DNA of 36,597 nucleotides from Bacillota bacterium (GTDB taxonomy: Bacteria > Bacillota > Dethiobacteria > DTU022). The number at the start of each line of letters is the position of its first letter. The first letter of the stretch is position 1. The notes below the pieces were generated by a model that saw only the letters and a list, made by a program, of their open reading frames with translations, did no database searches and was not told where the DNA came from. The stretch is from positions 1-36,597 of the forward strand of contig VGTO01000007.1 of NCBI GenBank assembly GCA_016874655.1, in the 5' to 3' direction. Shown here in pieces: positions 1 through 36,597 of this stretch. The position numbers and the translations under genes were made by a program.

Positions 1-93
1 GGACACTGTTTCTGAAACCTCTATCATTTAAAGGGGTGAGTTTCACCCTATAAAACAAGCGGAAATTATTCAAATAGTGAGGATGATTCCAAG

Positions 94-1038
94 ATGAAGT
101 TAGATTTTGTCCGCGGTCACATGGGAGGCAACTTAATTATCCTGCTCCGTGGCGAGCAGATCCCCGCAGGGACCGAACTTGAAACAGCGGTTAAACTGAT
201 GGGGCCTAATTATCTTCATGCTCATGAAGCTGGAATTCTTTACCCCGGGAGCAGACCGGGGGAAATCGAGGTTAAAATTGCTGAACCCTCGGTCCCCTGC
301 TTTATTAGCGCCTGCGGTGGTTTTACCCAGGTCTTGGGCGCTGCCCTGGTTGAAACTGAACTGGGCAGCTATTTTGGGATTGACATCAACCGCAAACCGG
401 TTGAGGTGATGCTCCTAACCGGTTGTGGCCCGACGGAGCTAAAAATTGATACCGATGGACAAAAAGTTTTAAGAATTAAAACCGACATGGATTGCTTTGT
501 CAGGGAGTGTTACGAAAGAGGGGTTGGCGCTTTCAGTTATGGCGAGCTTAAGTATATGCGAGCAGGTAAATTTTTAGTGATCAATGCCGACCGCTTCACT
601 GCAGCATACCCCGGTCTCGATTTTGTAAACTGGAACCAAAAGACCCGTGATATCCTACAAACTATACAACATGATTTTATGGAAAGAACCGGCGAAATAG
701 AACCAAATGTGACTTTGTACGACTGGCATCCCGAGCAGGGTGGAGACTTACGGGTGGTTTTTCCCCATTATGTGCAGGACGATTTTTTCGAACCTTCCTG
801 CGGTACCGGCTCTGTAGCATTAGGTATTGCAGTGTTAGCTGCTGGCGAGTTGAGCCACCTGAAACCTGCAGAATCGGGCTGGCTGACTCTTAAAATTGAA
901 TCAGGCGGCGGAATCGAGCTCGGTGGTCCGGATATCACCTCGCTCGAGATAAAAGCGGGCACCGAATGGGTAAAAACAGCCTTTTTTTCTCACAGCCGGG
1001 TTGAAATAACTTCCATCGGCACCACTATGCTTGATTAA
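94..1038 (+). CDS. Diaminopimelate-epimerase-fold protein (racemase/epimerase-like)
   Basis: This 314-residue cytosolic protein has the layout of the DapF / PrpF / proline-racemase superfamily, two similar halves that each donate one catalytic cysteine. Cys74 sits in an ACGG context at the start of a helix, and Cys236 sits in the pattern SCGTGS, which closely matches the second catalytic loop of DapF. The first loop lacks the NG(N/M)(G/A)xRC form of true DapF, so the substrate is probably not diaminopimelate. No signal peptide or membrane segment is visible. The ATG at 94 has a GAGG about 12 bases upstream, a rather long spacing. No operon partner is visible: a permease gene follows 67 bases later but has different base composition. 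Fold call good, substrate unknown. Confidence 0.6.
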   Translation: MKLDFVRGHMGGNLIILLRGEQIPAGTELETAVKLMGPNYLHAHEAGILYPGSRPGEIEVKIAEPSVPCFISACGGFTQVLGAALVETELGSYFGIDINRKPVEVMLLTGCGPTELKIDTDGQKVLRIKTDMDCFVRECYERGVGAFSYGELKYMRAGKFLVINADRFTAAYPGLDFVNWNQKTRDILQTIQHDFMERTGEIEPNVTLYDWHPEQGGDLRVVFPHYVQDDFFEPSCGTGSVALGIAVLAAGELSHLKPAESGWLTLKIESGGGIELGGPDITSLEIKAGTEWVKTAFFSHSRVEITSIGTTMLD

Positions 1039-1105
1039 GTATAAATCAAGCCAGACCACTAAGATATTCTTGAAGTGATTCTTTATTGTATAAGGAAAAC
1101 AAAAA

Positions 1106-2002
1106 TTGCATAATAGGATTACTGGTATTTTGCTGGTATTTATGTCTGCTGTTGGTTTTGGTTCTGCGCCATTATTTGTAAGAATTGCTTATCAGAATGG
1201 CGCTAATATATTCGAAGTTTTAACTGCCCGTTTTTTAATTTCCTGGGTACTGCTCTTCCTTTATTTGCAGTTGAAAAAACCTAATCGTCGCTTATCTACT
1301 CAAGAGCGGAGCGCTGCTATTTTGATGGGGGTATGTGGGTATTCTGTAGCATTACTGTTTTATTTTATTGCACTGGAGCGGATCCCCGTTCCTCTGGCAT
1401 CCATTGTTTTATACACTTATCCCACGGTAGTCTCTTTATTAATGGCTTTTTGGCGTTTAGAAAAAATCGATCAGATGAAAGGTATTGCTTTAGTAATTTC
1501 TTTTATCGGCTTAATGCTAGTATTAGGTTCTTCTTTTTATTTCACTGACCCACTGGGCCTTATGCTAAGCTTTGCTTCCTCCTTACTTTATTCTTTTTAT
1601 ATAATCATTGGGAACTCAAAACTGAAGGAAGCCCCCGTCATGGTCGCTACGATGTGGATAACCTGGGCTGCTGGCATAGGAATTGGGCTTATGGGTTTGG
1701 TTACCGACAAAATTTCCTTTCAATTTGGCATAAATGCCTGGCTTGCTATTTTTTATATTGCTATTTTTTCTACCACTATAACAATTATCTTGTTCCTCCA
1801 AGGTGTAGTATTGATAGGAGCTTCCAGAGCCAGTATCATTTCAACCTTTGAGTCTCCTGTAACCGTCATTCTGGCAGCGCTGTTTTTGGCCGAAGTTTTA
1901 AATCCGGTACAGTTAATTGGCGGCATTTTGATTTTAGCTTCAGCTATCCTGGTAAATAGCTCAAAACCGGAACCTATATTGTCTGGAGGACGGGGTTGTT
2001 GA
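1106..2002 (+). CDS. EamA-family (drug/metabolite transporter) permease
   Basis: A 298-residue, very hydrophobic protein with about ten predicted membrane helices in two homologous five-helix halves, the usual EamA / RhaT layout and length. A glycine- and serine-rich first helix is followed by an Asn-Gly-Ala-Asn loop and, in the second half, by the family's EPVTVILAALFL-type segment, here with Ser in place of Pro. Members export amino acids, nucleosides or other metabolites; the substrate cannot be read from sequence. The start is a TTG at 1106 with AAGGA about nine bases upstream. The gene is clearly richer in A+T (sampled lines near 30-40% G+C) than its neighbours, suggesting recent transfer. 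A strong terminator follows. Confidence 0.85.
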   Translation: MHNRITGILLVFMSAVGFGSAPLFVRIAYQNGANIFEVLTARFLISWVLLFLYLQLKKPNRRLSTQERSAAILMGVCGYSVALLFYFIALERIPVPLASIVLYTYPTVVSLLMAFWRLEKIDQMKGIALVISFIGLMLVLGSSFYFTDPLGLMLSFASSLLYSFYIIIGNSKLKEAPVMVATMWITWAAGIGIGLMGLVTDKISFQFGINAWLAIFYIAIFSTTITIILFLQGVVLIGASRASIISTFESPVTVILAALFLAEVLNPVQLIGGILILASAILVNSSKPEPILSGGRGC

Positions 2003-2030
2003 AAACTTTTATCCAGTAGCATAACAGACT

Positions 2031-2060
2031 AAACCGGCTTGATTGGCGCCGGTTTTTTTT
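2031..2060 (+). terminator. Rho-independent terminator after the EamA permease
   Basis: AAACCGGC (2031-2038) pairs perfectly with GCCGGTTT (2048-2055) around a nine-base loop and runs into an uninterrupted T tract. It closes the permease transcript and separates it from the sigma-factor unit downstream. Confidence 0.9.
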
Positions 2061-2102
2061 ATAATTTGATCAGACTTTTTTGCCGTACCGGTGTATTAAT
2101 AA

Positions 2103-2627
2103 GTGGAAAGCCGAACTGGTGGTGTCAAGTTGCAGGAGTTCTTTCAAGAAATGGTTGAAACCAATGCCGATAAGATTTACCGCTTGGCTTTGCGTTATAC
2201 GCAGGATAAAAACCAGGCCGAGGACCTGACCCAGGAGACTTTCCTGCGGGCGTATCAGAATCTGGCCAGTTACGACCGCAGCAAACCGGCGGGGCCGTGG
2301 TTATGCACCATAGCCGCCAATCTCTGCCGGAATTGGTTGAGAGACAACCGGGAGCTGCCTTTTGACTTTACGGAAGAAAACATCCTGCCGACCAACTCCG
2401 GTCCCGAAGAGCTCTATCTGCAGCAAGAGAGCGAAACCGAGTTGCTGCAAGCTCTGGAAAAGCTACCACTGATTTACCGAGAAGTCCTGCTGCTGAGGCA
2501 CGTTGGAGAGTTGAGCTACGACGAGATTGCCGAAGCCCTGAACCTGGAGATGAGTATTGTTAAAAACAGGCTTTACCGGGGTCGGCTGATGCTAAAAAGT
2601 TCATTGATTGGAATAAGGGAGGGGTAA
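2103..2627 (+). CDS. ECF-subfamily RNA polymerase sigma factor
   Basis: A 174-residue sigma-70 family protein with only regions 2 and 4, as in extracytoplasmic-function sigmas. Region 2 carries the DxAEDLTQETFLRAY-type segment, and region 4 has LPLxYREVLLLRHVxxLSYDEIAEAL followed by VKNRLYRGR, the helix-turn-helix that reads the -35 element. The GTG at 2103 has no good ribosome binding site. A TTG at 2130, preceded by GGTGG about six bases away, gives a 165-residue product and may be the true start. The anti-sigma gene begins three bases after the stop, so the two are co-translated. The likely role is switching on an envelope-stress regulon that includes the third gene of the unit. Confidence 0.92.
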   Translation: MESRTGGVKLQEFFQEMVETNADKIYRLALRYTQDKNQAEDLTQETFLRAYQNLASYDRSKPAGPWLCTIAANLCRNWLRDNRELPFDFTEENILPTNSGPEELYLQQESETELLQALEKLPLIYREVLLLRHVGELSYDEIAEALNLEMSIVKNRLYRGRLMLKSSLIGIREG

Positions 2628-2630
2628 ATA

Positions 2631-3110
2631 ATGGAACGCTGTCCGGATCAGTTAAACATACAGGCCTTGGCCGACGGGGAAGCGCAGGATCAACAACTGT
2701 GGAATCATGTCCAGCGCTGCCCGCATTGCAGCGATCAGTACAGGCGGCTGAGCAACCTGGTAAAAATAGCCGATGGGCTGAAGAGCGATGCAAAACTGCC
2801 GGCTTCGTTTTACCGGTCACTGGAAACTAAGATTAACCCTGCTCCTTTCCCGGCAGCCCTGGTTGCAGCCGTAGTTTTTGCCCTGGCTCTGTTGAGTCTT
2901 GTGTTGCTTGGGCCTAACTATTTTGAGTGGTGGTTATCAGTAGGCATAACCAACCAGGTGGGGCTAATCCTTGACGCTTTCCTTGATCTGCTTGCCTACA
3001 GCAGGTTGGTAGGACCAGCCTGGATTATTATGGGGCTGGCAGCCCTGGTGGCGATGGAATTGTTTATTTTAAATCTGATTAGAAACGCGGAGGGACTAAA
3101 AAATGTTTAA
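2631..3110 (+). CDS. Membrane anti-sigma factor with zinc-binding (ZAS-like) domain
   Basis: This 159-residue protein begins with a short cytoplasmic domain carrying His-x3-Cys-x2-Cys (around residues 26-33), the zinc anti-sigma signature, plus an early Cys4. Two hydrophobic stretches (about 75-95 and 130-150) look like membrane helices. ZAS proteins of this layout hold the partner sigma at the membrane until a signal releases it. Its position three bases behind the sigma gene supports the pairing. Its end overlaps the next start by eight bases, so all three genes look translationally coupled. The hydrophobic part does not resemble a family I can name, and the inducing signal is unknown. Confidence 0.8.
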   Translation: MERCPDQLNIQALADGEAQDQQLWNHVQRCPHCSDQYRRLSNLVKIADGLKSDAKLPASFYRSLETKINPAPFPAALVAAVVFALALLSLVLLGPNYFEWWLSVGITNQVGLILDAFLDLLAYSRLVGPAWIIMGLAALVAMELFILNLIRNAEGLKNV

Positions 3111-4491
3111 CAAAAAGAACAAAACAGTAATTTCATTATTGGTGGTACTGAGCCTGCTGTTGCTGGCGACAGTACTGCCGACCGGCCATGTATTGGCCCA
3201 AAACGAAGTAACCATTAACGAAGATGTCAACAAGGCGGCCGGCAATCTGGTCATTAATCGCGATACGATTGTCAACGGCAATGTAACTCTGAATCTGGGT
3301 GAGCTGACTGTAGATGGTGTAGTCAACGGCGATGTTAACAGCAACATGGGCCAGGTAACCATTAACGGTGATATAAACGGCGATGTTGTGGCCAACATGG
3401 GCCAGGTTACGGTGGCCGGAAATGTTAGCGGCGATGTTCGTTCGCGAATGGGCGAGATTGTGATTAGCGGATCTGTGGGTGGCAATGTCGATGCGGACTT
3501 AGGGGCAACCAGGGTTGGCGGCTCTGTAGGAGGCAATGTCGGTTCTGGCTTCGGTGAACTGCTGGTCAGCGGTGCTGTATCAGGCAATGTCTACAGCAAG
3601 GGTGGCAACGTCGTTATTACCGGTATTGTCGACGGCGATGTTACGCTCGAACAGGGTGTGGTCGAAGTGGGGCCGCAGGGAGTAGTCAACGGTCAGATTT
3701 ATGTTGCCCGCGGGTTGATCAAAAAAGCCGATACGTCAATCATCGGGGCGCTTAAAATTGATGAGGAGCTTACTGCTTCTGAGCTGCAGGAGCGCGATCG
3801 CGACGCCGGGTATAGCTTTGAAGGGGTTGACGAAGACCTGGTTGAAGCAATCATGGATCGGATGGACAGATCGGTCGATAGCGCTTTTGACCGTGTTAAC
3901 TTTATGCCACACATGATGCGTAACCGAGGCTGGAATTTATACCCCTTTCCGAGCATCGGTCCGTACGGTAATGTTGGCCGTGGCATCATCAATATACTGA
4001 TCATCTTTGCTCTGACCGCTCTCACCTTCACCCTCTTCCCGGGGCAGAGCAGAAAAGCTGCTGAAGCGGTGATAACAAAAAGCGGACCGGTCATTGGTTG
4101 GGGCTTCCTGGTTGCTTTGTTGGCTATTCCCCTGATGGTGCTGTTGGCGATTACGATCATCGGGATTCCGCTCATTATTGTTGAAGTAATCGTTTTGGCC
4201 CTGGCGGCGTTGCTTGGTTACACCGGTATCTCGCTCCTTGTCGGAGAGAAGATTGTTACTACGGCATCGTCAAGAACAGTAAATCCGCTTGGCGCAATTG
4301 CGATCGGGGTTTTAGTGCTGGGGCTGGTAGCGATGATCCCCTTCTTCGGCTGGCTGGTTTCTTTCGCCATCTTAGTGTTGGCCTTAGGAGCGGCCTTTAC
4401 AACCCGCTTTGGTGCGGTTAGGGAACAGGCCACTCCGGTTAAGGAGTTTGTTCTTCAACCAAAAGAAGTGAATGAAGAACAAGAAATATAA
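3103..4491 (+). CDS. Bactofilin-like beta-solenoid membrane protein
   Basis: A 462-residue protein with an N-terminal signal sequence (about 1-32, ending in a VLA-type site), then eight near-identical 17-residue repeats (about 58-195) of form (N/S/G)G(D/N)V-x4-G-x5-G-x-V. This periodicity fits a right-handed beta-helix as in polymer-forming bactofilins (DUF583-like). A polar, acidic linker rich in Asp, Glu and Arg follows (about 225-280), then a C-terminal block of four or five membrane helices (about 290-440) and a charged tail. With a cleavable signal, the solenoid would lie outside the membrane, unlike classic cytoplasmic bactofilins. It overlaps the anti-sigma gene, so it is probably controlled by that sigma pair. 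Function unknown; an envelope scaffold or sensor is an inference. Confidence 0.8.
   Translation: MFNKKNKTVISLLVVLSLLLLATVLPTGHVLAQNEVTINEDVNKAAGNLVINRDTIVNGNVTLNLGELTVDGVVNGDVNSNMGQVTINGDINGDVVANMGQVTVAGNVSGDVRSRMGEIVISGSVGGNVDADLGATRVGGSVGGNVGSGFGELLVSGAVSGNVYSKGGNVVITGIVDGDVTLEQGVVEVGPQGVVNGQIYVARGLIKKADTSIIGALKIDEELTASELQERDRDAGYSFEGVDEDLVEAIMDRMDRSVDSAFDRVNFMPHMMRNRGWNLYPFPSIGPYGNVGRGIINILIIFALTALTFTLFPGQSRKAAEAVITKSGPVIGWGFLVALLAIPLMVLLAITIIGIPLIIVEVIVLALAALLGYTGISLLVGEKIVTTASSRTVNPLGAIAIGVLVLGLVAMIPFFGWLVSFAILVLALGAAFTTRFGAVREQATPVKEFVLQPKEVNEEQEI
3274..3687 (+). repeat. Eight in-frame 51-bp coding repeats (17-residue solenoid units)
   Basis: Units of 17 codons (the last of 19) repeat in the bactofilin-like gene. 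Two adjacent units share long stretches at the DNA level, including the phrase AACATGGGCCAGGT twice, so at least part of the array arose by recent tandem duplication. Confidence 0.8.
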
Positions 4492-4568
4492 GCAAAAATA
4501 GAAACAAAAGTAGAAGAAGAAAAAGATAGTGAGTAGAACGATGACGCCTAATTAATCAGGTAGAGTGT

Positions 4569-6062
4569 TTATCTGATACCTAATATTTCAAGCAGGTGAT
4601 CGCGCATCGCTGTCGGCGCGATTACCTGCTTGTGTTTTATCTCTTTTTGCTCAAGGCCGGTCAAGTTGGCGGGCACGGCCGTGCCGGTTTCAGCGGCTAG
4701 CACTTTTAACAATTCTGTTTCACTCAAATTCTGGTTAAAACTGTTGCCTAAAATCGCTTTTGTGACGCTTCCGGTAAATTTATAAGGGCTGGCCGTGGAG
4801 AGGATCACCGCTGGTAAGCCGTCGGCTTCCTGTTCTAAGTACTCACTCAGTACTGCCCGGCCTACAGCGGTGTGGGTGTCGATCAGGTAGTTGTGTTGGC
4901 TGTAAACACCGGCAATGGTATTGATGGTCTTCTGATCGTCGGCACAGCCGGACCAGAACAGCTCCCTGATTTTTTCGTGTACTGCTCTACTAATAGTATA
5001 CTGTCCGTCCTGCTTAAGCTGCTTCATCCAGCGGTTAACCAGTTCTGAGTCCTGGTTGCTTAGCTCAAAAAGCAATCGCTCCAGGTTGCTCGAAATGAGG
5101 ATGTCCATCGAAGGCGAGAGGGTCTGGTGGAGTGGCCTGCGGCAGTTGTAGATACCGCTGTTGATAAAATCACTTAAAACTTTATTGCGGTTTGCAGCAC
5201 AGATCAGACGGTTAATGGGCAGGCCAAGGCAATGTGCATAATAGCCGGCCAGAATATTGCCGAAGTTACCGGTTGGCACTACAAAATTTACTTTTTTGCC
5301 ATAGCTTAAACCTTTTTTTACCAGGTCCAGGTAGGCGGCAAAGTAGTAGACAATCTGTGGCAGTAGCCGGCCCCAGTTTATCGAGTTGGCAGAAGAGAGC
5401 CGTTTGCCTGCGTCAGCCAGGGTAACTGCAAGTCGGGGGTCGTTAAAGAGGGTTTTAACCCCGTTTTGGGCATCGTCAAAATTGCCTTTAACTGCAGCTA
5501 CAACAACATTTTCACCTTCCTGGGTGGTCATCTGCAGCTTCTGGATTTCACTGACCCCTGTTTCAGGATAATAGACAACTATTTTAATCCCGGGAATGTT
5601 TTTAAAACCTTCCAGGGCCGACTTTCCGGTATCACCGGAGGTGGCGGTTAAGATCACAATCTCCTTATCTTCACTGCTCTGCCGGATAGCGAGGCGCATC
5701 AAGTGCGGTAAAAGCTGCAGGGCGATATCTTTAAAAGCAGAAGTAGGCCCGTGCCAGAGCTCGAGCACCGAGAGTTTATCATCAAGCGGATGCAGCGGGG
5801 TTATGGAAGGGTGATCAAATTTATCCGGACTGTAGGCCTTGTTAACGGAATCTAAAACTGCATCGTTATCAAACCCGGTTAAATAGGGAGTAAAAATAGT
5901 TTTGGCCAGCTCCCGGTAATCGGAGGTAGGCAGTTGGTCTAGCAGAAAAGAAGGGACAGCCTCTGTCGGTACATAAAGCCCGCCATCGGGGGCGATGCCC
6001 TCAATGATTGCTTCAGCCGCTGTTGCTGTTTGAATATAACCTCTGGTGCTCCTGTAGTGCAT
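4569..6062 (-). CDS. thrC: Threonine synthase
   Basis: This PLP fold-type II enzyme converts O-phosphohomoserine to threonine, the last step of threonine synthesis. It begins with the family's YRSTRG start and an APDGGLYVP segment. The pyridoxal-phosphate lysine is Lys111 in GPTSAFKD, followed later by TATSGDTGKSALEGF and VPTGNFGN. Its length of 497 residues fits the longer bacterial class. I place the start at the ATG at 6062 because GGGAG lies eight bases upstream. A TTG at 6101 would add 13 residues but has no good ribosome site and none of the family's conserved sequence. It is transcribed alone from its own promoter, convergent with the solenoid gene. Confidence 0.95.
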   Translation of the reverse strand: MHYRSTRGYIQTATAAEAIIEGIAPDGGLYVPTEAVPSFLLDQLPTSDYRELAKTIFTPYLTGFDNDAVLDSVNKAYSPDKFDHPSITPLHPLDDKLSVLELWHGPTSAFKDIALQLLPHLMRLAIRQSSEDKEIVILTATSGDTGKSALEGFKNIPGIKIVVYYPETGVSEIQKLQMTTQEGENVVVAAVKGNFDDAQNGVKTLFNDPRLAVTLADAGKRLSSANSINWGRLLPQIVYYFAAYLDLVKKGLSYGKKVNFVVPTGNFGNILAGYYAHCLGLPINRLICAANRNKVLSDFINSGIYNCRRPLHQTLSPSMDILISSNLERLLFELSNQDSELVNRWMKQLKQDGQYTISRAVHEKIRELFWSGCADDQKTINTIAGVYSQHNYLIDTHTAVGRAVLSEYLEQEADGLPAVILSTASPYKFTGSVTKAILGNSFNQNLSETELLKVLAAETGTAVPANLTGLEQKEIKHKQVIAPTAMRDHLLEILGIR

Positions 6063-6127
6063 AAAATCCGCTCCCTGCTGAAATAAGGTAGGCTTTATCA
6101 ATTCGCTATCCCCGGGAGCGGATCCTT
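6063..6127 (-). promoter_or_regulatory. Leader stem that can hide the thrC ribosome binding site
   Basis: On the minus strand GGGAGCGGAT (6075 to 6066), which contains the thrC Shine-Dalgarno, is perfectly complementary to ATCCGCTCCC (6123 to 6114) near the predicted 5' end of the message. A CC bulge allows four more pairs (TTTT with AAAA). The 38-base loop could fold otherwise. This looks like translational control; no known riboswitch class is recognised. Confidence 0.45.
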
Positions 6128-6156
6128 TTATTATTTGTCCTGACCGTGTTTGTCCA
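6128..6156 (-). promoter_or_regulatory. Candidate thrC promoter
   Basis: Minus-strand TGGACA (6156-6151) and TAATAA (6133-6128) are 17 bases apart. The predicted start of transcription falls at about 6121-6123, at the 5' arm of the leader stem. The -10 is a weak match, so this is moderate evidence. Confidence 0.4.
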
Positions 6157-6164
6157 ATAATGGT

Positions 6165-6210
6165 TGATAAAACAAAAGGGAAAGGTTCCCATTGATTGGT
6201 ACCTTTCCCC
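6165..6210 (-). terminator. Terminator of the yedE-tusA-yedF operon
   Basis: GGGAAAGGT (6178-6186) and ACCTTTCCC (6201-6209) form a perfect nine-pair stem with a 14-base loop. Read on the minus strand, it is followed by TTTTGTTTT. It lies about 55 bases past the yedF stop and insulates thrC from the selenium operon. Confidence 0.8.
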
Positions 6211-6263
6211 TTAAAAGCTGATTAAAACCTCCAGCCAGGCTCTTTTCACAATTAACAGTTGTT

Positions 6264-6908
6264 TTAAATCGTGATGCACTTAGCTGCCCGGGTAAGATTT
6301 TCCACTGTATCGTACATGTTAGTTATGTGGCCGACCTGCAGTTTATCTTTGAGCTTAAAATAGTCAAGACAGGTCCCGCAGGAGTAGATCTCTATCCCCA
6401 GCTTTTCTAGTTCCTGCAACTCTTCTAAGACCGGGCTGCCTTCTGTGGTCAGGTAAACTGCGCTGTTTATGAACAGCAACTTTTCCGGCAGTGGGCTTGT
6501 TTCTTTAAGCGTAAAGATAAAACTGCGCATCAGGATGGCGCCTAGCTCTTCACTGCCTGCGCCTAAGGTTTTGGATTTAAAGAGGTAAACCGTTTTACCG
6601 ATTGCAGTCCCGCCGCTGCAGTAAAAGGCAGCGGCCACTTCTGCAGTGGCCAGGCTGTCTATTTGCTGGCCCTGGCTCGGCTCGATGATAATCTGGAACA
6701 GATCATCTTTCTTCTCGGCTGTAACCCGGTAACCGTTAGCTTTGGCGAAGCGGGTGACGTTTTCTCTGGCCACTTCATTATCGACCAGAACGGTTAGGAC
6801 AAAACCGGAATCACCCTTACCGGTCAGCTCTTCTAAAGCTTTCTTAGTGTTAAGAACCGGCTGGGGGCAGGGTAGGCCCCGACTGTCAATCTCTTTCTTC
6901 AGCAACAT
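6264..6908 (-). CDS. yedF: YedF-type sulfurtransferase-like selenium metabolism protein
   Basis: A 214-residue two-domain protein. Residues 1-75 form a TusA-like domain with the active-site motif GLPCPQPV. Residues about 90-214 form a DsrE/DsrF-like domain ending in a SCGTCLDYF segment with two cysteines. This pairing matches the YedF family that co-occurs with selenium-using pathways (selD, selenouridine or selenoproteins), in which it is thought to carry or deliver reduced selenium; the exact reaction is not settled. I start at the ATG at 6908, five bases after GGGAGG, rather than at the upstream start at 6929, which lacks a ribosome site. It is third in the yedE-tusA-yedF operon. Confidence 0.88.
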   Translation of the reverse strand: MLLKKEIDSRGLPCPQPVLNTKKALEELTGKGDSGFVLTVLVDNEVARENVTRFAKANGYRVTAEKKDDLFQIIIEPSQGQQIDSLATAEVAAAFYCSGGTAIGKTVYLFKSKTLGAGSEELGAILMRSFIFTLKETSPLPEKLLFINSAVYLTTEGSPVLEELQELEKLGIEIYSCGTCLDYFKLKDKLQVGHITNMYDTVENLTRAAKCITI

Positions 6909-6976
6909 TAAATCCTCCCTTAAGAGCACAATCCTGAAAACGCCTTTGCCTGATTTGATTGGTTGATAACATCTTA

Positions 6977-7192
6977 TTATTTCGCGATTTTTATCTGGTA
7001 TCCTTCACCTTCCGGCTGAATGTCCAGCACTTTCCAGCCCTGGGCATTTGTCGCGCGGCTCACATTTTCTTTTGCAGTGTCGGTGTCGACCAGAACAGTT
7101 AGCTGATCCTGATCTCCTGCTTTTATGGCATTGACCGTAATGATTACGGGTTGGGGACAGGACAGACCTCTGGCATCAACAACTTCAGCCAT
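6977..7192 (-). CDS. TusA-like sulfur/selenium carrier protein
   Basis: A 71-residue single-domain TusA (SirA-like) protein with the motif ARGLSCPQPV near the start, whose cysteine would carry a persulfide or perselenide. The ATG at 7192 follows a near-ideal GGAGGT with seven bases of spacing; the longer reading to 7261 would overlap the yedE end and add no conserved residues. The sequence is close to the N-terminal domain of the neighbouring yedF product, sharing the VLVDxDxAxENVxR segment, which suggests duplication within the operon. Co-transcription with yedE and yedF implies selenium rather than general sulfur traffic. Confidence 0.9.
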   Translation of the reverse strand: MAEVVDARGLSCPQPVIITVNAIKAGDQDQLTVLVDTDTAKENVSRATNAQGWKVLDIQPEGEGYQIKIAK

Positions 7193-7218
7193 ATTGATTA
7201 CCTCCTTGTTGATCTGCT

Positions 7219-8304
7219 TTAAGCAGTATTGGCTTTCATTGTCAAGCCGATGAATGCACAAACGGCAAAGCCGACCACCAGCGCTGCAATACCTGCTGTT
7301 GTTGCTCCGGCCGGTGAACTGGCCAGGCCGAAGTTGTGAGCCACACCGGCGCCAACGATCATGCCGATCACAAAGATTGAAGCATCGCCGTCTCCTTCTC
7401 CGGAGAGGAAAAGCTGACGCCCGGGGCAGCCACCGGCTAAGGCAAAGGCCAGTCCGGCCAGGCTCATACCGGCAAAGTTCCAGAAGTGCATATTGTGTGC
7501 AACAGGCTGGCCGACGAAACCGGGGTTAAACTGACCAAGAATCAGATTAGTTAAGAATGCGGCAACGGCCAGGGCCACAAGACCGCCGAAAAGGTGGGTC
7601 TGTTTAAAGAGAATCAGGTCGCGGATGGCACCCATAGTGCAGAAACGGCTCTTTTGAGCTAAAAAGCCAATAGCCAGTCCCACCACCAGCGAAACAGCCA
7701 ATGGAGCGTACATAGAGCCGGGCCCCTCAAGGCTGTAGAAAAGCAATCTGCTCTGGTTCTCACCGGCGATCGGAGGGCTGAAGAGCATCATGACCAGAAA
7801 GCCCAGCATAATCAGTGGCATAATCCACCCTGCTGTGGTATGGGTTTTGTTGCTGCGTCCTAAGTTAAAGCCGTTTTTAAGAAAGATGGTGCCGATCCAG
7901 ATGCCTACGGTTAAACCAAGCAAACCTAAGATGGCGTTGCCGTCGCCTCCGGCCAGACGCAGCAGCGCCCGCCAGGGGCAGCCGAGGAAGACAAGGGCGC
8001 CAATCATGGCAAAGACGCCGAGTACAAAGCGGACAATCGGCGCAGAACCGAGCCTGGATCTAAATTCTTTAAATAAGTAAGCCGAGGCGAAAGAACCAAG
8101 CACAAAACCGATAATTTCCGGGCGCATATACTGGACTACCGCCGCCCGGTGTAATCCAAGGGCGCCGGCTATGTCGCGTTCGAAGCAGGCAACGCAGATA
8201 CCCATATTGGGCGGGTTGCCCCAAAACTGAAGCAGTGAAGCAATAATGCCGATAAAAATTCCAACTGCAATGATCCCCCAACGGGTAGATAAAAACTGTT
8301 TCAC
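7219..8304 (-). CDS. yedE: YedE-type putative selenium transporter (YeeE/YedE family)
   Basis: A 361-residue integral membrane protein with about ten hydrophobic helices arranged as two halves. Each half has a conserved cysteine motif (GCPWR in the first, GCPGRQ in the second), typical of the YeeE/YedE sulfur-transport fold. The first-half GCPWRxLLRLxGGDGN pattern and linkage to yedF place it in the selenium-associated branch proposed to import a selenium compound. The start is a GTG at 8304 with GGTGGTGG upstream. The tusA-like gene starts 26 bases after its stop. Annotation as a selenium transporter rests on family context. Confidence 0.87.
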   Translation of the reverse strand: MKQFLSTRWGIIAVGIFIGIIASLLQFWGNPPNMGICVACFERDIAGALGLHRAAVVQYMRPEIIGFVLGSFASAYLFKEFRSRLGSAPIVRFVLGVFAMIGALVFLGCPWRALLRLAGGDGNAILGLLGLTVGIWIGTIFLKNGFNLGRSNKTHTTAGWIMPLIMLGFLVMMLFSPPIAGENQSRLLFYSLEGPGSMYAPLAVSLVVGLAIGFLAQKSRFCTMGAIRDLILFKQTHLFGGLVALAVAAFLTNLILGQFNPGFVGQPVAHNMHFWNFAGMSLAGLAFALAGGCPGRQLFLSGEGDGDASIFVIGMIVGAGVAHNFGLASSPAGATTAGIAALVVGFAVCAFIGLTMKANTA

Positions 8305-8489
8305 TTAAATTACCACCACCGATGATTAGTATTTAAAAATGAAGCTTCTATTTATTATTATTGACCAGTCTGCTAAAAAGATAAAATAGGATTTTTACAT
8401 ACAACAGCCGGGATCTATAAGGTTTGCCTATATCAGGATTTTTTGTTATCTGGTGAATGAATATTTATAGCAATAGAGGCCTCCTTAAC

Positions 8490-8518
8490 TTGACAAAAGA
8501 GGCCTGAAAGGATATTTT
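8490..8518 (+). promoter_or_regulatory. Promoter of the iPGM-like gene
   Basis: A perfect TTGACA (8490-8495), 17-base spacer and TATTTT (8513-8518). The perfect inverted repeat AGGCCTC (8477-8483) / GAGGCCT (8499-8505) brackets the -35 and could be an operator. Confidence 0.7.
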
Positions 8519-8526
8519 CAGGGCAC

Positions 8527-8551
8527 GATAAGAATCCACCTTGCTCTTATC
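8527..8551 (+). promoter_or_regulatory. Inverted repeat in the 5' leader of the iPGM-like gene
   Basis: GATAAGA (8527-8533) and TCTTATC (8545-8551) form a perfect seven-pair arm with an 11-base loop, between the promoter and the ribosome binding site. It is not followed directly by a T tract, so it is not a plain terminator. It may be a leader hairpin or operator. Confidence 0.4.
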
Positions 8552-8584
8552 ATTCCGCTACTTTTTAAGGAGTGTGATCTACAG

Positions 8585-9799
8585 TTGAAATATCTGGTTA
8601 TTGTTGGTGACGGAATGGCCGATTACCCGCTGGATAAACTGGGTGGTAAAACAGTTTTGCAGTATGCCAATACACCTTCGTTTGATCTGTTGGCCCGCTC
8701 AGGTGAACTGGGTTTAGTTCAGACAATACCGGCCGGCCTTCCGCCCGGTAGCGATACGGCAAATCTTTCGGTGTTTGGGTACGATCCTTTAGAATACTAC
8801 ACCGGCCGCTCACCTTTCGAGGCTGCCAGCCTCGGCATCGAGCTTGGCCCTGATGACACTTCTTTTCGTTGCAATTTGGTTACCCTCTCCACAGACGAGC
8901 CATATGCAAAAAAGATATTGGTTGATTACTGCGCCGGTGAAATCTCAACAGCAGAAGCCGATCTGTTGCTGAAGCTGATCGATAGCGAGCTTGGTAGCGA
9001 CATGATTCGTTTCTTTACCGGCTTTCAGTACCGCAATCTGATGGTTTGGAACGGCGCTCCTGAAGAATGGCAGTTGACGCCACCCCACGATATTAGCAAC
9101 AAAATAATCGGTGATTACCTGCCAGCCGGACCTGGAGAGGCAGCTGTCTTGAAGATGATGGAGAAGAGCTATCAGCTTTTGGAAAATCACCCCGTTAACC
9201 TTGAACGGAAAGCCCGTGGCTTAAACCCGGCCAATGCGATCTGGATTTGGGGCAACGGCCGTAAGCCGCGGATTCCTACTTTTCAGGAGAAGTACAACAT
9301 TAAGGGAACAGTGGTTTCTGCCGTGGACCTGGTAAAGGGGCTCGGTCTGCTGGCTGGTCTTAAAAAAGCTGAAGTTAAAGGCGCTACCGGCTATATTGAT
9401 ACCAACCTGAAGGGTAAAGTCGAGGCGGCGCTTGAAGCTTTTGACGGCGGCGATGATTTTGTTTACCTGCACGTAGAAGCGCCCGATGAATGCTCCCACC
9501 GCTTTGAGATGGAAAACAAGATCAAAGCGATTGAGCTGATCGACCGGGAAGTTGTAAAAGAATTGAAAGAGGCGCTTGAAACCCGGGGGCTTGAGTTTTC
9601 AATCCTCCTGATTACCGACCATGCCACACCCCTCTCTTTAGGCACCCACACCCGCGAGCCTGTGCCCTTTGCCATTTACCGCAGCAACGGGCCAGTGAGC
9701 AAGACAGAGTGGCCCTTTGATGAGGTTGGTGCGGCGGCTACCGGAGTTCATTACGTACAGGGCTATCGACTGATGGATCATTTTCTGCAGAGAGATTAG
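8585..9799 (+). CDS. 2,3-BPG-independent phosphoglycerate mutase family protein / proposed homoserine kinase
   Basis: This 404-residue enzyme of the alkaline phosphatase superfamily is of the archaeal-type (ApgM) cofactor-independent phosphoglycerate mutase group. It opens with VIVGDGMAD and has GSDTANLSVFGYDP, where the serine/threonine is the phosphorylated residue; TGRSPFEAASLGI follows, and late metal ligands appear in VEAPDECSHR and ITDHATP. A bacterial branch of this family has been proposed to be homoserine kinase because it clusters with threonine genes, and thrC lies only 2.5 kb away here. Mutase and kinase roles cannot be told apart from sequence alone. The start is a TTG at 8585 with AAGGAG about 12 bases upstream. 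Confidence 0.85.
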   Translation: MKYLVIVGDGMADYPLDKLGGKTVLQYANTPSFDLLARSGELGLVQTIPAGLPPGSDTANLSVFGYDPLEYYTGRSPFEAASLGIELGPDDTSFRCNLVTLSTDEPYAKKILVDYCAGEISTAEADLLLKLIDSELGSDMIRFFTGFQYRNLMVWNGAPEEWQLTPPHDISNKIIGDYLPAGPGEAAVLKMMEKSYQLLENHPVNLERKARGLNPANAIWIWGNGRKPRIPTFQEKYNIKGTVVSAVDLVKGLGLLAGLKKAEVKGATGYIDTNLKGKVEAALEAFDGGDDFVYLHVEAPDECSHRFEMENKIKAIELIDREVVKELKEALETRGLEFSILLITDHATPLSLGTHTREPVPFAIYRSNGPVSKTEWPFDEVGAAATGVHYVQGYRLMDHFLQRD

Positions 9800-9816
9800 A
9801 AGGGTTAAAAAGATGA

Positions 9817-10188
9817 TTAGAATGCAGCGGCAACAGCACAGGCAAAGGGCGGCTCATGGGTTAACGACAACTCAATACCGCTGATTCCCCGCTCCGTGGC
9901 AAGACGCTGAGCTTCGCCGTGGAGCTTTATTGTTGGTTTGTGCTGATCATTCCTGATGATCTCCACTTCAGCTAATCCTGCCGGCCCGATTCCGCAGCCG
10001 ATTGCTTTCAGGACCGCCTCCTTGGCGGCAAAGCGGGCGGCCAGCGAAGCAGGCGAGAGCGGGTCTTCAGTTAATTTCCGGATTTCAGCTGCTGCAAAAA
10101 CCCGCTGCATAAACTTTTCCGGGTAGCGCTCGTGGATCCGCCTGATTCGCTCAATCGATACCAGGTCAACACCAACTCCCTTAAGCAT
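9817..10188 (-). CDS. acpS: Holo-[acyl-carrier-protein] synthase
   Basis: AcpS moves 4'-phosphopantetheine from coenzyme A to apo-ACP to start fatty-acid synthesis. The 123-residue length is typical. It has GVDLVSIERI at the N-terminus (metal-binding Asp), ARFAAKEAVLKAIG in the middle (metal-binding Glu and CoA contacts) and SLTHE near the end. The start is an ATG at 10188 behind GGAGG. It converges with the iPGM-like gene, 17 bases apart, without a visible terminator between them. Confidence 0.96.
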   Translation of the reverse strand: MLKGVGVDLVSIERIRRIHERYPEKFMQRVFAAAEIRKLTEDPLSPASLAARFAAKEAVLKAIGCGIGPAGLAEVEIIRNDQHKPTIKLHGEAQRLATERGISGIELSLTHEPPFACAVAAAF

Positions 10189-10337
10189 TAATAACCTACC
10201 TCCAATAGCTTGCCTGTGATCTATTCAATAGGCAAATAGATGGTTTGTCAACTCCAACAATTCCTTTAGCTTTTGCACCAAGCTGACTAAAAAAATAAGG
10301 CTGAAAAACTCAATTATTCTTGCCTTACAGGCCAAAT

Positions 10338-10346
10338 TGTGATAAT
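10338..10346 (+). promoter_or_regulatory. Candidate extended -10 promoter of the cold-shock gene
   Basis: TGTGATAAT is an extended -10 with no strong -35. It would give a leader of about 50 bases. The leader has ATTGAGTATTTTT, partly complementary to AAAAACTCAATT at about 10302-10313, but that segment lies upstream of the predicted start. Confidence 0.35.
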
Positions 10347-10402
10347 GTCAAAACACTAAAAAGCTCTGAAATTGAGTATTTTTCATAGGAGGTTGCGACT
10401 TT

Positions 10403-10609
10403 ATGCAGGGTAAAGTTAAGTGGTTTAACCCTGAAAAAGGGTACGGCTTTATTGAGGTAGAAGAAGGCAAAGATGTATTTGTTCACTACTCCGAAATTCA
10501 GGGTGAAGGATTTAAAACATTAGACGAAGGCCAGGCAGTTGAGTTTGAGATCGTGGAAGGCAATCGCGGTCCCCAGGCGGCTAATGTCATGAAGATAGTA
10601 GGCAGTTAA
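10403..10609 (+). CDS. CspA-family cold-shock protein
   Basis: A 68-residue single cold-shock domain that binds single-stranded RNA and DNA and acts as an RNA chaperone. RNP1 appears as KGYGFIEV and RNP2 as VFVHY, and the start MQGKVKWFN is standard. GGAGG stands about 11 bases before the ATG, and a strong terminator follows. It is a single-gene unit. Bacteria of this group often have several paralogues, so a specific csp letter is not assigned. Confidence 0.97.
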
Positions 10610-10640
10610 AGGCTCAACAGGCGGTTTAATAACAATTATT

Positions 10641-10666
10641 AGCCGGCTTTATTAAGCCGGCTTTTT
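10641..10666 (+). terminator. Terminator of the cold-shock gene
   Basis: AGCCGGCTT (10641-10649) pairs perfectly with AAGCCGGCT (10654-10662) around a TATT loop and continues into a T tract. Confidence 0.92.
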
Positions 10667-10715
10667 ATCTGTGCCCTAAGATTATTCCCCTTCCAAAAAA
10701 AAGTTAAATTTCCGG

Positions 10716-10744
10716 TTGACAGTGCCTGAATCTGGTGCTATTCT
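10716..10744 (+). promoter_or_regulatory. Promoter of the iscR-like gene
   Basis: A perfect TTGACA (10716-10721), 17-base spacer and TATTCT (10739-10744). Because it lies 59 bases before the ATG at 10803, it rules out the longer in-frame reading that begins inside the -35. Confidence 0.75.
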
Positions 10745-10756
10745 TTGTTTTGGGCA

Positions 10757-10780
10757 ATACCCGAGTTGTTTAGTCGGAAT
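10757..10780 (+). promoter_or_regulatory. Candidate operator for the Rrf2/IscR-type regulator
   Basis: The imperfect palindrome ATACCCGAGT-N5-AGTCGGAATT has core half-sites CCGAGT and AGTCGG (one mismatch as inverted repeats). It begins 12 bases after the -10, over the expected start of transcription, where a repressor of its own gene should sit. It resembles sites predicted for Firmicute IscR-like regulators. Confidence 0.55.
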
Positions 10781-10802
10781 TAACCTGAAAGCAGGTTTCC
10801 AG

Positions 10803-11228
10803 ATGAGATTATCAGCAAAAGTAGAATACGGAGTGCGGGCCATGGCCATCTTGGCTATCTACTATCAGGGTGATCCGGTCCCTTTACGCCAGATTGCCGA
10901 ACAGGAGCAGATCTCACTCAAATTTCTGGAGCAAATCTTTCCCGATTTAAAACGAGTAGAGTTGGTAACCAGTGTGCGTGGTTCACGCGGTGGTTACCGG
11001 CTGATGCGTCCACCGGAAGAGATTAGAGTTGGCGATATTGTCCGGGCAGTTGAAGGTCCGATTACTCCGGTTAACTGCCTCGCCGAAGGTGATGACGATT
11101 CATGCTGCCATCGCCGGGGTGCCTGTCTGACCAGGCAGGTATGGGCAAGGTTGCGCGATAAGATTAATGATGTTTTAGATGATGTTACCCTTGATGAGCT
11201 GGTTGAGGTCAGTGCTGGTAAAGAGTAA
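10803..11228 (+). CDS. iscR: Rrf2-family transcriptional regulator, IscR-like
   Basis: A 141-residue winged-helix protein starting MRLSAKVEYGVRAM, the family signature, with the recognition helix in LKFLEQIF and the wing in SVRGSRGGYRL. Cysteines 92, 101, 102 and 108 lie in the region where IscR binds its [2Fe-2S] cluster (Cys92, 98 and 104 in E. coli), with altered spacing. This suggests an iron-sulfur sensor controlling the downstream cysteine desulfurase and scaffold genes and itself. The ATG at 10803 has AGG seven bases upstream, inside the stem of a small hairpin. iscS follows after 24 bases. Confidence 0.9.
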   Translation: MRLSAKVEYGVRAMAILAIYYQGDPVPLRQIAEQEQISLKFLEQIFPDLKRVELVTSVRGSRGGYRLMRPPEEIRVGDIVRAVEGPITPVNCLAEGDDDSCCHRRGACLTRQVWARLRDKINDVLDDVTLDELVEVSAGKE

Positions 11229-11252
11229 TAGATCGGGAGGGTAGGTTCACCG

Positions 11253-12413
11253 ATGAGTAAAAGGAATATTTATATGGACCACAGTGCAACCACGCCGGTA
11301 CGGGAAGAGGTAGTCGAGGCCATGCTTCCTTTTTACCGGGAGCTGTATGGTAATCCTTCCAGCGTTCATGCCCTGGGGCGGACCGTGCGCCGGGCTGTTG
11401 AAGAGGCCAGGGAAAAAACAGCGCTGGCTCTTGGTGCTGAGCCAACTGAAATATATTTTACGGCCGGCGGTACTGAGTCTAATAACATTACCCTGCGCGG
11501 GGCGGCGAAAAAGCGTGGCAAACCCGGCCACATTATCACCAGCAGTATTGAACATCACGCTGTGCTTGATGTTTGCAGCGAGCTGGCTGCTGAAGGCCAC
11601 CGGGTCACCTTCCTCCCCGTGGATCATTATGGTCGGGTTAATGTCAATCAGCTACAGGCAGCGATTACACCTGATACCTTTATGTTCTCGATTATGGCTG
11701 CAAACAATGAAATTGGCACCCTGCAGCCGCTGGCGGAGATTGGCGAAGTGGCCCGCGAGCATCAGATCCTATTTCACACTGATGCCGTGCAGCTGGTCGG
11801 TCAGTTGCCGATTGACCTTAAATCATTAAATGTGGACTTCCTGTCTCTATCCGCTCACAAATTTAACGGGCCAAAAGGAATCGGCGCCCTTTATATGCGT
11901 AAAGGGGCAAAGGTTACACCCCTTTACTGTGGTGGTGGACAGGAACGTAAATTGCGTCCCGGAACTGAAAATGTGCCGGGTATTGTCGGTTTAAGCCTGG
12001 CCCTGGAACTAGCTGTGGCGGAGATTGAGGAAAAAAGGAAGCGCCTTGAAGCACTGCGCACTAAAATGATTAAAGGCCTCCTGGCAATCAGCGAAACAAT
12101 ATTAAACGGTCATCCCGAAGAACGTCTACCCAACAATGTTAATGTCAGCTTTAAACATATTGAAGGTGAAGCAATACTATTAGGCTTAGATCTGGAGGGT
12201 ATAGCCGCCTCCAGCGGTTCAGCCTGCTCATCAGGTTCACTAGATCCGTCACATGTATTATCAGCGATCGGGCTTGATCATCCAACTGCTCATGGTTCGA
12301 TCCGTTTTAGCTTAGGAAGAGGAAACACGAAAGAGGATGTCGATTACCTGCTTCAGGTTGTCCCACGGGTTGTAGACAAACTGCGCCGGATTTCCCCTAC
12401 TTACCATGCTTAA
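11253..12413 (+). CDS. iscS: Cysteine desulfurase, IscS/NifS type
   Basis: This PLP enzyme takes sulfur from cysteine and leaves a persulfide for iron-sulfur assembly, tRNA thiolation and, in many bacteria, selenium delivery. It is 386 residues long. Motifs include YMDHSATTP at the start, AGGTESNN, the PLP lysine Lys203 in SAHKFNGPKG, and catalytic Cys325 in the flexible SSGSACSSG loop, placing it in the class I NifS/IscS group. The ribosome site is GGGAGG about ten bases before the ATG. It sits between iscR and iscU in one operon; mnmA, often next in Clostridia, is absent. Confidence 0.96.
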   Translation: MSKRNIYMDHSATTPVREEVVEAMLPFYRELYGNPSSVHALGRTVRRAVEEAREKTALALGAEPTEIYFTAGGTESNNITLRGAAKKRGKPGHIITSSIEHHAVLDVCSELAAEGHRVTFLPVDHYGRVNVNQLQAAITPDTFMFSIMAANNEIGTLQPLAEIGEVAREHQILFHTDAVQLVGQLPIDLKSLNVDFLSLSAHKFNGPKGIGALYMRKGAKVTPLYCGGGQERKLRPGTENVPGIVGLSLALELAVAEIEEKRKRLEALRTKMIKGLLAISETILNGHPEERLPNNVNVSFKHIEGEAILLGLDLEGIAASSGSACSSGSLDPSHVLSAIGLDHPTAHGSIRFSLGRGNTKEDVDYLLQVVPRVVDKLRRISPTYHA

Positions 12414-12438
12414 AGCACCGGAGAGGAGCAGTAGCTAA

Positions 12439-12822
12439 ATGTACAATGAGAGAGTAGTAGAGCATTTCAGCAACCCTCGTAATGTGGGAGAGCTGCCAGA
12501 TGCAGATGCGATTGGCGAAAACGGCAGTTTTAAATGCGGTGATACAATGAAAATTTATTTAAAAATTAAGGATGACCGCATCGTAGATGTTCGCTTCCTA
12601 ACTTTCGGTTGTGGAGCGGCGATCGCCAGCAGCAGCATGCTGACTGAGATGGTTAAAGGAAAAACTCTTGACGAAGCGATGGAGATTACCAACCAGGATG
12701 TAGCTGATGAGTTGGGCGGTTTACCGCCGCTTAAACTGCATTGCTCTAACCTGGCAGCCGATGCCCTGCATAATGCCATTGAAAATTACCGCAAAGGCAA
12801 GGGAAAAATCGAAACAGCCTGA
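12439..12822 (+). CDS. iscU: Iron-sulfur cluster assembly scaffold, IscU/NifU N-terminal type
   Basis: A 127-residue scaffold on which iron-sulfur clusters are built from IscS-derived sulfur. It has the family start (NPRNVGELPDADA), the three cluster-ligand cysteines Cys33, Cys58 and Cys102, and the Asp35 after Cys33 that helps release the cluster (KCGDTM). It lacks the C-terminal NifU domains and the longer IscU tail, as is common in Clostridia. It begins 25 bases after iscS with GGAG upstream, and ends the isc-like unit; no clear terminator follows before the hrcA promoter. Confidence 0.95.
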   Translation: MYNERVVEHFSNPRNVGELPDADAIGENGSFKCGDTMKIYLKIKDDRIVDVRFLTFGCGAAIASSSMLTEMVKGKTLDEAMEITNQDVADELGGLPPLKLHCSNLAADALHNAIENYRKGKGKIETA

Positions 12823-12854
12823 TTTGGTTCTTTAGATCTTTTGCCTTGCTAAAC

Positions 12855-12884
12855 TTGACAAACCCCCTGCCGGGATGATATTTT
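12855..12884 (+). promoter_or_regulatory. Promoter of the hrcA heat-shock operon
   Basis: A perfect TTGACA (12855-12860), 18-base spacer and TATTTT (12879-12884), a vegetative sigma-A type promoter, just upstream of the CIRCE operator. Confidence 0.75.
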
Positions 12885-12894
12885 TATCCTGATG

Positions 12895-12921
12895 TTAGCA
12901 CTCGTCCTTTTAGAGTGCTAA
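12895..12921 (+). promoter_or_regulatory. CIRCE element (HrcA operator)
   Basis: TTAGCACTC, nine bases, GAGTGCTAA: a perfect match to the CIRCE consensus. It lies at the start of transcription of hrcA-grpE-dnaK-dnaJ, so HrcA represses its own operon until heat or misfolded protein relieves it. Confidence 0.98.
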
Positions 12922-12945
12922 GATCTGAAAACGGGGGTTTTTATA

Positions 12946-13980
12946 ATGACAGCAGGATTAAGCGAACGAAAAAAACAGATCCTGAAGGCTGTGGTTATTG
13001 ACTATATTAAAACTGCTGAACCGGTGGGCTCGCGGACAGTAGCTCGTGTTTACCGGATGGGCTTAAGTTCGGCCACTATCCGCAACGAGATGGCCGATTT
13101 GGAAGAGATGGGTTATCTGGCCCAGCCGCATACTTCTGCCGGAAGAATTCCATCACAGCTCGGTTACCGCTACTACGTTGATTACCTGATGGAAAAAGAT
13201 GACTTAAGCTCTGCCGAGGAGCAGGCCCTGACCAGTTCGCTCAGCACAGAAAAGATGCGCGAGATAGAGCAGATTATTGTTAATTCCGCCAAAGTGCTTT
13301 CTGCCGCCACCAACCAGACATCGTTGATCATGGGGCCACAGTTCAAGAAAAGCGCTTTCCGGCAGATGCGTATTCTGCCGCTTGATGAATCGCGCGGCCT
13401 GGTCGTGCTGATTACCGATACCGGCTACATCAAGAACAAGGTCATCGATATGAAACAGCATCTAAGCCAGGCTGAACTGCAGCAGGTGGTTTCTTACTTA
13501 AACCAGAAACTTTACGGTCTGACCATTGATCAGGTAACCACATCGCTCATCAATGAACTGAAACGTGATCTTTTCCGCCGCCTGGAGATCCTGGAGCAGG
13601 CTTTTATCCTGTTGGAAGAAAGCCTGAAAGAAGAAAGGCAGATTCGTGTTTTTTTAGGCGGCACAACCAATATTTTAAACCAGCCGGAATTTAAAGATGT
13701 GGATAAGATTCGTCGGATGCTCAACCTCTTTGAGCAGGAACCACTGCTCTTTAAAATACTGGAGGATACATCAAGCGAAGATGATTTTGTAATCAGGATT
13801 GGTGCTGAAAATGAGTGTGATGATATCAAGGAATGCACCCTGATTACCGGAACGTACAAGATTCATGATAAAACATTGGGTACAGTCGGAGTGCTTGGTC
13901 CGACGCGGATGGATTATAGCAGGGTGATCAGCATTATGCGCCGTCTGGTTGACCATCTTAACCACAGTTTAAGCTCTTAA
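12946..13980 (+). CDS. hrcA: Heat-inducible transcription repressor HrcA
   Basis: A 344-residue repressor of class I heat-shock genes. The N-terminal winged helix contains ERKKQILKAVVxDYIKTAEPVGSRT and SSATIRNEMADLEEMGYL, followed by the conserved HTSAGRIPSQLGYRYYVD. The remainder is the GAF-like and dimerisation region ending in GVLGPTRMDYSRVI. The start ATG follows a G-rich GGGGG, and a perfect CIRCE site sits 25 bases before it. It is first in the hrcA-grpE-dnaK-dnaJ operon; hemW, often upstream in Bacillus-like layouts, is not here. Confidence 0.98.
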   Translation: MTAGLSERKKQILKAVVIDYIKTAEPVGSRTVARVYRMGLSSATIRNEMADLEEMGYLAQPHTSAGRIPSQLGYRYYVDYLMEKDDLSSAEEQALTSSLSTEKMREIEQIIVNSAKVLSAATNQTSLIMGPQFKKSAFRQMRILPLDESRGLVVLITDTGYIKNKVIDMKQHLSQAELQQVVSYLNQKLYGLTIDQVTTSLINELKRDLFRRLEILEQAFILLEESLKEERQIRVFLGGTTNILNQPEFKDVDKIRRMLNLFEQEPLLFKILEDTSSEDDFVIRIGAENECDDIKECTLITGTYKIHDKTLGTVGVLGPTRMDYSRVISIMRRLVDHLNHSLSS

Positions 13981-14034
13981 GCCGGCCCGGCTAAGGCCGC
14001 TTAAAATAATTAAAATCTGCAGGTGAAGTTTTCG

Positions 14035-14628
14035 ATGACAGCAAAAAAAGATAAAAATAAGGCAGAAACAGCTGCAAGCGAGCAGGAGCTGTTGGATTTG
14101 GAACAGGAAGCCGCCAGCCTGGAGCAGGAGGCCGGTCAGCTGCCGGAAGCAGGCGCGGAGTTGAGCGAGTTGGAAGCGGCCAGGCTGGAGTGGGAACAGG
14201 AGAAGGCGGAGCTGCTCGATAAGATTTTGCGTAAGCAGGCTGATCTTGACAACTTGCGCCGGATCAGTAAGATGGAGCAGGCTGAAGCGAGGGAGTACGC
14301 CCTTTATGACTTTCTGAACCGGCTATTGCCGGTACTTGATAATCTGGAACGTGCCCTAGAGGCAGCCCGCACTGCTGCTAACCTGCCAGCGACTTACCTT
14401 GAGGGGTTGGAGATGATTCGCAAGCAGCTGGAGCAAATTTTAACCCAGGAAGGGGTATCGGTCATTGAAGCTGCTGGCACATCTTTTGACCCCCATTGCC
14501 ATCATGCCGTAATGGAAGTGGAAAGCGAAGAGCATGACCCGGGCACGGTAACCGAGGAACTGCAGAAAGGCTATCGTCACCGGCAGCGAATCCTGCGACC
14601 ATCTATGGTTAAAGTGTGCCGCGGTTAG
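14035..14628 (+). CDS. grpE: Nucleotide exchange factor GrpE
   Basis: This factor releases ADP from DnaK. The 197-residue protein has an acidic Glu/Leu-rich N-terminal coiled coil, then KxxxLDNLRRxSKxEQAEAREYA, the middle LLPVLDNLERAL, and the beta-wing with FDPxxHHAVMEVES and GTVxEELQKGYRxxxRxLRPSMVKV. I start at the ATG at 14035, with AGGTGAAG upstream; a GTG at 14023 would add four residues but has a poorer site. Confidence 0.96.
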   Translation: MTAKKDKNKAETAASEQELLDLEQEAASLEQEAGQLPEAGAELSELEAARLEWEQEKAELLDKILRKQADLDNLRRISKMEQAEAREYALYDFLNRLLPVLDNLERALEAARTAANLPATYLEGLEMIRKQLEQILTQEGVSVIEAAGTSFDPHCHHAVMEVESEEHDPGTVTEELQKGYRHRQRILRPSMVKVCRG

Positions 14629-14678
14629 CACATAAAGATTGGTTTAAATGTTTAAGAACAGTTGAGGAGGAACTATAA

Positions 14679-16529
14679 ATGGCAAAAGTAGTAGGGATTG
14701 ACTTAGGAACAACTAACTCGGTAATCGCCGCCCTGATCGGCAGTGAACCGGAAATTATCGCCAATGCAGAAGGCAGCAGGCTTACCCCTTCTGTTGTAGC
14801 CTTTACCAAGGATGGTCAACGGCTGGTCGGCCAGGTGGCCAAGCGTCAGTCGATCACCAACCCTGAGCGAACGATCAGCTCAATTAAACGCGAGATGGGT
14901 ACTAACCACAAGGTTAAAATTGACGACAAGGAATATACACCGCAGGAGATTTCGGCGATGGTTCTGCAAAAACTGAAAACAGATGCCGAAAGCTTTTTAG
15001 GAGAGAAGATCACGCAGGCGGTAATTACCGTTCCTGCTTATTTTACCGACAGTCAGCGCCAGGCGACCAAGGATGCCGGCACCATAGCCGGGTTGGAAGT
15101 TTTGCGGATCATCAACGAGCCGACTGCTGCAGCCCTGGCCTACGGGCTTGATAAAAAAGGTGACCACAAGATCTTAGTTTTTGACCTGGGCGGTGGCACC
15201 TTTGACGTTTCCGTCCTGGAGTTGGGCGATGATGTTGTGGAAGTTAAAGCCACCAGCGGTAACAACCGCCTTGGCGGCGACGACTTTGACCAGCGGGTAG
15301 TCGATTTTGTGGCCGAAGAGTTTAAGAAAGACCAGGGTATTGACCTGCGTACAGATCGGATGGCCCTCCAGCGTCTGATCGAGGCGGCGGAGAAAGCCAA
15401 GGTTGAGCTTTCAACCGTGACTACCACGGATATTAACCTGCCCTTTATCACTGCCACCCAGGATGGGCCAAAGCACTTAAACGTTCCCCTGACCCGGGCC
15501 AAGTTTGACGAGCTGACTGCCGACCTGGTGGAGAAGACCATGGGGCCAACCAAACAGGCTTTAAGCGATGCCGGCCTCAGCGCCAAAGAGATTGACCGAA
15601 TTGTCTTGGTTGGTGGTTCTACCCGCATTCCCGCTGTTCAGGATGCAATCCGTAAGCTGCTCGGCAAGGAGCCGCATAAGGGGGTAAACCCGGACGAGGT
15701 AGTGGCCATGGGTGCCGCTTATCAGGCGGCTGTCCTTGGCGGAGAGGCAAAAGACGTGCTGCTTTTAGACGTCACCCCACTTACGCTGGGTATTGAAACT
15801 TTGGGGGGAGTGGCTACCAAGATTATTGAACGCAACACCACCATCCCCACCGAGAAGAAGCAGATCTTCTCCACTGCAGCAGATAACCAAAATAGCGTGG
15901 AGATTCATGTTTTACAGGGTGAGCGGGCTATGGCGACAGATAACAAAACCCTGGGCCGTTTCATGCTTGACGGCATTCCCCCGGCTCCCAGGGGTGTGCC
16001 TCAGATTGAAGTCAGCTTTGATATTGATGCTAACGGTATTGTTAATGTTTCAGCCAAAGATCTTGGTACCAACCGCGAGCAGAAGATTACGATCACGGCC
16101 ACCAGCGGTTTGGAAAAAGACCAGATTGATGCGATGGTCAATGACGCCGAAAAATTTGCCGATGAAGACCGTAAGCGTCGCGAACTGGCAGAGACCCGAA
16201 ACCAGGCCGACACCCTGGCCTACAGCGCTGAAAAAGCGCTGAAGGATTTAGGCGATAAGGTAGATAGCGCTAAGGCCGAAGAGGTTAAAACTGCCGTGGA
16301 AGAGCTGCGCAAAGTGGCTTCCGGCGAAGATATCGAGCAAATCAAAGCCGCCATCGAAAAGATGAACACCTACATGCATGATCTATCTTCAAAACTCTAC
16401 GAGCAGGCCAAAGCCGAGCAGACGGGAAGTAGCGAAGGAGCGGATAATGCAGCAGCTGAGGCCGACGCTGAGAACGTGGTCGACGCCGATTTTGATGTGC
16501 AGGATGAAGAGGAAAATAAAGAAAGCTAA
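14679..16529 (+). CDS. dnaK: Chaperone DnaK (Hsp70)
   Basis: A 616-residue ATP-driven chaperone. The nucleotide-binding domain starts with GIDLGTTNS and carries [38 protein letters not shown] and [10 protein letters not shown]. The linker [16 protein letters not shown] leads to the substrate-binding domain and a lid ending in an acidic tail (about 585-616). The absence of the proteobacterial insertion in the ATPase domain fits a Gram-positive type. GAGGAGG precedes the ATG closely. It works with GrpE and DnaJ encoded beside it and is repressed through CIRCE. Confidence 0.98.
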
Positions 16530-16545
16530 AGGATGAGCCTTTTAG

Positions 16546-17691
16546 ATGAGTAAACGCGATTATTACGAAGTTTTGGGTGTGGATCGCAGCGCCGGTGCGG
16601 ACGAGATCAAGAAAGCCTACCGGCAGCTGGCAAAGAAGTATCACCCAGACTTCAATAACGGTGACGCGCAAGCCGAGAAAAACTTTAAGGAAGTAAAAGA
16701 AGCCTACGATGTGCTAAGCGATGAGCAGAAACGGGCCCACTACGATCGTTTCGGCCACCAGGCCAATTTTGGCGGGGGTGGTGGTTTCGAGGGATTTGGC
16801 AACTTTAACGGTGGTGGATTCGGTTTTGGCGGTATTGATGATATTTTTGAACAGTTCTTCGGCGGCATGGGCGGCGGCCGTCGCCGTCACCAGGGTCCTG
16901 AACAGGGCAGTCACCTGCGCTATGATTTAGAGATAACGCTAGAGGACGCCTTTAGCGGGTTAGAGAAGACCATTACTATTCCGCGCACTGAAACCTGTGA
17001 GGATTGCCAGGGCAGCAGGGCTAAGCCGGGCACTAAACCGGAAACCTGCTCTTCCTGCGGCGGCAGCGGGCAGCAGCAGGTTACCCGCAATACTCCGTTC
17101 GGGCGCTTTGTCAGCAGCCAGGTTTGTGTCGCCTGCCGCGGTGAAGGAAAAACGGTAAAAGAACCCTGCCCGGCCTGCAGTGGCCAGGGAAGGGTAGTAA
17201 AAGATAAAAAGTTTGAGATTAAGATTCCACCCGGGGTTGAAGAGGGCACCAAGCTGCGGGTCAGCGGGGGAGGCGAAGCCGGCCTGCGTGGCGGACCAGC
17301 GGGCGATCTTTATGTGGTTTTAGGTATCCGTTCTCACAAGCAGTTCCAGCGCAAGGGCAGCGACCTCTACCTTGATGTCTCGATTGGCATTGGCCAGGCT
17401 GCTTTGGGGGTGGAGATGGAAGTGCCCACTTTAGATGGCAATGCCCCTCTGCGCGTGCCGGAAGGCACCCAGCACGGCACCGTTTTCCGCATCAAAGGTC
17501 GTGGTATGCCTCACCTGCACAGCAGCGGTAAGGGTGATCTTAAAGTAAGGGTTGGCATCAAGGTGCCGAAGCGGCTGAACCAGAAGCAGAAGGAGCTCCT
17601 GCACGAATACTCCAAGTTAAGCGGTGAAGAAGCAGGAGTTGAAAGCAAAAACTTTTTCGATCACCTGAAAGATGCCTTTAGCGGTGGCTAA
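16546..17691 (+). CDS. dnaJ: Chaperone DnaJ (Hsp40)
   Basis: A 381-residue type I J-protein that delivers clients to DnaK and stimulates its ATPase. In order it has the J-domain (residues 1-70, HPD in KKYHPDFN), a Gly/Phe-rich stretch (about 75-115), four zinc-binding CxxCxGxG-type repeats ([32 protein letters not shown], about 146-215) and the C-terminal substrate-binding domain. The first zinc repeat has Arg in place of the usual Gly. The gene starts 16 bases after dnaK. prmA, usual next in Bacillus and many Clostridia, is absent; rsmE follows directly. Confidence 0.98.
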
Positions 17692-17717
17692 AGTGCAGTA
17701 AGCAGAGGGAGATCACG

Positions 17718-18473
17718 ATGCACCTCTTTTTTCGGGAAGACTGCCCGCTTAAGATCGGCGCAACTGTTGCTCTGGCCGCCGATGATTTAAAGCATGCCAG
17801 CCGGGTTTTACGTCTTAAGCCCCGTGAAGAGGTGCTGGTTGCCGATGGCCGCGGCCTGGCTTTACGCGGTAAGGTCATTAAGTTAGAACCAAATGAGATT
17901 CTGATAGAACTTGAAACGGCATTGCCCTCCACCGAATCACCCCTTAACCTGGTGCTTTGCCCCTCCCTCCTAAAAGGAGATAAACTGGATTTGGTGATCC
18001 GCCAGGCCACCGAGTTGGGGGTGACCAGAATCACCCCTTTGATTACCGCCCGTTCGATTCCCCAGCCGGGCAAAGGATCGGATGATCAGCGCCATAAACG
18101 CTGGCGCGCCATAGTCCGCGCTTCGGCTGCCCAATGTCAACGGGCTTTTCTGCCGGCAGTTGACCCGGTTCACACTTTGTCTGAGTTACTTCACGAAGTT
18201 GGTCAATGCACGATTATTGTCCCCTGGGAAGAAGATCAGTCCACCCCGCTGGCCACATTAAAACCACGAGAGCCTAATCCTGAAGGCAAAGCTCTTTTTT
18301 TGCTGATTGGCCCCGAAGGAGGATTTACTCCACAGGAAATTGAAGAGCTTAAGCAAAACGGGGCTGTGCCTGTTAACCTCGGTCCGCGGATCCTGCGCAG
18401 CGATACAGCGGCAGCAGCAGCCATCACCTTGGTCCAGGCAGCCTGGGGTGATTTGGCCCGGAAAGAAGGGTAA
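17718..18473 (+). CDS. rsmE: 16S rRNA m3U1498 methyltransferase RsmE
   Basis: A 251-residue SPOUT-class enzyme that methylates N3 of U1498 in 16S rRNA. It has an N-terminal PUA-like domain (HLFFREDCPL, HASRVLRLKPREEVLVADGRG) and a C-terminal trefoil knot with LLIGPEGGFTPQEIEEL and LGPRILRSDTAAAAA, the SAM-binding loops. GGGAGATC lies about five bases upstream of the ATG. It is 26 bases behind dnaJ, the standard neighbour apart from the missing prmA, and two bases from mtaB. Confidence 0.96.
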   Translation: MHLFFREDCPLKIGATVALAADDLKHASRVLRLKPREEVLVADGRGLALRGKVIKLEPNEILIELETALPSTESPLNLVLCPSLLKGDKLDLVIRQATELGVTRITPLITARSIPQPGKGSDDQRHKRWRAIVRASAAQCQRAFLPAVDPVHTLSELLHEVGQCTIIVPWEEDQSTPLATLKPREPNPEGKALFLLIGPEGGFTPQEIEELKQNGAVPVNLGPRILRSDTAAAAAITLVQAAWGDLARKEG

Positions 18474-18475
18474 CC

Positions 18476-19789
18476 TTGAAGAAGAAAGCAGCATTCTTTA
18501 CCCTCGGTTGCAAAGTTAACTACTGCGAAACCGAGTCGCTGCAAGCTCTTTTCGAGCAGGCCGGCTACCGGATCACCGGGTTTGAAGCGCAGGCCGATGT
18601 TTATATCATTAACACCTGTACCGTTACCGGTGAAAGCGATCATAAATCGCGCAAGGCCATCCGCCGGGCCCGGCGCCGGTCTCCGGAAGCATTAATTATC
18701 GCTACCGGCTGCTATGCCCAGGGAGCCCCGGACCAGATCAGGCAGATGAATCAGGTCGACCTCTTAATCGGCAACCGGGAACGGGAAAACCTGCCCCGGA
18801 TTATAGAAACTCTGAACAAAGGATCAGTGCTGGACCTGGTAGGCAGACACCAGCCCGGTGAATCTTTTGAGCTGCTGCCCCCCGCCCCCCGCCGGGGCAG
18901 GACCAGGGGTTTTATCAAGATCCAGGAAGGGTGTAACCAGGGCTGCACTTACTGCATTGTGCCGCAGGTTAGAGGGCCCTTGCGCAGCATGCACCCTGCA
19001 GCGGTCAACGAGCGGGTTGAGGTTTTAACTGCCGCCGGGTGCCGGGAGATTGTGCTGACCGGGGTGCACCTAGGTCTATACGGGGCAGATCTGAACGATT
19101 TGAGTCTGGCAGGGCTGCTTGGCGAACTGGAACAACTGCCTGGCTTGCTGCGCTTGCGCCTTAGCTCGATTGAACCATCTGATGTCACCAGCGAGTTAAT
19201 TGAAAAGGTTGCCACCTCTGAGGTTATCTGCCCACACCTGCACATTCCCCTGCAAAGCGGCGACGGTGAGATTTTACGGCTGATGAACCGGCCTTATGAG
19301 CCCGTTGAATTTTTATACCTGGCTAAGTTGCTGAAACAGGAGATCCCGGGCTTGTCGCTCAGCAGCGATGTGATCGTTGGTTTTCCGGGCGAAACGGAAC
19401 GCCATCACCGGCGCAGCATGAAGCTGATCGAAGAGATCGGTTTCAGCCGTCTGCATGTTTTTAAATATTCAGCCCGCCCGGGAACTCCTGCTGCTGAGCT
19501 GCCCGGCCAGTTACCGAGCGAGATTAAGAATCAGCGCAGTAAAGAGTTGATCAAACTGGGTGAAGAGATGGCAGCTGCATACCGCCGGCGGTTTATCGGC
19601 AGCGTGCAGCCTGTCCTGGTGGAAAAAGTGGTCCCCGGAGCATACGCAGAAGGATTTAGCCCCCACTATTTACGGGTGCGGATTTACTCCGGCAATAAGA
19701 GCGGGCATTGGCGGGGTAAATTAATCAACGCCCGTCTGGAGAGCATAGATGGGCAGCACATTAACGCGGTCGCGGTGTACAAAAGATAA
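18476..19789 (+). CDS. mtaB: tRNA t6A37 C2-methylthiotransferase MtaB
   Basis: This radical-SAM enzyme converts t6A at tRNA position 37 to ms2t6A. The 437-residue protein has an N-terminal UPF0004 domain whose three cysteines appear in TLGCKVN, NTCTVT and TGCYAQ, a radical-SAM core with CNQGCTYC, and a C-terminal TRAM-like domain. The TLGCKVNxxETE start is the MtaB/YqeV type rather than MiaB. The TTG start at 18476 is two bases after the rsmE stop, with GAAAGAAGGG inside that gene as ribosome site. Its stop directly abuts the stop of the convergent HAD gene. Confidence 0.95.
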   Translation: MKKKAAFFTLGCKVNYCETESLQALFEQAGYRITGFEAQADVYIINTCTVTGESDHKSRKAIRRARRRSPEALIIATGCYAQGAPDQIRQMNQVDLLIGNRERENLPRIIETLNKGSVLDLVGRHQPGESFELLPPAPRRGRTRGFIKIQEGCNQGCTYCIVPQVRGPLRSMHPAAVNERVEVLTAAGCREIVLTGVHLGLYGADLNDLSLAGLLGELEQLPGLLRLRLSSIEPSDVTSELIEKVATSEVICPHLHIPLQSGDGEILRLMNRPYEPVEFLYLAKLLKQEIPGLSLSSDVIVGFPGETERHHRRSMKLIEEIGFSRLHVFKYSARPGTPAAELPGQLPSEIKNQRSKELIKLGEEMAAAYRRRFIGSVQPVLVEKVVPGAYAEGFSPHYLRVRIYSGNKSGHWRGKLINARLESIDGQHINAVAVYKR

Positions 19790-20518
19790 TCAGTCCAGCG
19801 TTCTGATGAAGGCTAAATAATCTTCCAGGCTACCCCGGTAGTCATAAACGTACTTGATACCCGAGCGGAGCAATATACAGTCATCAACTAGAAAGGTATC
19901 CATTCCCACCTCGGCAGCCACCAGGTCTTCCAAAGTGTCGTTGCCGGCCATCAGGCAGCTCTCGGGCGGGCAGCCAATTTTGCCGGCTACTTCGAGATAG
20001 TACTGCGGATTAGGTTTACAGAAATGCATTGTCTCCATGGTCGTGATTAAATCAAAATCTTCTGCTTTCAGACCGGCCCAGGCCAGGCGTTGCAACGTTG
20101 CGGTAGAGGGAAATATCGGGTTGGTGGCCAGCACCAGTGGAATTTTCTTGGCCTTAGCTGTTTCTACAACTGCCTTTGCTGCCTTTTGTTCACTGCCCCA
20201 ACAGCTTAAAGCCGGAAAGTCATTTTTATAGAAATGATCGATTATGGGCTTAATATTTTCGAGTGGTTGCCCGATCAGGGGGCAGAAAACTTCGTAAAAA
20301 GCTTTTTCGTTATTGACAGCAGGATCACTATTTTCAACCATCAGCGCTGTTGCGGTGAAAAGGTGACGGATAAAATTTTCCTTTTCCACCAGGCCGGTAA
20401 AGCGACTCGACAGGGCATCCACGTAAGCGAGAATAAAACTATCCAGATCAATATTGAGCAGCGTGCCATCTAGATCAACCAGCAGGGCTTCGTATTGTTT
20501 TTTATTTTTATCGATCAT
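19790..20518 (-). CDS. HAD-superfamily hydrolase
   Basis: A 242-residue haloacid-dehalogenase-type phosphatase. Motif I is VDLDGTLL near residue 15 (nucleophile Asp and acid Asp), motif II is the LVLATNP segment, and motif IV is AGNDTLEDLVAAEVGM. An insert between motif I and II (about 30-110) is a helical cap of subfamily I. Substrates of such enzymes range from phosphoglycolate to nucleotides and cannot be predicted here. It overlaps the YlbF-family gene by four bases (ATGA), so the two are translationally coupled. Confidence 0.85.
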   Translation of the reverse strand: MIDKNKKQYEALLVDLDGTLLNIDLDSFILAYVDALSSRFTGLVEKENFIRHLFTATALMVENSDPAVNNEKAFYEVFCPLIGQPLENIKPIIDHFYKNDFPALSCWGSEQKAAKAVVETAKAKKIPLVLATNPIFPSTATLQRLAWAGLKAEDFDLITTMETMHFCKPNPQYYLEVAGKIGCPPESCLMAGNDTLEDLVAAEVGMDTFLVDDCILLRSGIKYVYDYRGSLEDYLAFIRTLD

Positions 20519-20898
20519 GCTTTCTCTTCGCCTGTTTCCTCCTGCGGCAGGGCCAGCAGCTCTGGATCAAAAAGTTCGTCGGTAGCCTCGCCAATGGTTT
20601 TTTGTATATCCTGTAGTAAAACAGCTACCCGGTATTCAGCCTGCATATAATTCTTAACCAGGGTGTTTAAGCTAATTACTTCAAACAGCTTCTGAATTTT
20701 CTCTTTTTGTTCGTCGGCCACCTCAAGCCCCGAGAGCTGTTGTTTTTGCAACTCGAATTGCTGTTTACGAAAATCGGTCAGCATGTTCAAAGCTGAGCGG
20801 TCACCCTTCAGGTTGATCTGGGCTTCCTTTAACTCCTTAAATTCGTTTGATTCACGCAGAGCCTTGGCTAAAGTATGCGCTGCATCATAGGGGTTCAT
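20515..20898 (-). CDS. YlbF/YmcA-family protein
   Basis: A 127-residue, mostly helical and charged protein of the YlbF/YmcA (DUF964, com_ylbF) family. It begins MNPYDAAHTLAKALRESNEFKELKEA and has LNMLTDFRKQQFELQKQQ in the middle, matching the family's coiled-coil core. In Bacillus, YlbF, YmcA and YaaT form a complex that directs RNase Y and affects sporulation and competence; this paralogue may not share that role. AAGGAG lies nine to ten bases before the ATG, 16 bases after mnmH. Operon context with selenouridine synthase is unusual. Confidence 0.85.
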   Translation of the reverse strand: MNPYDAAHTLAKALRESNEFKELKEAQINLKGDRSALNMLTDFRKQQFELQKQQLSGLEVADEQKEKIQKLFEVISLNTLVKNYMQAEYRVAVLLQDIQKTIGEATDELFDPELLALPQEETGEEKA

Positions 20899-20914
20899 TT
20901 TCTAAACGCTCCTT

Positions 20915-22033
20915 TCAGAATACTGTTTTAATATGCTTAATAATAACATTTACGGCCTGTTCAAGATCTTCAGCATCGATTACAAGATCGAAGTTTGCTG
21001 TTTCCGGTCTTGAATCACTATACAGACGGTCATAATAGTCGCGGCAGAGGATCTCTGCAGTAGTTTTTAAATCGCCGGTTTTCAGCAGATTCAGCAGCTG
21101 ATTGGTTCTTTGTCGTCCTAAACGGTTTTTAAGTGAGCTGATCGCCTGCTCCAACTCTTCCCGCTCTTGTACGGCTAAGTTTTGCGGGTTATAAGTGGAT
21201 AAGATACGAGCCACTCTTTTTTCCAATGAGGCAGTCAAGAGTAGCTTGTAACCTTCATTCATCGCCTCTGACAGGAAATGCGGTAGATAGACGTTGCCGA
21301 TCCGCCGGCCTTCACCTTCGATAAAAGCCAGCGGTTCAGCTCTAAGCGAGTCGAGCTTCTGCAACAGCAGGGCATCGAAATCTTTTTGACTGCGCTGGGT
21401 GCCAAGACCTACAGAGCCAAAAACTGAACCGCGATGGCGAGCCAAACCTTCCAGATCGATTACCGGGTAACCGCGTTTTTCCAGCATCATTAGTAGATCA
21501 GTTTTGCCAACACCGGTTAGTCCGTGCAGAATAACCAGTTTGTTATCAAATCGGTAACTTTTTAAGCCTTCGCTGACTAACTTGCGGTAGCCCCGGTAAC
21601 CGTTTTTCAGGCGTAAAACTTTAATCCCGGACATCGAAAGCACCTGGTACAGGCTTAAACTACGCATCCCACCTCTTTTACAGTAAAGCAGTGGTATCAA
21701 GCTTTGTGAAGTTTCTGTTACCTGCTTTACGAGTTGCGGCAGCTTGGGTGAAACAAATTCTAGAGCCAGGCTGCGAGCTTCGCTTTCACCGTATAAGTGA
21801 TAGATTGTTCCTAACTGGTGATGCTCGCTGTTGCTGAAAAGCGGAATATTGACAGAGTCTGGAATCGATGATTCGGCATGTTCACCGGGAGAGCGGACAT
21901 CGATAAAAAGCAGATCCTTGCGTTTAAGCGCTTCCCGGATGTCAATTTCCAAAGTCCCATAAAACCTCACTCTCGCCTCTAGATCGCTAATTTTATTATA
22001 GCGGATAGCCGGTGAGCTGTAAAAACTTTTCAC
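20915..22033 (-). CDS. mnmH: tRNA 2-selenouridine synthase MnmH (SelU)
   Basis: A 372-residue protein that replaces sulfur by selenium in 2-thiouridine at tRNA wobble position 34, using selenophosphate. The N-terminal rhodanese domain has FIDVRSPGEHAESSIPxxxNIPLF and catalytic Cys118 in YCKRGGMRS, the MnmH-type loop. The C-terminal half is a P-loop domain (GLTGVGKT, 171-178) with DLEGLARHRGSVFG and EGEGRRIG. The GTG at 22033 has a weak ribosome site; a GTG at about residue 22 would give a start nearer that of other MnmH proteins. It implies that the organism makes selenophosphate. Confidence 0.96.
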   Translation of the reverse strand: MKSFYSSPAIRYNKISDLEARVRFYGTLEIDIREALKRKDLLFIDVRSPGEHAESSIPDSVNIPLFSNSEHHQLGTIYHLYGESEARSLALEFVSPKLPQLVKQVTETSQSLIPLLYCKRGGMRSLSLYQVLSMSGIKVLRLKNGYRGYRKLVSEGLKSYRFDNKLVILHGLTGVGKTDLLMMLEKRGYPVIDLEGLARHRGSVFGSVGLGTQRSQKDFDALLLQKLDSLRAEPLAFIEGEGRRIGNVYLPHFLSEAMNEGYKLLLTASLEKRVARILSTYNPQNLAVQEREELEQAISSLKNRLGRQRTNQLLNLLKTGDLKTTAEILCRDYYDRLYSDSRPETANFDLVIDAEDLEQAVNVIIKHIKTVF

Positions 22034-22098
22034 TTGAAAAGGTAATATCCCGTCAGAAAGCGAATTAAATTAAGGGTCGCTAATAATTATCTGTTTGC

Positions 22099-22127
22099 TT
22101 CTCAAGGGTTGGTGGCTATGTTATAAT
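22099..22127 (+). promoter_or_regulatory. Candidate promoter of the hinT-rpsU-yqeY unit
   Basis: TTCTCA (22099-22104), 17-base spacer and a perfect TATAAT (22122-22127), 20 bases before the hinT ATG. The -35 matches four of six consensus positions. Confidence 0.6.
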
Positions 22128-22147
22128 ACCGCTCAGGAGGAATCAAT

Positions 22148-22510
22148 ATGTCTGCAGATTGTATCTTTTGCAGGATCATTAACCGGGAGCTTGATGCTGA
22201 TGTTGTTTACTCTGACGATCAGGTTGTCGCTTTCAAGGATATTAACCCGGCAGCTCCTGTGCACATTCTGATCGTGCCGCGCAAGCATATCCCAAGTCTG
22301 CTCGATATGGAAAAAGAAGATGAGATGCTGATTGGTCACCTGCACATGGTGGCCAATGAATTGGCCCGCGCTTTTAAGATCGATAAAAGGGGTTACCGTA
22401 TTGTGATTAATTGTGGTCCCGATGCAGGCCAGATTGTTTTTCACCTTCACCTCCACCTCCTGGGAGGCAGACCTTTGCTGCAAACCATCGCTAAGGGTAA
22501 GGAAGTATAA
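22148..22510 (+). CDS. HIT-family protein (HinT-like)
   Basis: A 120-residue purine nucleotide phosphoramidase-type protein. It has the family start CIFCRIINxELDADVVYxDDxVVAFKDINPAAPVHILIVP, an N-terminal cysteine pair that often binds zinc, and the histidine triad HLHLH near residue 100 that hydrolyses nucleoside phosphoramidates. AGGAGG stands eight bases before the ATG. It starts the plus-strand chain leading to rpsU. Physiological substrate unclear. Confidence 0.93.
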   Translation: MSADCIFCRIINRELDADVVYSDDQVVAFKDINPAAPVHILIVPRKHIPSLLDMEKEDEMLIGHLHMVANELARAFKIDKRGYRIVINCGPDAGQIVFHLHLHLLGGRPLLQTIAKGKEV

Positions 22511-22564
22511 GCTTGTTTATGCTCCATGCCCTGGCAAAGGGTTTCTGGAGAGGGGGGAAGAAGT

Positions 22565-22738
22565 ATGGCAGAAGTTAAGATTGGTAAAAATGAGACCCTG
22601 GATAAGGCGCTTAAGCGGTTTAAAAAACAATGTGCCCGATCAGGGATTTTATCAGATGCACGCCGTCGCGAGCATTACGAAAAACCGAGTGTGCGCCGCA
22701 AGAAAAAATCTGAAGCTGCGCGTAAAAGACGCCGCTAG
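22565..22738 (+). CDS. rpsU: 30S ribosomal protein S21
   Basis: A 57-residue, very basic small-subunit protein. It starts [21 protein letters not shown] and ends in an Arg/Lys-rich tail ([14 protein letters not shown]), as is usual for S21. I start at the ATG at 22565, close behind a strong GGAGAGGGGGG; an upstream in-frame ATG at 22526 would add 13 residues that S21 does not have. It is followed by yqeY, the Firmicute gene order. Confidence 0.97.
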
Positions 22739-22761
22739 CTTTTAGCGGGGGTGTTCTTTTG

Positions 22762-23214
22762 ATGTCTGGAGAGATGTTGGCTGAAAGGCTGATGGCCGAC
22801 CAGAAAGAAGCAACCAAAGCGAAAGATCGTTTCAGACTTACAGTGATTCGCATGCTGCGGTCTGAATTGCAAAATGGTGCTATTGCCAAAAGAGAGTCAC
22901 TTGATGCCGATGAAGAGCTGTCTATATTAACACGTGAAGTGAAAAGAAGACAGGAAGCCTTAGGTGATTATGAGCGTTCGGGTCGCCAGGATTTATTAGA
23001 GGATCTGAAAAATGAAATAGTAATTCTACGCCGCTATTTACCGGAGCAGTTCACGGAGGCCGAATTAGGGAAAATCATCAGCGAGGCAATTGCCGAATCA
23101 GGGGCCCAGTCCCTTAATGAAATGGGCAAAGTAATGGGGCTATTGATGCCCCGGGTTAAAGGCCGGGCCGATGGTGGCCTCGTCCGACGATTGGTTGAAC
23201 AACAGCTACAATAA
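22762..23214 (+). CDS. yqeY: YqeY/GatB-C-terminal-like protein
   Basis: A 150-residue helical protein homologous to the tail domain of the GatB amidotransferase subunit, thought to help tRNA-dependent processes; its exact role is not known. It has KDRFRLTVIRMLRSELQN early, a central EEELxILxREVKRRQE-like stretch, and LPEQFTEAEL then GKVMGLLMPRVKGRADGGLVRRLVEQ near the end. I use the ATG at 22762, since the TTG directly before it adds one residue and the GGGGGTG site fits the ATG. Confidence 0.93.
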   Translation: MSGEMLAERLMADQKEATKAKDRFRLTVIRMLRSELQNGAIAKRESLDADEELSILTREVKRRQEALGDYERSGRQDLLEDLKNEIVILRRYLPEQFTEAELGKIISEAIAESGAQSLNEMGKVMGLLMPRVKGRADGGLVRRLVEQQLQ

Positions 23215-23217
23215 ATT

Positions 23218-23246
23218 AAAGCCCGGCCCATAAGGCTGGGCTTTTT
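23218..23246 (+). terminator. Terminator after yqeY
   Basis: AAAGCCCGGCC (23218-23228) and GGCTGGGCTTT (23234-23244) form an 11-pair stem with one G-T wobble and a five-base loop. The T run is only five long (23242-23246), so some read-through into nfeD is likely. Confidence 0.75.
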
Positions 23247-23263
23247 AACAGGGGGACTGTCGA

Positions 23264-24592
23264 TTGCCTGCATCGATTAGAAAGCTAATCTGGTATTTGT
23301 TTCTGTTGGCCGGGCTTGCCATCCTGATACCTTTAACCGGGGGAGCGGCAGCTGAAAATATTGTTGCGGTGATTAGCATAGATGGTACCATTGATCCCGG
23401 AACTAAGAGCCATGTTGCTTATGCCCTCGACCAGGCCCGCAAGATGGATGTTGCAGCAGTGATTTTGGAGCTTGACACCCCGGGTGGCTACATTAACGCT
23501 GCCGAGGGGATCCGCCGGTTGATGGATGACTATCCGCGGCCGATTTATGCCTTTGTCAATACAAACGCCATCTCTGCCGGTGCCTATCTGGCCCTGGCTG
23601 CTGACGCCATTTACATGGCTCCGGGTAGTACTATTGGAGCAGCCGAACCGCGCTATTTAGGTCTGGGCACTGTTGACGAAAAAGAGCTTTCTTTCTGGGA
23701 GAAAGAGATGTCGGCGATGGCCGAAAGGCGAGGCAGGGATCCACAGGTGGCTTCAGCCATGGTTCGTAAAGATCTGGCGGTAGAAGGTTTGGTTGAAGCC
23801 GGAGTTTTACTGACCCTGACCGCAGGAGAAGCGCTTGAGGTCGGTTACAGCGAAGCAACGATAGAAAACCGGGAAGAATTGCTGCAGCAGGTTAATCTAG
23901 CCGGAGCAAGCTGGGAGCTGGTGGAAAAGAGGGTTACCGATACGCTGGTAGGCTGGACGACAAACCCGATTATAGGTACGATTTTATTGATGATCGGCAT
24001 CGTTGGTTTGATCCTTGAAGTGATATCTTCCGGTTTCGGCATCGCCGGTATTTTGAGCCTGGCTGCTTTTGCCCTCTACTTCGGCGGCAATATCGCGGCC
24101 GGAATGGCTGAATATTGGGTTTTGATTCTTTTTGTTTTCGGTATCATCCTGATGATAGTGGAAGCTTTTATGCCTGGGTTTGGCGTTTTTGGGGTTTCGG
24201 GGTTAATCTCAACCATTATTGCCATTATCCTGGCTGCTGTTTCAATTAAAACGGGGATGCTGATGCTGGTTATCTCGCTGGTGCTGGCGGTTGTTTTTTC
24301 ATACTTCGCCTTCCGCTTTTTCGAAAAACGTGGTGCCTTACGTCATATCATTCTCTCCGAGAAGGAACGGGCCGACTTAGGCTATGTGGCCCCGCCCGAT
24401 CAGAAAGAGCTGCATGGACTAAATGGGGTGGCCTTGACAGCACTGCGGCCATCTGGTACAGCGTTGATCAACGGCCGCCGGATTGATGTAGTTAGCGAAG
24501 GAGTTTTTATTGCACAAGGCACGAAGCTGATTGTTGAACGAGTCGAGGGAGTAAGAGTAATTGTTCGTCAGATCGAACCTGATCAGTATTAA
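23264..24592 (+). CDS. NfeD-family membrane-bound serine protease
   Basis: A 442-residue long-form NfeD protein. It has a signal/anchor helix (about 8-30), a ClpP-class serine protease domain (about 32-200) with catalytic Ser104 in NAISAGAYLALAAD, and ELDTPGG before it. Lys140 or Lys147 lies at about the right spacing for the Ser-Lys dyad. Four or five membrane helices (about 225-350) and a C-terminal OB-fold-like domain (about 370-440) follow. These proteins act with the flotillin encoded next to them. The start is a TTG at 23264 after GGGGG, and floA follows 26 bases after its stop. Confidence 0.92.
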   Translation: MPASIRKLIWYLFLLAGLAILIPLTGGAAAENIVAVISIDGTIDPGTKSHVAYALDQARKMDVAAVILELDTPGGYINAAEGIRRLMDDYPRPIYAFVNTNAISAGAYLALAADAIYMAPGSTIGAAEPRYLGLGTVDEKELSFWEKEMSAMAERRGRDPQVASAMVRKDLAVEGLVEAGVLLTLTAGEALEVGYSEATIENREELLQQVNLAGASWELVEKRVTDTLVGWTTNPIIGTILLMIGIVGLILEVISSGFGIAGILSLAAFALYFGGNIAAGMAEYWVLILFVFGIILMIVEAFMPGFGVFGVSGLISTIIAIILAAVSIKTGMLMLVISLVLAVVFSYFAFRFFEKRGALRHIILSEKERADLGYVAPPDQKELHGLNGVALTALRPSGTALINGRRIDVVSEGVFIAQGTKLIVERVEGVRVIVRQIEPDQY

Positions 24593-24618
24593 TAAAAAGA
24601 TCATAGGAGGTTTATAAA

Positions 24619-25611
24619 ATGCCTGAACTGATTACTTTGTTGATTTTTATCGGCCTGATTATTCTGGTGCTGGCGGTGATTCTAAGCTTTGTGCCAATTG
24701 GCCTTTGGATTTCCGCTCTCGCTGCACAGGTGCCGGTCGGAATATTTGCCCTGATCGGTATGCGTTTGCGTCGTGTCCAGCCGGTAAAAATTGTTGTTCC
24801 CCTGATCAAGGCTACCAAGGCCGGTCTGGATCTAAGCGCGAACAAACTTGAAGGTCACTTTCTGGCCGGCGGCAATGTTGATCGGGTGGTAAATGCCCTG
24901 ATTGCCGCCCAGCGGGCTGAAATACCACTGCAATTTGAGCGGGCGGCGGCTATTGATTTAGCCGGCCGCGATGTTTTGCAGGCGGTGCAGATGAGCGTTA
25001 ACCCGAAAGTGATTGAAACTCCCGTGGTAGCGGCGGTAGCTAAGGACGGTATTGAAGTGAAAGCTCGGGCCAAGGTAACCGTAAGGGCTAATATTGACCG
25101 CCTGGTGGGGGGCGCCGGTGAAGAAACGATTATTGCCCGGGTTGGCGAAGGGATTGTTACTACCATTGGCTCTTCCGATAACCATAAACTGGTGCTTGAG
25201 AACCCCGATAAAATTTCCAATACTGTTTTAAACAAAGGCCTCGATTCAGGGACCGCTTACGAGATTCTTTCCATTGACGTTGCTGATGTTGATGTTGGCA
25301 AGAATATTGGCGCCCAGCTGCAGACTGACCAGGCCGAAGCAGATAAGCGCATTGCCCAGGCTAAAGCGGAAGAGCGGCGGGCGATGGCAGTGGCCAGAGA
25401 GCAGGAAATGATCGCTGCTGTGCAGGAGATGCGAGCCAAGGTGGTTGAAGCGGAAGCTGAAATTCCGCGGGCTTTGTCGCAGGCCTTGCGTGAAGGCAAC
25501 CTGGGTGTAATGGATTACTACCAGCTAAAGAATGTAATGGCTGACACCGATATGAGACGCAACATCAGTAAACTGGGCCAGCAGGAGCAGACCGAAGATC
25601 CGCACAAGTAA
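24619..25611 (+). CDS. floA: Flotillin-like protein FloA
   Basis: A 330-residue membrane scaffold of the FloA (YqfA) type that organises lipid microdomains. The N-terminal hydrophobic hairpin (about 5-45) is followed by a SPFH/PHB domain with [31 protein letters not shown], the family signature, and a Glu/Ala-rich coiled-coil C-terminal region (about 235-285). AGGAGG precedes the ATG. The nfeD-floA pair is conserved across Firmicutes. Confidence 0.96.
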
Positions 25612-25626
25612 ACGGAGGCGTTTAAG

Positions 25627-26100
25627 ATGGATGGCTTTATAACCCTGATCATCCTTGTAATTGTCTTTAACCTGATAAGTGCTGTGATGCGGGCGATAAA
25701 GGGTGGAGGCGCCGCTGCCGGCCGGCAAAGACCGGAAAAAGTTATGCTGCCGGATAGCCAGCTTGGCCGTTTTTTTAGCATGGCCGAATTTAGCGGTCCA
25801 GACGTTCCGGACCAAAGTGAATATAATACTGAATTTGAGGAAGAAGCAGTATCGGATTCCACTTATCGATTGTATGAGCCCGAAGCGATGTTGGAACTAA
25901 CCCCTCCTCAGGAGGCTGGCAGGACTATCTTATCTAGACCCGCGGAACCGAGAATGAAAACTCCTGAACAGGTTAACCGACCAGCACCTGCCCTCGGGAT
26001 CAGAAAGGTTCTGACCGAAAAAGAATCTTTTTTGGCGGCCTTCGTGCTGCACGAAATTCTCGAACCACCACCTACCCTGCGACGCAGGGGAAAACTATAA
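25627..26100 (+). CDS. Small membrane-anchored protein downstream of floA (unknown)
   Basis: A 157-residue protein with one N-terminal membrane helix (about 4-24) and a long, low-complexity, Pro/Glu-rich soluble part (about 35-130). It ends in a short amphipathic motif (FLAAFVLHEILEPPPTLRRR). Similar Leu-x-Glu-Ile-Leu-x-Pro-Pro endings are seen in small proteins beside flotillin genes in Clostridia, as far as I recall. It occupies the yqfB/yqfC/yqfD position but does not look like any of these. An adaptor role for the NfeD-FloA platform is a guess. GGAGG lies eight bases before the ATG, 15 bases after floA. Confidence 0.65.
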   Translation: MDGFITLIILVIVFNLISAVMRAIKGGGAAAGRQRPEKVMLPDSQLGRFFSMAEFSGPDVPDQSEYNTEFEEEAVSDSTYRLYEPEAMLELTPPQEAGRTILSRPAEPRMKTPEQVNRPAPALGIRKVLTEKESFLAAFVLHEILEPPPTLRRRGKL

Positions 26101-26126
26101 CCATCCGGAAGGGAGCAATAAGCTGA

Positions 26127-27131
26127 TTGAGTATTGAAAAATCAAGCCGGGTTGTCATGCTGAGCGGTGGTGACGAGTCGGTTCAGCTGCTCGGTAAACA
26201 TGACCGACATTTCAGCCTGGTAGAAGATATATTCGCTGTGCGCCTGATCCCGAAAGGGCACGAGTTGGTAATTGAGGGCCCACAAGAAGATGTTGATGCA
26301 GTTTACCACCTTTTTCAGGAACTGCTTGCCCATATTCGCAAAGGGCACCTATTGACGGACCGCGAATTTGAATATGCCCTGAAGCTGGCCGGTCAGGGAG
26401 AAGGGTCAATGATTCGCACTATATTCAGCGATCTGGTATTGGTAACCCCCCGGGGTAAGCAGATCAGGCCAAAAACGATTGGCCAGAAACGCTACCTTGA
26501 AGCGATGCGCCGTCACGACCTTGTATTATCGATCGGCCCGGCCGGTACCGGCAAAACCTATTTGGCCCTGGCCATGGCGGTAGATGCCCTGAAAAACAAG
26601 CAGGTCCAGCGGTTGATTTTAACCCGCCCAGCGGTTGAAGCGGGCGAGCATTTGGGGTTCTTACCCGGTGATATTCAGGAGAAAGTTGATCCCTACTTAA
26701 GGCCGATCTATGATGGGCTTTATGACTTGCTGGGGGTTGAAACCTTTGTGAAATACAAGGAACGGGGCACAATTGAAATCGCCCCGCTGGCCTACATGCG
26801 TGGGCGTACACTTGATGATTCGTTTATTATTCTCGACGAGGGGCAAAATGCCACCTCAGAGCAGATGAAGATGTTTTTAACCCGCTTAGGTTTTGGCTCA
26901 AAGGCTATTATAACCGGGGATATCACCCAAATTGACCTGCCCCGGGGCCGCTATTCTGGTCTGGAAGAAGCGCCGCGCATCCTTTCCGGGATCGAGGGTA
27001 TTGCCCTGGTTTACCTGACCGAAAAAGATGTTGTACGCCATCCTTTGGTCCAGAGCATTATTAGGGCTTATGAGGCCTACGAGGCAGCGCGTGGAAGGGA
27101 TAGAGATGCAAAAGAAGATAATTCCCTCTGA
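26127..27131 (+). CDS. phoH: PhoH-family ATPase
   Basis: A 334-residue P-loop NTPase. The N-terminal region (about 1-110) resembles the small PhoH-associated RNA-binding-like domain, and the C-terminal ATPase has Walker A GPAGTGKTYLA and Walker B FIILDEGQNAT with downstream GDITQIDLPRG. PhoH/YbeZ proteins work with YbeY in rRNA handling, and ybeY is two genes downstream. The start is a TTG at 26127 with GGGAG about 11 bases upstream, rather far. Its 3' end overlaps pgpH by 26 bases. Confidence 0.95.
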   Translation: MSIEKSSRVVMLSGGDESVQLLGKHDRHFSLVEDIFAVRLIPKGHELVIEGPQEDVDAVYHLFQELLAHIRKGHLLTDREFEYALKLAGQGEGSMIRTIFSDLVLVTPRGKQIRPKTIGQKRYLEAMRRHDLVLSIGPAGTGKTYLALAMAVDALKNKQVQRLILTRPAVEAGEHLGFLPGDIQEKVDPYLRPIYDGLYDLLGVETFVKYKERGTIEIAPLAYMRGRTLDDSFIILDEGQNATSEQMKMFLTRLGFGSKAIITGDITQIDLPRGRYSGLEEAPRILSGIEGIALVYLTEKDVVRHPLVQSIIRAYEAYEAARGRDRDAKEDNSL

Positions 27132-29217
27132 TCTGTTTAACCGATCAATTGCCTTTAGAGATAACCGACGCCTGCAAAAACTGGTGCTGGTTGTCGCCCT
27201 CTTTTTGGCGATCTATATTATCCTGGTTATCTTCAGCATGCCGGCCCGATTTGATTTAGCGGTCGGCCGTCCCAGTTCGCGGACCATTTTTGCCCCCCGT
27301 GATGTAATCGACGAGTATACTACAAACCAGTTGCGTGAGCAGGCGGCCCAAATGGTGCCTGAGGCCTACGATTATAATCCTCTTGTACTGGAGCGGGCAC
27401 TAAGTGAACTGACCAGATTCTTTGATAATGCGATTGAAATCCAGGCCAATGAAGAGGTAGAACGGCCCGATCAACTTCAATCAATGCAGTTATTAATTCC
27501 TGAAGAGATGCCACTGTCGACAATCTCTGCCCTGCTGACTGACAGTGCAACAATTCGCGATTTACAGGGCAGAATTAATAATTCGATCAGTGAAATATTT
27601 GAAAATGGCATCAGGGAAGGTGAAGAAGATTTAATTCGCCGCCGTCTAAACCAGGAGATAGCCCTTTATCCCTTCAGTGCTGATTTGAAGCGGATTGCGG
27701 AAGTAGTTATTAAGCCTCTTGTGGAACAAAACATGACTCTCAATACCCAGGTGACGGAAGATAACCGCGAGCAAGCCAGGCGCCAGATTGAACCGACCAT
27801 TATTCTACGTGGCACCCTGATCGTCAGTGAGGGTGAGCCTGTTACTGAACAGCAGCTATCGCTGTTGGAAGATTTAGCTCTAATCCGCGGCCAGCAGGCT
27901 GATTATGCCGGCTATCTAGGCCTTTTTCTGTTACTGGTCATTATCTTTATTGTCGTAATTATCTATATGTCGATCTTTGTGCCTGAGGTCTACAGGAGTC
28001 CCAACCTGATGCTCTTGATGGGCTTAATCTTTATTATCACCCTCATGCTGGCGGTGGCTACCACCTTTTTTTCAGGTTACCTGATCCCTGTTGCTACCGG
28101 GGCCATTTTAATAACCGTGTTTTTCGGTTACAAGCTGGCCCTGATCATTAACCTGGTCTTAGCCCTGATGGTAGGTTTGATTACCGGTGGTGATTTTACC
28201 TCTGTGCTAACTGCCTTGCTTGGCGGTTTGGTGTCGATTTATGCCGTTACCAGGCTTAGCCAGCGCAGCGATCTGGCCCGGGCCGGTTTTTACGTGGCGC
28301 TGGTCAATGCAGCGCTAATTATTTCCAGTTACCTTTATTCCGGCAATGTAAGCCTGGAAATAGACTCTCTGCGCGGTTTTGGTTATGACCTGGTGGCCGG
28401 TATCGGAAACGGCATTTTTTCATCTGTGGTAGCGATCGGGCTGCTACCTTTTCTGGAAAGTCTTTTTAATGTTACTACAGCTATTACCCTTCTTGAGCTT
28501 TCCAACCCGAACCATCCCCTGCTGCGCGAAATGTTGATGAAAGCCCCCGGAACCTATTATCACAGCATGATGGTTTCCAATCTGGCTGAGACAGCGGCGG
28601 AGAGGGTTAATGCTAATTCCCTTTTAGCCAGGGTGGGAGCCTATTATCATGATATCGGTAAGCTGAAACGACCTTTTTTCTTCTCAGAAAACCAGCTGTC
28701 GGGAGAGAACCCTCATGCTAAACTGTCGCCAAACTTAAGTACCCTGATCATTGGCAGTCACCCCAAAGATGGAGTCGAACTGGGTCGTAAGCACAGGCTG
28801 CCTGAAATTATTTCAGATATTGTTTTACAACACCATGGCACCGGCATGATCTCTTTCTTTTACATACAGGCGCTGGAAAATAACGAGCGCAGCGAGGTAG
28901 TGGCGGAAAATTTCCGCTACGAAGGACCAAAGCCGCAGTCGAAGGAAGCAGCGATTATCATGCTGGCCGATGCGATCGAGGCCGGGGTACGTTCGCTATC
29001 CGACGCAACCGGCAACAAGGTAGAGCAGATGATCAGGAAAATGATCCGGGAGAAAGTCGAGGACGGGCAGCTCGACCAGTGCGACCTGACCTTAAACGAT
29101 ATTGAAAAGATTACCCAGGCATTTATCTATATCATGTCCGGCATTTACCACTCCAGGATCGAATACCCGGAAAAAGATTTGCGGGCAGAAATTGAAAGGA
29201 GCAGAGCAGCCAGATGA
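27106..29217 (+). CDS. pgpH: c-di-AMP phosphodiesterase, PgpH type (7TM-7TMR-HD)
   Basis: A 703-residue membrane phosphodiesterase of the PgpH/YqfF family, which hydrolyses cyclic di-AMP. It has one N-terminal helix (about 25-48), an extracellular 7TMR-HDED domain (to about 265), seven membrane helices (about 270-450) and a cytoplasmic HD domain with YHSMMVSNLAETAA, YYHDIGKL and QHHGTG. I start at the ATG at 27106, since GGAAGGGA is in place just upstream; an in-frame reading from 27028 adds 26 residues encoded inside phoH. It overlaps ybeY by four bases. Confidence 0.94.
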   Translation: MQKKIIPSDLFNRSIAFRDNRRLQKLVLVVALFLAIYIILVIFSMPARFDLAVGRPSSRTIFAPRDVIDEYTTNQLREQAAQMVPEAYDYNPLVLERALSELTRFFDNAIEIQANEEVERPDQLQSMQLLIPEEMPLSTISALLTDSATIRDLQGRINNSISEIFENGIREGEEDLIRRRLNQEIALYPFSADLKRIAEVVIKPLVEQNMTLNTQVTEDNREQARRQIEPTIILRGTLIVSEGEPVTEQQLSLLEDLALIRGQQADYAGYLGLFLLLVIIFIVVIIYMSIFVPEVYRSPNLMLLMGLIFIITLMLAVATTFFSGYLIPVATGAILITVFFGYKLALIINLVLALMVGLITGGDFTSVLTALLGGLVSIYAVTRLSQRSDLARAGFYVALVNAALIISSYLYSGNVSLEIDSLRGFGYDLVAGIGNGIFSSVVAIGLLPFLESLFNVTTAITLLELSNPNHPLLREMLMKAPGTYYHSMMVSNLAETAAERVNANSLLARVGAYYHDIGKLKRPFFFSENQLSGENPHAKLSPNLSTLIIGSHPKDGVELGRKHRLPEIISDIVLQHHGTGMISFFYIQALENNERSEVVAENFRYEGPKPQSKEAAIIMLADAIEAGVRSLSDATGNKVEQMIRKMIREKVEDGQLDQCDLTLNDIEKITQAFIYIMSGIYHSRIEYPEKDLRAEIERSRAAR

Positions 29218-29681
29218 CCGTCAGGATAGAAGTATTGCATGGAAAAGAGCTTCTGGCAGAGGATTTTATCGCTAACCTTGAAAAACTGCTCGATCAAATG
29301 CTTTTAGACTATGATTTGCAGAGCGGCGAGGTGGCGGTGGCCATCGGCACTGATGAACTGCTGCACCGCTTAAACCAGGAGTACCGCAACCAGGACCGGC
29401 CAACTGATGTCCTGTCATTTGCTTACCTCGAACCGGGTGAAGACACCGCACCCGGTGATCAGGAATATGCTGTCGGCGATATCTACATTTCGATTGAGAG
29501 GGCAGAGGAGCAGGCAGATCTGGCCGGGCACCAGCTGGAGAATGAAATTGCGCTTTTAGCAATCCATGGGATGCTTCACCTGCTTGGTTTTGATCATCTT
29601 AAGGACGATGAAGCTGAAAAGATGCAAGCCAAGGAAAGTAAATACCTGAGGTTAATAGTTCCTGGCAAAGAGGGAGCGTGA
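29214..29681 (+). CDS. ybeY: Endoribonuclease YbeY, rRNA maturation factor
   Basis: A 155-residue zinc metalloprotein needed for 16S rRNA 3'-end maturation and ribosome quality control. It shows DRPTDVLSFAY in the first half and the three-histidine metal site in HGMLHLLGFDH (His-x3-His-x5-His). It starts on the ATGA overlap with pgpH and so is translationally coupled. Confidence 0.97.
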   Translation: MTVRIEVLHGKELLAEDFIANLEKLLDQMLLDYDLQSGEVAVAIGTDELLHRLNQEYRNQDRPTDVLSFAYLEPGEDTAPGDQEYAVGDIYISIERAEEQADLAGHQLENEIALLAIHGMLHLLGFDHLKDDEAEKMQAKESKYLRLIVPGKEGA

Positions 29682-29684
29682 CCG

Positions 29685-30068
29685 GTGGATAAAGTCTGGC
29701 TCAGTTTAAAGAACGCGTTTTTAGGCCTTAAATATTGTTTTATGACCCAGCGCAATATGATTATTCATGTTGTGATCGGTATTATTGTAATGTTTTTCGG
29801 CTTCTGGCTTAAGGTTTCGAAGTACGATCTGCTTTTTTTACTGGCGGCCGTATTGATGGTATTAGTGGCCGAAGCTTTTAACACGGCGCTCGAGAATACA
29901 ATTGATCTTTACACCAGTGAACGTAACCGCCTGGCCCGCATTGCCAAGGATGTCGCCGCCGGCGCAGTTTTGCTGACATCGGTTTTTGCTGTTATCGTTG
30001 GCCTGATTATTTTTGGCCCTCCACTTTGGCACTTGGTTATCTCCTACCTGGTATCGGCTAACTTCTAG
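29685..30068 (+). CDS. dgkA: Diacylglycerol kinase / undecaprenol kinase family protein
   Basis: A 127-residue integral membrane kinase with three helices, carrying the family signature EAFNTALENTIDL and AKDVAAGAVL. Gram-positive members usually phosphorylate undecaprenol, feeding the cell-wall lipid carrier pool, whereas proteobacterial ones use diacylglycerol; the sequence does not decide between them. The GTG start at 29685 follows GGGAG eight to ten bases upstream, three bases after the ybeY stop. Confidence 0.94.
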   Translation: MDKVWLSLKNAFLGLKYCFMTQRNMIIHVVIGIIVMFFGFWLKVSKYDLLFLLAAVLMVLVAEAFNTALENTIDLYTSERNRLARIAKDVAAGAVLLTSVFAVIVGLIIFGPPLWHLVISYLVSANF

Positions 30069-30095
30069 CGACTCTTACTTAAACGGGGTGTTCAA

Positions 30096-30929
30096 ATGAA
30101 AGATCAGACACTGCTTAAAGCAGCCCGTGCGGCCAGAACGAGAGCTTACGCGCCCTATTCGGGTTTTCTGGTGGGAGCAGCGCTTTTAACTGAGGACAAC
30201 CGGATTGTGACTGGCGGCAATATTGAGAATGCCTCTTATGGCCTTACAGTCTGTGCGGAACGGGTGGCGATTTGGAACGCTGTTCATGCGGGGCACCGCA
30301 AGTTCACCAAAATTGCCGTAGCCACCGACAGCGTCCCTCCGGCCAGTCCCTGCGGGGCCTGTCGCCAGGTGCTTTGGGAGTTGGGCGGCAATATTGAAGT
30401 AATCATGGGGAACCTTTCCGGGGAGCAAATTAAAATGCCGTTAATTGAACTGCTGGCAAAACCTTTTGGAGAGGCATGCTGGGAGGCCAACCCGGTAGAT
30501 GATCAGCTGTTAGCCGGAGAAGAAACCTGGCGCCTGCCATTTACTGCCAACCCGATTGGCTATGTCATCAGCGATTACCCTGAACCGCAGAAAATACCCG
30601 ATCATTACCGGGAGTTGCTCTCAAAGATAATTGTTGATCCGGAGTTTGAAGAAGGCCTCTACCGACTGGATGAGGAAAAAGAAATTATCGTGATCTCACA
30701 TCTGCACAAGGCAAAAGGTTACACTTTAAAGGAGCAGCGCAGCGGCCGGGGCCATGAAGTATATGGCGTTTTTGCCTGCCGCGCCCCTCTCAGGCCCAAT
30801 GCCCTGGCCCAGTCGATCGCGAAGCTGGTGGCAATTGAAAAAAACGTGCTGACTGTAAGAGGGTTGGACCTGATTAACGGCACGCCGGTTATTGATTTGA
30901 AAACAGTTATTCCGCTAAACCAAGATTAA
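30096..30929 (+). CDS. Cytidine deaminase fused to a TrmO-like tRNA methyltransferase domain
   Basis: A 277-residue two-domain protein in one uninterrupted frame. Residues 1-130 are a tetrameric-type cytidine deaminase: Cys53-Ala-Glu55 and Pro85-Cys86-x2-Cys89 supply the zinc site and proton shuttle, with NASYGLT before them. Residues about 149-277 match the TrmO/TsaA (UPF0066) beta-barrel fold, which adds a methyl group to t6A37 of tRNA: PIGYVISD start, DPEFEEGLYRL, GVFACRAPLRPNAL, and VRGLDLINGTPVIDLK. The usual RPNPIG motif is changed to RPNALA. The deaminase sits in its normal slot before era, so the fusion was gained at the 3' end of cdd. Whether the second domain is active is open. Confidence 0.88.
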   Translation: MKDQTLLKAARAARTRAYAPYSGFLVGAALLTEDNRIVTGGNIENASYGLTVCAERVAIWNAVHAGHRKFTKIAVATDSVPPASPCGACRQVLWELGGNIEVIMGNLSGEQIKMPLIELLAKPFGEACWEANPVDDQLLAGEETWRLPFTANPIGYVISDYPEPQKIPDHYRELLSKIIVDPEFEEGLYRLDEEKEIIVISHLHKAKGYTLKEQRSGRGHEVYGVFACRAPLRPNALAQSIAKLVAIEKNVLTVRGLDLINGTPVIDLKTVIPLNQD

Positions 30930-30947
30930 GGACCCAAGGGAGAATGT

Positions 30948-31835
30948 ATGCACCGATCCGGTTTTGTAGCATTAATCGGCAGGCCAAATGTCGGCAAATC
31001 TACGCTGCTGAACGCTCTGCTTGGTGAAAAAGTGGCGATCATCTCCGATCGGCCGCAAACCACCAGAAACCAGATTCGCGCTGTTCTGACCCGGGAAGAG
31101 TCGCAGATCATCTTTATTGATACCCCGGGTTTGCACAAACCGAAGCACCTGCTCGGCGCAGAGATGGTGAAAATGGCCAGCTCTACCCTACAGGAAGTCG
31201 ACCTGGTAGCCCTTATTGTTGAGGCAAATGAGAGGCCGGGTCAGGGTGATCGGTACATCGCCGATCTGCTCAATGCCGCTAACTGCCAACTCTTTTTAGT
31301 TCTGAATAAAAGTGATCTTACCGCACCGGATCAGCTGACCAGAAACCGTGAGCTATACTTAGAGCTGTGCACCTTTAGCGCGTCGTTTTCCCTCTCAGCC
31401 CTCAATCATGAAAACCTTGAACCATTCCTGCAGGCGGCGATTGATCTGCTACCCGAAGGACCACAGTACTACCCGCCCGAGATGATTACCGATCAGCCGG
31501 AGCACTTTATTGTCGCCGAAATTATCCGCGAGAAGATCATTATGCTGACCCGGCAGGAGATTCCGTTTTCGATTGCCGTGGTGGTGGAAGAGATGAAAAT
31601 GCGCGAAAACAAAGATCTGCTCGATATCAGGGCCGAAATATTTGTGGAACGCAAATCCCAGGTTGGCATTATTATCGGTAAGGGCGGAATGCTTTTAAAA
31701 GAAGTTGGCACCAAAGCGAGACAGGATTTGGAGGCGCTATTTGGCGAAAAGATCTTCCTCGACCTGCGGGTTAAAATAAAGCGCGACTGGCGCAACCGGG
31801 AAGAAGAACTGCGTCGCCTCGGCTACCGCGGATAA
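30948..31835 (+). CDS. era: GTPase Era
   Basis: A 295-residue GTPase that binds the 3' end of 16S rRNA during 30S assembly. G1 is GRPNVGKST, G2 lies in the QTTRNQIRA segment, G3 is DTPGLHKPKH and G4 is NKSD. The C-terminal KH domain carries IIIGKGGMLLKEVGTKAR. The ATG at 30948 is 18 bases after the cdd fusion gene, in the standard order. Confidence 0.98.
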   Translation: MHRSGFVALIGRPNVGKSTLLNALLGEKVAIISDRPQTTRNQIRAVLTREESQIIFIDTPGLHKPKHLLGAEMVKMASSTLQEVDLVALIVEANERPGQGDRYIADLLNAANCQLFLVLNKSDLTAPDQLTRNRELYLELCTFSASFSLSALNHENLEPFLQAAIDLLPEGPQYYPPEMITDQPEHFIVAEIIREKIIMLTRQEIPFSIAVVVEEMKMRENKDLLDIRAEIFVERKSQVGIIIGKGGMLLKEVGTKARQDLEALFGEKIFLDLRVKIKRDWRNREEELRRLGYRG

Positions 31836-31891
31836 TATAATCCGTCATGAATCGAGATAACAATAAATCTGTTAAACAGTTGGAGAGCTTA

Positions 31892-31935
31892 TAAAACTCC
31901 CTCTCCCCTTGAGGGAGAGGGTTGGAGTGAGGGGA
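31892..31935. repeat. Small palindromic repeat between era and recO
   Basis: CCCTCTCCC (31899-31907), a CTTGA loop, and GGGAGAGGG (31913-31921) form a perfect nine-pair stem, followed by TTGGAGTGAGGGG. This phrase looks like a small dispersed intergenic repeat found in many unrelated bacteria. The trailing GAGGGG supplies the only good ribosome binding site for recO. Confidence 0.7.
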
Positions 31936-31938
31936 AAA

Positions 31939-32670
31939 TTGTCTGAAAGATCCTTTAAAGCAAGAGGCCTGGTCCTGCGGACCCGCAACCTCGGCGAAGC
32001 CGACCGCCTGGTAACCATGCTCACCTTTGAAGAAGGCAAGTTCGAGGCTGTTGCCAAGGGGGCGCGCAAGATCAAGAGCAAGCTGGCTGCCGGCATCGAC
32101 CTGTTTACCTTCGGTAACTTCAATTTCCATCAGGGAAAAACCTGGCCGATTGTGACCGGTCAGGATCCGATCGAACGCTTTAATCGCTTTCGTGAAGATC
32201 CCGATCTCTTCCCCTATGGACTCTATCTAAATGAGTTAACCGACAAGCTGATTAGCGGCTGTGAAAAATGCGATGCCATCTGCAACCTGTTGTTGGCAAG
32301 TTGGAGGGCGTTAGATGGCGGCCTGGACAAAAATCTGCTCTGCCGGGCTTATGAGTTAAAACTGGCCGATTTAGCGGGCTACCACCCCCATCTTCATTCC
32401 TGTGCCGGCTGTGGTTCACCTTCTTCAACATTCTTCAGTCCCCGCCAGGGAGGTTTGCTTTGCAGTAAATGTTGCGGAGCAGATGTGATCAATGTTTCTG
32501 AAGGAGCCCTGGCTCTGGCCCGCCACCTGCTTAAATCTTCGATAGAAAAACTAACTCTGCTGCGGCCGCTTCCCGGGCAGCTCGAAGAGCTGGCTACAAT
32601 CAATACCGCCTTTTATGCTCATCACCTCGACCTGGGTGAAATTAAATCCCGCAGGCTTTTACTCACATAG
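31939..32670 (+). CDS. recO: DNA repair protein RecO
   Basis: A 243-residue RecFOR-pathway protein that helps load RecA. The N-terminal OB-fold has ARGLVLRTRNLGEADRLVTMLT and AKGARKIKSKLAAGIDLFT; the helical C-terminal half has a four-cysteine zinc site (CAGCG then CSKCC). I start at the TTG at 31939, next to GAGGGG, because the upstream in-frame codons from 31909 only translate the palindromic repeat. It closes the era-recO block. Confidence 0.94.
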   Translation: MSERSFKARGLVLRTRNLGEADRLVTMLTFEEGKFEAVAKGARKIKSKLAAGIDLFTFGNFNFHQGKTWPIVTGQDPIERFNRFREDPDLFPYGLYLNELTDKLISGCEKCDAICNLLLASWRALDGGLDKNLLCRAYELKLADLAGYHPHLHSCAGCGSPSSTFFSPRQGGLLCSKCCGADVINVSEGALALARHLLKSSIEKLTLLRPLPGQLEELATINTAFYAHHLDLGEIKSRRLLLT

Positions 32671-32765
32671 AAAACTTTCACTTCCCCGCTTGTCCCCTGT
32701 CTAAGATCCTGAATAATATTTTACTTAAAATTAACCTAAATTTATGGCTTTCCCTCACCAGAAAT

Positions 32766-32774
32766 TGCTATAAT
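32766..32774 (+). promoter_or_regulatory. Extended -10 promoter of the flavodoxin-like gene
   Basis: TGCTATAAT, an extended -10 with a perfect TATAAT core and no clear -35, about 40 bases before the ATG. The preceding bases from 32671 are AT-rich and show no gene. Confidence 0.5.
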
Positions 32775-32813
32775 TAGCATGGTAAAAATTTCGTCAGCCA
32801 GGAGGGTCATTTT

Positions 32814-33290
32814 ATGAACATTGGCTTGGTTGTCTATTCACATACAGGCAATACCTTTAGAGTTGCAGAAAAAATTAAGGTAAAGCTAGAAGAACGAGGT
32901 CACACTGCTAACCTGGAGCAGATTCAAATCAGTGGTGATAAACCGGCGCAGCCCGGAAAATTTGAGCTGACCGGCATTCCGGCCATTGAAGCCTACGATG
33001 CCTTGATTTTAGGTGCCCCGGTGCAGGCCTTTTCACTAAACCCGGTAATGAAAGCTTACCTGGCCCAGCTGCCGAGAATGGAGGGCAAGAAAGTGGCTCT
33101 TTTTGTAACCAAGCAGCTACCCGCTCTCTGGCTGGGAGGTACCGGTTCAATTAAGATCATGAAACAGGAATGCGAAAGCAGGGGAGCTAAAGTGATCGGC
33201 TCTGACATTGTCGTCTGGGCCCCGTCAAAACGTGATCAGACCACCACTGCTTGCGTTAATAATATGCAGAGTTATTTTACCGGCAGTTAA
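32814..33290 (+). CDS. Flavodoxin-family protein
   Basis: A 158-residue flavodoxin-fold protein with the FMN phosphate loop YSHTGNTFRVAE near the start and LGAPVQAFSLNPVM in the second half, where flavin-ring contacts lie. A low-potential electron carrier or flavin-dependent quinone-type reductase is likely; the partner cannot be named. GGAGGG stands about nine bases before the ATG. It appears to be its own transcription unit, together with the small membrane protein downstream. Confidence 0.88.
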   Translation: MNIGLVVYSHTGNTFRVAEKIKVKLEERGHTANLEQIQISGDKPAQPGKFELTGIPAIEAYDALILGAPVQAFSLNPVMKAYLAQLPRMEGKKVALFVTKQLPALWLGGTGSIKIMKQECESRGAKVIGSDIVVWAPSKRDQTTTACVNNMQSYFTGS

Positions 33291-33375
33291 GAAGAAAGGT
33301 ATTAAGATAAACGGTTATTAAAAATCCCGATTTACATTAGCTTCTTAGCATTAAGCAAAGGAGGGATCAGTTATT

Positions 33376-33546
33376 GTGGCAAAGGATGTTCACAGCGGTG
33401 CTGTCTACGGCCTCGGTTTTATCGGGGCGGCGATTTACTTCATTAGTCAGGCGACAACTTTCTGGATGGGTGTAATCGGCTTCCTGAAAGCATTGGTCTG
33501 GCCGGCTTTCCTGGTCTACGAAGCCCTCAAATCCCTGGGAATCTAA
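33376..33546 (+). CDS. 56-residue conserved small membrane protein (unknown function)
   Basis: A short frame from a GTG at 33376 with AGGAGG about 12 bases upstream, ending in TAA. The product begins VAKDVHSGAVYGLGF and has one or two hydrophobic stretches rich in Phe, Ile and Trp (about 9-30 and 32-48), with FWMGVIGFLKALVWPAFLVYEAL toward the end split over both. I recall small bacterial proteins of very similar composition and the same GLGFIGA and WPAFLVY phrases, so I believe it is real. The function is unknown. Its stop is three bases before the inverted-repeat element. Confidence 0.75.
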   Translation: MAKDVHSGAVYGLGFIGAAIYFISQATTFWMGVIGFLKALVWPAFLVYEALKSLGI

Positions 33547-33548
33547 CA

Positions 33549-33703
33549 ACGCGTTCTAGGGACGGTTCTCTTGACGCATTGCCTCTGCCCGATTAACAAG
33601 CGCGTGTAAGTTAATCTACCTAAAATTATAGCTGAATTTAATGATTTGATGAAGAAACAGATGCGTCAAGAGAACCGTCCCTAGAACGCGTAATAGAACG
33701 CGT
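33549..33703. repeat. Inverted-repeat element with perfect 31-bp arms (REPIN/MITE-like)
   Basis: Left arm 33549-33579 and right arm 33661-33691 are perfect reverse complements over 31 bases, around 81 bases of unrelated AT-rich sequence. Each arm contains GGGACGGTTCTCTTGACGC in one orientation, a phrase I associate with dispersed REP-type repeats linked to Y1 (RAYT) transposases in Clostridia. TAGAACGCGT from the right arm is repeated directly at 33694-33703. No ORF lies in the core. The element sits between a plus-strand and a minus-strand stop, where insertion does least harm. Confidence 0.85.
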
Positions 33704-33725
33704 GCCGGCTTGGGACGCGCCTGAT

Positions 33726-35639
33726 TTAACGCATGGCCCGCATGGCGTTAAGTACAGCCAGCAGGGCCACGCCGACATCGGCGAAGACCGCTTCCCACAT
33801 TGAAGCCAGGCCGAAAAGCCCCAACCCCATGACAACTGCTTTAACGCCTAATGCCAGCACAATGTTTTGAAAGACGATCGCTCTTGTTTTGCGGGCCACT
33901 GCGACCGCCTCGGCCAGCTTAGAAGGCTGCCCGGTCATCAGCACTATATCCGCCGCTTCAAGCGCCGCATCGGAGGCCACACCGCCCATCGCTACCCCAA
34001 TTTCCGCTCTGGCTAAAGAAGGTGCGTCGTTAATGCCGTCTCCGACAAATACATTTTTACCACTTCGGTTCTTTTGTTTTTCCAAATTTTCGATGATCTC
34101 CACTTTTTGATCGGGCAGCAATTCGGCATAAACCCTGTCAAGCTTTAATTTACGGCCAATCTCTTCAGCCACCTGTTGTTTGTCACCGCTTAACATTATA
34201 ATCTGTTTGATCCCCAGTCTGCGCAGCTCCTGAACAGCCGAAACAGCATCATCTTTAAGCTCATCTTCTAAGGTTATGCTCCCGGCATAGCGGCCATCAA
34301 TGGCCAAATGGACCCTGGTTTTATGATCACTGTCATCCCCGATCTCAATATCATGCTCGCTCAGCAGCTTCTGGTTGCCCATGAGGATAAGCTGATCGTT
34401 GTAGTTTATCTTTACCCCTCGACCGGGTAACTCTTCGCATGAGGCGATTAGCATTTCCTCCGGTTTTGTTATAGCTGCTTCACGGATGGAGACCGATAGA
34501 GGGTGGGAGGAATAATGAGCTGCTGCAGCCCCATAGCGCAACAGATCGTCGTGACTGAAACCGGTTGCCGGCTGAACATCCTTCACTGTAAAGTAGCCGT
34601 GCGTCAGAGTGCCAGTTTTGTCAAAGATCACAGTATCAACATGGCTCAAGGCTTCCAGGTAGTTGCCACCCTTGACCAGGATCCCTTTACGGGAAGCACC
34701 GCCGATACCGCCGAAAAAACTAAGCGGAATTGAAACAACCAAAGCACAGGGGCAGGAGATGACCAGGAAAATCAGGGCCCGGTAAGCCCAGGTGGAGAAA
34801 TCCTGCCCGGAGATAACCAGCGGGGGAATAACGGCCAGCAGCAGGGCCGAAATTACCACCAGCGGAGTATAATAGGCAGCAAAGCGGGTGATGAATTGTT
34901 CGGTTTTTGCTTTTCGGGAAGCGGCATTTTCTACAAGGGATAAGATTCTGCTTACAGTTGACTGGCTGTATTCAGTGCTTACTCTGATTTCAATCAAGCC
35001 GCTCTTGTTGACTGAACCGGATAAAACCTGGTCGCCTTCTGAAACTTCCCGTGGCAATGATTCACCGGTTAGAGCCGATAGATCTAAGGCAGAAGAGCCT
35101 TTAATAACCTCTCCATCGAGTGGGATTCTTTCCCCGGGTTTAACAACAATAACTGATCCGATACTCACTTCTTCCGGGTTCACTCTGCGGGTTTTGCCTG
35201 CCTCTAGCAGGTTAGCATAGTCAGGTCTTATTTCCATCAACTGCTCAATCGAGCGGCGGGAGCGATATAAAGCGCTATCCTGTAAATACTCTCCTACCTG
35301 GTAAAAAACCATCACCGCGACCCCTTCGGGGTATTCGCCAATGGCAAATGCCCCTAAAGTAGCGATGGACATCAGAAAGTTTTCATCAAATATTTTGCCA
35401 TGGATCACATTGCGGATAGCGGCCAGCAGCACACCACTACCAAATATCAGGTAGGCTGAAGCAAACACCATAAAACCTGCCCAGCCATCCGGGTTGCGCA
35501 TAATGCCGAATAAAAAAAGAATTAACCCCAGACCATAAAGCACCAGGCGTGAAGGTTTTAATAATTTAGTCCTGTCAATACCGGTTTTACTGGTGCAATC
35601 CACGCTCTCCAAACAAACATTGCCTTCAGTTGGTGTCAT
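33726..35639 (-). CDS. Heavy-metal P1B-type ATPase (CadA/ZntA-like)
   Basis: A 637-residue metal exporter. In order: membrane helices 1-4 (about 30-115), actuator domain with TGES (191-194), CPC metal motif (296-298) in SCPCALVVSIPLSFF, phosphorylation Asp340 in DKTGT, and GDGINDAPSLA near the end. CPC with the last helices' GLGLFGLASMWEAVFADVGVALLAVLNAMRAMR fits the Zn/Cd/Pb group, whose conserved Asp lies in the last helices. The N-terminal heavy-metal-binding domain is absent; only Cys9 and Cys15 remain before the first helix. The ATG at 35639 lies 24 bases after the repressor gene, in one operon. Confidence 0.93.
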   Translation of the reverse strand: MTPTEGNVCLESVDCTSKTGIDRTKLLKPSRLVLYGLGLILFLFGIMRNPDGWAGFMVFASAYLIFGSGVLLAAIRNVIHGKIFDENFLMSIATLGAFAIGEYPEGVAVMVFYQVGEYLQDSALYRSRRSIEQLMEIRPDYANLLEAGKTRRVNPEEVSIGSVIVVKPGERIPLDGEVIKGSSALDLSALTGESLPREVSEGDQVLSGSVNKSGLIEIRVSTEYSQSTVSRILSLVENAASRKAKTEQFITRFAAYYTPLVVISALLLAVIPPLVISGQDFSTWAYRALIFLVISCPCALVVSIPLSFFGGIGGASRKGILVKGGNYLEALSHVDTVIFDKTGTLTHGYFTVKDVQPATGFSHDDLLRYGAAAAHYSSHPLSVSIREAAITKPEEMLIASCEELPGRGVKINYNDQLILMGNQKLLSEHDIEIGDDSDHKTRVHLAIDGRYAGSITLEDELKDDAVSAVQELRRLGIKQIIMLSGDKQQVAEEIGRKLKLDRVYAELLPDQKVEIIENLEKQKNRSGKNVFVGDGINDAPSLARAEIGVAMGGVASDAALEAADIVLMTGQPSKLAEAVAVARKTRAIVFQNIVLALGVKAVVMGLGLFGLASMWEAVFADVGVALLAVLNAMRAMR

Positions 35640-35663
35640 AATTATTATATATCCGTCCTCTGA

Positions 35664-36029
35664 TTATTCGTTAATATGCTTTATACCCTGGTAAAAGATT
35701 GCTTCGATGTGCTCATCGTCAAGGGAGTAATACATATTTTTACCATCCCGCCTGGGCTTAACCAGACGGGCCTGTTTTAAAACACGTAACTGATGCGATA
35801 TTGCTGATTGAGACATATTCAGCAGCGCGGCAATATCGCAGACACACATTTCTGATTCAAAAAGTGCCCAAATTATTTTAATCCGGGTTGAATCGCCAAA
35901 AACCTTAAACAGCTCGGCCAGATCATAGAGCTTCTCTTCCGCCGGCATCTTTTGCCGGGTTTGTTCTACCAACTCCCGGTGAACAGTGGTAACTTCGCAC
36001 CTTAATTCATCGTCAAATGTCGGATTCAA
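35664..36029 (-). CDS. ArsR/SmtB-family metal-sensing repressor (CadC/SmtB-like)
   Basis: A 121-residue winged-helix repressor. The helix-turn-helix is MSQSAISHQLRVLKQARLV. Two metal sites are visible. Cys62-x-Cys64 (MCVCDIA) with Cys11 near the start matches the alpha3N site of CadC. Asp105, His107, His118 and Glu121 have the exact spacing of the alpha5 zinc site of SmtB. Metal binding should release DNA and switch on the ATPase downstream. The start is a TTG at 36029 with GAGGTGGTGAAGG upstream. The operator lies directly before it. Confidence 0.95.
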   Translation of the reverse strand: MNPTFDDELRCEVTTVHRELVEQTRQKMPAEEKLYDLAELFKVFGDSTRIKIIWALFESEMCVCDIAALLNMSQSAISHQLRVLKQARLVKPRRDGKNMYYSLDDEHIEAIFYQGIKHINE

Positions 36030-36045
36030 AGACCTTCACCACCTC

Positions 36046-36077
36046 ATATATGAACATATGAATAGCTGTTCATGTAT
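36046..36077 (-). promoter_or_regulatory. SmtB/CadC-type operator
   Basis: ATATATGAACA (36046-36056) and TGTTCATGTAT (36067-36077) are inverted repeats with one mismatch. On the minus strand the site reads TGAACAGCTATTCA, nearly the TGAACA-N2-xATTCA core of the SmtB 12-2-12 operator. It lies 17 bases upstream of the repressor start codon, in its promoter. Confidence 0.8.
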
Positions 36078-36101
36078 AAGTTAACACCACCCACATCTTC
36101 C

Positions 36102-36107
36102 TGTCAA
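36102..36107 (-). promoter_or_regulatory. Candidate -35 of the metal-resistance operon
   Basis: Minus-strand TTGACA (36107-36102) lies upstream of the operator. No good -10 follows at 16-18 bases; TTATAC is about 22 bases away. The promoter may be weak or need help. The -10 region overlaps the operator. Confidence 0.4.
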
Positions 36108-36143
36108 GCAAAAAAGAGACGTTATGAAAAAGACGATTTTAGA

Positions 36144-36152
36144 TGGTATAAT
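36144..36152 (+). promoter_or_regulatory. Candidate extended -10 promoter of the MFS gene
   Basis: TGGTATAAT, an extended -10 with a perfect TATAAT core, about 120 bases before the MFS start codon. The stretch between shows no other gene. Confidence 0.4.
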
Positions 36153-36271
36153 GCAAATCATGATAGCAATGTTTATGGTTTTTTCATGCAGAGAAGTTAG
36201 CAGAAAGATGGAATGACTGACCCCGGGTTTAGCCGCATTACATCAGAAACTTTATAGACAGGCTGATGATC

Positions 36272-36597
36272 ATGAAAAACAACAAATCACTAACGGCCAT
36301 CAATATCAGTGTCTTTTTGATCATGCTCGGCGTAGGTATGATTGTTGCCCTGCTGCCGCAGCGCGTTATTAATCTGTCGGGTTCTGTATCTGTGGTGGGT
36401 TTACTAGCTTCTGTTTTTGCGATTACCTATGTATTGGCGCAAATCCCTATCGGTCACCTGGCCGACAAAATCGGCTTCAAAAAACTTTTAATTGCCGGCT
36501 ACTTGATCTGCGGAGTGGTTGGCCTGCTTTATCTTGGTGCAAAAACTTCAAATCAGATCCTGATGGGGCGGTTTTTGCAGGGTATCGGTGAGGTGCC
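36272..36597 (+). CDS. MFS transporter, N-terminal part (cut by window end)
   Basis: An open frame from the ATG at 36272 to the window edge encodes at least 108 residues of a major facilitator superfamily transporter. It shows a first helix (about 10-30), a second (about 40-60) and motif A between helices 2 and 3 (GHLADKIGFKK), then helix 3 and the start of GRFLQGIG in helix 4. Another ATG two codons earlier is possible. The substrate cannot be told. It is divergent from the metal-resistance operon. Confidence 0.85.
   Translation, partial: MKNNKSLTAINISVFLIMLGVGMIVALLPQRVINLSGSVSVVGLLASVFAITYVLAQIPIGHLADKIGFKKLLIAGYLICGVVGLLYLGAKTSNQILMGRFLQGIGEV

Follow-up and report, generated by a model that had tools for sequence, protein, structure and literature searches.

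A lineage-fixed fusion of a cytidine deaminase and a short TrmO-like barrel at the cdd locus of one Bacillota family

The fused gene and its locus

The window analysed here is a stretch of 36,597 nucleotides from a Bacillota bacterium (GCA_016874655.1, contig VGTO01000007.1). Positions 30096–30929 of its + strand form a single ATG-initiated open frame of 277 codons, encoding a protein of 277 residues. The start codon lies 27 bases 3' of dgkA and the stop codon lies 18 bases 5' of era. The protein is divided into an N-terminal cytidine deaminase (CDA) domain, a variable linker and a C-terminal TrmO_N/UPF0066 barrel (Table 1). In Pfam, dCMP_cyt_deam_1 matches residues 2–97 (7.2e-20) and TrmO_N (PF01980) matches residues 170–273 (2e-23; 83.3 bits against a gathering cut-off of 26.8), so that both domains exceed the curated cut-offs. 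Together with the uninterrupted frame, these matches confirm the original prediction, which placed a cytidine deaminase and a TrmO-fold domain in one open frame. An internal start from which the barrel could be produced separately was ruled out: the window has no in-frame ATG, GTG or TTG around the linker, and the homologs share no conserved one. A scan for promoters and terminators found about as many promoters as expected by chance, and no clear unit boundary is marked by either class.

Table 1. Features of the fusion and its conserved neighbours in the window
Feature	Coordinates	Strand	Evidence
ybeY (endoribonuclease), conserved upstream neighbour	29214..29681	+	PF02130 1.2e-36; synteny
dgkA-type kinase, conserved upstream neighbour	29685..30068	+	PF01219 5.9e-34; synteny
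Cytidine deaminase domain, tetrameric Zn-type (residues 1–126)	30096..30473	+	TIGR01354, invariant columns, Foldseek 1jtk
Variable linker (residues 127–149)	30474..30542	+	Low column identity, low pLDDT, no start codon
TrmO_N/UPF0066 single-sheet beta-barrel (residues 150–273)	30543..30914	+	PF01980, AlphaFold2, 2nv4 match
FACRAPLRPNALA motif (residues 226–238), contains Arg229	30771..30809	+	AF0241 alignment; roles PMC4132733
DLINGTPVIDLK segment (residues 258–269), Asp258 to Lys269	30867..30902	+	AF0241 alignment; roles PMC4132733
era GTPase, past the fusion stop	30948..31835	+	MMR_HSR1 and KH_2; synteny in relatives

Both halves of the fusion are under purifying selection and neither is decaying. 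In close pairs where dN/dS could be computed, it was 0.03–0.12 for the CDA half and 0.04–0.12 for the TrmO half and was generally higher in the linker than in either, with many of the synonymous distances near or at saturation. The mean column identity drops from 75% and 73% in the two domains to 47% in the linker, and this lower conservation is expected of a tether. As the source genome is fragmented (152 contigs), a frameshift, chimeric contig or misassembly could in principle have joined two genes, but the identical junction is seen in 38 genomes, selection acts on each side of it, and full-length homologs (53–86% identity) recur across 17 genera of one family, so that an artefact is excluded for practical purposes.

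Distribution and origin of the fusion

The fusion is present in 38 of 43 genomes examined from the host's family; four of the 38 copies are cut by contig ends. One relative is recorded as a Syntrophomonadaceae metagenome-assembled genome. The five family members in which it was not found are draft genomes that are 69–93% complete, and one of them (G032) has separate CDA-like and TrmO-like matches. None of 55 genomes examined from other families of the host's class carries the fusion, and a sample of 398 genomes from the phylum gave full-length matches only from the host's family. Outside the phylum, one pattern scan seeded with the TrmO half, which is weak evidence of absence, found no CDA fusion beyond that family. 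Among plasmid records, there was none with one place covering 80% of the query and the best rows were plain CDA. The fusion is a real, lineage-fixed new domain architecture built from two known families, and none of four papers that mention both CDA and TrmO appears to describe it, as judged by titles and the openings of abstracts.

The fusion occupies the native cdd locus, usually directly before era. In unfused relatives, cdd lies in the same cluster, which consists of a PgpH-type HD protein, ybeY, dgkA, cdd, era and often recO. As the position of cdd by era is common to these relatives, the deaminase is the resident of the locus and the TrmO part arrived later. In some relatives, dgkA and the fusion are separated by an additional gene of ~350 codons (L004:2329-3384), which is absent from the window.

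In the host's class, TrmO_N domains turn up sporadically outside the host's family (13 of 55 genomes) but are near-universal within the family, where they nearly always occur as the fused copy. A TrmO_N tree was built from a 130-column alignment, in which many deep branches are weak. Here, the fused barrels are monophyletic (support 100/99) and fall inside a subfamily of short TrmO-like proteins (92/92), apart from Pseudomonas TrmO. This subfamily includes FmdE fusions, stand-alone proteins whose genes lie beside those for a nickel-insertion protein, CbiM or CobO, and a further stand-alone protein encoded between obgE and yhbY. The FmdE–UPF0066 proteins, which have been noted previously (PMC2954224), represent a close TrmO-like subfamily with the same short barrel as the fusion module; there, however, the partner is FmdE and the barrel is N-terminal, whereas here the partner is CDA. 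We propose that, in the ancestor of the family, a short, archaeal-type TrmO-like, AdoMet-binding barrel came to extend the native cdd gene in frame at its C-terminal end. This joining would have taken place within the ybeY-dgkA-cdd-era cluster and the fusion would have been retained since.

The deaminase and the AdoMet-contact residues of the barrel

The deaminase half scores 132.4 bits with TIGR01354, the equivalog model of tetrameric cytidine deaminases, which is above the cut-off of 113.65. In an alignment of 28 fusion homologs, Cys53, Glu55, Cys86, Cys89, Asn42 and Glu44 are invariant. We take the three cysteines to be the zinc ligands, Glu55 to be catalytic, and Asn42 and Glu44 to bind the nucleoside. 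The Cys53-Ala-Glu55, Cys86 and Cys89 signature of the usual pre-era cytidine deaminase, as originally predicted, is therefore in place. In addition, at least 90% of the fusion family keeps Phe124, a residue of the closed nucleoside pocket, and in the full-length model this half matches the Bacillus subtilis enzyme 1jtk with a TMt of 0.90 (Foldseek). The fusion shares its fold, zinc and proton-shuttle residues and era-adjacent position with tetrameric Cdd, from which it differs by the extra linker and C-terminal barrel. It is also the only CDA match detected in the source genome. Given this and its invariant zinc and catalytic residues, the deaminase half is most simply read as an active salvage enzyme, most likely a tetramer with the ordinary role in cytidine/deoxycytidine salvage.

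The full-length AlphaFold2 model consists of two folded domains with a low-confidence join at residues 122–149 (pLDDT <50). Modeling of the barrel by itself (71 sequences) gave a mean pLDDT of 92.9, and its best structural match is AF0241 with bound AdoMet (2nv4), with a TM of 0.86. All ten PDB matches of this model with E <0.001 are UPF0066/TrmO proteins, and Foldseek also matches the full-length model to AF0241. Residues 149–277, for which a TrmO relationship had been proposed, thus contain a domain placed in this superfamily by both profile and predicted structure. Like AF0241 and the archaeal-type short UPF0066 proteins, the fusion has a single-sheet barrel with the Arg/Asp/Lys contacts and without a DPRxxY domain.

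Arg229 aligns with Arg82 of AF0241, which contacts the AdoMet carboxylate, and is kept in 27 of the 28 fusions. Asp258 and Lys269, which align with AF0241 Asp111 and Lys122, are invariant in all 28. Lys122 of AF0241 comes from the other subunit, and the E. coli substitutions R92A and K136A abolish activity (PMC4132733). The exception at Arg229 is L012, which has His; the same genome (G015) encodes a second TrmO_N protein, L065, which has Cys there. Unlike AF0241, in which Gln22 is an AdoMet contact, the barrel joined to CDA has a shortened loop without a Gln at that place. The E. coli equivalent of Gln22 is Gln25, replacement of which by Ala causes strong impairment. The counterpart of Gln22 is also missing from several stand-alone TrmO_N subfamilies, so that this residue does not define the UPF0066/TrmO_N superfamily.

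The original prediction was right that RPNALA stands in place of RPNPIG, and it took this as a possible sign of different SAM binding. That second part is not supported, as the Arg/Asp/Lys contacts are kept and the pattern RPN[P/A/S/H/K][I/L/V][G/A/S] is common in stand-alone and fused homologs. An aberrant motif was ruled out by RPNPIA, RPNSIA and RPNHLG in stand-alone homologs. The barrel probably uses S-adenosylmethionine. Net charge was considered as an indicator of RNA binding and was discarded as uninformative.

Function of the C-terminal half

Our preferred explanation, to which we give a probability of about one half, is that of a clade-specific bifunctional protein, combining a salvage deaminase with a class VIII AdoMet-methyltransferase module. 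The C-terminal half would most likely be catalytically active as a class VIII AdoMet-dependent methyltransferase. Its active site would form at a dimer interface, with Lys269 crossing over; a CDA tetramer could then carry two barrel dimers on flexible linkers. The two activities would share a carrier, or be co-expressed, rather than form a channelled pathway. The barrel's substrate is probably an RNA base, a nucleoside or a small metabolite, with t6A37 not proven. Against this explanation stand the lost Gln22 counterpart and the His that replaces the essential Arg in L012; in addition, deaminase activity is read from residues and the barrel's substrate is a guess.

A tentative alternative, which we consider clearly less probable, is that of a genuine TrmO, in which the C-terminal domain makes m6t6A37 in tRNA-Thr(GGU). 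Here, fusion to cdd would be a neutral or co-expression event in the operon, and either the barrel or the CDA tetramer would recognize RNA in place of the DPRxxY domain. Consistent with this, the source genome has no TrmO_N domain other than the fusion barrel, which retains the essential Arg and Lys. The genome also encodes a tRNA-Thr(GGU) with C31–G39, G34 and G35, which are the determinants of E. coli TrmO (PMC4132733); its UGU and CGU tRNAs have A31–U39 instead. The presence of this substrate is a property of the host and not of the protein; it leaves room for m6t6A synthesis, and m6t6A in tRNA-Thr(GGU) is a possible product of the barrel.

Several observations argue against a genuine TrmO. 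The C-terminal DPRxxY domain, which is found in gamma/beta-proteobacteria and mammals and is needed for m6t6A in E. coli (PMC4132733), is absent from every fusion, the protein stopping after the barrel. The synthesis of m6t6A by short archaeal homologs has itself been doubted (PMC4132733). With TIGR00104, the TrmO equivalog model, the fusion scores 74.5 bits, below the cut-off of 93.25; as the short stand-alone relative L145 scores above it, this model separates functions poorly and the cut-off is no functional proof either way. The barrel has the fold and core AdoMet motif of bacterial TrmO (E. coli YaeB and Pseudomonas aeruginosa 7BTU), but it lacks DPRxxY, falls below the cut-off and lies on a separate branch, grouped with FmdE-fused and cobalt/nickel-associated homologs. 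The loss of Gln22 and the many related-family genomes without any TrmO_N domain, which are the majority, also count against it. Of the proposed TrmO/TsaA identity, the fold therefore stands, whereas the assignment as a t6A methylase is weakened by the missing DPRxxY, the lost Gln22, the TIGR00104 score and the grouping with non-canonical short homologs. The barrel is probably something other than the textbook tRNA methylase that the TrmO name implies. An automatic "TrmO" label on such domains likely overstates present knowledge, and the t6A label is best used with reserve.

We consider unlikely a more specific version of the bifunctional reading, in which the nucleoside, nucleotide or RNA methylated by the TrmO-like domain would be linked to the deaminase through metabolism; a modified nucleoside set free from RNA would be an example. 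If true, this would be a branch of pyrimidine or modified-nucleoside salvage not described before and fixed in a single bacterial family. We give still less credence to the barrel as a non-catalytic AdoMet sensor, which would regulate the deaminase and couple pyrimidine salvage to methylation status. Family-wide retention of the fusion suggests some coupling, CDA is the conserved ancestral partner, and the AdoMet-contact residues are kept despite the loss of Gln22. However, the Arg and Lys that are essential for methyl transfer are conserved together with their surrounding motifs, and the long, variable linker argues against a tight allosteric interface.

C-to-U editing, in which the barrel would present tRNA to the deaminase, is highly improbable. 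There are precedents for cytidine deaminase folds joined to tRNA-acting domains in TrcP of Vibrio cholerae (PMC9553926) and in CDAT8 of Methanopyrus (PMC9957541), which uses THUMP. The deaminase domains of both are RNA editors, and that of TrcP has no sequence similarity to other deaminases. The fusion, however, is the only CDA match of its genome, scores as a tetrameric, free-nucleoside enzyme and retains Phe124. Furthermore, all recovered tRNA genes already carry U8, U33 and the T-loop TT, with no C8, C33 or C54/C55, leaving no obvious C in need of editing.

Short TrmO-like barrels occur widely in archaea and anaerobes and, to our knowledge, no substrate has been assigned to them. Few concrete clues to their role exist, and one of them is this fixed fusion, whose partner is an enzyme with known chemistry; as the two are in a single soluble protein, both activities are open to testing. 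In other phyla, short TrmO_N domains are joined to a range of other domains, namely cupin and Ykof, FmdE, an HhH-GPD glycosylase and glyoxalase (L033:2478-3470, L036:3980-5107, L041:2852-4066 and L047:3536-4396), which suggests a reusable AdoMet module and not a dedicated tRNA enzyme.

Other TrmO-like proteins were seen along the way. In related families, L055–L062 and L164 are ~260–290 residues long with a C-terminal region that lacks DPRxxY; that of L058, the one of this group scanned, had no Pfam match. The protein with the best profile-search score outside the host's family is the short stand-alone L145 (L145:114-2252), encoded between obgE and yhbY, both of which are ribosome-assembly genes. 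Finally, L149–L152, which belong to the same subfamily and are either stand-alone or FmdE-fused, adjoin corrinoid-, cobalt- or nickel-related genes, their neighbours being a periplasmic binding protein, CbiM, a nickel insertion protein and CobO.
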